Notes: generated by a model not told the origin, from the letters alone. Positions 1 through 64,000 are shown, numbered from the stretch's first letter. The stretch is DNA of 64,000 bases from Candidatus Kapaibacterium sp. (GCA_015490805.1 WFXC01000034.1:88656-152655); one strand, 5' to 3'. Made by a program: numbers and translations.

Positions 1-1630
1 CTTTTAAATCTGGATCTCCAGAACTAAAACTGGTCAGTGCAAACCGATAGATCCAGCCATTCAATAGGTTGCTAAACTCGTATTTGTAGGTATAGCCAAC
101 CGTATCCCCATCCTCGAAGTAATATCGAATGGGCTTTCCATTTTCATCCCGAATGCGAATCGCTTCAAAGCCGTTGTCTGCGAACAATCCATTACCTGGA
201 ACATCAAATTGAGCGACCAGGTGAAGCTTCCCTTCCCCTGACAATTCCTCCACCGGATTACTTCGATAGAGGCGGTACCCCTCAAAATGTTTCCGATTGA
301 TTAAGAGATCTCGTGCCTGCTCAGCCGCGTCATTCCAATACACGGTTACCGTTCCATCCCCGACTTCAAAACGTACGGCTGGGGACGGTGGCGGCGTCGG
401 GAGCACATACCGTACGATACTCCCATCTCCTCGAAGATCGATTTCGTTAGAATCCAGCACATTGTTGCCGTTTACATCGGTTCCATTGTACGCCCGCTGT
501 GCCCATTCGGCGTTACGGAGCAGAATTTTTCGTGTCTGCTCATTATCCTCTGCTGGATCTCCCGGCTTCTTGGCACACAGCACGGCAAAGACGACATTGA
601 TGGAATCGCCGGGGCGAAGGCGTGGAAAAGGACCAACAGAGAGCAATTGCGAGCGATTGCTAGGCGTTTTCAGAATCTGCCTTGCTTCCTCATAAGTTAA
701 TTGATTCAAATACGAGGAACGCAGGCGTTGATATTTCGCCTCATCCGTCTGCGGCGACTGATTCCACAGATCGCCCGTGGTATTCCGAAACTGCCAGTTA
801 TTAAAAAACACAGAGTCCACTACGGGAGAAGATCCTAAGAACTTCACCGCAAAATAACTATCAGCTAAGCCATGGTCTCCTGCCGCATCCCACTCATAAA
901 TCAATCGATGTTCGGGCAAAAACCCATTTCCGCCAGCGGAGAAAAACGCAGATCCTCGTGGCGGTCGCAGTCGAGTATTTCGCACCACTCCATCTGCCCA
1001 CAGTCCAACGTAAAGGCTGTCAATGGGAGTATCAGAAACATTGCGAATGGTGTAGTTCAAAATCACGAAGTAGTCAGCAAAGGGATAATTCCACGCATAA
1101 CTTTCCATATGCACAGCAATGCCCAGTGGATAACGATGTCCCGGTATCGGTTGCTGTGTCAATGGATCCCGTGTGTTCGTATCTACAAAATCAGCCAGAA
1201 AATCCTGATGACTGATAGCCTGCGGCGAATAAAACGGACTGGTTGGCAGGGAAGATCGCTCCTCCAGCCGTGCCGACGGATCGACCGTAAACTCGAATCC
1301 TTCTGCCAGATCTCGCACAGAACTCACATCAACAGCGCCAGTGGATACTGCATAGACCCGATTCCCTCCGATCGTCTTAATCCCTCCAACCCACAGTCCG
1401 CCCAGAAACAAATGTTCAATTTTGCTCCCACGCGGATACTCGCACGAAGGCTGCTGTGGCCATCCCACAAATCCACTGCCGATGGTTCCAAAGTTGCTGA
1501 TGGTCAACAGAATATTGCCCACGTTGGTATAATGCGTTGCATCGTCACCCAGCAAAAACGTTCCCTTTGGTTGTGCTCCAAGTCCTCCAAAGGCAATGAA
1601 CCACACTACACACCACAGAAATTTGCGCAT
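1..1630 (-). CDS. Secreted protein of unknown function, 3' end cut by window edge
   Basis: An open frame runs without a stop from an ATG at 1630 to the left edge, at least 543 codons. Residues 1-19 form a signal peptide (charged MRK, hydrophobic core, cut near GLGAQ). The mature part is rich in aromatic, Asn and Gly residues. It contains a passage like those of FCB secreted proteins (LNYTIRNVSDTPIDSLYVG, then LWADG) and, near codons 440-500, a fibronectin III-like stretch (VEVYWND-type strand, then FEGYRLYRS). Such proteins usually end in a T9SS sorting domain, which would lie outside the window. No enzymatic motif was recognised. A TAnnTTTG element lies about 60 bases upstream. It is divergent from the outer-membrane protein gene at 1811. 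Confidence 0.85.
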   Translation of the reverse strand, partial: MRKFLWCVVWFIAFGGLGAQPKGTFLLGDDATHYTNVGNILLTISNFGTIGSGFVGWPQQPSCEYPRGSKIEHLFLGGLWVGGIKTIGGNRVYAVSTGAVDVSSVRDLAEGFEFTVDPSARLEERSSLPTSPFYSPQAISHQDFLADFVDTNTRDPLTQQPIPGHRYPLGIAVHMESYAWNYPFADYFVILNYTIRNVSDTPIDSLYVGLWADGVVRNTRLRPPRGSAFFSAGGNGFLPEHRLIYEWDAAGDHGLADSYFAVKFLGSSPVVDSVFFNNWQFRNTTGDLWNQSPQTDEAKYQRLRSSYLNQLTYEEARQILKTPSNRSQLLSVGPFPRLRPGDSINVVFAVLCAKKPGDPAEDNEQTRKILLRNAEWAQRAYNGTDVNGNNVLDSNEIDLRGDGSIVRYVLPTPPPSPAVRFEVGDGTVTVYWNDAAEQARDLLINRKHFEGYRLYRSNPVEELSGEGKLHLVAQFDVPGNGLFADNGFEAIRIRDENGKPIRYYFEDGDTVGYTYKYEFSNLLNGWIYRFALTSFSSGDPDLK

Positions 1631-1689
1631 AATTGCGTCGATCTTTCTAATAGAGTTGCCGATTCTGTGTTGTCCTTGTTGTTAAAATG

Positions 1690-1697
1690 CAAATTTA
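1690..1697 (-). promoter_or_regulatory. TAnnTTTG -7 element upstream of the secreted-protein gene
   Basis: TAAATTTG on the minus strand, 60 bases before the ATG at 1630, fits the Bacteroidota -7 consensus. No clear -33 TTTG partner is seen. Confidence 0.4.
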
Positions 1698-1810
1698 CGC
1701 AGTTTCTCACAACCTCCGACTATTGCCGCTTCTGCCAATTGCTGGAGCAATACGTTCAGCAGCGGTGCGTTTACCTTAGTATCCAAACAAAAGCAGCATA
1801 TAACGCGGCA

Positions 1811-2572
1811 ATGAAGCGCCTTATTTTCATTTTGCTCAGCAGCTATATTCTTCCTATAGCAGCCCAGCACACATCTGATACTTCGGGGATTCCTTCTGAA
1901 CTCTTCCCTCCGCCCGACTCTATGGTGCGCTATGCCCCTGATTCTTCGCGCCTCCTGTTCACTCCGGCTGATTCTTTTACCGTTTATCAACAGGAACCGG
2001 CTGCTGCCTTCTGGGGATTTTCGCTCCTGTTTTCCCCGTATGGGCTGGGCGTAGGAGTGCTCTACCATTATCGATTCTCCCCACTTCTTCGAGGATTTGT
2101 TAATCTGGATATTTCCGGTATCCGGAAAACCGATGAATTTGAGTATTACTATCCGGGTCAAAACCAGTTTTTGGTCCCTAACAAAATCAATCGACTTTAT
2201 ACACTGCCACTCACCATCGGCATTCAATACCGACTTTTTCAGGAAACCTTTGCCGAAACCTTCCAGCCATTCCTGCTCGCTGGCATAGGTCCCGGCATTA
2301 TCGCTGCAACTCCCTACCGTGAAAACCGGCAACCGGATGGAGCATTTATCGATTTCTGGAGTGCCCTTGGAGATGTGGATCTTTACATCCGTCCTGCTAT
2401 CGTTGGGGGAATAGGAATTCAATTTACTACCTTCACGGAATCCCTGGCGCAGTTCACCATTCGCTATTACTACGTTCCGTTCGGCGATCCTGGCTTAGAA
2501 AGCATCGCTGGAATCCCAATCACGAATTTTGGGGGATTGTTTCTGTCACTGACTTTTTTACTTGGTGTTTAG
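1811..2572 (+). CDS. Probable outer-membrane beta-barrel protein
   Basis: A 253-residue protein. I chose the ATG at 1811 because it opens directly on a signal peptide (MKRLIFILLSSYILPIAAQ); the same frame is open far upstream, but that part is antisense to the divergent gene. After a Pro/Ser-rich linker, alternating hydrophobic strands with aromatic girdle residues and Gly-rich turns (LLFSPYGLGVGVLYHYRF, FLLAGIGPG, AIVGGIGIQF) suggest an 8-10 strand barrel of the OmpA/OmpW-like kind. The last strand ends in aliphatic residues (LFLSLTFLLGV). Four bases separate it from the anmK start, so the two are probably co-transcribed. Function unknown. Confidence 0.75.
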   Translation: MKRLIFILLSSYILPIAAQHTSDTSGIPSELFPPPDSMVRYAPDSSRLLFTPADSFTVYQQEPAAAFWGFSLLFSPYGLGVGVLYHYRFSPLLRGFVNLDISGIRKTDEFEYYYPGQNQFLVPNKINRLYTLPLTIGIQYRLFQETFAETFQPFLLAGIGPGIIAATPYRENRQPDGAFIDFWSALGDVDLYIRPAIVGGIGIQFTTFTESLAQFTIRYYYVPFGDPGLESIAGIPITNFGGLFLSLTFLLGV

Positions 2573-2576
2573 TTTT

Positions 2577-3752
2577 ATGCAGATTGAGCGCTATATCGGC
2601 ATTATGACTGGCACTTCCCTTGATGGGATCGACCTCGCTCTAGTCAGTTTCCATATTGATCCCGCGGCAACAGTTCCTGATCTGCTCGGCATCCAGCACC
2701 TTACGCTACCATATCCTCCAGCAATTGTCCAGTCCTTAGAACAACTCCTTACCACCCCGGTTAACGTACAAACCTTTGCTGATCTGCATATCGCGTACAC
2801 TTATGCCGTTGCTGATGCTTGCAAACAATTTTGTGAACAAGAGGATATCGATTTACTGACAATCACTGCTATAGGTTTCCACGGGCAGACAGTATGGCAC
2901 AACCCGTATCCCCATCAATTTGCTGGTTACAGTATCCGAACAACCTTGCAGTTAGGCTCCGGAAGTACACTTGCAAATCTTCTCCACCGCCCTGTTATCA
3001 GCGACTTCCGGTCGGCGGACGTAGCATTGGGAGGACAGGGTGCCCCATTAGTCGCACTCTTTGACGCTGCATACTTTCGTGATGCCCACTATCCGGTCGT
3101 TATGCTGAACATTGGCGGTATCGCTAACGTAACGATCCTTCCACCAGCATCTTTGCCCTCCGTTTACATCCGGGCATTCGATACCGGTCCCGGCAACGTA
3201 TTGATCAATGCTGCAGCACAGCACTTTTTTCAACAGCCCTATGATGCTGACGGACAACTGGCGGCACAGGGCACCGTCCACCCCGAATTTTTGCACGCTT
3301 TGCAGCAACACCCATTTTTTATGCAACCTCCTCCGAAAAGTACGGGACGGGAAACTTTCCATTGGGGATGGGTCGAAAACATCCTGCGGAAATTCCCCGA
3401 CATTTCCCCCTACGACGTTCTGGCAACGCTTACGTACTTAACAGCGTGGAGTATTGCCGATCACATCCAGCGTTTTGCGCCGGAAACAGCTCAGCAACTT
3501 TTCATCTCAGGAGGTGGACTTCACAACACCACACTTCTGGAATACCTCCGCCAGCTCCTGCCGAACTACCATCTATTTTCAACCGCAGACAAAGGCATTG
3601 ACCCGGATGCCAAGGAAGCCGCTTGTTTCGCGTACCTTGCATATCGAACCTGGCACCATCTTGCTGGCAATCTTCCCCCTGTTACCGGCGCTTTATTGCC
3701 CACGATCTTAGGCACTATTGCCCTGCCTCCTGAATTTGTCAAAACTCCGTAA
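2577..3752 (+). CDS. anmK: Anhydro-N-acetylmuramic acid kinase
   Basis: AnmK hydrolyses the 1,6-anhydro ring of anhydroMurNAc and phosphorylates it to MurNAc-6-phosphate in cell-wall recycling, in the cytoplasm. The protein is 391 residues, normal for the family. Visible signatures: the N-terminal ATP-binding motif GIMTGTSLDGIDLAL, the NIGGIANVT motif near residue 180, FDTGPGN near 205, and the C-terminal SGGGLHN. The ATG at 2577 is preferred over an upstream TTG because it places the phosphate-binding loop close to the N-terminus as usual. The gene is convergent with the symporter gene, 3 bases between stops. A NamZ-like exo-muramidase at 60995 belongs to the same recycling theme. Confidence 0.95.
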   Translation: MQIERYIGIMTGTSLDGIDLALVSFHIDPAATVPDLLGIQHLTLPYPPAIVQSLEQLLTTPVNVQTFADLHIAYTYAVADACKQFCEQEDIDLLTITAIGFHGQTVWHNPYPHQFAGYSIRTTLQLGSGSTLANLLHRPVISDFRSADVALGGQGAPLVALFDAAYFRDAHYPVVMLNIGGIANVTILPPASLPSVYIRAFDTGPGNVLINAAAQHFFQQPYDADGQLAAQGTVHPEFLHALQQHPFFMQPPPKSTGRETFHWGWVENILRKFPDISPYDVLATLTYLTAWSIADHIQRFAPETAQQLFISGGGLHNTTLLEYLRQLLPNYHLFSTADKGIDPDAKEAACFAYLAYRTWHHLAGNLPPVTGALLPTILGTIALPPEFVKTP

Positions 3753-3755
3753 CTG

Positions 3756-5261
3756 CTAAGCAGCCTTTGTCAGCCCTTTTTCCGAGGCAGCGATAACAAC
3801 GGAGGCAGTTAGATCACCGGTTACATTGAGCGTTGTACGCAGCATATCCAGGATACGATCAACGCCTAGTATCAGCGCAATTCCTTCTTCTGGAATGCCC
3901 ACAGATTGCAGCACGATAATCAACATAATAATCCCCACACCAGGTACCGGTGCTGTTCCAATTGATGCCATCGTGGCGATAAAAACAATCGTCAATTGCG
4001 CTGAAAGATCCAGCGGTATACCATATACCTGTGCAATGAACACTGCGGCTATGCCCTGATACAAAGCTGTTCCATCCATATTGATTGTTGCACCTAATGG
4101 CAGCACAAAAGAGTAAATCGATGACGGAATACCTAACTGTTCTGCAACTCGCATTGATACCGGCAAGGTGGCAGCAGAAGAACTGGTTGAAAACGCCAGA
4201 AGCTGTGCCCGTTCTACTTCTTTAAAAAACTTCCGAACTGGAAAGCGAGCCAGTGTCTTCAGCAACAACGGATAAAAAACAACAGCGTGCAGCAGCAATC
4301 CCAGTACAACTGCCAGCACGTACCAGATCAGCGTTTGCAGAATATCAAAACCAAAACTGGCAACCACCGCAGCGATTAAAGCAAAAACCCCAAAAGGTGC
4401 AATCAGCATTACTACTTCCACCATTTTGATCATCGCTGCCCCCAGAGAATCGAAAAAGTGGATCATCGGTTGTGCCTTCTCCTTCGGCAGTGCGGTCAGC
4501 ACCAGTCCAAAAAAGACAGCGAAGAATACGATGTTGAGCATATCGCCAGAAGCTATAGCTTCAAAAGGATTGGTTGGAACGACATTCACAAAAAAATCCA
4601 GCACATTAAAATCTGCTTTTTGCTGCACTTTCGCAACCACATCTTCTCGGAAAGCTTCGCGAAGTTGTCGGGAAAGCTCTGGTGACAACGTCTTGCCCGG
4701 CTCCATCACATTGGCGACAACCAGGCCAATGGTAATCGCCACCGCAGTTGTAACCAGATAGAACCCAATCGTTTTCGTTCCAATGCGCGCTACTTTCCGC
4801 AAATCACCCAAAGAAGCAGCACCAACGATCAATGTTCCCAGTACTAACGGAATTGCAATCATCTTCAGGAGATTCAGAAACAGGGTCCCAATGGGTTTCA
4901 GATCGGCTGCAATGCTGGAAGGAACTTTGAGTGCAACGACGGGATGATATTCGCGTTGTCCATCTGTTGGCACTCGAAATCGAAGAACAATTTGTTGCCG
5001 CTGTTCAAATGAAAGTTTGCGAAAAAAACGAATAAGTTCTGATCGATTCGAGGTCCGAAATAAAACGGAATCCTGCGCTGGCATCCAGATCTCTGCTTCT
5101 TGCCACGCAGCAATTTCCGCTTCTTCCACCGGTGTTTTCACAATGACTACCTGTCGATTGACAGGGAATGCCAGTCCAAACAGCGCCCCCAGAATCATTG
5201 CCACCAGAATCTGGGTATGAATCGGGAGTTTCCATATCCGGAATCGCCGTTGCTTTCCCAT
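3756..5261 (-). CDS. Dicarboxylate/amino acid:cation symporter (DAACS family)
   Basis: A 501-residue inner-membrane secondary transporter of the GltP/GltT/DctA family, importing glutamate, aspartate or C4-dicarboxylates with Na+ or H+. Two family hallmarks are clear: the serine-rich re-entrant tip AFSTSSSAATLPVSM and the substrate/ion motif GATINMDGTALYQ. The C-terminal helices (PVPGVGIIMLIIVLQSVGIP, then ILGVDRILDMLRT with the conserved Asp) are intact. Odd point: about 60-75 mostly polar residues (roughly 35-110) sit between helices 1 and 2, where the family normally has a short loop. I use the ATG at 5261 rather than the TTG one codon upstream. Substrate cannot be told from sequence. Confidence 0.92.
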   Translation of the reverse strand: MGKQRRFRIWKLPIHTQILVAMILGALFGLAFPVNRQVVIVKTPVEEAEIAAWQEAEIWMPAQDSVLFRTSNRSELIRFFRKLSFEQRQQIVLRFRVPTDGQREYHPVVALKVPSSIAADLKPIGTLFLNLLKMIAIPLVLGTLIVGAASLGDLRKVARIGTKTIGFYLVTTAVAITIGLVVANVMEPGKTLSPELSRQLREAFREDVVAKVQQKADFNVLDFFVNVVPTNPFEAIASGDMLNIVFFAVFFGLVLTALPKEKAQPMIHFFDSLGAAMIKMVEVVMLIAPFGVFALIAAVVASFGFDILQTLIWYVLAVVLGLLLHAVVFYPLLLKTLARFPVRKFFKEVERAQLLAFSTSSSAATLPVSMRVAEQLGIPSSIYSFVLPLGATINMDGTALYQGIAAVFIAQVYGIPLDLSAQLTIVFIATMASIGTAPVPGVGIIMLIIVLQSVGIPEEGIALILGVDRILDMLRTTLNVTGDLTASVVIAASEKGLTKAA

Positions 5262-5295
5262 CAACCTACTATCTGATCGGACAATACCAAAGCTG

Positions 5296-5303
5296 CAAAG
5301 GTA
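5296..5303 (-). promoter_or_regulatory. TAnnTTTG -7 element for the symporter gene
   Basis: TACCTTTG on the minus strand, 35 bases before the ATG at 5261. A weak TTTC sits near the -33 position. Confidence 0.4.
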
Positions 5304-5369
5304 CGGAAATTACGAAAATTGAGGATGGAATACCAAAGGGAGCTACTCGAGTAAAGCAAAGCTGTTTTT

Positions 5370-6659
5370 CTATCTCTTTCGCTCCCAGAAAATTTCCTTT
5401 TTAAGCTCTGCGATCCAACGCTGATAGACCTGCTGCTTTTTCCACTGGAGTGCCATCTGGCGAATAAAGTCGTAATCCTGGTTGAGATCTGGATAATGTG
5501 CGGGGATAAATTTCTTTTTCCACACAATGTGATAGGCTGCCTTATCTCCGCCAGCTTCATATTTTAACGGGGGTGTGATTCCTCCTTCTGGCAGGGTATC
5601 CAGAACAGCTCGCATCGGCTCTGGCAATTTCTCAACAGGAATTCTGCCCAGATACCCTCCATAAGGACGGGTTAGTTCATCCTGTGAGTATTGTTTTGCC
5701 AGTTCTTCAAAGGAAGCGCCACTCAGCGCTGCCTGCCGAAGGCTATCTAACAATCGAAGCGTCTGCTGTTCTTCCCGCTGCCCTTGCTCTACTTTCAGTA
5801 AAATGTGCCGTATGTGCCGTTGCTCTCCCTGTTCTTCCGTCACCTGGATGAGATGGTAGCCAAATGGCGTTTCTACTGGCTCGGAAACTTCCCCTATTTG
5901 CAACCGGAAGGCAACGTCTTCGAATTCCGGTACCAACTCTCCTCGACGAACCCATCCCAGATCCCCACCTTCCGGAGCAGATATCGCATCCTGGCTCCAG
6001 CGCCGTGCCATCGCAGTGAAATTCTGCTGCGCGATGATGGTGTCTCGAATTTTCCGCAGCAAGGCAACGATCGAATCGCGAACCGTTGAATCTGGCTGGA
6101 CAAAGCGCACGATGTGGTACAGTTCATAAGCAGCCGACAAGAGCGGCAAAGAATCCTGATACCGACGGTAAAACGTTTCTACTTCGGAAGGGGTCACCTT
6201 GACTGTCGCTAACTTTTGCTGCAAAAGTTTTTCGCCCATCAACTGTTTGCGCATTTGCTCCTTAAATCGCCGCTTAATCTCGGCAATGGAAAGTCCATAC
6301 ACGTCTTCTACCCGCTTCTCAGAACCGAACTGTTGAACCAGCAGTGCAATCTGATAGTCCAGTCGTTGATCCACTTCATCTTCCGTCACTTCGATGCTAT
6401 CCTCCTGCGCCTTTGCGATGATCAACTTGTTTTCCAGCACACTTTCAAAGGCACGCTCATACAGCGTAGAATCATCCATCTCCGGAAACTGCTGTTGTAG
6501 CATATACATCTGGGCACGAACATCCGAATCCAGAATAATTTCATCGCCCACGACAGCGACGATTTCATCCAGCACTTTCGATTGATCGGTATCCTGCCCC
6601 CGGAGTGTCCCTCCAGCAAACAGCCAGTTGATAAGCAACAAAATGATTATCCATCTCAT
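5370..6659 (-). CDS. surA: SurA-like periplasmic peptidyl-prolyl isomerase/chaperone
   Basis: A 429-residue periplasmic chaperone of the SurA family, which escorts unfolded outer-membrane proteins towards the BAM complex. Order: signal peptide (1-21, ending at LRGQ), a SurA N-terminal domain (about 25-165, beginning VLDEIVAVVGDEIIL), a first parvulin domain (about 175-275, with GGDLGWVRRGELVPEFE and FGYHLIQV) and a second parvulin domain (about 282-385, RHIRHILLKV then YGGYLGRIP). The start ATG overlaps the stop of the larger parvulin gene upstream by ATGA, so the pair is translationally coupled. Both probably serve outer-membrane biogenesis. Confidence 0.9.
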   Translation of the reverse strand: MRWIIILLLINWLFAGGTLRGQDTDQSKVLDEIVAVVGDEIILDSDVRAQMYMLQQQFPEMDDSTLYERAFESVLENKLIIAKAQEDSIEVTEDEVDQRLDYQIALLVQQFGSEKRVEDVYGLSIAEIKRRFKEQMRKQLMGEKLLQQKLATVKVTPSEVETFYRRYQDSLPLLSAAYELYHIVRFVQPDSTVRDSIVALLRKIRDTIIAQQNFTAMARRWSQDAISAPEGGDLGWVRRGELVPEFEDVAFRLQIGEVSEPVETPFGYHLIQVTEEQGEQRHIRHILLKVEQGQREEQQTLRLLDSLRQAALSGASFEELAKQYSQDELTRPYGGYLGRIPVEKLPEPMRAVLDTLPEGGITPPLKYEAGGDKAAYHIVWKKKFIPAHYPDLNQDYDFIRQMALQWKKQQVYQRWIAELKKEIFWERKR

Positions 6660-8674
6660 TTTTTCCAGACCTTCCGAATCAGCTCTTCGTTAATCCACAC
6701 AGGAAATTTTTTCCGCAATTTCGCAATCCACTGCTGCGTTAATTCCTGTTGCATCTGATCCTGCAATTGCGTTGCAAAGTCCGGAATAGCTTCTTCAAAC
6801 GTCTTCTGTCTCGGCGGCAAAACGCGATGAATCAGGACAATACTGTACCCCCGCTCATAAGGGACCAGTAGGATCTCTCCCTGTTTGGGATTATGCTGTT
6901 TAATTTTCTGTGCTAACGGGTGCTGCTTACTATCAAGCTCGCCCCAATAGCCCTGCTTTTCTCGATAACCCCGCCGCTGCGTCCGAACTGCAGCTACGGA
7001 ATCAAATTTATCCGGATGCGCTTTTAAAAACGCCAGCAATGAATCGGCTTCTTTTTTCGACAACACATAAATCTCTGAAATGTCGTACCGGTCGCCTGTC
7101 CAGTACCGATTTTTTGTCGAATCATAATACGCCCGGGCGCGGGCAGAGTCAAACCGCAATTTGCTCCACACCTCTTCATTTTCAACCCTGAACAACAAAA
7201 TTCCATCGTGAAATTCCTGCATCAGGCGAGCAAATTCCGGATACTGCTTTTCCAGATCCTTCGTTAAATCTTCCAATAACACCAGTTCCATTGCTCGATT
7301 GATCGCGGAACGCATCTGCCGAGGTTTCAGCCCAACGCCCCGGTATTTTGGCAACGTTTTCAGCGAATCAATCCAGGCTCCCACGGTTAATCCTCCATAC
7401 GGCGTCCGATAAAGCACTTCTTTCTTCAAAACGTCCGGGATGCCTGCATCCCACGCACTATCCAGGGTTGTTTGATTCGTATCCAGAGCAGCAATAAATT
7501 GCTGAAAGACAAATTCGTTCCAGCCGTAGTCCAGCACTTTCCGCATTGAATCCAGAAATCGCTTTCGATCCTGCTGGAAATACGTCGTTTTGTAATACCG
7601 CTTTACATCTTCCAGCACATCTTCAGCCCGAATCCGCTTGCTGCTATCCCGACGGATGATGTGGAAGCCATAGCTGGTCTGCACCACGTTTGAAATCTCG
7701 CCATCTTTCAGGGAAAACATCGCTTCCTCAAACTCTGGTACCAGGCGACGCGCGCCCAGCTTCATAAAACCCAGCGAACGACTATAGTATCCACCCAGAT
7801 CTCCTCCTTTGGGAGCAGAATATTTATCGTCCGAAAACTTCTTTGCCAATTCGGCAAAATCGGCTCCATTTCGCAGCAATTGGAGCAAAGAATCAGCAAG
7901 CCGGCGAGCAGCAGCGGAATCCCGCTTTGCTGACGGAGCAATGAGAATATGTCGCGCTCGTACCACAATGTGAGGCTCTTTTTTAAGCAACTTCACAATA
8001 AAAAAGCCAAAGCGTGTTTTAATTGGCTCTGGATACACTTCCCCTTCCTTCAACTGGTATAGCGGATCTTCAATTTCTCGCAAAATCTGTCCCCCAGTCA
8101 CCCACGGCAACTCTCCACCCTTCTGGGCGGTAAAGCGATCATCGGAATACTGCCGGGCAAAAGCCGCGAAATCGGCACCGTGCTGTAAAGAATCGATCAG
8201 GCGACGTGCCTTCGCATACGCTGCAGCACTATCCTCTTTGTCCTTGATCCCGATAAGAATCACTGCTGATTTCAATTCCCACTCGCGCCGTTTTGCAACC
8301 TTCTCCACATAAGGATCGATCAGAACGCGCTCGAAAAAGTACGGGACCGCTATGGAATTTCGATGTCGGCGGATTTCTGCTAAAACACTGCTATCTCGAT
8401 CATATCCCCGACTTTTGGCTTCCAGCACCTTGAGCCGAAAATTGATGTACAAATCCAGAAAAGCCCGCAGGGAATCATAAGGAATGTCCACGATATCCAC
8501 CTGTTCCTTTCTTGGCGTCTTCTGATAGGCGTACGCCAGTTCCTCCAGGGTAATCTCCTCACCATCAACTTTTGCCAGTACTGCATCCGGTGAAAGCTCC
8601 GTCGATTGTGCAAACAGCAAATTGAATCCTAAGAGGAAAAGAAAGGTCAGCCACCTCCAGCGATAAAGCAGCAT
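6656..8674 (-). CDS. Large SurA/PrsA-type parvulin chaperone
   Basis: A 672-residue exported peptidyl-prolyl isomerase. Signal peptide 1-23 (MLLYRWRWLTFLFLLGFNLL, ending FAQ) fixes the start at 8674; the frame is open 27 codons further up, but that part has no export signal and an AGGGTGG sequence precedes this ATG. A helical N-terminal region (LAKVDGEEITLEELAYAYQ) is followed by two parvulin domains, about 130-240 (ending FGFFIVKLL) and 245-350 (VRARHILIAP, then SYGFHIIRR). A long C-terminal half, about 350-672, includes a further parvulin-like segment (GYWGELDSKQHP, then YSIVLIHRVLPP). Together with the downstream surA it gives two chaperones in one transcript. Confidence 0.88.
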   Translation of the reverse strand: MLLYRWRWLTFLFLLGFNLLFAQSTELSPDAVLAKVDGEEITLEELAYAYQKTPRKEQVDIVDIPYDSLRAFLDLYINFRLKVLEAKSRGYDRDSSVLAEIRRHRNSIAVPYFFERVLIDPYVEKVAKRREWELKSAVILIGIKDKEDSAAAYAKARRLIDSLQHGADFAAFARQYSDDRFTAQKGGELPWVTGGQILREIEDPLYQLKEGEVYPEPIKTRFGFFIVKLLKKEPHIVVRARHILIAPSAKRDSAAARRLADSLLQLLRNGADFAELAKKFSDDKYSAPKGGDLGGYYSRSLGFMKLGARRLVPEFEEAMFSLKDGEISNVVQTSYGFHIIRRDSSKRIRAEDVLEDVKRYYKTTYFQQDRKRFLDSMRKVLDYGWNEFVFQQFIAALDTNQTTLDSAWDAGIPDVLKKEVLYRTPYGGLTVGAWIDSLKTLPKYRGVGLKPRQMRSAINRAMELVLLEDLTKDLEKQYPEFARLMQEFHDGILLFRVENEEVWSKLRFDSARARAYYDSTKNRYWTGDRYDISEIYVLSKKEADSLLAFLKAHPDKFDSVAAVRTQRRGYREKQGYWGELDSKQHPLAQKIKQHNPKQGEILLVPYERGYSIVLIHRVLPPRQKTFEEAIPDFATQLQDQMQQELTQQWIAKLRKKFPVWINEELIRKVWKK

Positions 8675-8842
8675 TCCACCCTGCACCCTTTGTTGAACAA
8701 ATCCCTGCATTGCCATCCCTTTAACACAAATTCCTGTTAACGTAGAGCTGTGCAATGTAGTTTGGCACCGCCACCACGGTATAATCCACTGACAGCCTAA
8801 TCGTTAAAAGCCGCAACAAAGTAGGACAACAGGCTCAGATCG

Positions 8843-10045
8843 TTGAACTGGACGGACATCATCGGGATTTTTCTTTTGTTCCTTCTGCTCCATCCGTACA
8901 CAACCTACCCGCTCAGCCTGTGGATTTTTGCTCGGTTACTCCGTTCTCACGCCGACGACCCTGCCACATCCCGGCAGCATACGGCGCAATATCCGAAGGT
9001 TTCCGTGCTCATCTCTGCTTTCAACGAAGAACTCTTTCTGGAAAAAAGCCTTCGCTCTATTGCTCGATCAACGTATCCCGAAAAACATCTGGAAATTCTG
9101 GTTGGATCTGATGCTTCAACTGATAACACCAATGCCATTTTGCAGCGTCTTCAAGGTGAAATCCCCAATTTAAAACCCTTTCTTTTCACCCACCGTCAGG
9201 GAAAGCCGGCGGTACTGAATCACTTGGTGGAACAAAGCACTGGCGAGATCCTCGTTTTTATGGATGCCGACACCGTGATTGCCCCGGATACCATTCCTGC
9301 ATTAGTTCATTCCCTCTCCCCCGATTCAGTTGGTTGCGCAGATGCGGCACTGCAAATCGCAGAGCATCAGCATCTGGAACAAAAATATTATAACTTCGAT
9401 CGCTGGCTTAAATCCCTGGAAAGTCAACTGGGCGTTGTGCCCTCCCTCTATGGTCCCTGCTATGCAATGAAACGTTTTTTATTTACTCCCTTCCCAACGA
9501 ACCGGCTGGTAATGGACGATGTTTACCGATCGCTGATGACCTTAGCACAGGGAAAACAAATCTGCCATGCTTCAGAAGCGTATGCAACGGAATTAGTGCC
9601 CCGGAATCTTGCAGCAGAATTCCGGCGACGGATTCGCTATTCAGCAGGGGGACTTCAGGCAATTCGATCATTCCTTGAACATCGCCGTCCGCTTCCTTTC
9701 TTAGCCTGGTATGCCCTGCTATCACATAAATTCCTTCGATGGATCAACCTTGGCGTTTTTCTTCTGCTCTTTGCATTTACTCTTTCCTTGAGTGCCACTT
9801 CCACCTTCTATGCCGCTGTCGCATATACCCAACTGGCAACCGTGACGATAGCGGCAGTGGGTGGGTTAACGCACTGGTTATTACGTTTCAAAATCCCGAT
9901 CTGCTACCACCTGTTTTACTTCCTCGCGATGGCAATGGGGCTTTTCATTGGTGTCTTCCAGGCTCTCCGCCCTACCCCACCGTTCTGGCGTCCCCCGCAA
10001 AGGGTTCAGGTGGAAAGCAACCGTTCAGCAACAGCGACAATGTGA
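8843..10045 (+). CDS. Membrane glycosyltransferase, family 2
   Basis: A 400-residue GT2 enzyme that transfers a sugar from a nucleotide donor at the inner face of the cytoplasmic membrane. An N-terminal helix (about 5-30) precedes a GT-A catalytic domain with [19 protein letters not shown], the metal-binding FMDADTVI (DxD), an acceptor-side MDDVYRSL and a [10 protein letters not shown] motif resembling the QxxRW site of processive enzymes. Two or three C-terminal helices follow (about 295-385). Overall like hyaluronan/chitin-synthase-type or polysaccharide-intercellular-adhesin enzymes. The start is a TTG, chosen because no in-frame ATG precedes the first helix. Its 3' end overlaps the convergent transketolase gene by 40 bases. 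Confidence 0.88.
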
Positions 10046-12009
10046 GAAGCAGAAAAACCAAATTTCTCCATCAGAATCGATCCGGGAGCCGATGCTCCAA
10101 ATCGGTCGATCCCTATGCTTGTAACCGATGGTCGAAGGTACGGAAGCCATCCTAAGGTTCGTCCCGCTTCTACCGTTAGCACCGGCGCTTGCGGAGGAAT
10201 CACGGACTCTTGGTAATGCTTATCCTGCTGCTGAAAAAGTTGCCACGAGGGCATACTGACAACGCGGATACCAAATCCCTGCTTTGCCAGATGCTCTGCT
10301 GCTTCCAGCGACGGATGTACTTCCGAACCCGTTGCCACAATGGTCAGATCAAGACTCTGTGGATGTTCAGAGCGCAATACATAAGCTCCTTTTGCAACCC
10401 CCTCTTGTATTGCCGGAAAAGCATCCAGTGGCAAAACGGGCACGGATTGTCGCGTGAGGACTAATGCCACAGGTCCCGTTTGCTGCACAGCGACTTCCCA
10501 GGCAAACCGCGTTTCATTGGCATCGGCCGGGCGAAGAACGATCAGATTCGGAATAGCGCGTAACGACAGAAGATGTTCTATTGGTTGATGCGTGGGCCCA
10601 TCCTCTCCCAGACCGATGCTGTCGTGCGTAAAGACAAAGATCACGGGTAATTGATCCATTGCCGCAATCCGGATAGGAGGACGCATATAATCGCTAAACA
10701 CCAGGAAAGTTGCCACAAAAGGACGAGCACCACCGTGGAGAGCAATCCCATTCGCAATTGTACCCATCGCGTGTTCGCGGACGCCGAAATGGATACTTCT
10801 GCCTTCAGGCGTATTGCTGGAAAAAGGCAGGGAATTTTTGAGTCGAACGTTGTTACTGTCCATCAAATCGGCAGATCCCCCAATGAGTTCTGGTAAATGA
10901 TCGGCTAAGGCATTCAGCACGATACCAGAAGCTTTACGCGTCGCCATAGATCCTTCGGTAAATGCTGGAAGTACTGCTTCCCATCCTGTCTTCAAAACCC
11001 CATCGATTCGGCGGCGCAATTCTGCCGCCAGCTCCGGATATTGTTGACGATAAGTTTCCAGAAGCTGTTCCCACTGCTGCTGGCTTTGTTGTCCCCGCTC
11101 TTGTATGACGGCATAGAAATCGCGCACTTCATCTGGAATCCAGAAAGCCTCCGATGGCCAGTGATACTTCTCTTTCATCAGTTGTACCTCTTCTGCTCCC
11201 AGTGGAGCACCGTGTGCCGCCGCCGTATCCTGCTTGTGTGGGCTACCATACCCAATGTGCGTGCGCACCGCGATCAACGAAGGCTTTTCCCGCTCTTCCT
11301 GCGCATGGTGCAGCGCCTGCTCGATTGCTTCCAGATCATTGCCATCTGCAACGCGCTGCACATCCCATCCATAAGCTGCAAAGCGACCCAGAACATCTTC
11401 AGTAAAGGCAAGATCCGTTGGGCCATCAATTGTGATGTGATTGTCATCGTACAAAACAATCAACTTCCCCAGCTTCCAGTGTCCCGCTAGGGAAGCTGCT
11501 TCAGCACTGACTCCTTCCATCAGATCGCCATCACTGGCAAGAACATACGTGTAATGATCAATGATCGGAAATCCGGGTCGGTTGAATACAGCAGCCAAAT
11601 GCTTTTCTATCAGTGCCATTCCAACAGCGTTTCCAAATCCCTGTCCTAAGGGACCGGTCGTTGCCTCTACACCCGGAGTACAATGATGTTCAGGATGGCC
11701 AGGCGTTTGACTGTCCCACTGGCGAAATCGTTTCAGCTCTTCCAGCGGCAAATCATAACCCGCCAAATGGAGTAAAGCGTACAGCAGTGCTGATCCGTGT
11801 CCAGCAGACAAGACAAAACGATCCCGGTTAAACCACGACGGATCCTTAGGATTTACCTTGAGGAAACGATGCCACAAAATATGGGCCATTGGAGCTGCAC
11901 CCAATGGCATTCCCGGATGCCCTGACCGTGCTGCTTCTACCATATCTACAGCTAAAAATCGAAGGGTCCATATTGCCTTTTCGTCCAAAGATAGAACGTC
12001 GTCACTCAT
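10006..12009 (-). CDS. tkt: Transketolase
   Basis: A 667-residue thiamine-diphosphate enzyme of the pentose phosphate pathway, moving two-carbon ketol units between sugar phosphates. The N-terminal pyrophosphate domain shows [31 protein letters not shown] and the ThDP/Mg motif GDGDL-like [23 protein letters not shown]. The middle domain shows the catalytic [19 protein letters not shown] and the His-rich [37 protein letters not shown]. The C-terminal domain follows. Length is typical. It lies 78 bases downstream of the start-side glycosyltransferase neighbour on the same strand, and its stop is inside the convergent GT2 gene. Confidence 0.96.
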
Positions 12010-12087
12010 TGCGTTCCCACCTTCCTATGTAACTTGTCGATGTAGAGACGCTCAGATCCTACGATTGCCCTTTCTGTTAAATTCATC

Positions 12088-13323
12088 TTATGCTACGTTG
12101 GCATTTGACAGTAATCTTTGTTTTACACGGACCGAACGCCCCAGTACTCTCTGGTAACTTTCGGCGGTTAATTGCGCCGTCTTTTCCCACGAGAATTTCG
12201 CTGCTTGCTGCAATCCTTTTTGCCGTAGTTGCTGCTGAAGTTGCTCTGATTCCACAACGGCTGCTATAGCTTCTGCTAATTCCGCCACGTTCGAAGGATC
12301 GACCAACACAGCAGCATCTCCCGCTACTTCCGGCAATGAAGTCAGATTGGAAGTGACAACCGGACAGCCACTCTGCATTGCCTCAAGCACCGGTAACCCA
12401 AAGCCTTCGACGAAGGGTGGATAGCAAAATACCGTTGCCGCTGCATAAAGATTAGCAATTTCTTCAGCAATTAAGCCCTCTAAAATGCGCACATTGGCTG
12501 TTAGCCTCAGATCAGCAAGTTGTTGAAATATCTTTCGCCGAACTTCTTGGGTACCCATTTGGCCAACTAAGACTAACTGTAACTCGGGGAATCTTGGTGA
12601 AATTCTGGCAAATGCTTGCAAGAGGCCCAGAACGTTCTTGCGTGGATACCGCATACTTCCAACATACAAAACAAAAGGACGATGAATACCATACTGGCGC
12701 AAATAAGCATCCGGCACCTCACGTGGAAAAAAGATCGGAGCCGCTGCCAATTGTGTTACCTGAAGTTTTGATTCAGCTTCGGGAAAATAGTGTAAAACTC
12801 TCTCGGCCGTGTAAAAGGAATTGACCAGAATACAGCTTGCATCTTCGATAATTTTTGGAATCTTGACTTGGTAAAATTGTATTGCTGAAGGTACCAAATG
12901 CAAATGAGGATACTCCAAAGGAATAAGATCATGAATAGTCACCACCACAGGAATCGAGATTCCAAATACATAGTGCAAAGGATTCGTAACATGCATAACA
13001 TCCCATTGGCTTGCTATCCCGCGGGTCAGCCGATCATTTCGCCAGGTGATCCAACGCTGAAAAATTGGACCTAAAGCTAAGGGATGTAGTAGCTTAGGAT
13101 GTAGCGAACAATTTGCTGCTTGCTGCATCCATCGCGGCGGTGGAAAGCGCTCCCGTAAGCGGGTCAACACGCTAAAGTGCCACTGAGGATAAAGGTACAA
13201 CAAAGTGCGGAGCAGTTGGAGTGAATAAGTTGCGTTCCCACTATCGTTGCGAAAATCGAACCGCTCGAATCCAACAACAATATCAGCACAATTGCTATGC
13301 TCTCCCCGCCGCACTGCTTGCAT
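12088..13323 (-). CDS. Glycosyltransferase family 1 (GT4-like)
   Basis: A 411-residue GT-B glycosyltransferase, probably using a nucleotide sugar such as GDP-mannose, in cell-surface polysaccharide or glycan synthesis. Signatures: an acceptor-side Gly/Asn-rich N-terminus, VVTIHDLIPLEYP, the Rossmann start FVLYVGSMRYPRKNV, and the donor-binding PPFVEGFGLPVLEAMQSGCPVV (E-x7-E). The ATG at 13323 is chosen because a perfect AGGAGG lies 5 bases upstream, inside the end of the preceding reductase gene, giving a 29-base overlap; an upstream in-frame start at 13386 has no such site. Substrate is not determinable here. Confidence 0.9.
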   Translation of the reverse strand: MQAVRRGEHSNCADIVVGFERFDFRNDSGNATYSLQLLRTLLYLYPQWHFSVLTRLRERFPPPRWMQQAANCSLHPKLLHPLALGPIFQRWITWRNDRLTRGIASQWDVMHVTNPLHYVFGISIPVVVTIHDLIPLEYPHLHLVPSAIQFYQVKIPKIIEDASCILVNSFYTAERVLHYFPEAESKLQVTQLAAAPIFFPREVPDAYLRQYGIHRPFVLYVGSMRYPRKNVLGLLQAFARISPRFPELQLVLVGQMGTQEVRRKIFQQLADLRLTANVRILEGLIAEEIANLYAAATVFCYPPFVEGFGLPVLEAMQSGCPVVTSNLTSLPEVAGDAAVLVDPSNVAELAEAIAAVVESEQLQQQLRQKGLQQAAKFSWEKTAQLTAESYQRVLGRSVRVKQRLLSNANVA

Positions 13324-14092
13324 CTGTTCCTCCTTTTGCCCTGGGAATTGTAAAGTATCGCTCTTCCTTGATCTGTTGACGCTCAAACCGCGCTCGCTGA
13401 AGAATCTCTTTCACGTTCTGAATCATTCCCGGATGTCCACAGGCGTAGGCAATAGTCTTATCAGCCGTAAAACCCAGTGTATCCGCCCACTTCCGCAATA
13501 CATCCTCAACTCGCCCTATTTCTCCCTGCCAATCTGGATTTTCACTCGGACGACTAATTGTTGGAACGTAGGTAAACCAGTCATACTGTTGATCATACCT
13601 TTGCATTTCTTCTGCTAAAAATCCCAGCTCACGGGTGTAACTGGCTCCGTGAAGAATGCAAATCCTGGGCGGCGTCACTGACTCCCTACGTTGCAATTGA
13701 TAGTGAAAGGTTCGGATGATGCTCAGGTATGGGGCAACACCTGTCACCGTTGCAACCATCAGATGATGATTTCGGTTGGAATCCTCCTGGAGCACCAATT
13801 TTCCTAAAATCCGAGGACGATACCACAGCCTGTCCCCCGGCTTTAAAGTCCACAAAAATGGGGTTAGTTGCCCTTGCGGCACCAGCTCAATCAGCAGCTC
13901 AACTTCAGGATCCAGCGGAGAGGACAAAATAGAATAGGGACGGAGAATCTTTTTTCCTTCTTTTTCGATTCCAATGGTCATATATTGCCCTGGGATAAAT
14001 TCCACCGGCTGCTCTGGCCGAAATCGGAACACGGCAAGATCTTCCGTGAGATCCCGTCGTTCAATAAGCTCCATCTGCAAGAAATTCTTCAT
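13295..14092 (-). CDS. Ferredoxin-NADP+ reductase family protein
   Basis: A 265-residue FAD/NAD(P) oxidoreductase of the plant/proteobacterial Fpr type. FAD site: RPYSILSSP (residues 51-59), following FIPGQYMTI. Pyridine nucleotide site: VATVTGVAPYLSIIR near 113-127 and the YACGHPGMI motif near 215. The C-terminus has an EERYF tail like those stacking on the flavin in Fpr enzymes, followed by about 16 extra residues. It probably exchanges electrons between NADPH and ferredoxin or flavodoxin in the cytoplasm. GAGGGAG precedes the ATG. The downstream glycosyltransferase gene overlaps its end, a pairing with no obvious functional logic. Confidence 0.85.
   Translation of the reverse strand: MKNFLQMELIERRDLTEDLAVFRFRPEQPVEFIPGQYMTIGIEKEGKKILRPYSILSSPLDPEVELLIELVPQGQLTPFLWTLKPGDRLWYRPRILGKLVLQEDSNRNHHLMVATVTGVAPYLSIIRTFHYQLQRRESVTPPRICILHGASYTRELGFLAEEMQRYDQQYDWFTYVPTISRPSENPDWQGEIGRVEDVLRKWADTLGFTADKTIAYACGHPGMIQNVKEILQRARFERQQIKEERYFTIPRAKGGTDASSAAGRA
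13329..13334 (-). promoter_or_regulatory. Strong Shine-Dalgarno deciding the GT1 start
   Basis: AGGAGG, 5 bases before the ATG at 13323, within the coding end of the upstream reductase gene. It shows that this genome does use Shine-Dalgarno pairing for some genes and indicates translational coupling. Confidence 0.8.
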
Positions 14093-14106
14093 TGCGGCTC
14101 CCTCTG

Positions 14107-14718
14107 CTATTCACTTACCATCAGTAAAATTCCAAAAATTACAAAGATAACACCTGTAACGCGATGTACCATACGGTGAACTTGTTCCGGGTGATGCTGC
14201 AGGAAATGGGCTAATCCGTAGTAGCCCAGAAGTACCAGGGTCAATACCACGACGGACGTAATGAAAATGTACACCAGGGAAATCCCTATGATGGCATTCC
14301 ATCCGTATGCAGCGGCTGGAATGTAGTAAGCTGTCAGCTCCAGACATGGAGAAAAGAGCATTGCGATGACCAGCGTGACAAGAATGGAGCGTGTCTGTCG
14401 AACCCGCTTTTTTCGACGATGATGGTGCTGTGGCGAGCGAAAAAGGAAGTAAATTCCCAAGAAGCCAAAAAGCATTGCCCCGATGATGTGAAGCCAATGG
14501 AGAAAGTAGGAGCGTAGCTGTAGACTGGTCCATCCGATAATGGTGCCGATGCTGGTGGTGCTAAGCAGGTGTGCAATAACAGCAATTGAAGCATTCCGGA
14601 TTGTTTGCTGCACGGTCCACCCCTCGGTTTGTGCCAGCAAAACAAACGGGAGCCAGTGATTGGGGAGCAGAGCGTGGAGCAGACTCAGCGCAGCACTGCC
14701 CCAGAGTAATACCTGCAT
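14107..14718 (-). CDS. Polytopic membrane protein, UreH/NicO-like metal-permease type
   Basis: A 203-residue inner-membrane protein with about six helices. The first carries HALLPNHWLPFV, a His-containing helix 1 motif seen in NicO/UreH-like nickel-cobalt permeases and related TauE-like proteins. Between helices 3 and 4 is a cytoplasmic loop with a His/Arg/Lys-rich stretch (PQHHHRRKKRVRQTRS) that could bind metal. Another helix carries SPCLELTAYYIPAA, with Cys and Glu inside the membrane. I chose the ATG at 14718 over a TTG 18 codons upstream, as GAAGGTG precedes it. Transport substrate is inference only. It is divergent from cutA, itself linked to metal tolerance. Confidence 0.6.
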   Translation of the reverse strand: MQVLLWGSAALSLLHALLPNHWLPFVLLAQTEGWTVQQTIRNASIAVIAHLLSTTSIGTIIGWTSLQLRSYFLHWLHIIGAMLFGFLGIYFLFRSPQHHHRRKKRVRQTRSILVTLVIAMLFSPCLELTAYYIPAAAYGWNAIIGISLVYIFITSVVVLTLVLLGYYGLAHFLQHHPEQVHRMVHRVTGVIFVIFGILLMVSE

Positions 14719-14751
14719 AAGACTGACACCTTCAATTTCGAACAAAGCCGT

Positions 14752-14759
14752 CAAACGTA
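14752..14759 (-). promoter_or_regulatory. TAnnTTTG -7 element for the membrane-protein gene
   Basis: TACGTTTG on the minus strand, 34 bases before the ATG at 14718. Confidence 0.4.
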
Positions 14760-14777
14760 TGTTTGCGGGCAATTGTG

Positions 14778-14785
14778 TAAATTTG
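14778..14785 (+). promoter_or_regulatory. TAnnTTTG -7 element for cutA
   Basis: TAAATTTG on the plus strand, 37 bases before the ATG at 14822 and 19 bases from the opposing minus-strand element: a back-to-back promoter pair. Confidence 0.45.
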
Positions 14786-14821
14786 TAAGTTCCGTGGTAC
14801 GTTTCACAAGTGTACAGCTCT

Positions 14822-15157
14822 ATGTTAGTTCCAACGTCTAAACTTCGATTGGTAATGGTAATGATCGATCGACACGAGGAAGCAGTCCAGTTGATCCAGA
14901 CGCTAATGAGCGAACAACTGATCTATTTTGGTGTCATTTCCCCACCGGTATACACCTTGCTGGGATGGCACGGTATGGCACGGGAAGCCAAGGAGCACAC
15001 TATGTGGCTTCTAAGCAGCGCAGATCATTTGAACGCTTTGGAACGCCGAATCGACGAACTTCATCCGTCGGATAATCCTATTTTACTCATCCTTCCACTA
15101 TCCGAAGTCTCTTCTCCAGTAGCAACAATTGTTACGGGTAGCTGGAAAGAAGATTAA
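14822..15157 (+). CDS. cutA: CutA-like divalent cation tolerance protein
   Basis: A 111-residue protein matching the trimeric CutA1 fold family by pattern: an opening strand (LRLVMVMI) with a helix (EEAVQLIQTLMSEQ), a second strand in the position of the family's ACVNI segment (LIYFGVISPPVYTLLGWHG), a central AKEHTMWLLSS strand, and the typical helix-loop ALERRIDELHPSDNPILLILPL (family: LHPYEVPEI...LP). It departs from the consensus at several normally conserved positions, for example LIYFGVI for ACVNI. Start ATG 14822 is preferred to a GTG four codons earlier. It ends 8 bases before radC. Role in metal tolerance is the family label rather than proven biochemistry. Confidence 0.65.
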   Translation: MLVPTSKLRLVMVMIDRHEEAVQLIQTLMSEQLIYFGVISPPVYTLLGWHGMAREAKEHTMWLLSSADHLNALERRIDELHPSDNPILLILPLSEVSSPVATIVTGSWKED

Positions 15158-15165
15158 AGAACCGA

Positions 15166-15870
15166 ATGGGTGAACGGCAACGCACGCGGATTCGCGATCT
15201 TCCAGCTTCTGAACGTCCGCGTGAACGCCTCATCACGTATGGGCCACAGCATTTATCCAACGCAGAGCTGCTGGCCATCTTCCTACGGAGCGGCACTCGT
15301 GGCAAAAGTGCCTTAGAAGTTGCTCAGGAACTTCTTCGACGTTACCGTTCGCTTGGGGAATTAGTCAATCGGAGTTATGGAGAACTCAAAGCTATTCCAG
15401 GTATTGGTCCTGCTAAAGCGGTAACCCTCTTAGCTGCTTTTGAACTGTCGAAACGCATCAAACTCGACCTTTTGCAGCAACGAAAGAAAATTACCTCACC
15501 CAAAGATGTCGCCGAATACTTTGTTGAAAATTTTATTGGCGTTACTCAGGAAAGTTTTTATATTGTCCTCTTGACCACAGCACACCATATCATTGCCATT
15601 CGAGAAATCACGCGAGGAACGCTCAACAGCAGCCCTGTTCATCCACGTGAAGTGTTCCGCTTCGCTATCACCGAAAGTGCCGCAGCAATTATCGCCATCC
15701 ATAATCACCCGTCGGGAAACACCACCCCATCGGCTGATGATCTGGCGATCACTCGCCGTCTCGTTGAAGCTGGCAATTTGATTGGCATTCCCGTGTTAGA
15801 TCATCTGATTATTGCCGGTACAAATTACCTTAGCTTGCGAGAGCAACATCCGGAACTTTTTCACTCATAA
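15166..15870 (+). CDS. radC: RadC family protein (JAB/MPN domain)
   Basis: A 234-residue RadC/YicR protein. The N-terminal part has the RIRDLPASERPRERL opening and LSNAELLAIFLRSGT, then a helix-hairpin-helix (LKAIPGIGPAKAVTLLAAFEL, about 75-95). The C-terminal JAB metalloprotease-like domain carries the zinc motif HNHPSGNTTPSADD (H-x-H-x7-S-x2-D). The family was named after a DNA-repair phenotype that was later reassigned; its actual role is unclear. It sits between cutA and a small membrane protein on the plus strand. Confidence 0.93.
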   Translation: MGERQRTRIRDLPASERPRERLITYGPQHLSNAELLAIFLRSGTRGKSALEVAQELLRRYRSLGELVNRSYGELKAIPGIGPAKAVTLLAAFELSKRIKLDLLQQRKKITSPKDVAEYFVENFIGVTQESFYIVLLTTAHHIIAIREITRGTLNSSPVHPREVFRFAITESAAAIIAIHNHPSGNTTPSADDLAITRRLVEAGNLIGIPVLDHLIIAGTNYLSLREQHPELFHS

Positions 15871-15886
15871 ACCAGACTTGCAGTCA

Positions 15887-16375
15887 ATGTTGGATGAATA
15901 CGCAACTGAGCTCAATCGAAAAGAACGGCGCCGCATTATCGAATACCTGAGTCTGACCGTTCTGTATTTTCTGCTTTTCGTCCTTGCTACCCCCCTTCTG
16001 GAACCAATTCTCTCCTTCAGCTTTACGCTGCTCGGAGGCACTCTTGGATGGGTATTGAGCCAGCACCGAGAACGTCGTCGCCTCCTCCCCCCTTACCATC
16101 GGCAGCGCCTGATCGCTGATATCCTGGAAAATCTCCTTTTTCTACTTGCTCTCACACTGATTTTCTTTGTCGCTCTTTTTACCCATTATCCTCTCCCTCA
16201 ACTTCTGGGCTATTTATCTGCTGCCTTCTGGAGTTATTTTCTGACAACAGCCGTCGGAGAACGAACCTGGCAGCGCCGCTTCTTTCTTACTCTTCCCGAA
16301 GAACAGCAAAAAAACTATCTTGCAAATCTTAGTAGAACCATCTTTTTGCCACTGAACCTTTATCGACAACGGTAA
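15887..16375 (+). CDS. Small four-helix membrane protein, unknown
   Basis: A 162-residue protein starting 16 bases after radC at an ATG whose product has a hydrophilic N-terminus (LDEYATELNRKERRRI), two close helices (about 21-58) with a Arg-rich cytoplasmic turn (HRERRRLL), two more helices (about 82-130), and a charged C-terminus. Codons upstream in the same frame lie inside radC and are not supported as coding. No family was recognised; the four-helix, positive-inside pattern is all that can be seen. Confidence 0.65.
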   Translation: MLDEYATELNRKERRRIIEYLSLTVLYFLLFVLATPLLEPILSFSFTLLGGTLGWVLSQHRERRRLLPPYHRQRLIADILENLLFLLALTLIFFVALFTHYPLPQLLGYLSAAFWSYFLTTAVGERTWQRRFFLTLPEEQQKNYLANLSRTIFLPLNLYRQR

Positions 16376-16456
16376 CACGTAACATACGAACACAATAGAG
16401 AAAAGTAGGCGGGCGTTTGTTGCCTTCACAATGAGCAATCTAAACTGAATACTCCA

Positions 16457-18244
16457 ATGAAACTGCAACGCTCTGTAAACGATCAGGAACCCAAAGGGCA
16501 AACTGTACCCAAAACGCTTCCTATCTTCCTTCTCCTCCTGGCTTCCGTCATTGCTCTGATTGCCTACCTTCTCACTGCTTATCCGGACGTTGGACATACC
16601 GACAGCGGAGAACTAATCGCTGCCAGTTGGACCTTAGGAATTGCTCATGCCCCAGGATTCCCCACTTACGTTTTCTTAGGATGGCTATGGATGCATTTAC
16701 TTTCTTCATCATCGGCAGTGGCAATGAATGCCTTCTCTGCCCTGGCAGCAACGTTAGCCGGAACTTGCCTTTTTCTGGCACTTGTTCAGTTCTACCGTCG
16801 CTCTAACTTTCCTCAATGGCTGGCGATAAGCTTAGCACTACTGGGAACTACTCTTCTCTGGCAATCAGATTTGCTCTGGCGCTGGGCAACCACTGCAGAA
16901 GTATATACCCTCAACACTTTGCTATTGGCTCTGACCCTCTGGCTCCTGCAGATTCGGCGACGATACACCTGGCTCTGGATCGGGATACTCTGGGGAATCA
17001 GCCTCCATACCCACCTGGTTTCTGCACTGTTTTTCTTCCCACTGATCGTAAGCACCTTCTGGAAAAGAAAGCGCAGAACGCGGTGGCAGTTCGCAGGTGG
17101 TGAGTTTCGGTACTTCGTCCTCGCTGCCGGCATAATGTACCTTATCGGCGCTGCTTTCCTCCTCCTCCGAGCACAAGCCAATCCTCCCATAAACTGGGGC
17201 GATCCCGCAACTCTGGAACGACTCTGGTACCATTTAACGGCAAAGCAATATCAGGTTAACTTATTTCAGGCATCGCTCCAGCGCCGATTAGAACTGTTCA
17301 AAGAAAATTTAGAACTCCTCAACGGAGCAGTGTCTTTCATCGCTTTACTTCTGGCAATAGGCGGCTTCAAAGTACTCTGGCAACGGCAGCATCGCCAGTG
17401 GGTTTATGGCATTCTTCTCAGCATTATGTTCGGGTTAATCTACACTGCTTCTTATGACATTGCGCAGGATCGAGATGCTTATCTACTCCCTATGTTACTT
17501 CTAATCTGTTTTTTAGCACCGATAGGATTGGGACAGTTCCTTGAAAAATGGAAAGTAATGGCTCACAAACCGCTGGCGTTTCTTTTCATTCTACCTCCGA
17601 TCGTTGCTGGCATTTTCCGTTTTCCCACTCTGGATCGCTCTGAAATTCGCCTTACTCCAGCTTTTGTCCAGCAATCGCTTGCTCCGATCGATTCCTCCGC
17701 TCTGGTCCTCACTGGCAACTGGCAACTGTACTCTCCGTTTCTTTATTTCCAGATTGTTCAGCAGCGCTACCCCCACATTATAATGATTGACCTCCCGTTA
17801 TGGCAGAACCGGGCGTGGTACGTCGAACAAATTCAGCAGCGCTATCCGCAACTTACCAGACAGTGGGAACCAGCTTTGAGTCATTTCCTCCGCTACCTTC
17901 GACAATTCGAGCGTGACGAGCTCCAATCTACAGTGGAAATTGAACGCTGGTACCAACGCCTTTTAGATATGATGCTGAACCGCACTACTATGCCCGTCTT
18001 TCTGGATCTCTCCGCAGTACGTCATCTGCAACAATATCGCGTTTTTCGCCATTTACCCATTCCCAACCAACTGCTTTTCCAATACCGTCCAATTCCTTCA
18101 GAGAACATCCCTTTTCAAACAGACATTCCACTTCCGCCGTCGAATGTGCATCTCGACCCTGTAGAAGAAGAAATCCTTCAGCTATATCAGGCAATGCAAA
18201 GTATTCACGAAACCTTCTTGAATCCCCGTCCTCGAACAGAGTAA
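16457..18244 (+). CDS. DUF2723 / TMEM260-like membrane glycosyltransferase
   Basis: A 595-residue polytopic protein. The N-terminus shows the DUF2723 signature: VGHTDSGELIAASWTLGIAHAP then GFPTY, with the acidic DSGE in the first outer loop after helix 1, as in GT-C enzymes. About 10-12 helices fill residues 20-400, including YTASYDIAQDRDAYLLPM, another conserved loop. A soluble C-terminal part follows, ending with helical, Tyr/Gln-rich sequence. Relatives include protein O-mannosyltransferases acting on exported proteins; in FCB bacteria they are often associated with glycoprotein formation. Acceptor and donor are not identifiable. It converges on the cobalamin adenosyltransferase gene with 12 bases between stops. 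Confidence 0.85.
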   Translation: MKLQRSVNDQEPKGQTVPKTLPIFLLLLASVIALIAYLLTAYPDVGHTDSGELIAASWTLGIAHAPGFPTYVFLGWLWMHLLSSSSAVAMNAFSALAATLAGTCLFLALVQFYRRSNFPQWLAISLALLGTTLLWQSDLLWRWATTAEVYTLNTLLLALTLWLLQIRRRYTWLWIGILWGISLHTHLVSALFFFPLIVSTFWKRKRRTRWQFAGGEFRYFVLAAGIMYLIGAAFLLLRAQANPPINWGDPATLERLWYHLTAKQYQVNLFQASLQRRLELFKENLELLNGAVSFIALLLAIGGFKVLWQRQHRQWVYGILLSIMFGLIYTASYDIAQDRDAYLLPMLLLICFLAPIGLGQFLEKWKVMAHKPLAFLFILPPIVAGIFRFPTLDRSEIRLTPAFVQQSLAPIDSSALVLTGNWQLYSPFLYFQIVQQRYPHIIMIDLPLWQNRAWYVEQIQQRYPQLTRQWEPALSHFLRYLRQFERDELQSTVEIERWYQRLLDMMLNRTTMPVFLDLSAVRHLQQYRVFRHLPIPNQLLFQYRPIPSENIPFQTDIPLPPSNVHLDPVEEEILQLYQAMQSIHETFLNPRPRTE

Positions 18245-18256
18245 TGTTCTCTACGT

Positions 18257-18808
18257 TTACACGGACGGCTGCCACGGCTCATCCGCGACTCCTCCCTGGT
18301 AGTTCGCCCAGCGCGCCGCAACAAAAAAGAAATCTGATAGTCGATTGATGAAAGGCAAAATATTGGGACCGATATCCTCATTCTCTGCTAATGCTACGAT
18401 CGCGCGTTCAGCTCGGCGGCAGACCGTCCGGGCAAGGTGTAAATAAGCGGCTGAAGGCAAGCCACCGGGCAAAATAAAGTGTTTCAACGGGGGCAATTGC
18501 TCTTCAAACTGATCAATCCATCGTTCCAACTGCTGCGTATACTGTGGTGATATCCGAGAAATTGCTAATGATGTACTCTGCGGCGTTGCTAAATCCGCTC
18601 CTAAAGTAAAGAGCCATTCGCTAATTACCCGCAATTGTTCCGAGAGCGGTTCAGGAGGCTTGCTACTCCGCACGATTCCTACCACAGCGTTGAGTTCGTC
18701 AACCTCACCATACGCTTGTACTCGAACATTTGACTTGGAAACTTTACCAGCACCGAACAAAGCTGTTGTTCCCTGATCGCCAGTACGCGTATAAATTTTT
18801 AATGCCAT
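18257..18808 (-). CDS. Cob(I)yrinic acid a,c-diamide adenosyltransferase, PduO type
   Basis: A 183-residue ATP:corrinoid adenosyltransferase that converts cob(I)alamin to adenosylcobalamin in the cytoplasm. Signatures: the N-terminal ATP-binding motif IYTRTGDQGTTALFGAGKVSKS (quoted in parts: YTRTGDQGTT, LFGAGKVSK), GEVDELNAVVG, FILPGG and CRRAERAIVAL near 125-150. The helix-bundle core and length match MMAB/PduO. AAAGGA and AGGG stand just upstream of the ATG. No other B12 gene is adjacent, but a riboswitch-controlled B12 uptake module lies at 38.7-42.3 kb, which implies that the cell imports and activates corrinoids. Confidence 0.94.
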   Translation of the reverse strand: MALKIYTRTGDQGTTALFGAGKVSKSNVRVQAYGEVDELNAVVGIVRSSKPPEPLSEQLRVISEWLFTLGADLATPQSTSLAISRISPQYTQQLERWIDQFEEQLPPLKHFILPGGLPSAAYLHLARTVCRRAERAIVALAENEDIGPNILPFINRLSDFFFVAARWANYQGGVADEPWQPSV

Positions 18809-18891
18809 TGTCCCTATCCTTTGCCCTTTTCAACCTTTACTTCCACCACAACAGACTCCCAACCATACCCATTGATTCCACGCCTATCCCA

Positions 18892-18991
18892 CTATATTTG
18901 AGGGAGTACACTACTATAAGCAGTGCGAGGCGTATTAGCTCTCGCACTACCTCTACCTATATTTGAGGGTTTACACTGCAATAAGCAGTGC
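18892..18991 (+). repeat. Pair of 35-base repeats carrying TATATTTG and a hairpin
   Basis: Two direct copies (18892-18926 and 18957-18991) agree at 31 of 35 bases and are separated by 30 bases. Each begins CTATATTTGAGGG, which contains a TAnnTTTG promoter-like octamer, and ends ATAAGCAGTGC. Copy 2 folds as CACTGC-aataa-GCAGTG; copy 1 has the same hairpin with one mismatch. Across the spacer, AGTGCGAG (18922-18929) pairs perfectly with CTCGCACT (18941-18948). No protein-coding capacity is apparent. Confidence 0.75.
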
Positions 18992-19042
18992 CCCCTTACA
19001 CGTTACCCAAAATTGGATGCCCGTGGATGATCATTACAACTT

Positions 19043-21013
19043 CTATTGAGATGAAGCTTGTGTTAAAGCTTTTGTCGGCTGACCGTTACCGGTTTCAATA
19101 GATGCAGATGATTCACCCACTCCCAATCGAAAATGAGACATTAGCTCAGCTAACTGCTCCGTAATTTGATTGAGTTTTGATACTTGTGCAGAAATTGACT
19201 GCATCATCGCCACACCCTGCTGCACAGCATTAGTCACGGACTGGAAGGAATGGGTAATTTCGCGAACCGTGGCTGATTGCTCTTCAGCAGCAGCAGCTAC
19301 TTCCGAAGCGATCTGATCAAAATCCTGCACAGCAGCAGAAATTTTTTCCATATCCTCGCTGGCCTTAGCCGCAACCTGTTCACCCTCCTCCATTTTGACA
19401 GCTCCTTCCTGCACAACCTCTAAGACTCGATCAACTTCAGCATTCGTCGAAGCAACGGTTTGTCGAATCTGCTGTGTCGACTCCTGTGTCCGTTCTGCTA
19501 ACTTCCGAACTTCATCCGCCACCACCGCAAATCCACGTCCAGCTTCGCCCGCCCGTGCTGCTTCAATTGCTGCATTCAATGCCAGTAGATTTGTCTGCTC
19601 TGCGACTTCTTCAATAATGTCAACAACCGTGGTAATCTCGTTGGACTTCTCTTTGAGCGATGTCGTCACCTCTTCCATAAGCTGTACGATCTGTGCAATG
19701 CTACGGAAAGAAGCGATCAAATTCTGTGCAGACTGCTGTGTGTGGAGAACCATCTGTGTCACTTCACCAACCAAGGACCGGAAATGCGTGATACGCCGTG
19801 CCACTTCATCGATGGCGGTGCTCATCTGCTCCAGCGATACGGCAACCTGGTTCAAGGCTGAGGCTTGCTCATTGTTCTGATGCTCAAAACTCTTAATTTC
19901 TTCTGTCACAACCTGCGCAATATTTTGGAGATCTACTCCCACCTGACGCAAGGTTCCTAGCATATGACGCAACTCATAAACCATTTGTTCAAAGCTTTGC
20001 TCCAACTGTCGCTGCGCCCCACTGGAAAGCTGTTGATCTTCAAAATGAAAGGCAAAATCCAAATGCCCCTGTGCAACTTTATGAAGATAATCGGCTATCT
20101 GTTGAATTCGCTGATCCATCAACTGCCGAAGCTGTTCCGCCTCTTCCTCCGCTTGTTGCAATTGTTCAACCATCACCTGAATATTGTTAGACAATACTCC
20201 TATCTCATCCTGTCGCTTCAACAGTCCTTCTTCAGGTCTTACTGAGTAGTCTTTCTTAGCAACTTTCTTCACAATTTCCGTAATTCGCTGAATCGGCTTT
20301 GCAATACCCATAACAACGCCTAACACCACCGCAACAAGTAGTAACAATCCTCCTCCGAAAACCCCCAGAAAGTTTTGAACGATATCTCCAATCTCTGCAA
20401 AAATCGGATTCAGCGGTACAATAATTTCAAATGCTCCGTGTACTTCTCCAACCTTCCATCCCTCCATTCGATACCCCGTGATGTCCTTTCCATCTGACCT
20501 GCCCCAATACTCCATCGACTTTGCTGGATCGCCGTGGCACATCATACACTCTTCAGTCAGTTTGACCGGGCGAAAATACCGCAAGGTATTGGTAGCCGAA
20601 TCAATTGCCCAGTATTCGGGAACATCCCCTTTTTCCAAAATGCGTAAAACCTTCGCCTCAAAGGCATCGGGTTCGTTATCCGGATTACGTGGATAAAACT
20701 TAGGAACTCGGAATTGTACACCTAACTCCTTCGATTTCTCCTCCCCTACCTTCATTGCACTGAATACCGGAACAGCTAGAAGGATTTTCTCTTTGTCGGT
20801 TGTGTCCATCCGCAGCACACCAGCCCGCAGTTGCTGAGCAACGTATTCACGCGCCCCTTCAACTTGCAATAAAATTGCCCGTGCTTTTTCAACAGAATCA
20901 TGGATTTTCGCATCAACGAACAGTTGACGAATTAGCCAGAATACTCCGGCGAAGACTATTACAGCTATGACTATGATAGGCACCAATATTTTCCATCGAA
21001 TTGAACGCCGCAT
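19043..21013 (-). CDS. Methyl-accepting chemotaxis protein with heme-binding Tll0287/DUF3365 sensor
   Basis: A 656-residue transmembrane chemoreceptor. Order: helix 1 (9-31), periplasmic sensor (about 32-225) of the DUF3365/Tll0287-like type with a covalent heme motif CMMCH at 156-160, helix 2 (about 230-258), HAMP (about 260-315), and a long cytoplasmic signalling domain with the CheW/CheA-contact tip [19 protein letters not shown] then [19 protein letters not shown] c-type heme sensor suggests detection of redox state, oxygen or NO. The ATG at 21013 is used: GAGGGGG precedes it, and an in-frame upstream start would put a charged tail before the helix. It lies 306 bases downstream of actF on the same strand with its own promoter. 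No other che gene is in the window. Confidence 0.92.
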
Positions 21014-21055
21014 CAGCCCCCTCACTTTTTTATTTTTACTTCCCCTCCGGAAATA

Positions 21056-21086
21056 CAAAGTTAACAAATATCCATCTAACAGTCAA
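21056..21086 (-). promoter_or_regulatory. Promoter of the heme chemoreceptor gene
   Basis: TAACTTTG (21056-21063, minus strand) matches the TAnnTTTG element. TTGACT (21081-21086) stands 17 bases upstream of TAACTT, so the site also fits a sigma-70 -35/-10 layout. It ends about 42 bases before the ATG at 21013, making the gene independently transcribed from actABCDEF. Confidence 0.6.
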
Positions 21087-21319
21087 GCTCTTTAAAATCT
21101 TTCCTGACGCATAACCCTCGCTCCATCCCAGCGCATACCTTCTATCCCCTCTTCCCTTGTTAAGCAGCTTTGTAATAGTTCCAATGACCATATACTCCGG
21201 ACCGCTACTACTGCGGAAAATGGCGCAGAACAATTTACTACCTTCCACGCGCAAAGACCAGAGAAAAGCTCCTATCCCCCCCGCTACCGGGAAGCCTTAC
21301 AGAGATAAGACCGTGTCGT
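21087..21319. other. Gap between actF and the chemoreceptor promoter
   Basis: About 230 bases without a credible gene. The one open frame on the minus strand (72 codons) has no family-like pattern and unusual composition. No clear terminator hairpin with a T-run was seen after actF. Confidence 0.5.
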
Positions 21320-22519
21320 TCAACTGGCATTACCCCATGAAACCGCCTCTTTCGATTCTTCCAAAAATGGATCCTGAGCTGGAATTAAGTTATACTTTGC
21401 AAAGCGCTGAGCAGTAATCCACAAGAAAATACCTCCCAATAGGGCAATAGCCGCAATTTCTTCATAACCAAACGTAAAGGTTTTATAATGGGCAGCGACC
21501 GCAACCCAATGCATTTCGAAATAATGAATTACCAAAATCATCGCGGATACAAACAGCAGCATTTTGGGATTCCGTTTGCTCTTTTGTGGCAGCAGTAAAA
21601 CAAAGGGAATGATAAAATGCACAAAGAGTAACGCCCAGCTTACCACAATCCAACCAGGTTCATACCGACGCAAATAAAAGAGAATTTCCTCAGGAATGTT
21701 ACCGTACCAGATCAGGAAATACTGGGAAAATGCGATATAAGTCCAAAACACCGTAAAGGCAAACAAATATTTACCCAAATTGTGATAATGCTCCACGGTT
21801 ACTCCCGGTAAATATCCTCCTTCTTTCAAAAGAACGACGAAAATAGTAATCAGGGCAATTGTTGCGACAAAAGAGCCAGCGAAGAAGTAGACACCAAAAA
21901 TAGTACTGTACCAATGCGGCTGTAAAGACATCAGATAATCAAAAGCAGCAAAGGTCAGCGTTAATCCATACAACACAACAAAAGGCCCGGAACGCTTAAA
22001 GTTTGTCAGCGTCGGGGCTATGTCAGTTGTCTCATCCTGTCGCAGAGAATTACCAATAATGACCCGATACATCCAGAACCACGCCAGCACGTAGAGCAGA
22101 GTTCGGATTGTAAAGAAAATCTCGTTCAAATATGGCGCTTTACTCTGTAAAACATGATCCTGCATCACAACCTCTTTATGCGTCCACTCAAAAATCGAAT
22201 GGGTCACCCATGTATCGAAAAGTATTGGCAAGAAAGCAAAAATCAGGAAGGGAGTAAATGCTGCCAGAAATTCCGGCACGCGTCGAATTAGCACACTCCA
22301 GCCTGCTCGGGTGAGAAATTGAATCATCACAAAAAACAGTGCAGTAACGCTAATGCCACCTACTACCATAACTGCCACCAGATAGCTCAGCATAAAATGG
22401 GAATAGTTCAAGATAATGCCAGCAACACTCCCGATTGCTCCAATCACAATTAAAATCAACGCCAGGCGCTTTAGTTTCTGTACAAATGGAGCATTGTTTC
22501 CTAATACGTACCTTTCCAT
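21320..22519 (-). CDS. actF: Alternative complex III subunit ActF (membrane)
   Basis: A 399-residue polytopic protein of the ActF/quinol:cytochrome c oxidoreductase membrane family, about 10 helices, homologous in build to ActC/NrfD but shorter on cofactors. Its position as last gene of actABCDEF supports the call. Recognisable segments include YSHFMLSYLVAVMVVGGI, TWVTHSIFEWTHKE and YLRRYEPGWIVVSWALLFVHFIIPF (in parts). The ATG at 22519 is chosen because it lies 4 bases beyond the actE stop and GGGAGAG precedes it; a longer reading would overlap actE extensively. It helps form the quinol-oxidising membrane core. Confidence 0.9.
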   Translation of the reverse strand: MERYVLGNNAPFVQKLKRLALILIVIGAIGSVAGIILNYSHFMLSYLVAVMVVGGISVTALFFVMIQFLTRAGWSVLIRRVPEFLAAFTPFLIFAFLPILFDTWVTHSIFEWTHKEVVMQDHVLQSKAPYLNEIFFTIRTLLYVLAWFWMYRVIIGNSLRQDETTDIAPTLTNFKRSGPFVVLYGLTLTFAAFDYLMSLQPHWYSTIFGVYFFAGSFVATIALITIFVVLLKEGGYLPGVTVEHYHNLGKYLFAFTVFWTYIAFSQYFLIWYGNIPEEILFYLRRYEPGWIVVSWALLFVHFIIPFVLLLPQKSKRNPKMLLFVSAMILVIHYFEMHWVAVAAHYKTFTFGYEEIAAIALLGGIFLWITAQRFAKYNLIPAQDPFLEESKEAVSWGNAS

Positions 22520-22523
22520 TTGC

Positions 22524-23141
22524 TTACTCTCCCGCCTCCATTGACGAACTTTCTGTTGTCTGTGCTGCCCGCTGCTGCAACCATCGGACATAATGCACAA
22601 CTGCCCACCGGTCAGCTTCGGATAGTTTATTTGCATAACCGGGCATTACATTCTGTCCACGGCTGATAATATGAAAAATCTGGGCATCGGGATATCCCCG
22701 CGTGATATCCCGATTCAAATCGGGTGGCGCTGGAAATCCACGTTTCACCACCGGTCCATCTCCTTTCCCTTCAACTCCGTGACAGGGAGTACAAAAAGTC
22801 TCGAATCGATTCTTTCCGCGCGCTAGGACAAATTCTGTCACCGGCAGGGGATTTTCCGGATACTTTTCCAATGCTTCATCCACTGTCTCCGGTGTATATA
22901 CCTGTGCATACCGCGGAACCGTATAAGGTAAAGGAGGACGATCTGAAGAACGATCCGGGAAAAATGGATACTCTTCTTGCGGTGCAATCCGCATCTGGTT
23001 ATCCATATCGCGAATTACCTGCAAAGGTGGAGTATCTGATGTCCAGAGGATATTGCCCGACAATAGCAAAACCCAGAAAATGGCAAAGGCAATCCCTACA
23101 AGGCTCCAGAAAATGGTACGAAAGCGCACTGTCTTTTTCAT
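22524..23141 (-). CDS. actE: Alternative complex III subunit ActE (monoheme cytochrome c)
   Basis: A 205-residue membrane-anchored cytochrome c. After an N-terminal helix (about 7-27), a periplasmic domain contains a single heme motif CTPCHG near residue 115, followed by VEGKGDGPVV and a candidate Met ligand in NVMPGYANKL. ActE passes electrons from the ActA/ActB heme and iron-sulfur chain towards soluble or oxidase-bound cytochrome c. The ATG at 23141 (MKKTVRF) is taken as start; an ATG three codons earlier and a GTG directly after the actD stop are alternatives, and the choice is uncertain. Confidence 0.92.
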   Translation of the reverse strand: MKKTVRFRTIFWSLVGIAFAIFWVLLLSGNILWTSDTPPLQVIRDMDNQMRIAPQEEYPFFPDRSSDRPPLPYTVPRYAQVYTPETVDEALEKYPENPLPVTEFVLARGKNRFETFCTPCHGVEGKGDGPVVKRGFPAPPDLNRDITRGYPDAQIFHIISRGQNVMPGYANKLSEADRWAVVHYVRWLQQRAAQTTESSSMEAGE

Positions 23142-23153
23142 CGATCCCATCAC

Positions 23154-23702
23154 CTAATCTTCTACAACTCGAACATTCTTTGCCCCAACGTTTTCCAGCA
23201 ATCGCTTAGCATCCTCTAAGATAAAACGAGGATCGCTGGCGGGAATCGCTACAACAAAAAGATCATCCACTGCCCGTTGAAACCCCTTATCGTGTTGATA
23301 GGGAGAATACCACTTCGGCAGTTTACTCAATACCAACATCACAGCAAACGTAGTTAGTGCGCAAAACAGTACTGTCAATTCAAAGGTGATCGGCACAGCA
23401 AACTGGAAAGCGAACAAAGGTTTCCCCCCAATGTTGAGTTTGTAATCTACTGCACCAGTCCACCAAATCATAAGCAATGCCGTAAAGAATCCTGCTAATC
23501 CTCCCAGTAATGAGAAAAACGAAAGTTTCGTTTTCGGTAATTTCATCGCCCGATCCAGACCATGCACAGGATACGGGGTATAGATATCAAATGCCGTATA
23601 ACCAGCATTGGCAATTTTCTCTGCTGCTTTCAGCAAAGCATCTGGATCCTCGAAATCACCCATCACGGCAACCGGTGCTGTCTTCTTCGTCCCTGCCATC
23701 AT
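23154..23702 (-). CDS. actD: Alternative complex III subunit ActD (DUF3341)
   Basis: A 182-residue protein with an N-terminal soluble alpha/beta part (VAVMGDFEDPDALLKAAEKIANAGY, quoted in part; then FDIYTPYPVHGLD), two transmembrane helices (about 60-130, containing GGLAGFFTALLMIWWTG) and a soluble C-terminal tail ending in DVRVVED-like sequence. This is the DUF3341 layout typical for ActD. The double ATG at 23702/23699 is preceded by AAGGA and gives the usual N-terminus, with 51 bases of overlap into actC. Confidence 0.93.
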   Translation of the reverse strand: MMAGTKKTAPVAVMGDFEDPDALLKAAEKIANAGYTAFDIYTPYPVHGLDRAMKLPKTKLSFFSLLGGLAGFFTALLMIWWTGAVDYKLNIGGKPLFAFQFAVPITFELTVLFCALTTFAVMLVLSKLPKWYSPYQHDKGFQRAVDDLFVVAIPASDPRFILEDAKRLLENVGAKNVRVVED

Positions 23703-23751
23703 TGCTGTATCCTTTTTTCCAACTTGCCTTACCAGATTTACCAGATCATCT

Positions 23752-25155
23752 TTAATGATGTTTCGGCTGCGATCCCGGCAGCACGGCTTTAACTTCAGAA
23801 ATTGCGATAATCGGCACGTACTTGGCAAAGAGCATAAACAGCGTCAAGAAAAATCCAATTGTTCCAACATAAATGCCTACTTCCACCCACGTTGGCGCAT
23901 AATATCCCCAACTGGCCGGTAGGAAATCCCGATGCAATGAGGTGGCGATAATAGTAAAGCGCTCAAACCACATTCCAACATTGACCAGAATCGAAGCGAC
24001 AAACATCACTGGAATATTTCGCCGCATCTTCTTCGACCAGAAAATCTGCGGCACGACGACATTACAAAAAACCATCGTCCAATACGCCCACCAATAGGGA
24101 CCGGTTGCCCGGTTGATGAACACAAACTGCTCATAAGGATTTGCTCCATACCAGGCAATAAAAAACTCCATCGAATACGCATACCCTACCATCATGCCGG
24201 TAGCAAGCAAAATTTTATTCATATTATCGAAGTGGTACAGAGTAATGTAGTTATGAAGTCCCAGCACTTCACGGGCAATGACCATCAGGGTAATGACCAT
24301 TGCAAACCCGGAGAAAATCGCTCCAGCAACGAAATACGGCGGGAAAATGGTCGTATGCCAGCCGGGCAGAATTGCCATCGCAAAATCCATTGAAACGATG
24401 GAGTGCACTGATAACACCAGCGGCGTTGAGAGTCCTGCCAGAATCAGATATGCCATCTCATAGTGCCGCCACGCCCGTGTCGATCCTGTCCAGCCCAGAC
24501 TAAAGAAGGTGTATACTGAACGCTTCACTTTGCTACGGAAGAAGTTTCGCAAAGCTGCAAAATCTGGAATCAAACCGGTATACCAGAATACCAGTGATAC
24601 CGTAAAGTACGTTCCCACAGCAAAAACATCCCATTCCAGCGGGGATCGGAAGTTTACCCACATTTGCATTTGGTTGGGATACGGAAACAACCAGTACGCT
24701 GCCAACCACGGACGTCCAGTATGGATCAATGGGAACAAACCTGCCTGCATCACAGCAAAGATGGTCATCGCCTCAGCAGCGCGATTAATGGCTGTCCGCC
24801 ATTTCTGCTGAAACAGGTACAGAATAGCAGAAATCAGCGTTCCTGCGTGACCAATCCCAATCCACCACACGAAGTTGGTAATCGCCCATCCCCAGCCGAC
24901 GGGATTATTATTGCCCCAGACACCAATTCCCGTGGCAACCGTATAAGCGATACAGGCAAATCCAATTGCTGCTAAGGTTCCCGTAATCAGGATAGCAATC
25001 CAGAACTTGACCGTCGGCGGACGATCGATGATTTGCCCAATATCGGCCGTCACTTTATGGAGCGTGGGTTCACCTAAAACCAGCGGCTCCCGCAGTTTTC
25101 CCCAATCCCATCGCTTCTGCTTCACCTCAGCACCTGCGTATTCCTGCACTTCCAT
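23752..25155 (-). CDS. actC: Alternative complex III subunit ActC (NrfD-like)
   Basis: A 467-residue NrfD/PsrC-family membrane subunit with about ten helices, the main quinol-binding subunit of alternative complex III. It opens with a soluble segment ([17 protein letters not shown], the ActC hallmark) and continues with [41 protein letters not shown] and [19 protein letters not shown] (in parts), all typical. It follows actB after 38 bases. Confidence 0.95.
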
Positions 25156-25193
25156 AGGCTTTCTTACATATTTTAATGGAACAACTTTCCACT

Positions 25194-28100
25194 CTATGCA
25201 ACGGAATCATCATTGCGGACATTCGCCAGATAAGTCACCTGTGGACGGGTATTCCACTCTTCTAACACCCAGTATCCGCGCTCATTGGTCCACAGTTGAT
25301 GGACTCGACTCTTCGGATCATTCCGATCGCCAAAAATAATGGCATCAGCAGGGCAGGCTTGTTGACACGCCGTCACGGCTTCCCCATCTTTCACTCGATC
25401 CCGCCCCTGTTGCCGGGCATGCCATTTTGCCTCGTTCAACCGCTGCACACAGAAAGTACATTTCTCCATAACCCCTCGCATCCGGACAGTCACATCTGGG
25501 TTAAAGACCATTTCAATCGGCGATCGAGTCTCCGTGTGATAGTCATAAAAGTTGAAACGCCGCACTTTATACGGACAGTTATTCAAGCAATACCGCGTTC
25601 CTACACACCGATTATACACCATCTCATTCAGTCCCTCAGGACTATGAACGGTAGCAGCCACTGGACAGACATTTTCACACGGAGCATTTTCACAATGCTG
25701 GCAAAGCATTGGCTGAACGGCAACTTCCGGATTCTCGGGATCACCAATATAGTACAGATCCAGCCGAATCCAGTGCATCTCCCGCCCTCGACGTACCTCA
25801 TCTTTTCCTACAGTAGGAACATTATTTTCTGCTTGACAAGCAATGATACAAGCACTACATCCTGTACATTTTGACAAGTCAATCACCATCGCCCAGCGGT
25901 GTCCCTCATACTCATATTCTGCCATAATGCTGGGCGGCTCTGCAAATGGTTGATCTTCCGGTTTTCCGGGAACTTCGACTCGCTCAATTAACTCCTCATT
26001 GCCTGCCTGAATTCTTGACAAGGTGGTTTCCAGCACAATAGGTCTTCCCTCCATCAGGAAATGTTCCTGGGTCGTCACGATCGGATACCGATGTTTGGTT
26101 GTCTGAAGCTTTGCCTCATAATACCCGACTGTTTGCCCATCGACAATTCCGTCCACCAGCCGATACGCATTGGAACCTTTGCGTTCACTCACAATCCCTC
26201 CTGCGGTACGTCCCCATCCCAAGGTAATATGGATCACATCATCTGCCATCCCAGGCTGTAGATAGACAGCCGCTAACACTTTTCCCCGCGGCGTTTCCAA
26301 TTCCACAACGTCCTCTTGCTTCAAATGCAGCTTCTTCGCCGTTTGATAACTCATCGCGGCAACATTATCCCATACCACTTTGGTAATGGGATCCGGAAGC
26401 TCTAACAGCCAGGCATTATTGGCATACTTGCCATCATAGATGGTGTAATCCGGCGTTACGTAACATACGAGATTCTGGGCAGCAGAAGCTGACTGTACTA
26501 ATGCACCAACCTGCTCCGGAGTAGGTGTTGCCACCGACACCTCCCGCGTTTGGGCCGCCCACGGCACATAGGCTCCTTTTCGCAAAACATTAATCCAGTG
26601 ATCTGAAAAATAATCCGCAATATCTTCCGCTTCCGAAGCTTCCCATTCGGCCTCCCAGCGCCCTTGCAAATAAGCAAAGAAATTTTCGTCCTCAACTTTT
26701 CCAAGTGCCTTCGCAACTTCAAAGACAAGCGTTGGAATGTCAATGCTGTTTTCGTTTAATGGGGCAATGACGGGTTGTTGCAATGTTAAAGTTCCGTCGA
26801 AAGCTTCTGCATCGTTCCAGTGCTCCAGAAAATGCGCCGCGGGAATAAAGCCTTTCGCTTTCCGGGCAGTCTCATCATAGTACAGAGCACAGCTATACTT
26901 CTCTTCTACTTTATCCAGCAACTCCTGTAACTGGGTAGTGCCGTAGTAGTAAGGATTGGTATTCAGAAAAACAATCGTTTGTACATTGCCAGCTGCCAAA
27001 TCCTGAAGAAACTTTTGCAATCCCGGCTGCTTTTGATGACTGTTCGGCAGGACATATTGGGAATCGAAAACTTTGCCTTTCCCAAAGGCACCCAGTGCCT
27101 GATTCAATGCAGCTGCCAGTGCGTGAGCCGTGTGCGACAGGTGTGCCCCGACCAGCACGACCCCCTGCTGCCCCTGCTGTGTCAGTGCAACTGCCACCTG
27201 CTTGGCTTGCTCCTGGAGTTCAGGCTCCAGTGCTGAAGGATTAGCTTTCTGCGCCACTGCCTTCCACTGAGATTGTCCGGTCAATTCCGCAACGGAAAGC
27301 AGCACAGCAGCTAAGAAATTATTGTACTGCGCTGGATGGAGTTTAATTCGATGATCCGCTTTTGCACCCGTGAGACTGAGTGCTGCCTCAGCGACCAATA
27401 ATTTTTTCATTTCGGGATGTTCCGGGGACGGACTGCGCCCATTGGCAAAGTGGCGTGTATGATACACCCACAACTTGTCAGTTCCCAGAAAATCGGCATC
27501 AACAGATAAAATGGTATCCGCTTTTTGCAACTGCGGCACAAATTCTCCATCGATTCCAAAGAGTTGCTGATTCACCGCTGCCGGCGTATCAGCAAAGATG
27601 CCAGGAAATTGAACAACCTCTATTCCTTCTTCCTGCAGCAATTGATAGAGCGACTCCAATGTCGGAGAGCAATGTTCCTCAACAAGAAAGTATGTTTTAC
27701 CTCCGGAAATCGCAGCCACTCCAATTGCATCTATCAGCGATTTCAACACGGTTTTCGGAGGCGCACTTCTTCCGTTTAACCGTGCTGTTGTCATCCGATC
27801 GGGATCGTACAATGTCAACAACTGTGCCTGGAGTAGAGCGCTACTTTTTCCGCCGCTCACAGGATGATCCACATTCCCATCCAGATGCACCGGTCGCCCC
27901 TCACGAGTCTTTACTTCGACCCCGTAGGCAACATTGCCGTGCTGAAAAACGGTGGTATAGTAATTGGCAACTCCCGGCACCCGGTATTCCACGGATTTAA
28001 CCGCTGGCACTAATTTATAGTCTGGACGGCGGCAAGCAGTAGCAGTCACCACCATAGATGCCGAAAGTAATGCTAAGAAGGTCCGCCGATCCATTGTGAT

Positions 28101-28253
28101 CCCATCGTCTTCTGCTGGTGAGTGGAAACCTGCTGGAAATTCATTCTCCCGCCGCTCCTTCATCTTCGCAAGAGTTGCTGGATCTTTGAAAAACTCTTTG
28201 AGGGTCTTCCACCCTTTGCGGGTATGCAGTAAACGCTTCCCCTTCTGACTCAT
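25194..28253 (-). CDS. actB: Alternative complex III subunit ActB (molybdopterin-oxidoreductase-like + iron-sulfur fusion)
   Basis: A 1019-residue periplasmic subunit. Twin-Arg signal [12 protein letters not shown] at 55-66 with a Cys at 74 (possible lipidation). Residues about 80-720 resemble the large subunit of molybdopterin oxidoreductases, but ActB is known to lack the cofactor. The C-terminal third (about 740-1000) has four Cys clusters: [37 protein letters not shown] and CTFCVQRL with a distal CQQACP, enough for three 4Fe-4S and one 3Fe-4S cluster. The ATG at 28253 (MSQKGKR) is preferred to one nine codons upstream. A casual annotation might call this a molybdopterin enzyme; the operon shows otherwise. 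Confidence 0.95.
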
Positions 28254-28299
28254 CTGATCTTCACCCACGTTAAGATACACTTCTCATTCTCAGAAAATC

Positions 28300-29037
28300 T
28301 CAATAATGACAGGCTGAGCACGTTTCCGGTCCCTTGCTGGGCTTCTTCGGTATGACAATGCCTGCAACGTCCGCTGCAACGAACTGATATTCTTGCTTGC
28401 CTATCGCCTCAATCTTCCCATCTTTGACTTTGAGCCATCGGCCGCTACCCCAGGTTGGTTTGCTCTGCCCCCACGCTGCCATCTCAGTTCCTGTAAAAAT
28501 GCCAGAAATTGGACGCGCAGGAACAACATATTTTTCAGGATTTCGATGGCAATTCAAACACCACCCCATCGTAAGGGGCTGCATCTGGGTTACCACCCCC
28601 ATCTTTTCAACCTCTCCGTGACACGATGCACAATCGATCTGCGCGAGGATATGCACACTGTGATTAAAGTGCACATACTCCGGCAACTTGTGCACTTGTC
28701 GCCACGCTATAGGCTTATTCTGCTCCCAGCTTTCTCGAACACCTGCCAGCTTCGGATTATCTATCCCCACCGCAATATGGCAATTCATACAGGTTTGTGT
28801 CTCGGGTACGGGAGAATGCTTTGAAACTTCAACGCCTGTATGGCAGTACATACACTTAATGCCTAAGGTATCAGCGTGTAACTTGTGGGAAAACGGAATT
28901 GGCTGGGTCGGTCGATATCCGACATCAGTCACTCGTGGATGCAAACCAAAATATGCACTGACAGCACTGGCTACTAACACAAACAAGGTCAGCCCAATAC
29001 TACGTTTGATCTTGGCATCAATGTCTTTTGTAAACAT
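28300..29037 (-). CDS. actA: Alternative complex III subunit ActA (pentaheme cytochrome c)
   Basis: A 245-residue membrane-anchored multiheme cytochrome. N-terminal helix about 12-31, then five CxxCH motifs: CMYCH (62-66), CMNCH (83-87), CASCH (136-140), CLNCH (160-164) and CSACH at the extreme C-terminus (240-244). Extra His residues (FSHKLH, FNHSVH) can serve as distal ligands. Pentaheme ActA receives electrons from ActB. It is the first gene of actABCDEF, with AGGGTGA just before the ATG. Confidence 0.96.
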   Translation of the reverse strand: MFTKDIDAKIKRSIGLTLFVLVASAVSAYFGLHPRVTDVGYRPTQPIPFSHKLHADTLGIKCMYCHTGVEVSKHSPVPETQTCMNCHIAVGIDNPKLAGVRESWEQNKPIAWRQVHKLPEYVHFNHSVHILAQIDCASCHGEVEKMGVVTQMQPLTMGWCLNCHRNPEKYVVPARPISGIFTGTEMAAWGQSKPTWGSGRWLKVKDGKIEAIGKQEYQFVAADVAGIVIPKKPSKGPETCSACHY

Positions 29038-29346
29038 TCACCCTTGCCCTCTTTTAAAACCCCACTTTCTTACTTGTCGACCGGCTCCACCGGTAGCAGA
29101 GTACTAAAACTTCTTTATACCAGCAACGTTTTGCTTCTAATCCCGACGCTCACTATTACGCACTTTACCAGACGCACAATTACTACCGTTTACTCATCCC
29201 ACCATTTTCCCTTGCTTTCATCTTGCGAATCCGCTTCTACCATCGCCCGCACAACAGTATCAGCAGCAAGGGGCATTACAAAGAACGCAAAAATAACAAA
29301 ATTCGCTCAGACAGTAAATACTGACAGCAAAATTTCCATTTTCAAT
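29038..29346. other. Leader region upstream of actA
   Basis: About 309 bases without a credible gene between the DUF420 gene and actA. A TATTTTTG octamer at 29288-29295 on the minus strand could be the -7 element of the act operon with a long leader of about 250 bases; TTTACT lies 17 bases upstream of it. The inverted sequence CCGGCTCCACCGG at 29082-29094 could form a small hairpin near the actA start. No known riboswitch was recognised. Confidence 0.4.
29288..29295 (-). promoter_or_regulatory. Candidate TAnnTTTG element for actABCDEF
   Basis: TATTTTTG on the minus strand, 250 bases before actA. Weak, because the sequence is low-complexity and the distance is long. Confidence 0.25.
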
Positions 29347-29766
29347 TTAGAACCACACGTACAACATCAAGTAGACCAGAACGCCAGTAATAGAAACATA
29401 TAACCACACTGGCAACGTCCACCGGGCAATTGCCCGGTGGCGCTTTACCTGCATTTTTAATCCTCGATAAAGGGTCACAACCGCCAGAAATGGGACAATT
29501 GCTGCCAGCACCGAGTGTGAAATCAGAATACCCAGATAAACTATCCGCCAGAATCCAGTTCCTCGAAAAGGAGTGATCACTCCAACGGCAAAGTGATAGG
29601 TAAGATATGATAGAAGAAACAACACAGAGGTCGTAAAAGCAGCAAGCATCATTTTCCGGTGACATCGGACATTTTTGCGCCGGATGCAGCGATAGCCGAT
29701 GAGCAAAAAGATAAAACTTAGAAAATTCAGTGTAGCATTGAGCGTGGGGAGATCACGCAGGTTCAT
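29347..29766 (-). CDS. DUF420 membrane protein, oxidase assembly factor type
   Basis: A 139-residue protein with four helices and the DUF420 pattern RCHRKMMLAAFTTSVLFLLSYLTYH, quoted in part as RKMMLAAFTTSVLFLLSY, followed by GILISHSVLAAIVPFLAVVTL and RHRAIARWTLPVWLYVSITG (His in three helices). DUF420 proteins include CtaM, needed for heme-copper oxidase activity. Its start overlaps the end of the sco gene by 14 bases, so the two are translationally coupled, in line with a shared role in oxidase copper/heme assembly. Confidence 0.88.
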   Translation of the reverse strand: MNLRDLPTLNATLNFLSFIFLLIGYRCIRRKNVRCHRKMMLAAFTTSVLFLLSYLTYHFAVGVITPFRGTGFWRIVYLGILISHSVLAAIVPFLAVVTLYRGLKMQVKRHRAIARWTLPVWLYVSITGVLVYLMLYVWF

Positions 29767-30355
29767 TTTCGTTCAGCAATAGCTTTACCATTGCTGCCAG
29801 CTTTTCGTACGCCTGCGTATCCGTTCCGGGATAATAGCCACGAATGCGTCCCCAGCGGTCTACCAGAATAAAATGCGTTGCATGCGCTGCAGGCTCAACT
29901 GGGGGAGCAACGCGAAATCCCTTTTCTGCTAAAGGAATCAATTTATCCAAGTCCATCCGTAAAAAATACCACTTATCCGGTTTTGCTCCATACTTTGCGG
30001 CATACTTTTTCAATACTTCAGGAGTATCAGTATCAGGATCCACAGTAAATGAGACTACTTTAAAATCGGTGACATCTGCAAATTCACTTTGCAACACTGA
30101 TAATTGGGAACTCATAATAGGACACGGTCCCCCACAGGAAGTAAAAAAGAAATCCACTACCCAAACATTGCCTAAGAGATCCTGTTTGGTAATAACTCGT
30201 CCATCGTAATTCTCCGCCGTAAAATCCGGAACTTCTCCTACCACTTTTAAAGCTTTCTTTGCCTCTTCCATAACTGGATCCTGTCGCTGGCACCCACTCC
30301 ATACAAATGCAATTCCCAAAAGGAAAGCACCAAGCGCTCTCACCTTGTTGTGCAT
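29753..30355 (-). CDS. SCO1/SenC-type copper chaperone lipoprotein
   Basis: A 200-residue thioredoxin-fold protein that delivers copper to the CuA site of cytochrome oxidase. Residues 1-21 form a lipoprotein-type signal ending at C22 (WSGCQRQ). The copper motif is CGGPC (74-78), and the partner His lies in HATHFILVD near 164. DPDTDTPEVLKKYA is the typical connecting loop. It acts in the periplasm, tethered to the inner membrane. It is followed by the DUF420 gene with overlap and preceded, after 141 bases, by ctaB. Confidence 0.93.
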   Translation of the reverse strand: MHNKVRALGAFLLGIAFVWSGCQRQDPVMEEAKKALKVVGEVPDFTAENYDGRVITKQDLLGNVWVVDFFFTSCGGPCPIMSSQLSVLQSEFADVTDFKVVSFTVDPDTDTPEVLKKYAAKYGAKPDKWYFLRMDLDKLIPLAEKGFRVAPPVEPAAHATHFILVDRWGRIRGYYPGTDTQAYEKLAAMVKLLLNENEPA

Positions 30356-30496
30356 CGCTTGACCTTCGATTTATTCAACTTTTACTCTGGCTACAAAAAT
30401 CAAACGAAGGAGGCGCCGCTACTCCCAAACCGGCAACTGTCAAAGAGTAACCTTAATATGCTGCAAATCTTCCACCATAAGCAAAGGATCACAACA

Positions 30497-31417
30497 TTAC
30501 CATTTCCCAAGCAATAGAATAAGCAATATAGCCGGCAGATACAAATAACAAGCGATCAACAATTTCCGTGCTTGCTGATCACTTGGCTGACGCCAGAACC
30601 GAAGAGCGTGCCATACAAGATAAATGCCGAGTAATATACTGCCCACTACATATAACAGATTAAGATCAGCGGCAAAATACAACCACAAGGACACCGCTAT
30701 CAAAGCAATCGTCGTCAACACCGTATGCACTCCAACCACTCTTCCAGAGGGATCAACAACAGACAGCATCCGGAAATTGCCTGCCTTGAAATCTTCTCGA
30801 TACAACCATGCTAAAGAGAAAAAATGCGGGATTTGCCAGAGAAACAGGAGACCAAAAAGGAGCCATCCCGATAAGTCAAAACTATTCTGTACAGCTACCC
30901 AACCTCCCAATGGAGGCAAAGCTCCGGGAATTGCTCCAACGTAGGTATTCCACACCGTCCGCTTTTTGAGCGGCGTATACACCGCAATATAGCTAACCAG
31001 CGTTAAAACAGCAAGAATTAAAACAAAGAAATTGATCAGGGCCAGGATAAAAAAACCTGCCAATGCTAAAGCAATAGCAAATCTTAAGCTTTTTGCCGGA
31101 GTCACTCTACCGCTGGGTAACGGACGATTAGCCGTCCGACGCATTACTGCATCAACATCGCGCTCCACATAATGATTTAAGGTTCCACTGGCAGAAGCTA
31201 CCAAAGCAACACCAACAAGAAATCCCAGAAAGTGCAGCACGTGACGCCAGTCTGCAAAATAGACAAGAAAATGATCCACAGCGAACAAATATCCTGCTGC
31301 TGCACTGAGCACAACCATCTGGGCAATGCCTGGCTTCGTTAATTCATAGTATGCTCGCATTTTCTCAGCACTCGATACGACTGCAACTTCTTCCTGTTGT
31401 GACCGCAATTCCGGCAT
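30497..31417 (-). CDS. ctaB: Protoheme IX farnesyltransferase (heme O synthase)
   Basis: A 306-residue UbiA-family prenyltransferase that adds farnesyl to heme b, forming heme O in the inner membrane. Signatures: YYELTKPGIAQMVVLSAAAGY at the N-terminus, the Asp-rich prenyl-diphosphate motif in GTLNHYVERDVDAVMRRTANRPLPSGRV (residues about 93-120, quoted in parts: NHYVERDVDAVM, RTANRPLPSG), and the YTPLKKRTVWNTYVGAIPGA loop. Nine helices. It lies 25 bases after ctaA, so heme O and heme A formation are encoded together. Confidence 0.95.
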   Translation of the reverse strand: MPELRSQQEEVAVVSSAEKMRAYYELTKPGIAQMVVLSAAAGYLFAVDHFLVYFADWRHVLHFLGFLVGVALVASASGTLNHYVERDVDAVMRRTANRPLPSGRVTPAKSLRFAIALALAGFFILALINFFVLILAVLTLVSYIAVYTPLKKRTVWNTYVGAIPGALPPLGGWVAVQNSFDLSGWLLFGLLFLWQIPHFFSLAWLYREDFKAGNFRMLSVVDPSGRVVGVHTVLTTIALIAVSLWLYFAADLNLLYVVGSILLGIYLVWHALRFWRQPSDQQARKLLIACYLYLPAILLILLLGKW

Positions 31418-31442
31418 CGAGCGGTTTTCCTCTCCCTATAAT

Positions 31443-32465
31443 TCACTTTGCATTTGCAACCACCGTTTTATAGTCTGTTGCTGACACGGCCATTTCTGAG
31501 GCACTGTCAGGAGCGTAATAGAAACGAAACAGCAAATACTGCAAAAAACTCAATCCCAGCATTGCAGCGCCAACGCCTACATGCAGGGTAGTAATCAAAA
31601 CATCCCGATACGACCAAACAATGCCACCGCCCAGGAGAATTTGCACTACCAACAGTACACTGAGCATTATGGCTGGCAGGCGAAGTCGAGGCAATTCTGC
31701 ACGGTGTCGCCACAGTTTCCAGCTTGCAATGAGAATCAGAATACCAACGATGAGAGCACCGACTCGATGCATATAATGGATCGTGATATGGTAATCCGAA
31801 AACTCCGGTACTAACGCACCATACGCTAAGGGAAAATCAGGGATTGCCAACCCGCTGTGCGTATGGCGGGTTAAAGCGCCCAAAAAGATCTGGATAAACA
31901 ATGCAGCAACGATTACCCCCAAAAACTTTCGCCATCGCCCTGAGATGCGGACGGGTTGCACTTCACGACGCGGAAAACGAGGATCGGTAACTACCGCCAG
32001 CAGAATTGTCAACAGAAACAGAAACTCTGCCAGCAAAGAATGGGAGATGGAAATCTCCGGCGGCAGTTGATACAGTACCGTCAATCCTCCCAAAATGCCC
32101 TGCACAATAACTGCTCCCACCGCCATCAGAGACAAATATCGCACCCATCGCCGCTCCGGCCGCCTTTCTACAATCCACACTCCCAAAAACTGGAGCACGA
32201 TAAAGAATCCCACCAAACTGGCAAGGAGTCGATGTCCGTGCTCATATACAATCCCCCCTTTCCACTTATGGAGCGGGAATAAAAACATATTCTCGCCATA
32301 GGTTGTAGGCCAATCAGGAACGGAAAGTCCTGCTCCCGCACTATTAACAAGCCCCCCGACAGTAATGAGAAGCAATACACAGGATGCAACTCCAATACTA
32401 AACCAGTAAAGCCGATACTGTGTCTTTTGAATTTGGTTGCTATCTGGAGCTGTGCTATCTTGCAT
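31443..32465 (-). CDS. ctaA: Heme A synthase
   Basis: A 340-residue COX15/CtaA protein converting heme O to heme A. Eight helices in two four-helix halves; heme-ligand His residues lie in YEHGHRLLASLVG, ISHSLLAEF, HYMHRVGALIVG and TTLHVGVGAAMLG. The loop GLSVPDWPTTYGENMF and its repeat GLAIPDFPLAYGALVPEF are diagnostic. The presence of ctaA/ctaB/sco implies an a-type heme-copper oxidase elsewhere in the genome. About 150 bases separate it from the cytochrome c gene upstream. Confidence 0.96.
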   Translation of the reverse strand: MQDSTAPDSNQIQKTQYRLYWFSIGVASCVLLLITVGGLVNSAGAGLSVPDWPTTYGENMFLFPLHKWKGGIVYEHGHRLLASLVGFFIVLQFLGVWIVERRPERRWVRYLSLMAVGAVIVQGILGGLTVLYQLPPEISISHSLLAEFLFLLTILLAVVTDPRFPRREVQPVRISGRWRKFLGVIVAALFIQIFLGALTRHTHSGLAIPDFPLAYGALVPEFSDYHITIHYMHRVGALIVGILILIASWKLWRHRAELPRLRLPAIMLSVLLVVQILLGGGIVWSYRDVLITTLHVGVGAAMLGLSFLQYLLFRFYYAPDSASEMAVSATDYKTVVANAK

Positions 32466-32618
32466 TATTCCCTACAACCTCATCTCTGCGTACTCTGTTT
32501 TTCTGCATTTACGAAAAGCGCTTTTCCGAATCTTCAATGAAAATCTCAAATTATCACCCAAAATGAAACACCACTCTGTTCAATGTATCCTCTTAATCCT
32601 CTGGAATTTTATCACAAT

Positions 32619-33194
32619 TCACTGCGAAACTGGTTTCAGCTTTCTCAAATCCTCTTCTGTCATTGGCTGGGTGCGCCCTTTTGTCATTTCACGCACCTGT
32701 GCAACCATTTCCGGTGTGACCGGCTCAGCACTGTTTCCCCAACTGGAGCGTTCGTGGGTTAGAATCTGTGCAATTTCTTCATCTGATAATAAATTGCCGA
32801 ATGGAGTCATCACACCGTTATATTCTTTGCCATTCCGTTGAATCTTACCCTGAAACCCGTGCAGAACAATTGCTATAGACTGAGCCGGGTCTCCCTGCAA
32901 CAATTCTGACCCTGCCAACGGTGGATAAACGTTCGCTAACCCTTTCCCATTCGGCTGATGACAAGTAGCACAATGCTGAGCATAAAGAGTTGCACCTGGT
33001 CCACTTGCCACCTGTTGCTCCGCCTCAGCAGTCTGAGTTACCAGTTCACTACCCGGTGGTGGTGTCCATTCCGGATCATCCTCTGGACGAACAAAAAATC
33101 CCCGAAGATTGGAAACCAAAATGAGCAAGACTGCTGCAACAGCAACACCCGTCACAATCCGAGCATACGGGTAGAACTTCGACTCGTTTGCCAT
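32619..33194 (-). CDS. Membrane-anchored monoheme cytochrome c
   Basis: A 191-residue protein with an N-terminal anchor helix (about 12-32), a Pro/Glu linker, and a class I cytochrome c domain with CATCHQPNGKG near residue 78 and a likely axial Met in GVMTPFGNLLSDEEIAQ. The C-terminal 35 residues are charged. It starts 3 bases after the nuoB stop, within an AGGGAATG context, so it is co-transcribed with nuoAB. Candidate electron carrier from alternative complex III to an oxidase; this is inference from the neighbourhood. Confidence 0.9.
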   Translation of the reverse strand: MANESKFYPYARIVTGVAVAAVLLILVSNLRGFFVRPEDDPEWTPPPGSELVTQTAEAEQQVASGPGATLYAQHCATCHQPNGKGLANVYPPLAGSELLQGDPAQSIAIVLHGFQGKIQRNGKEYNGVMTPFGNLLSDEEIAQILTHERSSWGNSAEPVTPEMVAQVREMTKGRTQPMTEEDLRKLKPVSQ

Positions 33195-33197
33195 TCC

Positions 33198-33764
33198 CTA
33201 CGACTCTACTATTTCTTGAACAACGTCCTCAATCGAAACCGGCGGTTGCAGTACTTTCGGAATTTCTCGAGTTTCCCCCTGTTCATCGATGATGATCGCG
33301 CGCTCACGATCAATTTTTTCCTGAATCATCATCAGAGCCTTCAATAGAGCCTCTGGACGCGGTGGACATCCTCCCACATAAACATCCACAGGCAAAAATT
33401 GATCGATACCCTGAACAACTGAATAACTCCGATACATCCCTCCCGTAGATGTACAGACTCCCATAGCAATAACCCACTTGGGGTCTGGCATCTGATCATA
33501 GATTTTGCGGACCACCCACGACATTTTATAGGTCACCGTACCAGCAACAATCAACAAATCAGATTGCCGGGGTGAAAATCGGAAAACCTCAGCGCCGAAG
33601 CGGGAAACATCAAACTTGGGACCAGCAAATGCCATCATTTCGATGGCACAACACGAAATCCCTAGGGGCATAGGCCAGAGGGCATTCTTACGCGCCCACT
33701 TTACCAGATCTTCGACTGTAGTAGTTAGAAATCCCTGCTGCTCAACAGTTTCTATCAATCCCAT
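33198..33764 (-). CDS. nuoB: NADH-quinone oxidoreductase subunit B
   Basis: A 188-residue subunit holding cluster N2, the last iron-sulfur cluster before quinone in complex I. Ligands are visible: the adjacent pair in [10 protein letters not shown], the Cys in [10 protein letters not shown] and [28 protein letters not shown] is typical. It overlaps nuoA by 10 bases. The usual next gene, nuoC or nuoCD, is missing: a cytochrome c gene follows instead. Confidence 0.96.
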
Positions 33765-34111
33765 TCCAGTGCTCGCTTCTGTACAACATACAAGAATCCC
33801 ACAAACAACAGAATCATAAACAATGCCATCGCAATGTACCCCTGAACTCCCAGATCTCGAAATTCGGCTGCCCAGGGATACATAAAGACGATTTCAATAT
33901 CAAAAATGATGAAGAGCATTGCAACCAGATAGAACTTGATGGTAAAGCGCTGTCGCGCCGTGTGGAATGGAACCATCCCACTTTCATACGTCGTTAATTT
34001 CTCAGTGGTTGGGCGCTTCGGACCAAACCACTCGTGGAGCTTCAGCATAAACGCACCAAATAAAATCCCCGCAAAGGTTGCCCCAAAGATTGGTAGATAA
34101 CTTTCGATCAT
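33755..34111 (-). CDS. nuoA: NADH-quinone oxidoreductase subunit A
   Basis: A 118-residue three-helix subunit. Diagnostic: [42 protein letters not shown], quoted in parts ([33 protein letters not shown]), with the Cys of the proteobacterial YECG replaced by Ser. The ATG at 34111 gives the normal family length; codons upstream in frame are not conserved-looking. A TAGTTTTG element lies 36 bases upstream. Confidence 0.95.
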
Positions 34112-34146
34112 TGCCAGTGTACCTTGATCGTGCCTTTGACGAAACA

Positions 34147-34154
34147 CAAAACTA
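34147..34154 (-). promoter_or_regulatory. TAnnTTTG -7 element for nuoAB-cytochrome c
   Basis: TAGTTTTG on the minus strand, 36 bases before the nuoA ATG. Confidence 0.4.
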
Positions 34155-34231
34155 CGAAATTCCCTGCTACTGCCAAAACTTCCTGACTTCTGACCGCATC
34201 GCTTTATTAACTGGTTTTTGCTTCCCAACAG

Positions 34232-35050
34232 ATGCCCAAACTTACACGTTCTCCCGTACTCGAATCGTTATCCTTGTTTTTCGATAACTGGAGAATGCAG
34301 CTTTCAATGCCATTCCGTGAAGATTGCGAACGCTGGGGTAACTGGCTCTTTCGATATCGCAGCTACATCCCGTTGCTCTTTCTCCCTTTACTTGCAGCAA
34401 CTTTTGCTTTCAGTAAAGATCTCCCTACCCCCTTAACTCACGCACCGACCTGGGAAATGCTTTGCTTTCTGGTTTCCTTGGTTGGCATTATTTTCCGAGT
34501 ATGGGTCATTGGTCAGGTGCCGCCCAACACGTCCGGTCGGAATACTGAGAGGCAAATAGCAGAAGTTCTCAATACCACAGGACCATACTCAATCGTTCGG
34601 CATCCCCTGTATCTGGCAAACTTTCTGATTATGCTGGGAGTAGTCAGTTGGGCTGCCTTATGGTGGCTCGTTCTTCTCTTCATCGCTCTGTTTTGGCTGT
34701 ACTACGAACGCATTATTTTTGCAGAAGAAGCATTCCTGCGGCGGAAATTCGGACAACAGTTTGAACGATGGGCAACATCTACCCCAGCTTTTATCCCCCG
34801 ACTTCGGTCTTATCGTCCCTCCAATCGCCCCTTCTCCTGGCGCAAAGTTCTTCGACAGGAGTATCCGGGCTGGATCAATCTCTCCATTAGCTTCTTTGTT
34901 CTGGAGGTGCTCTATTCCCTTTTCCATCCTGCAGCCCCTCTCCATTGGGGCTGGGGATACTTCGCAGCCATTATGCTCCTTGGAGGAATGTTCCTGCGAT
35001 GGCTGAAGTACCACACTTCTTTGCTTCAGGATACGATCACCGCACCTTAA
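34232..35050 (+). CDS. Isoprenylcysteine/phospholipid methyltransferase-like membrane protein
   Basis: A 272-residue protein with about six helices. The middle shows the ICMT/PEMT pattern: TTGPYSIVRHPLYLANFLIMLG, quoted in part as GPYSIVRHPLYLANFL, and the later ERIIFAEEAFLRRKFGQQFERW with conserved Glu residues, which form the SAM-binding site in this family. In Bacteroidota these proteins are generally uncharacterised. The start at 34232 follows CCCAACAG, with no clear Shine-Dalgarno; an ATG at 34297 is possible. It is divergent from nuoA and its end overlaps mraY by 14 bases. Confidence 0.75.
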   Translation: MPKLTRSPVLESLSLFFDNWRMQLSMPFREDCERWGNWLFRYRSYIPLLFLPLLAATFAFSKDLPTPLTHAPTWEMLCFLVSLVGIIFRVWVIGQVPPNTSGRNTERQIAEVLNTTGPYSIVRHPLYLANFLIMLGVVSWAALWWLVLLFIALFWLYYERIIFAEEAFLRRKFGQQFERWATSTPAFIPRLRSYRPSNRPFSWRKVLRQEYPGWINLSISFFVLEVLYSLFHPAAPLHWGWGYFAAIMLLGGMFLRWLKYHTSLLQDTITAP

Positions 35051-36167
35051 AGGTTGCCATTGTAAGAATGGCTAAAATGACAGCAACGATATAAAAACGG
35101 ATCACAATCTTGGGTTCTGGAATCCCTTTTCGCTCAAAGTGGTGATGCAGTGGCGCCATTAAAAAGACTCGCTTCCCTGTGCCGGTCCGCCATCGAGTAT
35201 ACTTATAGTAAACCACCTGAACAATGACTGAAAGAGCTTCTGCAAAGAAGATTCCACCTAAAATTGGCAGCAATAGTTCCTTTTTCACTAACACTGACAA
35301 AGCTCCCAGAGCACCGCCCAGGGCTAATGAGCCAGTATCTCCCATAAAGACCTGTGCTGGATAAGCGTTGTACCAGAGAAATCCCAGCGCGGCACCAAAC
35401 AGGGCAGTACAGAAGATGCTCAGCTCACCGCTGCCCAGCAAAAAAGGAATATTCAGGTAGTTCGCAAAATTAGCGTGCCCGGACACATAACTAATCACTG
35501 CCATTGCTGCCGCTGCAATACCCACCGTTCCAATAGCAAGTCCATCCAGGCCGTCGGTCAGATTTACCGCATTGGAAGTAGCAGTAATAACCAGAATAGC
35601 TACCGGAATGTAGAAGATCCCAAAATCAAAGTTGAGATTTTTCTGGAATGGAACCGTTGTCATTGTCCGAAGCATTTCCATTGCACCGCCATACAGCTCT
35701 GGATAGAAGTAAATCGAACCACCTAACAACAATCCAACCAGAATTTGTCCCGCTAACTTGTAACGCGCAATCAGTCCTTTTTGCAATTTTTTTACCACTT
35801 TCAGGTAATCATCCAGCCACCCTACTATTCCCAGGAAAGCAGTTACGAAAAAAATAGCAATCACATAGGCGTTGGTCAGATCCGCCCACAGAAGAGTTGG
35901 CAAAAGAAGGGAAAGCAGCACGATAATTCCCCCCATTGTCGGTGTTCCCGCTTTTCGAGAATGATTGCCAACGCTCTGCAACTCCTGTTTTAACTGCTCT
36001 CCTATTTGCCGCTCCCGGAGTTTCCGGATGATCCACGGACCAACAATCCAGCTAATCAACAGTGCCGTAATAGCAGCCATTGCTGCTCGAAAAGTGATAT
36101 ACTGGAAGATCCCAAACCCCGGCGGGGCGAAGTGGGTTTCAATCCACATTGCCAGCCAATAAATCAT
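35037..36167 (-). CDS. mraY: Phospho-N-acetylmuramoyl-pentapeptide-transferase
   Basis: A 376-residue enzyme transferring phospho-MurNAc-pentapeptide to undecaprenyl phosphate, giving lipid I. Signatures: KAGTPTMGGIIVL near 73, GWLDDYLKV (the DD pair) near 115, NAVNLTDGLDGLAIG near 200, MGDTGSLALGGALG near 275 and PLHHHFERKG near 340. Ten helices. The start ATG overlaps the murF stop by ATGA. The usual downstream partners (murD, ftsW, murG) do not follow; a convergent unrelated gene does. Confidence 0.97.
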   Translation of the reverse strand: MIYWLAMWIETHFAPPGFGIFQYITFRAAMAAITALLISWIVGPWIIRKLRERQIGEQLKQELQSVGNHSRKAGTPTMGGIIVLLSLLLPTLLWADLTNAYVIAIFFVTAFLGIVGWLDDYLKVVKKLQKGLIARYKLAGQILVGLLLGGSIYFYPELYGGAMEMLRTMTTVPFQKNLNFDFGIFYIPVAILVITATSNAVNLTDGLDGLAIGTVGIAAAAMAVISYVSGHANFANYLNIPFLLGSGELSIFCTALFGAALGFLWYNAYPAQVFMGDTGSLALGGALGALSVLVKKELLLPILGGIFFAEALSVIVQVVYYKYTRWRTGTGKRVFLMAPLHHHFERKGIPEPKIVIRFYIVAVILAILTMATFKVR

Positions 36168-37540
36168 CGGTCAGCAACCCTTCCCTGTTTCCATGCCTCC
36201 AGAATTTTTTCCATTGCCATTCCCCGAGATCCTTTAAACAACACTGCATCACCGGGACGAAGCTCCTTTTGTAAAAAACCGACACATTCAACGGAAGCAC
36301 AGATGCTGCCACCGCGGGATTTCATCTCCGTAAAGGCACGGGCAAATTCTTCTCCGACGGCGAGGACATAAATCCCCTGCTGATGTGCAAAGTCCAGTAT
36401 TGCTTTATGGGCGGCCAGCGAGGCTTCCCCCAGCTCCAGCATATCACCCAGCACAGCAAAGCGTCGTCCCGCTACTGGCAATTGCTGTAGAGTTTCCAGT
36501 GCAGCCTGCATTGACACAGGATTAGCGTTATACGTATCGTTAATCACCCAAATTCCCTGATACTGCTCCACAACCATTCTGCCTTGCCCATTAAGATTCA
36601 ACGGCTGCACCTTCTGCAAGCCATTGACAATTTCTTCCAGAGAAAATCCGAGAGCAAAGACTACAGCAGCCGCTGCTACCGCATTGCGTGCCATTACGTG
36701 CCCAATTACCGGCAATCGTACTCTCCGGGATTCGCCGCCAATCTGAAGTTGCAACACAGCTCGCCCCTTCTCCCAACGAACGATGGTCGCTCGCACATCT
36801 GCATTTCTCCGCAAACTATAGTGCACCACCGAATCGACAGGATGTTTTTGCAGGAACGACGCTACGAAAGGATCATCCAGATTAGCGACCAGCGTTCCCC
36901 GATGCTCTACCAGATATTCAAACAACTGCAACTCTTCACGTGCCACGCCCTCCACGGTACCAAAGAATTCCAGGTGTTCTGGACCAATGAGCGTCACAAT
37001 TCCAATTGTCGGTTCTGCCAACTGGCAGAGTGACGCGATTTCTCCCGGATGATTCGTTCCCAGCTCCAGTACTATGACCTCATCGCCTGGCTCCCATCGG
37101 AGTAATGTCAAAGCGATTCCCAGCTCATTGTTGTAATTGCCAAATGCCTTCAATACTGAAAACCGTTCTGCCAGCAGGGTCGCTATCATCTCTTTTGTGG
37201 TCGTTTTGCCCGCTGATCCCGCCACCGCTACTACCGGTCCTTGATGCTGGCGGCGATAATAGCGTGCTAACTGGCGCAGCGTTTCAAAAGTATCAGGCAC
37301 ACTGATCTGGGGAATGGGAATTTCACAGGGATGCTCTACGATAGCAGCGGCTGCTCCTTTCTGAGCCGCATGGTGAACAAAATGATGGCCATCAAAGCGA
37401 TTGCCCCGCAGCGCGATGAAAACTTCACCTGTTTGCAGTGATCGACTATCGATGGAAAATCCTCTTGCGCTCCATCCTTCCGGAAGGATTTCAGCAGCGC
37501 TGCCCAGCGCCTTCACAATATCGCTTTTCTGCACCCTCAT
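36164..37540 (-). CDS. murF: UDP-N-acetylmuramoyl-tripeptide--D-alanyl-D-alanine ligase
   Basis: A 458-residue Mur ligase that adds D-Ala-D-Ala to the UDP-MurNAc tripeptide. N-terminal domain with FSIDSRSLQTGEVFIALRG; central ATPase domain with VAGSAGKTTTKEMIATLLA (P-loop, about 108), GNYNNELGIALTLL and VLELGTNHPGEI; C-terminal domain with VINDTYNANPVSMQAAL. All are typical. It precedes mraY as in many dcw clusters, but no murE lies upstream. Confidence 0.97.
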   Translation of the reverse strand: MRVQKSDIVKALGSAAEILPEGWSARGFSIDSRSLQTGEVFIALRGNRFDGHHFVHHAAQKGAAAAIVEHPCEIPIPQISVPDTFETLRQLARYYRRQHQGPVVAVAGSAGKTTTKEMIATLLAERFSVLKAFGNYNNELGIALTLLRWEPGDEVIVLELGTNHPGEIASLCQLAEPTIGIVTLIGPEHLEFFGTVEGVAREELQLFEYLVEHRGTLVANLDDPFVASFLQKHPVDSVVHYSLRRNADVRATIVRWEKGRAVLQLQIGGESRRVRLPVIGHVMARNAVAAAAVVFALGFSLEEIVNGLQKVQPLNLNGQGRMVVEQYQGIWVINDTYNANPVSMQAALETLQQLPVAGRRFAVLGDMLELGEASLAAHKAILDFAHQQGIYVLAVGEEFARAFTEMKSRGGSICASVECVGFLQKELRPGDAVLFKGSRGMAMEKILEAWKQGRVADR

Positions 37541-37571
37541 CTTCCCTGCGCCCTCATCTCATAGGAAACGG

Positions 37572-37579
37572 CAAAAATA
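37572..37579 (-). promoter_or_regulatory. TAnnTTTG -7 element for murF-mraY
   Basis: TATTTTTG on the minus strand, 32 bases before the murF ATG. Confidence 0.4.
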
Positions 37580-37795
37580 CAGATTTTTCGCTGGATCGCG
37601 CAGCTCTTTTCTTATCTCTTAATTTCCCATCCTCTGCTGCTCTCAGGTATCGCGAACTACTGCCGTGCGACTACCAGCTCAACAGCAGCAGTCAAACGCT
37701 ACCGTTCGTATTGCTCCTTACTACTTCCGCCACAACAAATCCCTCTCCGGAGGCTGCTTTTTGCCACCGCCGACTGTCCAGAGGTGGTGCGTAAA

Positions 37796-38632
37796 CTATG
37801 GTGCCAATGGTGAATGGGCATCGCTTTCCGGGGAATCGACTGCGCTGTATTTGTGGAGCATTCGCACAACGGCAGCAAAATCGCGGGGATAGGGAGCTTT
37901 GACCGTAAGGGACTCTCCTGTGACTGGATGCTGGAATTGCAACAGGTGCGCATGCAGAGTTAATCGATGGATCAGTGGATGCTCCTCGTCTTCCTCAGAG
38001 CGTTTAAATCCGTACTTAATGTCCGACAAAAAGAACGCTTCTCGCAATCCATACACTTCATCAACCAACAATGGAAAACCCAGCGTAGCCAGATGCACCC
38101 GAATCTGGTGATGCCGTCCGGTCAAAAGTTCACACTCCAGCAGAGTTGCTCGACGAAACTGTTGGAGTTGCCGCACGTGGGTCAGCGCTTCTTTTCCCAA
38201 GATAGAAGGATAGACCCGATCTCCTTTCTGGGTTTTCCGCAACGGAATATCAATCAACAGCTCTTCATACGGAAATTGCCCCTCCACCAGCGTATGGTAA
38301 ACTTTCTTAACTGCCCGCTGCTCAAATTGCTCATTCAGGTGACGATGCGCTTCTGGCGTTAAAGCAAAAATCATAGCGCCACTGGTCCCCTTATCCAGCC
38401 GATGCACTGTAAAAACCTTCCGATGGAGCTTCCGTTGCAAATACGCTCGAACATTGGGCAACAGCGGATTCCACCGATCGGAGATGGAATGCATCCCTGC
38501 AGGTTTATTTACAATCACCAGATGCTCATCTTCATAAAGAAGTTGTGGTTGCAACTGTCCCTGTTTTTTCCGCTGATATCGTTGTTTACGACGCTCCTCT
38601 AACTCCCACTGTTTCAATCTTGTGATACTCAT
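37796..38632 (-). CDS. RluA-family pseudouridine synthase
   Basis: A 278-residue enzyme that isomerises uridine to pseudouridine in rRNA or tRNA. Catalytic motif HRLDKGTSGAMIFAL near residue 77 (Asp catalytic), with LVIVNKPAGMHS before and TGRHHQIRVHLATLGFPLLVD after. The N-terminal 30 residues are basic and helical, with no S4 domain, as in the RluA/TruC subgroup. AGGAG stands 5 bases before the ATG. The exact target position cannot be told. Confidence 0.93.
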   Translation of the reverse strand: MSITRLKQWELEERRKQRYQRKKQGQLQPQLLYEDEHLVIVNKPAGMHSISDRWNPLLPNVRAYLQRKLHRKVFTVHRLDKGTSGAMIFALTPEAHRHLNEQFEQRAVKKVYHTLVEGQFPYEELLIDIPLRKTQKGDRVYPSILGKEALTHVRQLQQFRRATLLECELLTGRHHQIRVHLATLGFPLLVDEVYGLREAFFLSDIKYGFKRSEEDEEHPLIHRLTLHAHLLQFQHPVTGESLTVKAPYPRDFAAVVRMLHKYSAVDSPESDAHSPLAP

Positions 38633-38728
38633 TGTGCTCCTGTTTTTACACCACTTAGGTTAGAGACGAAAGAGTGGCTTTTTTCTGAAACACTTTATGC
38701 ACTCTCTTTTTAGAAGCACAGAATTTTG

Positions 38729-38736
38729 TAAATTTG
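38729..38736 (+). promoter_or_regulatory. TAnnTTTG -7 element driving the cobalamin riboswitch
   Basis: TAAATTTG ends 10 bases before P1 of the riboswitch, so transcription would begin almost exactly at the aptamer. A T-rich stretch sits at the -33 position (38706-38711). Confidence 0.6.
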
Positions 38737-38746
38737 TGGTTTGCCG

Positions 38747-38916
38747 TTGCGGGTGTCCGCTCGGACTTAATAGGGAAACAGGTGAAAATCCTGTGCGGTA
38801 GCGCCGCCGTGACGGGGGACGAGCCGCTTACGCCTACGGGCAGCCACTGTCCACAATCGGGTGGATGGGAAGGCAAGCGGTGAGGATGATCCCGGAGCCG
38901 GAAGACCTGCCCGCAA
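38747..38916 (+). ncRNA. Cobalamin (B12) riboswitch aptamer
   Basis: P1 is formed by TTGCGGG (38747-38753) and CCCGCAA (38910-38916), a perfect 7-bp stem. Inside lie the conserved blocks GGGAAACAGGTGAAAATCC, TGCGGTAGCGCCGCCGTGA, GCCACTGT, TGGGAAGGC and the B12 box AGCCGGAAGACCTGCC (38896-38911). The order and spacing match the Rfam Cobalamin class with a full peripheral P7-P11 arrangement (adenosylcobalamin type by build). It precedes a beta-propeller and TonB-receptor pair. Confidence 0.95.
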
Positions 38917-38918
38917 CG

Positions 38919-39096
38919 CTCGTCGGTGGATACGCTTCAGGAGCGTGTCCAACATCCGCGCTTACGGATGCGACGAGGGAATGCTCGCCAGATGACCGTA
39001 GCATTTCCCTGTTGAGTCGCTCCGGAGAGCTCTGGAACGGGAGAAATTGTCAGTGTTATGGTAGTGTGTTTGTATCACAAAACAGGGGAATGCTCC
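38919..39096 (+). promoter_or_regulatory. Expression platform of the B12 riboswitch
   Basis: A three-way junction is closed by CTCGTCG (38919-38925) and CGACGAG (38971-38977); its arms are GGATACGCT/AGCGTGTCC (38928-38950) and CATCCG/CGGATG (38953-38970). Downstream, AGCATTTCCCT (39000-39010) can pair with AGGGAATGCT at 38976-38985 (one bulge) or with AGGGGAATGCT at 39084-39094, an 11-bp duplex with one G-U that buries the Shine-Dalgarno AGGGGA of the next gene. The first partner overlaps the closing stem of the junction by two bases, so the folds compete. Translational control is inferred; no T-run terminator is present. Confidence 0.6.
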
Positions 39097-39097
39097 G

Positions 39098-40402
39098 ATG
39101 CGTTCATTGTCCTCCTTTGTTCTCGCTCTGCTTTGCATTACCTTTGCCTGGACACAACAACCCGTAAAAGTGCCGGTTGGCAAGCAACCCTTAGCTGTTT
39201 TTGCCGTTCAGGGAAAAATCCACGTATTCTGTGGACGAGTGGACCAGAATTTCAATGGTGAACAAGATGCAGAAGACACTCCCCCTTCGTGGTGGATTCT
39301 GAATCCCTCCAGCGAAACGGTGGAACAAAACATTGAACTGCCGTGGACTGCCCTGGGTTTTCCAGCACGCCTTGCTATTGACTCGATCAACAACAAAGTC
39401 TACCTGCCAGCAAGTGATTCCATCCTGATTTATGATCTTGCCTCACAGCAAAAAATAGGAGCAATTGGAACGGGAGAAGCAATCCGCAGTGTCAGCATCG
39501 ATATTCCTTCCCAGACGCTCTTTTTCTGCGCTTCAGGATTTCAGACTACTTCGACTGTCTATATGCATAATCTGACCACGGGAGCCCGGCAAGCCGTATT
39601 CGCGACCGACACCATCGCCTATCTCCAAACGGCTCTCCCTGTCCGCCTCCGCAACGGTGACTCAGTTCTGGTTCTCTTATTTGAAGGCACCTTTGGTCAA
39701 ACAGATTCCCGCTTAGTGCTGCTTTTCGAAGATCACGTCACGATTCTGCCCATTGGGGGGCTGGGAAACCACATCGCTGCCTTTGGAGATACAGTTATCG
39801 TTACAATGAACGGCTCTCACCAGATTCATCTGGTCGACCTGCGTACTGAAAGCATTGTGCAAACCATCGCCACGGGAACTGATGGATACAATGGTCCCCG
39901 TGAAAGTCTTTTGTGGGATCACTACATTGTAACGTCGACTTATAACAGCGATGTGCGCTTCTTTGATCTCAGTAGTGGCGAACTCCGCTACACACTTGAC
40001 CCTCAGGGGAAACCCGAAGGCTTTGCCATTGCCAGTGGAAAACTGTGGATAGCAAATGCTTTTATTGCGGGTTCTTACGACCCGGATTCAACCATTTCCA
40101 TTCTTCCTCTTCCGACCACCGGTATTTCCCCATCGCACGGTGAGACTTTGGCTTCTCTTCCCGTTCGGATCTCGTTCGATCCCACTACCAATCGCATTCG
40201 TTTCAGCGCTGACGCTCCTCTGCACATCCAGCAGATTCGCATCAATACACTGGAAGGCAGAACACTGCTGCTCCAGTCTGATGTAGCGCTTTCTCCGTCA
40301 GGACGGGAATTTACGCTTCCTCCGACAGCATCGACGACCGTATACTGCTCCGTCCAGATGAAAGGCCGCAGCTTCACACTGGTATTACCACTGATTCGGT
40401 AA
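39098..40402 (+). CDS. Secreted beta-propeller, BtuG-like corrinoid-binding candidate with T9SS-type tail
   Basis: A 434-residue protein. Signal peptide 1-19 (ending AWTQQ) has no lipobox. Residues about 21-345 form repeating propeller blades of the YncE/DUF5074 kind (KVYLPASDSILIYDLASQ, QIHLVDLRTESIVQTIATG, VRFFDLSSGELRYTLD). DQNFNGEQDAED is an Asp/Asn-rich loop seen in similar secreted proteins. Residues about 346-434 resemble a T9SS sorting domain (RISFDPTTNRIRFSA to the end at VLPLIR). Known BtuG proteins of Bacteroidota are surface lipoproteins that bind B12 and cap BtuB; here the gene follows a B12 riboswitch and lies 5 bases before a TonB receptor. Role is inferred from that context. 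AGGGGA stands 8 bases before the ATG. Confidence 0.78.
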   Translation: MRSLSSFVLALLCITFAWTQQPVKVPVGKQPLAVFAVQGKIHVFCGRVDQNFNGEQDAEDTPPSWWILNPSSETVEQNIELPWTALGFPARLAIDSINNKVYLPASDSILIYDLASQQKIGAIGTGEAIRSVSIDIPSQTLFFCASGFQTTSTVYMHNLTTGARQAVFATDTIAYLQTALPVRLRNGDSVLVLLFEGTFGQTDSRLVLLFEDHVTILPIGGLGNHIAAFGDTVIVTMNGSHQIHLVDLRTESIVQTIATGTDGYNGPRESLLWDHYIVTSTYNSDVRFFDLSSGELRYTLDPQGKPEGFAIASGKLWIANAFIAGSYDPDSTISILPLPTTGISPSHGETLASLPVRISFDPTTNRIRFSADAPLHIQQIRINTLEGRTLLLQSDVALSPSGREFTLPPTASTTVYCSVQMKGRSFTLVLPLIR

Positions 40403-40407
40403 GGCTT

Positions 40408-42294
40408 ATGCACAGCTCCCCTCAAAGCGGGAGGGATCTTTTGTCCCTCCTGCTCTGCTTTACTCTTCTGTTTGCACCAGCACTGGCACAGGACTCCGTT
40501 CGTTATCGCCTTCCTCCTGTTACCGTAGAACGCCCGGCATTTCAGATTCCGGGCATTACCCCACAGTACACGATTTCAACGGTTGCTATCGCCCAATTAG
40601 CACCGACTCGATTACATGCGTTGCTGAGCTTCACTCCTGGCGTTTTTATTCGCGACTATGGAGGTTTTGGAGGACTAAAAACGATTTCGCTGCGAGGCAG
40701 TGGTGCGGCACAAACGAGCATCTATCTGGAAGGATTTCCACTCAATGCTCTGCAAAATGGGATCGTTGACCTTGGAACCCTTCCAGCCACAATTTTCCAG
40801 CGGGTTGCATTTTACAAATCTGCTGTTCTGCCCGAAGATATTGGAGCGAATATTGGGGGATCTGTCCATCTGTTTTTGCCATCTACCCAACCTCTTTCTG
40901 CCATCGTGGAAGTAGGCTCGTTTGGCTATCGACAAATGACACTGGCAGGGAACCTGAACACTCAGACCTTTCTTGTAAGCAACTTTCTTCAATCACGGGG
41001 CAATTATCCTTTTGTTTTCACGAACTTTGGCAAGCGCACCCTCATTCGGCGGCAAAACAGCGATATCCAGAGCTGGAACCTGCTACTCAGTCACCGGCAC
41101 ACCACATCGCACTTCTTCCTCAAAAATCTGAGTTTTTTCTCCTACACTCATCGAGGAGTGCCGGGAGCTGTCGTGCAAGGTGCGATTGAAAATCGCCGGG
41201 CTCGGCTACGACAAAGGGATTTCTGGACCGCTCTTGCTGTCGGTATTTCCACTAAAGCGGCTATGGTTGAAACGCTGGCGTTGTTTCGTGCTTTGCAGAC
41301 AGGGTTCACCGACCCTGAAATGACCGTGTTCGGAAAAACAGGATTTCGGAGTCGATACTTAGAGACACAAACGCTACTCCAGACGCGATTCTGGTGGCGT
41401 TTTCATCTTGGCTGGCGACTGATCGGCAATCTTGCTCTTTCCAGTGCGCGATTGTATGGTCCAATGCTCCAGCCGGAGGTTGGTCGCAAGGTCTCTCAGC
41501 AACAAATATCCGCAACGGGGGGCATCAGCTTTGAAGCTTCCAATTGGAACATTTTGGGTGCAATCAAACTCCTTGCACTTCCTCCTGCTATCGTCTGGCT
41601 TCCTTCCCTGTCTTTCCAGTGGCAGTATCAATTTTTCCAGTGGTCGCTCCAAATTTCACGGAATCACCGCTTTCCGACTTTCAACGAGCGGTACTATTTG
41701 AATTACGGCAATGCCAACCTCCGCCCTGAGCAAAGCTGGAATCTCGATTTCAGCACGCGCCTTACTCTGTCCGAATACAGTGTTGCTCTCTCCACCTTTA
41801 TGAGCCGGATCCACAACCTGATTCTCTCGGTTCCGAAATCACCGGTTGAATGGCAGGCTCAAAATATTGGGAAAGTCCTTCGTTACGGTGCTGAGCTCAC
41901 TATAGAAGGAACCCTTGGCCATTCTTTTCACCAGGTTAACTTCACCTTTCAGCACAGTCGCAACCAGACACCGGGTAGTCCTCATTATGGCAAGCAGCTC
42001 AGCTACACCCCCCAATGGCTCTTCCGATACCTGCTGAGCGTAACCATCGATTCTTTTCAGGTGGGCAGTATTCTGGAAGGCACAGGAGCGCGTTACGCTC
42101 TTCCATCGAACCTCCAACAAAGCCGGCTTCCGCCTTACTGGATCTGGAACCTTTACCTCCGCTACTGGATTCCCTCTTTGGGCACCGAAGTTCGCTTTGA
42201 ATGTCAGAACTGCTCTAACACCCGGTATGCTGTTATCTGGCATTATCCAATGCCGGGACGATGGTTTCGCTTACTGCTTCGCCAGCAGTGGTAG
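40408..42294 (+). CDS. TonB-dependent outer-membrane receptor, BtuB-like
   Basis: A 628-residue outer-membrane receptor. Signal peptide 1-27 (ending APALAQ), possible TonB box in LPPVTVERP, plug domain about 45-150 (LSFTPGVFIRDYGGFGGLKTISLRG, quoted in part; SIYLEGFPLNALQNGIVDLGTL; then IGGSVHLFL), then a 22-strand-type barrel ending in a terminal aromatic (LLLRQQW). The length is that of BtuB (about 600) and far below SusC. The riboswitch and the 5-base gap after the propeller gene support corrinoid import. No btuCDF, tonB or exbBD is in the window. Confidence 0.85.
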   Translation: MHSSPQSGRDLLSLLLCFTLLFAPALAQDSVRYRLPPVTVERPAFQIPGITPQYTISTVAIAQLAPTRLHALLSFTPGVFIRDYGGFGGLKTISLRGSGAAQTSIYLEGFPLNALQNGIVDLGTLPATIFQRVAFYKSAVLPEDIGANIGGSVHLFLPSTQPLSAIVEVGSFGYRQMTLAGNLNTQTFLVSNFLQSRGNYPFVFTNFGKRTLIRRQNSDIQSWNLLLSHRHTTSHFFLKNLSFFSYTHRGVPGAVVQGAIENRRARLRQRDFWTALAVGISTKAAMVETLALFRALQTGFTDPEMTVFGKTGFRSRYLETQTLLQTRFWWRFHLGWRLIGNLALSSARLYGPMLQPEVGRKVSQQQISATGGISFEASNWNILGAIKLLALPPAIVWLPSLSFQWQYQFFQWSLQISRNHRFPTFNERYYLNYGNANLRPEQSWNLDFSTRLTLSEYSVALSTFMSRIHNLILSVPKSPVEWQAQNIGKVLRYGAELTIEGTLGHSFHQVNFTFQHSRNQTPGSPHYGKQLSYTPQWLFRYLLSVTIDSFQVGSILEGTGARYALPSNLQQSRLPPYWIWNLYLRYWIPSLGTEVRFECQNCSNTRYAVIWHYPMPGRWFRLLLRQQW

Positions 42295-42306
42295 CCATTA
42301 CAGGAT

Positions 42307-42326
42307 AATAAGCCGGTTTGCTTATT
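42307..42326 (+). terminator. Hairpin after the TonB receptor gene, weak terminator candidate
   Basis: AATAAGC-cggttt-GCTTATT is a perfect 7-bp stem 12 bases after the receptor stop. There is no T-run, so termination is uncertain; it may only stabilise the 3' end. A second, imperfect hairpin (CTAC...GTAG) follows before the Shine-Dalgarno GGAGGAG of the next gene. Confidence 0.3.
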
Positions 42327-42386
42327 CGTCGACTACAAGCCTTGCAAGCAAGTCGTAGGTATTCACAGTCTGGAGGAGTTCCCTGA

Positions 42387-43724
42387 ATGGAAGCTTTGGG
42401 ACGGCACATTCTCGTCGAACTGTACAACTGCTCTCCGAAACTTCTCAATGATGTCGCCTTCATTGAACGAGAAATGATCAAAGCCGCGGACTTAGCAAAC
42501 GCCACCTTGATCAATTCCACATTTCACCATTTCTCTCCCTTTGGAGTTTCGGGCGTTGTGGTGATCCAGGAAAGCCACTTAGCCATTCACACCTGGCCCG
42601 AGTACGGCTACGCAGCTATCGATCTTTTTACTTGTGGCGACAGTGTGAATCCGTGGACCGCTTACAAACATCTGTTCAAAGTACTGGAAGCAGAGCACGG
42701 ATCGGCAATGGAAATGCAACGTGGTCCCACGGAATTGCTGGAGAAAATGAGTATCGATCTGGAAACACTGCGTGATTCCACAGAGGAAGAAATTCTTCGA
42801 CCGAAACTCACTCGAAATGTATGGTTTACCGATCGGAATGAAAACTTAGCTCTTTCTTTGCGTCACACCGGAAATGTTCTATTCCGGAAGCGTTCGCCAT
42901 ACCAGAAAGTGGAGGTTTATGAAACCTATGGCTTTGGTCGTATGCTGGCTATTGACAATATGGTGATGTGCACGGAAAAAGATGAGTTTGCCTACCACGA
43001 AATGATTGCCCACGTTCCTATGAACGTTCTGGACGATCCTAAGCATGTTCTGGTCATTGGTGGTGGTGACGGTGGTACTATTCGGGAAGTGCTTCGTCAC
43101 AGCTCTGTCGAAAAATGCACAATGGTGGAAATTGATGAAACCGTTATTGAAGCCAGCAAAAAATATCTTCCCTCTCTTGCCTCTGCCTTTGGACACCCGA
43201 AATTAGACCTCAAAATTATGGATGGCGTGGAATTCGTGACCAACTGCCCGGATGAACATTTTGATCTTGTCATTGTGGATTCGACCGACCCGTATCAAGA
43301 TGCGCCCTCCACGGGGTTATTCACCGAAGAGTTTTACCGGAATGTTTACCGCATTTTGAAACCTCACGGCGTAATGGTGACCCAATGCGAATCGCCGTAC
43401 TTTAATGCTCACATTTTGCGCAAAGCCATTTTTGCTTTCCGCCGAATCTTCGGGCAAAACAATGTTCACCTGTACTTAGCTTTTATCCCCACGTATCCAT
43501 CGGGTATGTGGAGTTTTTCCTTCTCATCTAAAGATGGACGCCATCCAGTTGAGGATGTTGACTGGCAAAAGGTTCAACACTTCGTTGACACCCATCAACT
43601 GCGGTACTATAACGCTGAGGTTCATCGCGCTGCTTTTGCCCTGCCAACGATGGTGCGGGAACTTATCACTAAAGAAGACATTGAGGTCGAAGTCTACACA
43701 GAAAGTCTGGTTGATCTGCCGTAA
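42387..43724 (+). CDS. speD-speE: Fused S-adenosylmethionine decarboxylase - spermidine synthase
   Basis: A 445-residue two-domain enzyme. Residues 1-125 are a bacterial AdoMetDC proenzyme: the self-cleavage site is E62-S63 in [15 protein letters not shown] (Ser becomes the pyruvoyl group), with H68 and C83 as processing residues. Residues about 143-430 are an aminopropyltransferase: [43 protein letters not shown] (SAM site, 221-237), MVEIDETV and the catalytic [12 protein letters not shown]. One polypeptide thus makes and uses decarboxylated SAM. Such fusions are known in several phyla. GGAGGAG lies 8 bases before the ATG. The agmatinase-like gene follows after 21 bases. Confidence 0.95.
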
Positions 43725-43745
43725 GGGACCACTGGCGCCGCAGCA

Positions 43746-44753
43746 ATGGACACCCAGCAACACCCTTCTCTTTTTGGACTGGACATCTCTATCGAAGCAG
43801 CACAGTTGCTCGTTCTTCCCATTCCATGGGAGGGAACAGTTTCATTCCGAACCGGAACTTCCCGGGCACCACAGCAGGTCATCGAGCTGTCCCACCAGAT
43901 TGACCACTACGACCCCCGGATCGCCAATGCGTGGACTCTGGGCGTTGCTGCTCTGCCATTGCCCCGGTTCGTTCAGGAACTGAACCAACGCGCTCTTCGC
44001 ATTCGATCCGCCGAAGATCAACAGCGTAAAATTGCCTTTCTCAACCAAGCTTCGCTTGAACTGCTGCGCTGGATTGAACAGACAGCGACTTACTGGCTGG
44101 ATCGAGGAAAGCTGATCGCACTCCTGGGCGGTGAACACAGTATTACACCGGGGCTCATCGCTGCGCTGCACAAACGCCATCCTCGATTTTCTATTCTCCA
44201 CTTCGACGCCCACGCTGATTTACGGCAATCTTACGAAGAACTTACCTACTCCCACGCTACGGCTATGTATCACGCGCTGCGATATGAGGCTGTTGATCGC
44301 CTAATTTCCGTGGGAATCCGGGACCTGAGCAATGAAGAGATGCAATACGTTCAGCGGAACGCTGATCGTGTGCAATTATTCCATTCCTGGGATCTGCATA
44401 CGCAGCTTTTCTCTGGAACACCGTGGGATACGCTTTGTGACACAATCATCGATAAACTTTCGGACCACGTGTACATTAGTTTTGACATTGATGTACTCAA
44501 CCCCGGCGACTGTCCCCACACTGGCACACCCGTTCCCGGCGGATTGTCCTTTATGCAGGTACTCTACTTGATCCATAAGGTTTACCAATCAGGTCGACGC
44601 ATCATTGGATTCGATTTAGTCGAGGTCGGCTACCATCCTCACAACAATCTTGACGCGATTATTGCGGCCCATCTGCTCTATCAACTGGCGAACATTGCCA
44701 TTGCTTCCAATATGCCCCTTGACAACCATCAAGTGCAGGTGCCGCAGCCCTGA
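43746..44753 (+). CDS. Agmatinase-like ureohydrolase
   Basis: A 335-residue binuclear-manganese ureohydrolase of the arginase/agmatinase family. All six metal ligands are present: H131 (GGEHSITPG), D154, H156 and D158 (HFDAHADLR), D247 and D249 (SFDIDVLNPG). TGTPVPGG follows, as in agmatinases. About 30 extra residues lie in the N-terminal third. Next to speD-speE it probably yields putrescine from agmatine, or acts on N1-aminopropylagmatine to give spermidine directly, as known in Thermus. Sequence alone does not decide. No arginine decarboxylase is nearby. Confidence 0.88.
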   Translation: MDTQQHPSLFGLDISIEAAQLLVLPIPWEGTVSFRTGTSRAPQQVIELSHQIDHYDPRIANAWTLGVAALPLPRFVQELNQRALRIRSAEDQQRKIAFLNQASLELLRWIEQTATYWLDRGKLIALLGGEHSITPGLIAALHKRHPRFSILHFDAHADLRQSYEELTYSHATAMYHALRYEAVDRLISVGIRDLSNEEMQYVQRNADRVQLFHSWDLHTQLFSGTPWDTLCDTIIDKLSDHVYISFDIDVLNPGDCPHTGTPVPGGLSFMQVLYLIHKVYQSGRRIIGFDLVEVGYHPHNNLDAIIAAHLLYQLANIAIASNMPLDNHQVQVPQP

Positions 44754-44834
44754 ACGCCTGCTTCTACACGACAAAAAAACGTTGTTCGTCGCCCTCGTTG
44801 TTAGTGCAAGTGCAACCTTGTTGAGCAACGACTT

Positions 44835-45713
44835 ATGCTGCCGGAGGAACTGGAAAAAGAAATGGAACGATATACGATCCGCGACTTTGCGGATATCGTC
44901 CGTGCTCTGCGCGATCACCCTGTATGGCGGGAGGAACTTCGGAAGTTGATCCTTGGAACGGAATGGGAAAACGTTCCGAAAAAGCTGGATGAGCTGGAAC
45001 GACGGGTTGCTCACATTGAACAGGATGTTGCTGTTCTCAAACAGGACGTTGCCGTCCTCAAACAGGACGTTGCCGTCCTCAAACAGGACGTTGCTACCCT
45101 CAAACAAGATGTTGCCGTCTTGAAACAAGAGGTCGCCGTCCTTAAACAGGATGTCGCCACCCTCAAACAGGATGTCGCTGTCTTGAAACAGGAGGTCGCC
45201 GTCCTTAAACAGGATGTCGCTACCCTTAAACAAGAAGTTGCTGTCCTGAAACAGGATGTGGAGAAACTCAAAGGCGATGTCAACTATCTGAAAGGCGAAT
45301 TTGGGCGGTTTAAGGGACGGGACTTTGAGCGATCAGTGAAAGACCGGTGTGCATCTATTTTTGGCAAATTCCTCCGCCGCACTCGCTGCCTCTATCCCGA
45401 TGCACTGATCGATCTGATTGATGACGCCGTTGATGAAGGTCGGATTGACATCAAGGATCGAGAAAGGTTGCTTAACCTGGACTTAGTGGTTAAGGGCATA
45501 GACCACAACACCAATGAAAAAACTGCCTTCGCTGTTGAAATTTCTTATGCCCTCTATCCCACTGATGTTGAACGCGTGCTGGATCGCACCCCGCTACTAC
45601 AGCGGATTTTTGATGAAACCGTTCACCCAGTCATTGTATCATCAGAAATCAGTGAAGAAGCCCGGCAACTGGCTATCGCGCGGGGTATTCGCATCATCCA
45701 GTACGAGTACTGA
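44835..45713 (+). CDS. Long coiled-coil protein with PD-(D/E)XK-like C-terminal domain
   Basis: A 292-residue cytoplasmic protein. An N-terminal helical region (1-55, DFADIVRALRDHPVWREELRKL) leads into a parallel coiled coil of 13 heptads of the form QDVAVLK (about 63-153), where Val/Leu fill a and d. The C-terminal domain (about 160-292) resembles DUF3782-type restriction-nuclease-like domains: LDLVVKG and FAVEISYAL correspond to the D and ExK strands, but the Lys is replaced by Ser, so it may be catalytically dead. Similar proteins are common in thermophiles and cyanobacteria with unknown role. Independent of its neighbours as far as can be seen. Confidence 0.8.
   Translation: MLPEELEKEMERYTIRDFADIVRALRDHPVWREELRKLILGTEWENVPKKLDELERRVAHIEQDVAVLKQDVAVLKQDVAVLKQDVATLKQDVAVLKQEVAVLKQDVATLKQDVAVLKQEVAVLKQDVATLKQEVAVLKQDVEKLKGDVNYLKGEFGRFKGRDFERSVKDRCASIFGKFLRRTRCLYPDALIDLIDDAVDEGRIDIKDRERLLNLDLVVKGIDHNTNEKTAFAVEISYALYPTDVERVLDRTPLLQRIFDETVHPVIVSSEISEEARQLAIARGIRIIQYEY
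45021..45251 (+). repeat. 21-bp tandem repeat array inside the coiled-coil gene
   Basis: Eleven near-perfect copies of a 21-bp unit (CAGGATGTTGCTGTTCTCAAA form), each encoding one heptad, followed by two degenerate ones. Units 5-7 and 8-10 form a 63-bp higher-order repeat (heptads DVAVLKQ, EVAVLKQ, DVATLKQ twice), a sign of recent duplication. Confidence 0.92.
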
Positions 45714-45716
45714 TCC

Positions 45717-48700
45717 TTATGGAAGGAGCAAAACCTTTGTTCTCTGTACCAGCCGATCGTTCGCATCGTAAATTTCCACGATATAAACTCCGGGCTCGAT
45801 AGCAAAATCGGTCAGATACCATCGAAGTGTTCCCGTCGAAGAGAGTGGTAATGACGGAACAATCAGCTCACCGGCTGCTGAGCGCACCACTCCATAACCA
45901 TTGTCGGGCACATTGCTTACCGTCACCACAAAATCTCTGGACAGTGACACCGGATTGGGATATACAATGGGCACCCCTGTCCCATCAGTTGGGACCCATA
46001 TAGCTACCTGATCCCCTTTTCCGGATTGCAGTGTATCCCCTGCCAGTGATTGCACAGACTCCGCTCGCACAAAGTAGGGCATTCCGATGGGTCGCAATGG
46101 TGTCGATGGATCTATCGATAGGCTTACAGTCGTATCATTCTGCAGCATCGCCGAAACGACTGTACGGTGTGGCGTAATGGTATAGCGTTCGGGGTTCTCC
46201 GCCGATTCCCTATGCACAGCGCTCGAAAACACCAGATCTATCTGTAACGCTGATCGATAATTTCCTCGCACGATCCAGAAACCCGCTGGACGTTCCTGCT
46301 CTGGTGGAAGCTGGACTGAAAACTGATAGAGACGCGTTTTTCCATAGTATCCATCAGCAAAGCTGGCAACGCTGCCCTCATAATATCCTGGTGCCAGCGA
46401 ATCAAAGAGTGCAACAACTACATTGGATCCCATTACTGCCAGCGTCACCGGCGAAAAAGTCCTTCCCTGAACATTCCGCAGAGTCACCCACTGCGGCTTC
46501 AGCAGCGGTGGATCGATCGGAGCATCATATATGATCCGCAAAGCCGCCGTTCCCACAGGAGCAACTTCCCTGACACGCGGATCTGCCCGCAACTGCATCT
46601 GCAGCGTATCCGCTATGGCATCAGCCGCTGACACTCGAAATGTATAGAACGTTCCCACCTGCAGTGAATCCACAACAATCGCCGCCTGAGCAGTAACAAT
46701 GGTATCCATCCCATCGGCTGATCGCACAATAACAGTATACTGTGCCACCGGCAACGGATCCCACCAGAGCTGCACTGTCGTTGAATCCACAATTGCCGCC
46801 TGCAATCCGGTAATCGCATAGCGTGCCATTGGCTGGCGTTGCTGAAGTACCGCAACAGAGCGAAATCGAGAAACAAACACTTTCAGTGAATCACTCCAGA
46901 TGGTATTTGCTGCCACGCTATCCAGTACAAACCATGGTTGAAATTGATTTCCCTGCGGCTGCAATACATACAGGTATGGATAAAATGCCAGCAGCAATTC
47001 TGCCCTGCTATCACCATTAACATCCTGACATTGAATGCCGCTCCGAAAAGGCGTTTTGGGAAGTGCTCCCCAGAAATAATCTTCCCATTGCTGGCGATAC
47101 TGATTCGGCGCAACAGCATCATAAAGGCGACAGATCCACAGTGGCGCCAGTGCTTCGCCAGTGCCTTCAGGGACCAGAAAAGTCGTATAACCAACCACCA
47201 GCTCATCCGTTCCATCACCATCCACATCGCCAGCCGCTAGGTATCCATCGCTATTCCAGAAACCAGTTCCAATCACCGTATCCAGCCTCCATCCTCCCGC
47301 TTCCTGTTGATAGATGAGCACATCACCATCGCTATCTGCAAAAGCAAGCTCCACCAATCCATCTCCATCAAAATCACCCGTTTGTACGCCGGGGACGCCC
47401 AGAAAATTCCTGCCGAAATAAGGATCTGGTTCAGACACATTCGGCAACCGGGCGTCAAATTGCAACGTGTTCTGGTGAAACTTTCCAATCAGATACGCCG
47501 TTTCGCTTCGCACAATCACCTCGTCCTTCCCATCGCTGTCGACATCGTCCAGCGCTGCTGCCCACAACGTATCGGATTCCCACAGCACTGTTCCAAAGAC
47601 ACGCGAAGTCTCTCGCATCAGCCGGGTCTGATTACCTCGATGGAGCAGTACTTCTTTGCGCCCATCCCCATCGACATCACCGATTGCTTTGGGAATCCAG
47701 ACTTCCTCCAGCGAATCTATGGGATGCAATTGTCCACTGGAATCAACAGCAAAAGCAAGGGTTTGCTGAAACCGCAACGCAGGAGTTAACTGGACAGCTA
47801 CGATAGTATCACTTCCCTTTCCCACATCGCTCATCCAGTACAGCGGATGCGCAAAAGCGCGACCGGTAATCTGGAAAGTATTCCGAGGAAAATGCTGTAA
47901 TTGAAAAAATATTTGTCGACGCGTTACAACAGTATCTCGCTGTCCCGGATACCAGTACCGTAGCTCCAGTTGCAGTTCTCCTGTCCGTTGTGGGTGCAGT
48001 AGAAAAACGTGGGATCGCGTCGCTCGATCCGCAATAAACTGTTCGCTCCACGCTTCCTGGAGCGATTGGCGCCAGCGAACCGCCATCAGCGCTGGCAAAT
48101 CCGTTACTGCTTCCACAACAATCGCCCGCCGCCCTCCATCCCAGACAGGTAGTACCTGTACAAATGACAACACAGGAGCTCCGCTCACAAGGGTAAAGCG
48201 AGCTTTTGCCCGAAGTTGCTGTCCGGTTACCAGCATTGCCCGAACCTCTATCAAGTACTCCCCATCAGTCAAAGAACGCAACACCAACGGCGGACACTGG
48301 CACGACAAGCATCGCTGGAAAACGCACAGGGTATCCAATGGCATAAATCCGCTTTCTGCTTCGCGACGATACAGAACGGCCTTTGCTGACACCAACTGAG
48401 AATCATCCGCGATGATCTGAACTGGAACCTCCGAAGAACGGAGTCGGTGGATCACCGATAAATGCTTCGGTGATAAAATCTGCACCGTTCCCACTGCTGG
48501 CAAAGCGGTTGCTGAAACCAGATCAATTCTTCCAGCACCGAAAAAAGGATCCCATCCCGGCTCTCCCAGATCCACAGCCGTCGCCGCCAGAGCCTGCGCA
48601 ATCTGCTGCGGCGACCACCGGGGATGCAGTTCCCGGAGTAATGCTGCTGCTCCGGTGACGATTGCCGCCGCCACTGACGTACCACTGACCAGTGTTAGAC

Positions 48701-49736
48701 CACCGCCACGCGCCGTTGTGGGAACTTCAACACCCGGAGCGGCAAGATCGATGTCCTGCCCATAGTTTGAAAAAATGGCTCTATGATCGTCAAAGGTGGT
48801 CGCAGCAACGGCAATCACCTCATTCAACGCCGACGGAAAATGAAAAGCGCTCTTTCCATCATTCCCTGCTGATGCCACCACGACAATACCACGACTTGTG
48901 GCAACCTGAATAGCCAACTGTACAACGGGAGAAAGGTAGTAATTGCCGTAGCTCAGATTGATGCAATCAGCCCCCATCAAAACAGCGTAGAGAATACCAG
49001 CGGCGACGCCCATATCTGACCCTGTTCCTTCAGCAGTAAATACTCTGATGGGTAGCAGGGTAGCGGATTTTGCAATACCGGTAATAAACTGACCGTTCCC
49101 GCCCACAATGACTCCTGCCATTGCTGTCCCGTGCCCGTGCTCGTCTTCTGGTATAGGATCCGGGTTGCGCCAATCACCCACCGAGGGAAGCACCGACTCT
49201 GCAAAGTCGTATCCCATCACGTCATCCACCACCCCATTGCCATCATCATCGACGCCATCCAGATCTCCCGGCAGTCCATCTCGCTCTTCCGTGAACCACC
49301 AGGGATCAAACCGTCCATTGCCATTACGATCTTCTGCAGGATTGATAAACAAATGGGATTGCAAGGCAGGATGCTCCCAGTCAATTCCGGTATCCACCAG
49401 CGCAACAATCACCCCCTTCCCCTGGGTTCTTTGCCACACAACGGGCAAATGAAAAAATTTCGACAATCGATCACTGGAAACCGGAGGTTCAGCAAGGATT
49501 TGCGCTGGATCCTGCAGCCGGTACATTGTAGCAGGGAGGGTCAAAACCGAAACCTGCCGCGCTTGCTCTGACAGCGTGCGTAACAAAGCCGTCAAATGAG
49601 CATCATTCGATTGTTGCTGCAACCTTTCAGCAAAGATCTGGACAAAATGGGCAGTTCCGCTGGTTGATAGCTGTTTCGCCGACGCTGCACCAGCCATTAG
49701 AACCAGACACAGCCATCCTGCGTGCAGCAAGCGCAT
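45717..49736 (-). CDS. Subtilisin-like (S8) protease with FG-GAP repeats and T9SS sorting domain
   Basis: A 1339-residue secreted protein. Signal peptide 1-20. S8 catalytic domain about 90-400 with triad D115 (ALVDTGIDW), H202 (HGHGTAMAG) and S354 (SGTSVAAA), and oxyanion Asn in SAGNDG. RNGNGRFD, DGVDDDGNGVVDD are Ca-binding loops. Five Dx[DN]xDG repeats of the FG-GAP/VCBS type (about 680-910: GDVDGDGRKEV, DDVDSDGKDEV, GDFDGDGLVEL, GDVDGDGTDEL, QDVNGDSRAEL) make a propeller, then an Fn3-like part (about 975-1070). The C-terminal 80 residues (YPNPVSLSRDFVVTVSNV to VEIYDANDRLVQRTK) form a type A T9SS sorting domain. It is co-oriented with the other S8 gene, 17 bases apart. Confidence 0.93.
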   Translation of the reverse strand: MRLLHAGWLCLVLMAGAASAKQLSTSGTAHFVQIFAERLQQQSNDAHLTALLRTLSEQARQVSVLTLPATMYRLQDPAQILAEPPVSSDRLSKFFHLPVVWQRTQGKGVIVALVDTGIDWEHPALQSHLFINPAEDRNGNGRFDPWWFTEERDGLPGDLDGVDDDGNGVVDDVMGYDFAESVLPSVGDWRNPDPIPEDEHGHGTAMAGVIVGGNGQFITGIAKSATLLPIRVFTAEGTGSDMGVAAGILYAVLMGADCINLSYGNYYLSPVVQLAIQVATSRGIVVVASAGNDGKSAFHFPSALNEVIAVAATTFDDHRAIFSNYGQDIDLAAPGVEVPTTARGGGLTLVSGTSVAAAIVTGAAALLRELHPRWSPQQIAQALAATAVDLGEPGWDPFFGAGRIDLVSATALPAVGTVQILSPKHLSVIHRLRSSEVPVQIIADDSQLVSAKAVLYRREAESGFMPLDTLCVFQRCLSCQCPPLVLRSLTDGEYLIEVRAMLVTGQQLRAKARFTLVSGAPVLSFVQVLPVWDGGRRAIVVEAVTDLPALMAVRWRQSLQEAWSEQFIADRATRSHVFLLHPQRTGELQLELRYWYPGQRDTVVTRRQIFFQLQHFPRNTFQITGRAFAHPLYWMSDVGKGSDTIVAVQLTPALRFQQTLAFAVDSSGQLHPIDSLEEVWIPKAIGDVDGDGRKEVLLHRGNQTRLMRETSRVFGTVLWESDTLWAAALDDVDSDGKDEVIVRSETAYLIGKFHQNTLQFDARLPNVSEPDPYFGRNFLGVPGVQTGDFDGDGLVELAFADSDGDVLIYQQEAGGWRLDTVIGTGFWNSDGYLAAGDVDGDGTDELVVGYTTFLVPEGTGEALAPLWICRLYDAVAPNQYRQQWEDYFWGALPKTPFRSGIQCQDVNGDSRAELLLAFYPYLYVLQPQGNQFQPWFVLDSVAANTIWSDSLKVFVSRFRSVAVLQQRQPMARYAITGLQAAIVDSTTVQLWWDPLPVAQYTVIVRSADGMDTIVTAQAAIVVDSLQVGTFYTFRVSAADAIADTLQMQLRADPRVREVAPVGTAALRIIYDAPIDPPLLKPQWVTLRNVQGRTFSPVTLAVMGSNVVVALFDSLAPGYYEGSVASFADGYYGKTRLYQFSVQLPPEQERPAGFWIVRGNYRSALQIDLVFSSAVHRESAENPERYTITPHRTVVSAMLQNDTTVSLSIDPSTPLRPIGMPYFVRAESVQSLAGDTLQSGKGDQVAIWVPTDGTGVPIVYPNPVSLSRDFVVTVSNVPDNGYGVVRSAAGELIVPSLPLSSTGTLRWYLTDFAIEPGVYIVEIYDANDRLVQRTKVLLLP

Positions 49737-49753
49737 AATGCAGCAAATATGGC

Positions 49754-52642
49754 TTACTGGAGCAACACCACTGGTACTATGAAGACCTGCTCAGGCGTGC
49801 GAACCCGGATAAAATACTGAGCATTGCTGACACCGGGCAGCGTCAAAAGCTGCTGAAGTTCGATCCGCTTAACCTGCTGGGGTGCCATTGTCATTACTGG
49901 AAGTTTACCCAACAACCGACCCAGCACAGAAACCAGTTCAACTTCCACTTGCTGCGAATCCAGTGCCTGCAACTCCAATACTGGTAACTGATCCGCCGTT
50001 GCTGGATTGGGATACAGCCGCACCAACAACTTTTGGGGCGACTTTTTCACTGGCATCTGCACATCAACACCTTTGTTCTGCAAATACTCCCGCATTCTGT
50101 CAATCGCAACTCGCACTTCCTGCCGAGACCATCCGGCAGCAATACCAAAAATAAACTTCTCCGATTCTCCGGGTGCCAGCGAAACGGGTCCGCCAGCAAT
50201 CACCGCTGAAACATCTGTCACGTTAGACCGTTCACGACCAATACCACTGGTCATCGTTTGCCACTTCTCCGACCGGGTAAAACCATCGTACACTCCGGGA
50301 TTTGCTCCACCGCTCCCGTCATTATCTATCGCGAAGAAATTGATCGGCTGCTTACTCAGCAACGCCAGTCCAATGTGCGGTAGACTATCGGTGCGGGTGT
50401 TATAGACATAGCCGAAATACCCTTCGTCATCCCATAGACATAGATCTCCCTGTCCGGACATCCCAATATCCCAATCAAAATACAATCCCGTAAACAGAGA
50501 ATCCAAATTCTCCGCTGTTTCATTGGTCACTGTATACTCCAACAATACGACATTTGAGAGTTCAGGAACTAACGGCTCAATCAGACGATGAACAACGCGC
50601 ACCCCCACTTCATCAATCCGTTGTTGATCCTGAAATTGTGTTACTGCCTGTACCTCTTGCTGCTCCACATTCTGGATCACCTGGACCGGTTGCAGAGGAA
50701 CGAAAGATCGATCCTGGCGCATTTGATCAGCACCACGGGCAACATTGGATAGCCGGTCCGGCGAAATACCAACCATCAACGCACCTTCAAACAGTACACT
50801 TGGTCCCCCTTGGTATCGAAAACCATCACCCTGGACATTGTTCGGATAATCATTATATCCCAAGTTTCCCCGATCATTCAATGTCACGGCAATATCATTT
50901 TCTGCTACCGTTCGATACGTTGGATTGACAATTATGGAAAGAAAGGTTCTGCCAATCAACACATCTCCATCATAAAACACCACCCTGAAAGAGTACAGAT
51001 AATTACTCGGCACTGCTTCAGGCAACTGAAGCACCAGCGGTGAGGGAGTACTCCAGGGTTGCAGCGTTTCCAGTGCTCCGATCGATAATGACACGGTAGG
51101 AGGATCTGCCGGATATCGAGTATCACTTTGCAATTCCACTCGCGCGTTCTGCACCGGCGCCAGCACATTCAATGCATCCAGGTTTAAGCGAATCTCCTCT
51201 CCTTTCTCCATTACCTGGTCACCATCGGCATCAGCAAATTGATACCCCTGCACGATCATTGCACGCGTAGACGGAGTACTCACTGCTCTCAACGCATTTA
51301 CTCTCCCATATCCCAGCAATCCAGTGAAATTTGGCTGTAAATGGTCAATGCTATCACAGGTAATCTTCAGATGCTCGCCAATTTGCAGCGGTGAATACTC
51401 CGGATGCTGCACAGCGATCAAAGAAGCAACGCCTGCCGCAACAGGCGAGGCCATTGATGTCCCGCTCTGCCGCCGATACTGATTATTCGGTACTGTAGAC
51501 AAAATATTCTCACCAGGCGCCATTACATCGATAAAGTAGCCGTAATTGGAAAAGTAGGAGCGGCGATTACCGGCATTCACTGAGCCAACCGCAATCACAT
51601 TCTGATATCCTGCCGGATAAAACGTCTGGCGAATTCCTTCATTCCCCGCCGCAGCAACAACCAGCGTTCCGCTCTGCGTTACAGCATCAATGACTTCTTG
51701 CTCAGCGCGTGAGCGGGTAGGACCTCCCCAGCTACAGTTAATAATCCGTGCTCCCATCGCCGCCGCATATACCATTGCCTCATAGCCATAAGCGACAGTA
51801 ACAGAAAACGGATCATCTGGACCCAGTTTGAGAATCAACAGCTTGACATACGGATTCACCCCAGCAATCCCTGTCCCATTATTGACCACCGCTCCGATAA
51901 TCCCCGCTACGTGCGTCCCATGAGAATTACCCGGAACCGGTTCATTATCATCATAGAAAAAATCCCAGCCCTGCCAGTCATCCACATATCCATTGCCGTC
52001 ATCATCAATACCATTGTTCCGTTTATCCCGACCATTGGCATCTGTCCCCATTTCGCCAGAATTCAAAAAGATATGTTCTTGCAAGTCCTCGTGATCCAGA
52101 TCTGCTCCCGTATCCAGTACGGCAACGACTACCGTATCAGCATTTTCCGGTAGATAGTCCCACGCTTCCAGCACGTGAATTTGCTCTAAATACTTTTGAT
52201 CTGCTAACAATGGATCATTCGAAGCCCCAGAAATCCAGCGTTTCGGTACCGGCTCAACATACTCCACAAAAGGCAGCGAAGCAACCAGTTTTTGCACATA
52301 CGCTGGCGCATACGGCTGGGAAATTCTCAAACGGTAAATGCTCTGGAGTCGCTGGACAATTCCAACTGCTCGCTTCTGCAATCCCTGTCGTTGCACCAGT
52401 CGCTGCTGAAACTGGTGTAGCAGTGGGCGGCGAACCAGCGCACGAACCTCTCCGACAATGCCATACTGCTTCAACTTTTGCTTTAGCTGATCGCGCATCT
52501 CTTGCAATGTTTTAGTGCTTTTTGCTGGAGAGGTGAATTTGACAAAAAACTGATCCGGATACACCGTCGCTGATGCATTGCGCGCTACAAGAGTCGTTGC
52601 CATAAAACTCATCAATGTAATCACCACGCCCCACAGTCGCAT
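49754..52642 (-). CDS. Subtilisin-like (S8) protease with T9SS sorting domain
   Basis: A 962-residue secreted protease. Signal peptide 1-25, an inhibitor_I9-like propeptide region (about 28-135, PDQFFVKFTSP to YVEPVPK), then an S8 domain with D177 (AVLDTGADLD), H241 (SHGTHVAG) and S396 (SGTSMASPVAAG), and N334 in AAGNEG. TDANGRDKRNNGIDDDGNGYVDDWQ (in parts) is a Ca-loop region. The middle and C-terminal parts are beta-rich; the last 80 residues (VRLYPNPATADQLPVLEL to FIVPVVLLQ) are a T9SS sorting domain. ATG 52642 with AAAGGA upstream is preferred over a GTG nine codons earlier. First gene of a two-protease operon. Confidence 0.93.
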   Translation of the reverse strand: MRLWGVVITLMSFMATTLVARNASATVYPDQFFVKFTSPAKSTKTLQEMRDQLKQKLKQYGIVGEVRALVRRPLLHQFQQRLVQRQGLQKRAVGIVQRLQSIYRLRISQPYAPAYVQKLVASLPFVEYVEPVPKRWISGASNDPLLADQKYLEQIHVLEAWDYLPENADTVVVAVLDTGADLDHEDLQEHIFLNSGEMGTDANGRDKRNNGIDDDGNGYVDDWQGWDFFYDDNEPVPGNSHGTHVAGIIGAVVNNGTGIAGVNPYVKLLILKLGPDDPFSVTVAYGYEAMVYAAAMGARIINCSWGGPTRSRAEQEVIDAVTQSGTLVVAAAGNEGIRQTFYPAGYQNVIAVGSVNAGNRRSYFSNYGYFIDVMAPGENILSTVPNNQYRRQSGTSMASPVAAGVASLIAVQHPEYSPLQIGEHLKITCDSIDHLQPNFTGLLGYGRVNALRAVSTPSTRAMIVQGYQFADADGDQVMEKGEEIRLNLDALNVLAPVQNARVELQSDTRYPADPPTVSLSIGALETLQPWSTPSPLVLQLPEAVPSNYLYSFRVVFYDGDVLIGRTFLSIIVNPTYRTVAENDIAVTLNDRGNLGYNDYPNNVQGDGFRYQGGPSVLFEGALMVGISPDRLSNVARGADQMRQDRSFVPLQPVQVIQNVEQQEVQAVTQFQDQQRIDEVGVRVVHRLIEPLVPELSNVVLLEYTVTNETAENLDSLFTGLYFDWDIGMSGQGDLCLWDDEGYFGYVYNTRTDSLPHIGLALLSKQPINFFAIDNDGSGGANPGVYDGFTRSEKWQTMTSGIGRERSNVTDVSAVIAGGPVSLAPGESEKFIFGIAAGWSRQEVRVAIDRMREYLQNKGVDVQMPVKKSPQKLLVRLYPNPATADQLPVLELQALDSQQVEVELVSVLGRLLGKLPVMTMAPQQVKRIELQQLLTLPGVSNAQYFIRVRTPEQVFIVPVVLLQ

Positions 52643-53209
52643 CCGCACAATCCTTTCATTTTTTACCACTTTGCTCTTTTTTCATAACACAGTTAACGTG
52701 CTGCCCCGCAAAATCTTTCCTTCCCTTCCACAAACAATCCTCATCCTGTCCCTCCTGTTACATTTCTCCTCAAAACCCAACTCCACGGGAATATATACCA
52801 CAACTCATCGCTATCTCCATCCGTAGGCGAGCAACTCTCACGGCAGATTTACACGCCTCAGAGACGCAATACCCTCCAGCAAGCATCCTCCGCTGGCCCC
52901 CCCTTCACCACAGTCCAGAGGATTCCCTCGCCGTTGCCAACTCTTGCTGGCGAAAGCTGGTACCCTCATCATTGCCGACTGAAGTTAGCGCTTCCAGGTT
53001 GGAGCGCACACTTCAACGTGCATTTACTGGGAACACATCCTTTAGGATGCATTTTTTTGCCGGCTAAAGCCGGCGCTCCCAGCAACTGCCGACCAAAGTC
53101 GGCGCTCCCAGTAATTGCTGGCTAACGCTGGCGCTTCCAGCAGGCACTCTCTGCTGCTGGGAGCACACGCTTCAGTGTGCACGCTATCCTCATCCTCTCG
53201 CCTCCTTCC
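52643..53209. other. Gene-free region upstream of the protease operon
   Basis: About 570 bases. The half near 52650-52850 is T/C-rich on the plus strand and must hold the protease promoter, though no clear TAnnTTTG is seen. The other half is filled by palindromic repeats listed separately. No coding frame looks real. Confidence 0.6.
52943..53184. repeat. Cluster of short palindromic repeats (two families)
   Basis: Eight units in about 240 bases. Family B: TTGCCGGCTAAAGCCGGCG then CTCCCAG (53057-53083), with relatives at 52943, 52971, 53085 and 53113 where stem bases co-vary (GCCGAC/GTCGGC, GCTGGC/GCTGGC). Family A: GGAGCGCACACTTCAACGTG then CATT (53001-53024), relatives at 53029 and 53157. 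Each folds as a hairpin with a loop of TAAA, GAAG or TTCA kind and ends in CTCCCAG or CATCC. These resemble REP-type intergenic elements. Confidence 0.85.
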
Positions 53210-55053
53210 TCACTTGACAATCACCACCGGTTCCACCCACCAGCCACGGTCGCTGCGGCAGTACAGCAGGTAAAATCCCGACGGCTGGTGTGAAAAGTCG
53301 ATCGTCACCGTCTCCCACGCCTGTCGCCTCCCAAGCGACCGCTCCTCGATCCGCTCTCCTAACTGCCCGATCAACGCCACCGTCCATTCCCCGGACCACG
53401 GAACCCGAAACTGGATCGTTCCATCCCCCGGATTCGGTTTGACCAGTGTCCGTCACCATCGACCACCGATCTCTTTCTCCTCTCCAATCCCCGTATATCC
53501 GATCAGGACAGTAAATCTGGTCTCTCGCCAGTTGCTGACCACATCCTCATTGCCTGCACGGATGTAGGCAAAATACAGCGTCCCGTTCGGTAAATCCAGT
53601 ACAATCGAGGTATCACTTAATACCGTATCAATCGGGATGTCTAATACCCTTATTCCTCCCTTCTGTACTTGCACCAATCGAAGCTGATACCACGTTGCCC
53701 CTTCCACCGGATGCCACCGCAATACATAGGGACGTTCTGTGATCATCTGATATGGATCCGCCGGATCTTCAAACGATGCCCATACGGGCATTGGCAGAAT
53801 CCCCTGCCGGTTATACCGCAGCCACCGATATTGCGCCAGCGCCATCACCGTATCCCGTGCCTTACACACGCACTCATCAATCCGCCGCATAAATAGATTC
53901 ACCGGCGGTTCCAGCAGGTCATTATCCTCCAGTTCCCAGTTTCTGCCTCCATCAGTGGTCTTCCAGATCTTCCCCTCAAACCCCATTGCAAATCCATACA
54001 ACGTATCGGCAAAACAGATGCTTCGCAGTGGTGCCATAAACGGATGTTCATAACCCCGCGGATCAGTAGGTGGCATCGTATCCAGCACCGTCTCGAACGT
54101 CCGTCCACCATCGGTGGTCCGGACTACAAGATCGGATTTTTCAATGATAGTTTGCCCCCTTACCCGCAGACTCAAAAACCAGGTCGTCTTCGTTACAAAC
54201 TCTACTTCCTGAAAAGAGCATCCCGGCTGCTGACACTTTGGAATCTGCTCTTTCCAGTTTATCCGCTCCCAGGTCTCTCCCCAGTCAGTGGTTTGCAACA
54301 CAGAGTCCCACGTGAACACCACCCAATGCCCCGGCGCCAGTGCTTTGAGGTAATCGCTATCAGTCCACGCCGGGACATTGGTAGATTTAGCCATCAATAG
54401 AATACCGCGCACCGCATCAACCGTATCCCAGCTATCTCCCCCGTCCATTGTGTATAACAGCACTGGTCGCTCTCCTTCCTCCCGTCCACTACTATGAACC
54501 CCATAATCCCATTGAGCGAGTCGGCAAAGCTAATGTCAATAGGCACCAACTCCCATCCTGACTGCTGCGTCTGCGCCCGCGTCCATATCGGTATCGCCTC
54601 AAAACTCTCCCCTCCATCCCGACTCCGCAGCAATACCGTACTGGTTCGATCCCCAAAAACCTCCACACTATCAATCAAAATATACAGCACCTGCGGTGTC
54701 ACCCATTCCACATCCACAACGTGCATCTCCACATTCCCCACTCGAGTGCTGCCCCCAAAATCAAAAATCCGTTGCCAGCTCTCCCCGTAGTCTGTCGTGA
54801 TCACTACCGATGGACACTGATAAAACGCCATAATATACCGCCGGCTGTCCAGTGCCTCCAGATCGATCCCGATCTCTATCAGCCGATTGTTCACATACAG
54901 ACTGTCCTGCTTGAAGGAGGTATCATAATAGCAATACCCCGGACTCCAGTTCACCGTATGGATTTCCCATTTCACCGGATACTGCGCCATCCCTGCCACT
55001 GCCCACAGACTGAGAACTCCCAGCACCCAATATCGCCATATCCGTTTCATCAT
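53210..55053 (-). pseudogene. Decayed T9SS-secreted BNR-repeat protein
   Basis: Reading from ATG 55053 gives a signal peptide (KRIWRYWVLGVLSLWAVAG, then MAQ) and BNR/Ycf48-like repeats (TTDYGESW, SRDGGESF) until about 54470. There a -1 shift, equal to a one-base deletion in the AGGAAGGAGAGCGACC stretch, moves to the frame that continues TMDGGDSWDTV, TTDWGETW, TTDGGRTF and TTDGGRNW, then an Fn3-like part. That frame meets an in-frame TGA at 53453-53455; beyond it the same frame stays open with a clear T9SS sorting domain (LVKPNPGDGTIQFRVPWSG to the stop at 53210). Restored, the product would be about 614 residues. Two independent lesions argue for a pseudogene; sequencing error is possible. 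Confidence 0.82.
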
Positions 55054-55150
55054 TTCTTCTTTCCTACTTTTGTTGAACTTCGGGAATTTCCAGAAAGCGG
55101 TGCTGGCAACAGCCAGCACCGCTGGTTTAATAAGAAACTCCATCTTCCAC

Positions 55151-55828
55151 TCAGTCACACACTGGTACACAATTGGGATTTTGAAGTGGTTCTGGCCCGC
55201 ACTGCGCTGGTTCCGAATCATATTTGGTAGCTTCAAACCTTCCACCCACATTGCACAAACGATAGTAATCCAGACAGCAAATCCGATACTCGCAGGGCCA
55301 CAACGATCCAGAGGTTGCCTGAGGGTCATACCACGGTGGTGTATCAGCAGGGGCGGGATTCGATGCTACATTTTCAAGTAAAGGAAAATCCGCTCGCCAA
55401 CATGCTCCATACATCACTCGCCATCGGTCAATGCATTCACCTTCATTGGGGATTTCCCAGGGAGACGCATGGAAATTCTCTAATACTCCCTTCGTTGCTT
55501 CCTCCAGGATCTGTTTCAACGTCATCGTCAAACCACACCGGGTTGCTGCAGCATAGCCGCCGACAAACGTTATACCCTCCAGATACATATCATTCCAAAC
55601 GCTACATGCTTTACGATAGCGGAATCTTACCAATACCCGCTCTCCACAGCTCAGTTGCACCACAAGAGTGTATGGGTCCTTAGGATAAGGCGGTATCCAC
55701 TGATCATTATAACAATCAGGCAAACAGGGCTCTGTTGTCTGGGCAAACACCTGCTGTGTTCCCATCATCACTGCAAAACCGAAACTCATCAGGAACAAAA
55801 GTCTGAGAATGGAAGTGTTTCGTTTCAT
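55151..55828 (-). CDS. Cysteine-rich secreted protein, unknown
   Basis: A 225-residue protein with a signal peptide (MKRNTSILRLLFLMSFGFAV, then MMGTQQVFAQ). The mature part has 14 Cys residues, many Trp/Tyr and a Pro-rich C-terminus ending CVPVCD. Segments such as VVQLSCGERVLVRFRYRKAC and GVLENFHASPWEIPNEGEC look like a disulfide-stabilised extracellular fold. No family was recognised and no T9SS domain is evident. ATG 55828 has AGAGGTG 5 bases upstream, better than the in-frame start eight codons earlier. It is upstream of the decayed BNR gene in the same orientation, 97 bases apart. Confidence 0.78.
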   Translation of the reverse strand: MKRNTSILRLLFLMSFGFAVMMGTQQVFAQTTEPCLPDCYNDQWIPPYPKDPYTLVVQLSCGERVLVRFRYRKACSVWNDMYLEGITFVGGYAAATRCGLTMTLKQILEEATKGVLENFHASPWEIPNEGECIDRWRVMYGACWRADFPLLENVASNPAPADTPPWYDPQATSGSLWPCEYRICCLDYYRLCNVGGRFEATKYDSEPAQCGPEPLQNPNCVPVCD

Positions 55829-55839
55829 TGTATCACCTC

Positions 55840-55935
55840 TGTTTTTGTTCAACTTCTGTTGTTTGTCATTGTGTTTGTTTTGGTTTTAAGTTTAAATTGT
55901 TTTTGGTGTTTTTACGTGTTCTCATTGAAGTCTTC
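55840..55935 (-). promoter_or_regulatory. G-depleted A/C-rich leader of the cysteine-rich protein gene
   Basis: Read on the minus strand, about 90 bases before the Shine-Dalgarno consist almost only of A, C and T (AAAACACCAAAAACAATTTA, then more of the same). Such unstructured leaders favour ribosome loading. Function is inferred. Confidence 0.4.
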
Positions 55936-56560
55936 CTGACAAAGAAATCACCCCACCACGATGGTGGATCTCTGCTCCGCTTTCTATGCGTCACACAGTG
56001 TAAAGAATCTGGAGGATCTCGACCGGTTAGTCTTCGATGGGATGGTAGTATCGCACAGCCTTGCCGCACAGCCTTGCCGCCGCACGGCGGGTGAATTCCT
56101 TATCTCCTGTTACTCCTGCATGCATCACCGTTATGGTATCATCCGGCTTGCTATTCGGTGTGCAAACTACAAAAAATTTCGCAAACGACCAAACAATCGT
56201 TGCACCGGGAGCGCACACTTTAGTGTGCATCCTTTTATTCCTTTGCCGACCGAAGTCGGCGTCCCCAGCCGGAGCGCACGCTTCAGCGTGCATTCTTGCC
56301 GACTGAAGTTAGCGCTTCCAGTAGAAAATCGCCCACCGGGCGAAGCACCGCTTCGCCTCTACCATTGCACCGAGAGCGCCCCCTTTAGTATGCATCCTTT
56401 TACTCCTTTGCCGGCTAAAGCCGGCGCTCCCGGTAAGCGCTTCCCGGTACCGACACTCTTGTTTGCCTTCCCTCCTGCGGAAGATCGTGCGCTGGCTGCG
56501 GAAAATTTGATATTTTCGTGTTTTGTTCGGAAGAATGGTTGAACGAAAAGGAAAACGGCG
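55936..56560. other. Gene-free region between the cysteine-rich gene and kbl
   Basis: About 620 bases. 55945-56060 contains a stretch (CACACAGTGTAAAGAATCTG, then GAGGATCTCG) resembling widespread dispersed intergenic repeats, and a duplicated CACAGCCTTGCCG near 56054-56080. 56206-56433 holds the second palindrome cluster. Open frames across this part are alternating repeat translations with no family look and are not called as genes. The kbl promoter should lie in 56480-56550, but no clear element is visible. Confidence 0.55.
56206..56433. repeat. Second cluster of palindromic repeats (families A and B)
   Basis: Alternating units: A at 56206-56231 (GGGAGCGCACACTTTAGTGT then GCAT), B at 56242-56268 (TTGCCGACCGAAGTCGGCG), A at 56270-56294, B at 56296-56322, a hairpin GGCGAAGCACCGCTTCGCC at 56339-56357, a degenerate A at 56369-56396 and B at 56407-56433 (TTGCCGGCTAAAGCCGGCG, identical to the unit at 53057). 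Same two families as the cluster 3 kb to the left. Confidence 0.85.
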
Positions 56561-57757
56561 ATGGATGGATGCATCAAAGATCGACTGATCGCAGAATTGA
56601 CGCAACTGAAAGAAGCAGGACTGTACAAAAATGAACGGGTAATTACCTCCCCACAGGGTCCGGAAATCACGGTTGCAGGCATCGATGGTCCCGTTCTGAA
56701 TTTCTGTGCTAACAACTACCTGGGACTTTCCTCCGACCCTCGAATTATTGAAGCGGCTATCGAAACTCTGAAAAAGTACGGTTACGGAATGTCCAGCGTC
56801 CGGTTCATCTGCGGGACAACTGATCTGCACTTAGAGCTGGAAAAGAAAATCGCAGAGTTCTGTCATACCGATGCTGCCATTCTGTACAACAGTTGTTTTG
56901 ATGCGAATGCTGGACTTTTTGAAACTCTGTTAGGTCCGGAGGATGCGATTATTTCTGACGAGCTCAATCACGCTTCGATCATCGATGGCATTCGGCTCTG
57001 CAAAGCAAAACGGTATCGATACAAAAATTGCGACCCGGTGGATCTGGAAGAAAAGCTCAAGCAGGCAGATGCCGATGGAGCACGCTGCAAGCTGATCGCT
57101 ACTGACTCGGTTTTCTCGATGGATGGCAATATGGCGCCACTGGATAAGATTTGCGACTTAGCAGAAAAGTACAACGCACTGGTGATGATCGATGAAAGTC
57201 ACGCGCTGGGTGTCGTGGGCAAGACAGGACGTGGTGTACCTGAAGAATTTGGCGTCTTCGGGCGTGTCGATATTATCACCGGCACGCTGGGCAAAGCCTT
57301 TGGCGGCGCTATTGGCGGCTTTACCACTGGCCGGAAGGAAATTATCGACACGCTCCGCCAGCGTTCCCGCCCCTATTTGTTCAGTAACTCCCTACCGCCG
57401 ATGGTAGTCGGTGCTTCTATTGCTGTCTTCTCAATGCTTTCGGAAACCTCTGAACTGCGCAATCGCCTGGCAGAAAACACTGCATACTTCCGGCAGCAGA
57501 TGGCAGCAGCCGGGTTCGACCTGAAACCGGGCAATCATCCCATTGTTCCTATTATGCTCTACGATGCACCGCTGGCACAGCGCTTTGCAGATCGACTGCT
57601 GGAAAAAGGCATTTACGTCATCGGCTTTTTCTACCCGGTTGTGCCGCGGGGACAGGCACGCATTCGGGTACAGATTTCGGCTGCCCATACACGAGAGCAT
57701 CTGGATCGTGCCATTGAAGCATTTATCGATGTTGGCAAAGAATTTGGCGTCATCTAA
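56561..57757 (+). CDS. kbl: Glycine C-acetyltransferase (2-amino-3-ketobutyrate CoA ligase)
   Basis: A 398-residue PLP enzyme of the alpha-oxoamine synthase family that splits 2-amino-3-oxobutyrate into glycine and acetyl-CoA in threonine breakdown (or condenses them). Signatures: [16 protein letters not shown] near 47, [45 protein letters not shown] and the PLP-lysine motif [14 protein letters not shown] near 240. The close match to Kbl rather than BioF ([20 protein letters not shown]) and the length support the name. Threonine dehydrogenase is not adjacent. Its stop directly abuts the pgpH start. Confidence 0.94.
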
Positions 57758-60067
57758 ATGCCGGAGCACTCTAAACGCACCCTTTTTCAAGAATTGCAAC
57801 AACAACGTCCGCAGTATCCTGAAGAAAACATCCGATATGCCGGGTGGCTGCGCTGGCTAATTCTTGGCGTGACAATCCTTCTCTGCACCGCTTTTTTTCC
57901 CTCCACCGAACGGCAGCCATTGCAGTACAAGGTCGGGATGCAATGGACGCAGCCGACGCTTGTTGCGCAATACACTTTCCCCGTTTTCAAACCGAAATCG
58001 CAGTATGAAACAGAAATCCGGAAGATAAAGGAACAAACGCCGCCCGTTTTTTTGTTGAATGCTGCCGCTTTGATCGAATCAGAAAATATCGTCCGCAGCT
58101 TTCTGGAATCGCTGCTGTGGGAAACCATTGCCAAAGATACGCTCCAGACACTGACAGCATTCTCACCGCCAACCCGTCAGGCGCTCTACGCACTTCCCAG
58201 AGAACAGTACAACGCACTGATCAACCGCCTGACTCAGGTAGTGCTGGAGTTTCAGAAATCCATTTACTCCCGCGGCTACATTAACATTTTGAAGAAAAAC
58301 ATCCGCTCAGACAGTATTGTGGTGCGCCTGTCTGCTACCGAGGAGCTATGGTTACCCAAACATACCGTTCTGGATGTTAACGACTACATCACCGAGGCAA
58401 CGTTCTTTGTGAAGCGACAGCCACGTACACTGGAATCTGAACTGATCGATACCCTCACCAAACTCCTCCATATTCCCAATCTGCTGTTCTCACACGAACT
58501 CACCCAGGAACTGCAGAATGCTTTAGCAGCTTCTGTCCCCCGAACAGTTGGCATCGTCCAGAAAGGAGAGATCATTGTTCGGGAAGGTGAACGGATCGAC
58601 GAACTTACCGCTTTGAAACTGGCTGCGTACTATCACTACCGGCTAATGCAGCAACAACAAATTTCTCCGCTGCTCCGCTGGATTGGCAACCTGGGGCACG
58701 CCTTTCTAATTTGCACTATTCTGTTTTTGTATTTGTTCATCCTGCGCAAACGCATTTTTTATGACAACTGGAAACTCGCAGGCATTTGTGCTATCCTGGT
58801 CAGCATTGCAGCGATGACATGGATTACCACGATAGTCACCAAAGAGGTCCCGGCTCAATTTCTTATTCTACTACCGGCTGCTTCAATGTTGATCGCTATT
58901 CTCTTCGATTCCCGAACCGCTTTTTATTCCACTGTCGTGATGGCGATGCTGGTAGCAGGCATCCGATCCAGCGACTACTTAACGGCTTTAGCACTACTGG
59001 TCTCCGGTACATTAGCCGCGTATACCGTTCGGGATTTGCAAAGTCGGGGACAATTGTTCAAGGCAATTGGTTCCATCCTTGTTGGATCTGTCCTGGCAAT
59101 TCTGGTCATTGCCGCAGAACAGTTACTTCCTTCCCGGCAACTGTTTCTGGCTTTCGGCTTCGCCTTTCTCAATGCGGTTTTCTCGCCGATTCTCACCTTT
59201 GGCATTGTCCTGCTGCTGGAACGAACAACCAATATCACAACTGATCTGCGCATCTTAGAATTCGACCGTCTGGACCATCCCCTGCTCCAGCAATTAGAAG
59301 AACGGGCTCCGGGGACTTATCAGCATACGCTCAATGTTGCCCATTTAGCAGAAAGTGCTGCGCGAGCTATTGGCGCCAATGCACTCCTCACACGGGTCGG
59401 AGCATACTACCACGACATCGGGAAAATTCCAAAGGCAGAGTACTTCATCGAAAACCAGATCGGCATTGAAAACAAGCACGAACACCTTTCCCCGTGGCAA
59501 AGTGCCTTGATTATCCGCAACCACATAAAAGAAGGCATTGAGCTGGGGAAACAGTATGGGCTGCCACAACGAATTCTGGATTTCATTCCCCAGCACCACG
59601 GCACTATGCTGATCACCTACTTTTACCAGAAAGCGCTGGAAATCGCCAAAGAAAAGGGACTGGAAGTGAACGAGGAAGACTTCCGCTATCCCGGCCCGAA
59701 ACCCCAGACTAAAGAAACCACCATTTTGATGATCGTCGATGGCGTTGAAGCGCTCGCCCGCACTCTTTCCAACTACGACCAGCAAACAATCGAGAATGCA
59801 GTGGAAAAACTCATCGAAGACCGTTTCCTCAATGGACAGTTTGATGAATCTCCTCTTTCATTTCGGGAGCTGCGCATCATTCAGCGCACTCTTGTGCGCC
59901 ATCTCTTGGGAATGGGACACCCTCGGGTTCGGTATCCCAACCAGCAGCAATTTGAGCAACTGTCAAGTGGAGCAACTGCCAGAGCGTCCAGCACTATTTC
60001 ATCCACTTCACCGGAATCCTCAGAACAAAGCCAGGGGACATCAGATGGCGATGCAGCGCAACGGTAA
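57758..60067 (+). CDS. pgpH: 7TM-HD cyclic di-AMP phosphodiesterase, PgpH type
   Basis: A 769-residue membrane enzyme. Helix 1 about 30-48, a large extracytoplasmic 7TMR-HDED domain (about 50-300, KPKSQYETEIRKIKEQTPPVF), seven helices (about 305-500), then a cytoplasmic HD domain: ERAPGTYQHTLNVAHLAESAA, YYHDIGKI with H552-D553, IIRNHIKEG, and DFIPQHHGTMLITYFY. This is the PgpH layout that hydrolyses c-di-AMP to pApA. A Ser/Thr-rich tail (about 735-769) overlaps the start of the recombinase gene by 23 bases. No diadenylate cyclase is present here. Confidence 0.94.
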   Translation: MPEHSKRTLFQELQQQRPQYPEENIRYAGWLRWLILGVTILLCTAFFPSTERQPLQYKVGMQWTQPTLVAQYTFPVFKPKSQYETEIRKIKEQTPPVFLLNAAALIESENIVRSFLESLLWETIAKDTLQTLTAFSPPTRQALYALPREQYNALINRLTQVVLEFQKSIYSRGYINILKKNIRSDSIVVRLSATEELWLPKHTVLDVNDYITEATFFVKRQPRTLESELIDTLTKLLHIPNLLFSHELTQELQNALAASVPRTVGIVQKGEIIVREGERIDELTALKLAAYYHYRLMQQQQISPLLRWIGNLGHAFLICTILFLYLFILRKRIFYDNWKLAGICAILVSIAAMTWITTIVTKEVPAQFLILLPAASMLIAILFDSRTAFYSTVVMAMLVAGIRSSDYLTALALLVSGTLAAYTVRDLQSRGQLFKAIGSILVGSVLAILVIAAEQLLPSRQLFLAFGFAFLNAVFSPILTFGIVLLLERTTNITTDLRILEFDRLDHPLLQQLEERAPGTYQHTLNVAHLAESAARAIGANALLTRVGAYYHDIGKIPKAEYFIENQIGIENKHEHLSPWQSALIIRNHIKEGIELGKQYGLPQRILDFIPQHHGTMLITYFYQKALEIAKEKGLEVNEEDFRYPGPKPQTKETTILMIVDGVEALARTLSNYDQQTIENAVEKLIEDRFLNGQFDESPLSFRELRIIQRTLVRHLLGMGHPRVRYPNQQQFEQLSSGATARASSTISSTSPESSEQSQGTSDGDAAQR

Positions 60068-60995
60068 TGCTTTGCTCCATCTGGAACACCTTCCAGAAGC
60101 AATGGCACAGGAAATTGCCCGATTTCTCCAGTACATCCGGCTGGAAAAAGGGTTGAGTGCAAACACTGTCGCTGCATATCGAGCTGACCTTTTAAAACTG
60201 GCAGCATTTCTCCTGGATGAGCAGATTACTTCTTTCAGCGCCGCCAATCGGCATCATCTTAAAAAATTCTTTCAGACGCTGGACTCCCTGGGTATTGCCC
60301 TGCGTTCCAGAGCCCGGTATTTGAGTACCTTCCGCACCTTTTTCGCCTTCCTCCACTCCGAAGGAATCACCACTTCCAACGAGGCAGAATTTCTGGATGT
60401 GCCGCGCCTTCCCCCTCGACTGCCTCAGGTGCTTTCAGTGGAAGAGATCGATGCGCTGCTGGCGCAACCAGACACCAACACACCACTGGGCATCCGCGAT
60501 CGCGCGCTGCTGGAAACACTGTACGGCTGCGGTTTGCGCGTCAGCGAACTGTGCAACCTGCTCCAGCGTGACATTGAACACGAGGCACAGCTACTGCGGG
60601 TTATGGGGAAAGGCAGCAAAGAGCGGCTGGTACCCATCGGACGTATGGCACTACAATGGATCCGAACCTATCAGCAGGAAGTTCGTCCCCTGCTGCTCCG
60701 CTCTGCGTCTCTGAGTAACGATGTGCTCTTTCTGAATCGCAGTGGTAAAAAAATGAGTCGGGTTTCTGTGTGGCAATTGATCAAGAAATACGCAGCAATG
60801 GCAAAAATCGACAAAGCTATCTCTCCCCACACATTTCGCCACTCCTTTGCCACGCACCTGCTGGAAGGTGGTGCCGATTTGCGCGCCGTGCAGGAAATGC
60901 TGGGACACGCCAGTATTGCGACGACGCAAATCTATACCCACCTCAACAATGCCTACTTGCAGGAAGTGTATAAAACTTACCATCCACGTGGCTGA
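60045..60995 (+). CDS. xerD: Tyrosine recombinase XerC/XerD
   Basis: A 316-residue site-specific recombinase. The N-terminal SAM-like domain (EIARFLQYIRLEKGLSANTV) precedes a catalytic domain with R165 (GLRVSELCNL), Lys in GKGSKERLVPI, H262 and R265 (PHTFRHSFATHLLEGGADLR), H288 (LGHASIATTQIYTH) and nucleophile Y297. Full length and catalytic residues suggest a host chromosome-dimer resolvase (XerD-like) rather than a phage integrase; no att-like repeats or phage genes surround it. ATG 60045 has AGGGGA 6 bases upstream. It sits in a dense operon between pgpH and the NamZ-like gene. Confidence 0.9.
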   Translation: MAMQRNGNALLHLEHLPEAMAQEIARFLQYIRLEKGLSANTVAAYRADLLKLAAFLLDEQITSFSAANRHHLKKFFQTLDSLGIALRSRARYLSTFRTFFAFLHSEGITTSNEAEFLDVPRLPPRLPQVLSVEEIDALLAQPDTNTPLGIRDRALLETLYGCGLRVSELCNLLQRDIEHEAQLLRVMGKGSKERLVPIGRMALQWIRTYQQEVRPLLLRSASLSNDVLFLNRSGKKMSRVSVWQLIKKYAAMAKIDKAISPHTFRHSFATHLLEGGADLRAVQEMLGHASIATTQIYTHLNNAYLQEVYKTYHPRG

Positions 60996-62260
60996 TGATG
61001 GTGCGTTACCTGAAAATCATCGCAGTATTCTGGTGTTGCACTGCCGCTCTCTTTGCCCAGTTTGTTTTTCGCTACGACACAAAATTAGGCATCGATGTTC
61101 TCCAGGAACAGCAATTTCGTCCTTTATGGCATAAACGGATTGCTCTGGTTGCCAATTACGCCAGCCGGGATCGTTTCCTGATCCCGACTGCTCAATCGCT
61201 GGCAGAGTGCGATTCCTGCGATCTCCGAATGATCCTGGCGCCAGAGCACGGCTATTTCTCACTGGCACAGAGAGCTGGCGAAAAAATCGATACGGTGGAC
61301 ACGCTGTACAATGTTCCCGTATACTCCCTGTACGGAACGCATCGCCGCCCACCGAAAGAATGGCTGGATTCCATTGATTGCGTCGTTTTCGACCTCCAGG
61401 ATATTGGCATCCGTTCCTACACGTATTTAGCGACCCTGTACAACGTTATGGATGCATGTGCAGAATACCGCATTCCGCTGATCGTACTGGATCGCCCGAA
61501 TCCTCTTGGTGGACTGCTGATTGATGGCAACCTGCCCGATTCGATGTACGCCTCGTTTGTGAACCCCATTCCCGTGCCGTACATCCACGGCTGCACGTTC
61601 GGCGAATTAGCTCGAATGATTAACGGCGAAGGGTGGTTACCCTTTGATTCCAACGCCATCCCGCGGCTATGTTCCCTTCAGGTCATTCCAATGCAGGGAT
61701 GGGAACGCTGGATGACCTGGGAAGACACGGACCTGCGCTGGATACCCACTTCCCCTCATATTCCCACGGTCGATGCTATCCGGGGCGCTGCAACTGTCGG
61801 TATCCTTGGAGAACTGGGAATTATCGGCATTGGTATCGGTACGACCCTGCCTTTTCAGGCGCTCTATCACCCGCAATTTCCCCAATCACTCTTTGCGGAA
61901 GTCCTTGCCCGGCGTCCAGCTCCCGGCATCGTCTTCGTTCCTGCACAATTCACTCCCTTTTACGGATTATTTGCGCACCAACCTGTTCCGGGATTTTTAC
62001 TGCAATTCCTCCCGAAATCGCAACGCTTTGCCCCGTATTCTGCTGGCATCCAGATTCTCCACATCCTGCGAATGCTGCTGCCTGACGCTTTTCGGAATCT
62101 AAACGAGGCAAAACTCAAACAACTCCAGAAGGTCACGGGGAGTCGGCAACTGGTTGAACGACTCCGGTCAGGTGAAAGCTTATTGCCGCTGCTCCAGACG
62201 ATTCAGCAGGATGTCGAAAAATTCCGCCTTCTACGTCAACAGTATTTGCTGTACGAATAA
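60995..62260 (+). CDS. DUF1343 / NamZ-like exo-beta-N-acetylmuramidase, secreted
   Basis: A 421-residue exported protein with signal peptide 1-21 (ending ALFAQ). DUF1343 hallmarks in order: LGIDVLQEQQFRPLWHKRIALVANYASRD, quoted in part; LAPEHGYFSLAQRAGEKIDT; VPVYSLYGTHRRPPKEWL; DCVVFDLQDIGIRSYTY; VLDRPNPLGG; IPVPYIHGCTFGELARMINGE. NamZ of this family removes terminal MurNAc from peptidoglycan fragments, which fits the presence of anmK at 2577. Start ATG overlaps the xer stop by one base (TGATG). Catalytic Glu in PEHG is present. Confidence 0.88.
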   Translation: MMVRYLKIIAVFWCCTAALFAQFVFRYDTKLGIDVLQEQQFRPLWHKRIALVANYASRDRFLIPTAQSLAECDSCDLRMILAPEHGYFSLAQRAGEKIDTVDTLYNVPVYSLYGTHRRPPKEWLDSIDCVVFDLQDIGIRSYTYLATLYNVMDACAEYRIPLIVLDRPNPLGGLLIDGNLPDSMYASFVNPIPVPYIHGCTFGELARMINGEGWLPFDSNAIPRLCSLQVIPMQGWERWMTWEDTDLRWIPTSPHIPTVDAIRGAATVGILGELGIIGIGIGTTLPFQALYHPQFPQSLFAEVLARRPAPGIVFVPAQFTPFYGLFAHQPVPGFLLQFLPKSQRFAPYSAGIQILHILRMLLPDAFRNLNEAKLKQLQKVTGSRQLVERLRSGESLLPLLQTIQQDVEKFRLLRQQYLLYE

Positions 62261-62276
62261 AAGGTGGCACCAATCG

Positions 62277-63092
62277 ATGGGAAACAAAACGTTTATCCTG
62301 ATCGCCGGTCCCTGCGTTGTGGAATCCTTTGAATTGTTAGATACGGTCGCCGCAACGCTCCAGCGCATTTGCCAGCATTATCCCATTCGGCTCATTTTCA
62401 AATCTTCCTATCGCAAAGCCAACCGCTCCAGCGTTCGCTCCTTTACCGGCATTGGTGATCACACTGCCTTAGAAATGCTCCGGGAAATCCGCAATCGCTA
62501 CCATCTTCCAGTGCTGACTGATATTCACTCCGCAGCGGAAGCAGCACAGGCAGCAGAATACGTCGATATTCTCCAGATCCCCGCTTTTCTCTGCCGCCAG
62601 ACCGATATTTTGCTGGCAGCAGCAGAAACGGGAAAACCGATTAACATCAAAAAAGGACAATTTCTCTCACCACGGGAGATGCTCAACGCTTTAGAAAAAG
62701 TGCGGAGTAAGTCGGATGCTGAAGTTTTTCTGACCGAACGCGGCACATTCTTTGGCTACCACGACTTAGTGGTAGACTTTCGCTCCATCCCCATTATGCA
62801 ATCTTTCGACAACTGTACGGTACTCTATGATGCCACGCACTCTGTTCAGCGTCCCGGCCTGGGCACTGAATCGGGTGGGCAACGAGAGTTCGTGCTCCCA
62901 CTGGCGCGTGCAGCCGTTGCTGCCGGTGTCGATGGTATTTTCTTCGAAGTTCATCCCAACCCGGCTCAGGCAAAGAGTGATCGAGCAACGCAGTTACCGC
63001 TCCACGAGGCAGAGCAGTTCATTCACACCCTGCTGACCCTGCACCAGTTTGTCCACCAACACATCATCCCGGATGCCCAGTCGAATCAATAA
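62277..63092 (+). CDS. kdsA: 3-deoxy-8-phosphooctulonate synthase (KDO-8-P synthase)
   Basis: A 271-residue aldolase-type enzyme condensing PEP with arabinose-5-phosphate for the KDO of lipopolysaccharide. Signatures: LIAGPCVVES, FKSSYRKANRSSVRSFTGIG, LTDIHSAAEAAQAAEYVDILQIPAFLCRQTD (in parts), NIKKGQFLSP, LTERGTFFGY, VLYDATHSVQRPG and FFEVHPNPAQAKSD. The Cys in AGPC marks the metal-dependent class II type known from Aquifex, rather than the metal-free E. coli type with Asn there. ATG 62277 with AAGGTGG upstream is the start; upstream codons overlap the NamZ gene. lptC overlaps its end by 20 bases. Confidence 0.95.
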   Translation: MGNKTFILIAGPCVVESFELLDTVAATLQRICQHYPIRLIFKSSYRKANRSSVRSFTGIGDHTALEMLREIRNRYHLPVLTDIHSAAEAAQAAEYVDILQIPAFLCRQTDILLAAAETGKPINIKKGQFLSPREMLNALEKVRSKSDAEVFLTERGTFFGYHDLVVDFRSIPIMQSFDNCTVLYDATHSVQRPGLGTESGGQREFVLPLARAAVAAGVDGIFFEVHPNPAQAKSDRATQLPLHEAEQFIHTLLTLHQFVHQHIIPDAQSNQ

Positions 63093-63630
63093 TCTCCTGC
63101 ACATAGGATTCCTCCTGCCTGCTCTGCTGCTTTTGCGCTGCGGTAGTAGCAACGAAAAGATGCAGACGCTGCCAGCCGTTGTTGATCCCCCTGATCATCT
63201 CAGCATCCACCCCCGCATTGCGCTTTACGATTCCTCTTCGCTCAAGGCACTGATCACTGCTGGTAGAGCGCGGGCGTATTTCAAGCATCGCTACACGCTA
63301 TTAGATCGGGGCGTCACAGTCGATTTCTTTGACCCTGCTGGACACCGACAAAGCCGATTATCGGCGGACAGCATCCTGATCGATGACAATTCTCAGCATA
63401 TGATGGCAGCCGGCAATGTGACCGTCCACGCTGCTAATCCACCAACGCTGCTGCAAACTTCCCGCCTGTTCTGGGACAAGCGCTCTCGACAACTCTATAC
63501 GCCTGACTCTGTCACCGTTGAAACGCCGACGGAAAAAATTTTTGCCATCGGCTTTGAATCAGACGAGCGGCTGCAGAATTATACATTCCGAAATGTGCGG
63601 ATGGTGATCCAGAAACAAAAAGAGGAATGA
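63073..63630 (+). CDS. lptC: LptC-like LPS export protein
   Basis: A 185-residue lipoprotein-type protein: signal ending LLLLRCGSS (Cys about 18). The rest is a beta-jellyroll of the LptC/OstA kind with alternating strands: ITAGRARAYFKHRYTLLDRGVTVDFF, quoted in part, LSADSILIDDNSQHMMAAGNVTVH and LYTPDSVTVETPTEKIFAIGF. LptC links the inner-membrane LptBFG transporter to LptA. The ATG at 63073 is preferred over a TTG eight codons earlier. Its place after kdsA supports an LPS role. Confidence 0.85.
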   Translation: MPSRINNLLHIGFLLPALLLLRCGSSNEKMQTLPAVVDPPDHLSIHPRIALYDSSSLKALITAGRARAYFKHRYTLLDRGVTVDFFDPAGHRQSRLSADSILIDDNSQHMMAAGNVTVHAANPPTLLQTSRLFWDKRSRQLYTPDSVTVETPTEKIFAIGFESDERLQNYTFRNVRMVIQKQKEE

Positions 63631-63633
63631 GCG

Positions 63634-64000
63634 ATGCGCCAAATCGTCCTTGCTGGTAACTGGAAAATGCACACAACCTTATCGGAAGCTGTCAGCTTAG
63701 CCCGTGCTGTTGATCACTGTATCCGTGAGCAATCCCTGCCGTCGCATTATTCCGTACTGCTCTGCCCTCCCTTTCCTTTCCTGGAGCCGGTACGACAGGT
63801 GATACAGCATCCATCCCTGTTCCTTGGCGCTCAGAATCTTTATCCCGGTGATGCTGGTGCCTTTACCGGCGAAGTTTCCGCTCCGATGCTGCGCTCAGTA
63901 GGCTGCACGTATGTGATCGTTGGACACTCGGAAAGAAGGAAAATTTTTGGCGAAACCAACGATCTGATCAACGCGAAAATTGCTTCGGCTCGCACCCACC
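63634..64000 (+). CDS. tpiA: Triosephosphate isomerase, 3' end cut by window edge
   Basis: The first 122 codons of TpiA, starting 3 bases after lptC. Signatures: RQIVLAGNWKMHTT (Asn and Lys of the active site), SVLLCPPFPFL, FLGAQNLYPGDAGAFTGEVS, and YVIVGHSERRKIFGET (catalytic His). It interconverts glyceraldehyde-3-phosphate and dihydroxyacetone phosphate. The catalytic Glu and loop 6 lie beyond the window. Confidence 0.96.
   Translation, partial: MRQIVLAGNWKMHTTLSEAVSLARAVDHCIREQSLPSHYSVLLCPPFPFLEPVRQVIQHPSLFLGAQNLYPGDAGAFTGEVSAPMLRSVGCTYVIVGHSERRKIFGETNDLINAKIASARTH

Follow-up and report, generated by a model that had tools for sequence, protein, structure and literature searches.

The locus analysed here, from Candidatus Kapaibacterium sp., is a real and conserved variant of the BtuB/BtuG theme in which a cobalamin riboswitch precedes the gene of a BtuG-related beta-propeller and that of a BtuB-like TonB-dependent receptor. 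As far as the literature was searched, this variant is undescribed; we found no paper joining BtuG and type IX secretion (T9SS) in this sense. We consider it probable that the locus is a B12-repressed operon whose propeller, a BtuG relative with circularly permuted blades and T9SS export, provides accessory corrinoid capture feeding BtuB/BtuG. A rearranged BtuG relative, apparently routed via the type IX system, is the most constant target of B12 riboswitches across the order, beside an ordinary BtuG. Such a protein would link type IX secretion to vitamin scavenging, and it offers a natural example of a ligand-binding propeller that has been circularly permuted. To our knowledge, the B12-capture proteins described so far in Bacteroidota are surface lipoproteins, and B12 acquisition dependent on type IX secretion would be the first of its kind.

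Organization of the locus and its leader RNA

The window, i.e., the whole stretch of DNA that was analysed, comprises 64,000 nt of one strand (WFXC01000034.1:88656-152655, assembly GCA_015490805.1), and its nearest named records are Candidatus Kapaibacterium MAGs with a propeller identity of 93-94%. The gene order on the plus strand is a cobalamin riboswitch, the propeller ORF (39098-40402) and, after 5 bases, the receptor ORF (40408-42294), which agrees with the signal-peptide propeller and closely spaced TonB receptor of a preliminary description made from the sequence. The complete cobalamin aptamer that it had placed upstream was likewise recovered at 38734-38928 (+), where RF00174 matches over its full model (positions 1-189 of 189) with 100.6 bits and an E-value of 5.6e-24, above the gathering score of 31.5 bits. 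This score and the conserved position rule out a chance match. The aptamer is the sole cobalamin riboswitch found in the source genome (2.67 Mb, 97% complete). By reading, the RluA-type pseudouridine synthase encoded on the opposite strand in the upstream flank and the polyamine genes in the downstream flank look unrelated to B12.

Between the aptamer and the propeller gene, an anti-Shine-Dalgarno arm AGCATTTCCCTGTT (39000-39013, +) can pair with a Shine-Dalgarno-containing arm AACAGGGGAATGCT (39081-39094, +) located just 5' of the ATG at 39098, which gives a possible helix of 14 bp including one G-U pair. An equally long helix touching the start region arose in 1 of 400 dinucleotide shuffles, and the folding energy of the leader RNA overall was not unusual (z -0.89, not significant). 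Inspection further revealed that the segment GGGAATGCT (38977-38985, +) can pair with 39000-39008 as an alternative partner and may represent an anti-sequestor arm. Both this segment and the anti-Shine-Dalgarno arm are kept in two congeners. We infer that B12 likely represses translation of the first gene of the operon, and that the riboswitch would leave the Shine-Dalgarno sequence of the propeller gene free when B12 is scarce.

The receptor and intracellular use of B12

The second gene (40408-42294, +) encodes a BtuB-like TonB-dependent receptor of 628 aa, whose top match in the PDB is BtuB1 of Bacteroides thetaiotaomicron (8blw_A, E 1.1e-27, residues 13-624), so that the proposed pairing of the propeller with a BtuB-type receptor holds. 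The protein shares with BtuB the plug (PF07715) and the barrel (PF00593), both above the Pfam cut-off, and the match to BtuB1 extends over its full length. It differs in that its match to the BtuB model TIGR01779 (E 6.6e-27, 94.3 bits) stays below the curated cut-off of 599.7 bits, and B12 transport by this receptor is putative. No relatives of the receptor were found on viral contigs.

An intracellular use for imported B12, previously argued from a PduO enzyme in the window, is well founded: the gene at 18257-18808 on the minus strand encodes a PduO-type cob(I)alamin adenosyltransferase (TIGR00636, E 2.5e-58, above cut-off), and the source genome also encodes MetH, methylmalonyl-CoA mutase and IcmF. 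Imported B12 would be adenosylated by PduO and used by these three enzymes.

The propeller is related to BtuG as judged by family profiles

The first gene encodes a protein of 434 aa (39098-40402, +), predicted from its family profile and an AlphaFold2 model to be a permuted BtuG-like beta-propeller with a T9SS-type C-terminal domain. It starts with a Sec type I signal peptide (39098-39154, +) that lacks a lipobox: the cysteine in 'LALLCITFAWTQ' has no proper -1 residue and is replaced by L or S in two congeners, which rules it out as a lipobox cysteine. The lack of a lipobox, already stated in the preliminary description, extends from the window copy to its relatives. The AlphaFold2 model (pLDDT 87) places a propeller at residues 22-340 and a beta-sandwich at residues 356-431. 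The structure prediction that had been proposed as a check thus returned the beta-propeller fold of BtuG, and Foldseek searches with the model matched propellers without singling out BtuG from this common fold, the query being a permuted one.

Pfam and NCBIfam gave weak propeller hits only, and the propeller alone matched BtuG1 (8blw chain B) weakly when searched against the PDB. The suspected kinship became evident at the family level. When 19 relatives were combined into a profile, BtuG-type structures made up 12 of its 13 top PDB matches, with E-values from 1.6e-18 downwards; the exception was the generic surface-layer propeller 1l0q. Aligned by hhalign to a BtuG profile, residues 189-343 gave an E-value of 4.9e-23, with an identity to BtuG of ~25% across the shared half. 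As judged by these comparisons, the propeller is a relative of BtuG.

The permuted family also has features of its own, namely the invariant motifs NGSH and TGTxGYxGPRE and a calcium-type loop DQNFNGEQDAED at residues 49-60 (39242-39277, +) with an invariant D49. An EF-hand-like loop pattern occurs in 39 of 50 permuted-family members and in none of 16 lipoprotein BtuGs, and the loop may bind calcium. Tandem double propellers of 758-825 aa occur among the family members.

Circular permutation of the propeller relative to BtuG

Profile alignments assign residues 23-183 (39164-39646, +) to BtuG blades 5-7, which here are placed first, and residues 189-343 (39662-40126, +), the segment aligned by hhalign, to blades 1-4, the corrin-binding part of BtuG. 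Conversely, in lipoprotein BtuGs the N-terminal half aligns with T9SS-type profile positions 185-343 and the last ~100 residues with positions ~80-180. This exchanged match order was observed in 18 of 20 single lipoprotein BtuGs, some of them with a weak second match. Unpermuted BtuG aligned with the propeller over half the length only (score 163), whereas BtuG rearranged as C-half followed by N-half aligned over the entire length (columns 4-320 to 2-319, score 222). Slippage between repeats in place of permutation was rejected, since controls in which one BtuG half was shuffled dropped to the score of a single copy (164-165). As judged from these alignments, the propeller is composed of blades 5-7, then blades 1-4 and then the tail, and is thus circularly permuted relative to BtuG. 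The preliminary description had missed this permutation.

BtuG, the Bacteroides lipoprotein lid of BtuB (PDB 8blw, 8bmx, 3dsm), shares with the protein of the window the propeller, sequence homology, the riboswitch and the BtuB neighbour. The window propeller differs in being permuted, in lacking a lipobox, in carrying a C-terminal T9SS-type domain and a calcium-type loop, and in coexisting with an ordinary BtuG. The combination of BtuG blade order and an EG motif at the mature N-terminus is absent from it. As neither the blade order nor the lipid anchor of BtuG is found, the propeller should not be filed as BtuG.

In BtuG2, the 13 hydrogen bonds to B12 all come from blades 1-4 (PMC10404256), and the better conserved half of the propeller is the counterpart of these blades. 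The permuted propeller may bind corrinoids, and would do so through this counterpart. The idea of secreted corrinoid-capture proteins becomes testable with one purified domain.

A degenerate C-terminal domain suggests type IX export

Residues 355-434 (40160-40399, +) form a C-terminal domain (CTD) that, from CTD profiles and the beta-sandwich of the model, appears to be a degenerate T9SS sorting domain. The T9SS tail suggested earlier was upheld at the level of the family and missed by the curated profile in the window copy itself: TIGR04183 gave no match to the propeller of the window, whose tail is missing the PNP and GxY motifs usual in such domains, while 15 of 19 relatives matched it at E<=1, the best at 7e-12. 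When 30 T9SS tails of the source genome were made into a profile, it scored 9.6 bits on the window tail, compared to 2.3 bits for the best of 500 shuffles. The same profile reached at least 8 bits in 36 of 50 permuted propellers and in none of 16 lipoprotein BtuGs. A profile from two congeners matched with an E-value of 2.5e-8, and T9SS C-terminal domain structures in the PDB weakly matched the last ~75 positions of the propeller profile (E 0.008 and above). The source genome encodes SprA (906 bits) and the sortase PorU (788 bits), together with about 46 curated T9SS tails. With type A cargo of the type IX system (TIGR04183), the propeller thus shares a signal peptide, a C-terminal beta-sandwich and the presence of SprA and PorU, and differs in the degenerate, sub-threshold motifs of its tail.

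It is very unlikely that the C-terminal domain is no export signal in this genus and that the propeller stays periplasmic; the missing TIGR04183 match of the window copy would fit such a protein, but the genome-derived and congener profiles do match, and the relatives match TIGR04183 strongly. Taken together, the relatives, the CTD profiles, the presence of SprA and PorU and the absent lipobox argue that the propeller is likely exported by the T9SS via its degenerate tail. Export would proceed in two steps, first by Sec and then, via the C-terminal domain, by the type IX system, and the protein would either sit on the cell surface, anchored after processing by PorU, or be released.

Cargo of the type IX system can be released, and a variant of the accessory-capture explanation holds that the tail is removed and the propeller acts as a diffusible corrinophore. 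The sortase PorU in the source genome is consistent with this variant, as is a riboswitch linkage without BtuB linkage (see below), which fits a protein acting alone. It is nevertheless doubtful, as nothing in the sequence distinguishes anchored from released cargo here and no receptor-side partner for a released protein was found.

Linkage of the riboswitch to the propeller across the order

We surveyed 119 genomes of the order, which consists mostly of uncultured Bacteroidota, and obtained 87 permuted propellers whose genes were complete enough to be placed. A cobalamin riboswitch lies upstream of 80 of these 87 copies, for the most part within 300 bases, and the permuted propeller accounts for 80 of the 107 riboswitches in the order. 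In all 35 named loci for which upstream sequence is available, the propeller is directly preceded by the riboswitch (L097 and L098, which are cut, and L077, which has no scan, were left out). Related genomes of the order are not independent observations. The receptor adjoins the propeller in 38 of the 87 copies and is apart from it in the other 49. No riboswitch was detected for seven copies, of which five come from one genus and one is cut by a contig end; six of the seven adjoin a TonB receptor. Pairs without B12 regulation, which the preliminary description had named as evidence against its reading, were thus observed to a limited extent: the riboswitch accompanies most propellers, but pairs without it do occur. 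The constant riboswitch partner is the permuted propeller and not the propeller-receptor pair. That the propeller alone holds this position had escaped the preliminary description. Across the phylum, strong propeller matches were almost restricted to the order, which supplied 28 of the 30 genomes; outside it they occurred in a single family belonging to its class and in one additional genome.

This distribution bears on the possibility that the propeller is a B12-regulated surface protein with no corrinoid ligand, e.g., a protein with a scaffolding role or one that binds some other ligand. We regard it as quite improbable: the low identity of the shared half to BtuG, the family's own invariant motifs and the calcium-type loop would be compatible with it, but the riboswitch linkage is near-exclusive, the corrin-binding half of BtuG is conserved, and BtuB, a BtuH-like protein and BtuG are operon neighbours of the propeller.

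An ordinary lipoprotein BtuG coexists with the propeller

At a distance of about 48 kb, the source genome also encodes an ordinary lipoprotein BtuG (contig 34, 78409-79446); it has the lipobox LFGC and a linear arrangement and lacks a riboswitch. A lipoprotein BtuG profile matches 114 of the 119 genomes of the order, the source genome included. The lipoprotein BtuGs of the order have an invariant lipobox cysteine and match BtuG structures over their full length (E 2.7e-53). In several relatives, the permuted propeller, BtuB, a protein of ~300 aa and the lipoprotein BtuG are encoded in one operon. In the source genome, the neighbour of BtuB is the permuted propeller and not the lipoprotein BtuG, a point against accessory capture.

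The earlier proposal of a different architecture for the same task, i.e., the lid function of BtuG, is not supported in view of this coexistence, and simple replacement of BtuG was rejected as the default. That the permuted propeller itself is the lid on BtuB, replacing the lipoprotein BtuG with a different anchor, is unlikely in our view. The adjoining BtuB here and in a minority of copies, the conserved counterpart of the corrin-binding half and the location of the lipoprotein BtuG elsewhere in the source genome would be in line with it; against it stand the lipobox-bearing BtuG-type gene in nearly all genomes, at times in the same operon, and the many copies not beside a receptor. Moreover, the lipoprotein attachment point serves as the hinge in BtuBG (PMC10404256), and the permutation and the C-terminal domain shift the attachment point. 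As a lipoprotein BtuG is present in the source genome and its relatives, the propeller is more aptly described as one more component of corrinoid capture. Under accessory capture, the propeller would raise the corrinoid supply to the adjoining BtuB-like receptor and may hand corrinoids over to BtuG/BtuB from the surface; the role of the true lid would probably fall to the ordinary lipoprotein BtuG, whose gene lies elsewhere in the genome.

The ~300-aa protein, of which the source genome has one copy, carries a terminal T9SS tail and gives matches to BtuH2 (7biz, E 0.028) and to the BtuH domain of BtuG1 (8blw_B, E 1.8e-4). Foldseek with its model returned 8blw_B with a probability of 1.00 at a low TM-score of 0.37, and Pfam gave no match to DUF4465 (BtuJ). 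Judging from these matches, the protein is probably BtuH-like. BtuH, also found as a domain fused to BtuG1, has an accessory surface B12-binding role in B12-uptake loci, as we propose for the propeller, but differs from it in fold and is anchored as a lipoprotein. Unlike the BtuG1 fusion, the probable BtuH-like protein of the order is a separate gene with a T9SS tail. On balance, we lean slightly towards an order-wide secreted capture layer, in which permuted, T9SS-exported BtuG paralogues, sometimes in tandem, and T9SS-tailed BtuH-like proteins would together feed a BtuB/BtuG gate. In one genus, a second riboswitch precedes the BtuH-like relative.

Probable BtuH-like proteins and propeller variants in the Kapaibacteriales

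Some BtuB operons of the order contain a protein of ~300 amino acids that combines a T9SS tail with weak similarity to the BtuH domain, encoded at L148:1614-2501 (-; contig 43 of genome G000) and L111:3926-4813, among other loci. It is probably a T9SS-exported, BtuH-like protein. In one genus, its gene is preceded by a second cobalamin riboswitch.

The circularly permuted, BtuG-like propellers also occur as tandem doubles of 758-825 amino acids behind the cobalamin riboswitch (L132:757-3180; L131:6135-8609; L133:1067-5828), one of these loci carrying two such genes in succession. In one family, the permuted propeller gene is followed by one for a ~1070-amino-acid sortilin/BNR-repeat protein (L074:7227-10427 and related loci) and then by a PAP2 phosphatase; in another genus, an alpha-ribazole phosphatase-like (CobC) gene (L070:7449-8018) and RodA follow. 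One family of the order (G143, G027, G172, G369, G378; L108, L109) is laid out in the classical way, with riboswitch, lipoprotein BtuG and BtuB in succession, and strong matches to the permuted propeller are absent from it.

Other genes in the window

Two large subtilisin-like proteases lie side by side (45717-49736 and 49754-52669; -), their T9SS-type tails scoring slightly under the TIGR04183 cut-off. A coiled-coil protein (44835-45713) contains a long series of seven-residue repeats (VAVLKQD/VATLKQD). By reading, 42387-43724 was assigned as an S-adenosylmethionine decarboxylase-spermidine synthase fusion, and the gene following it as agmatinase-like.
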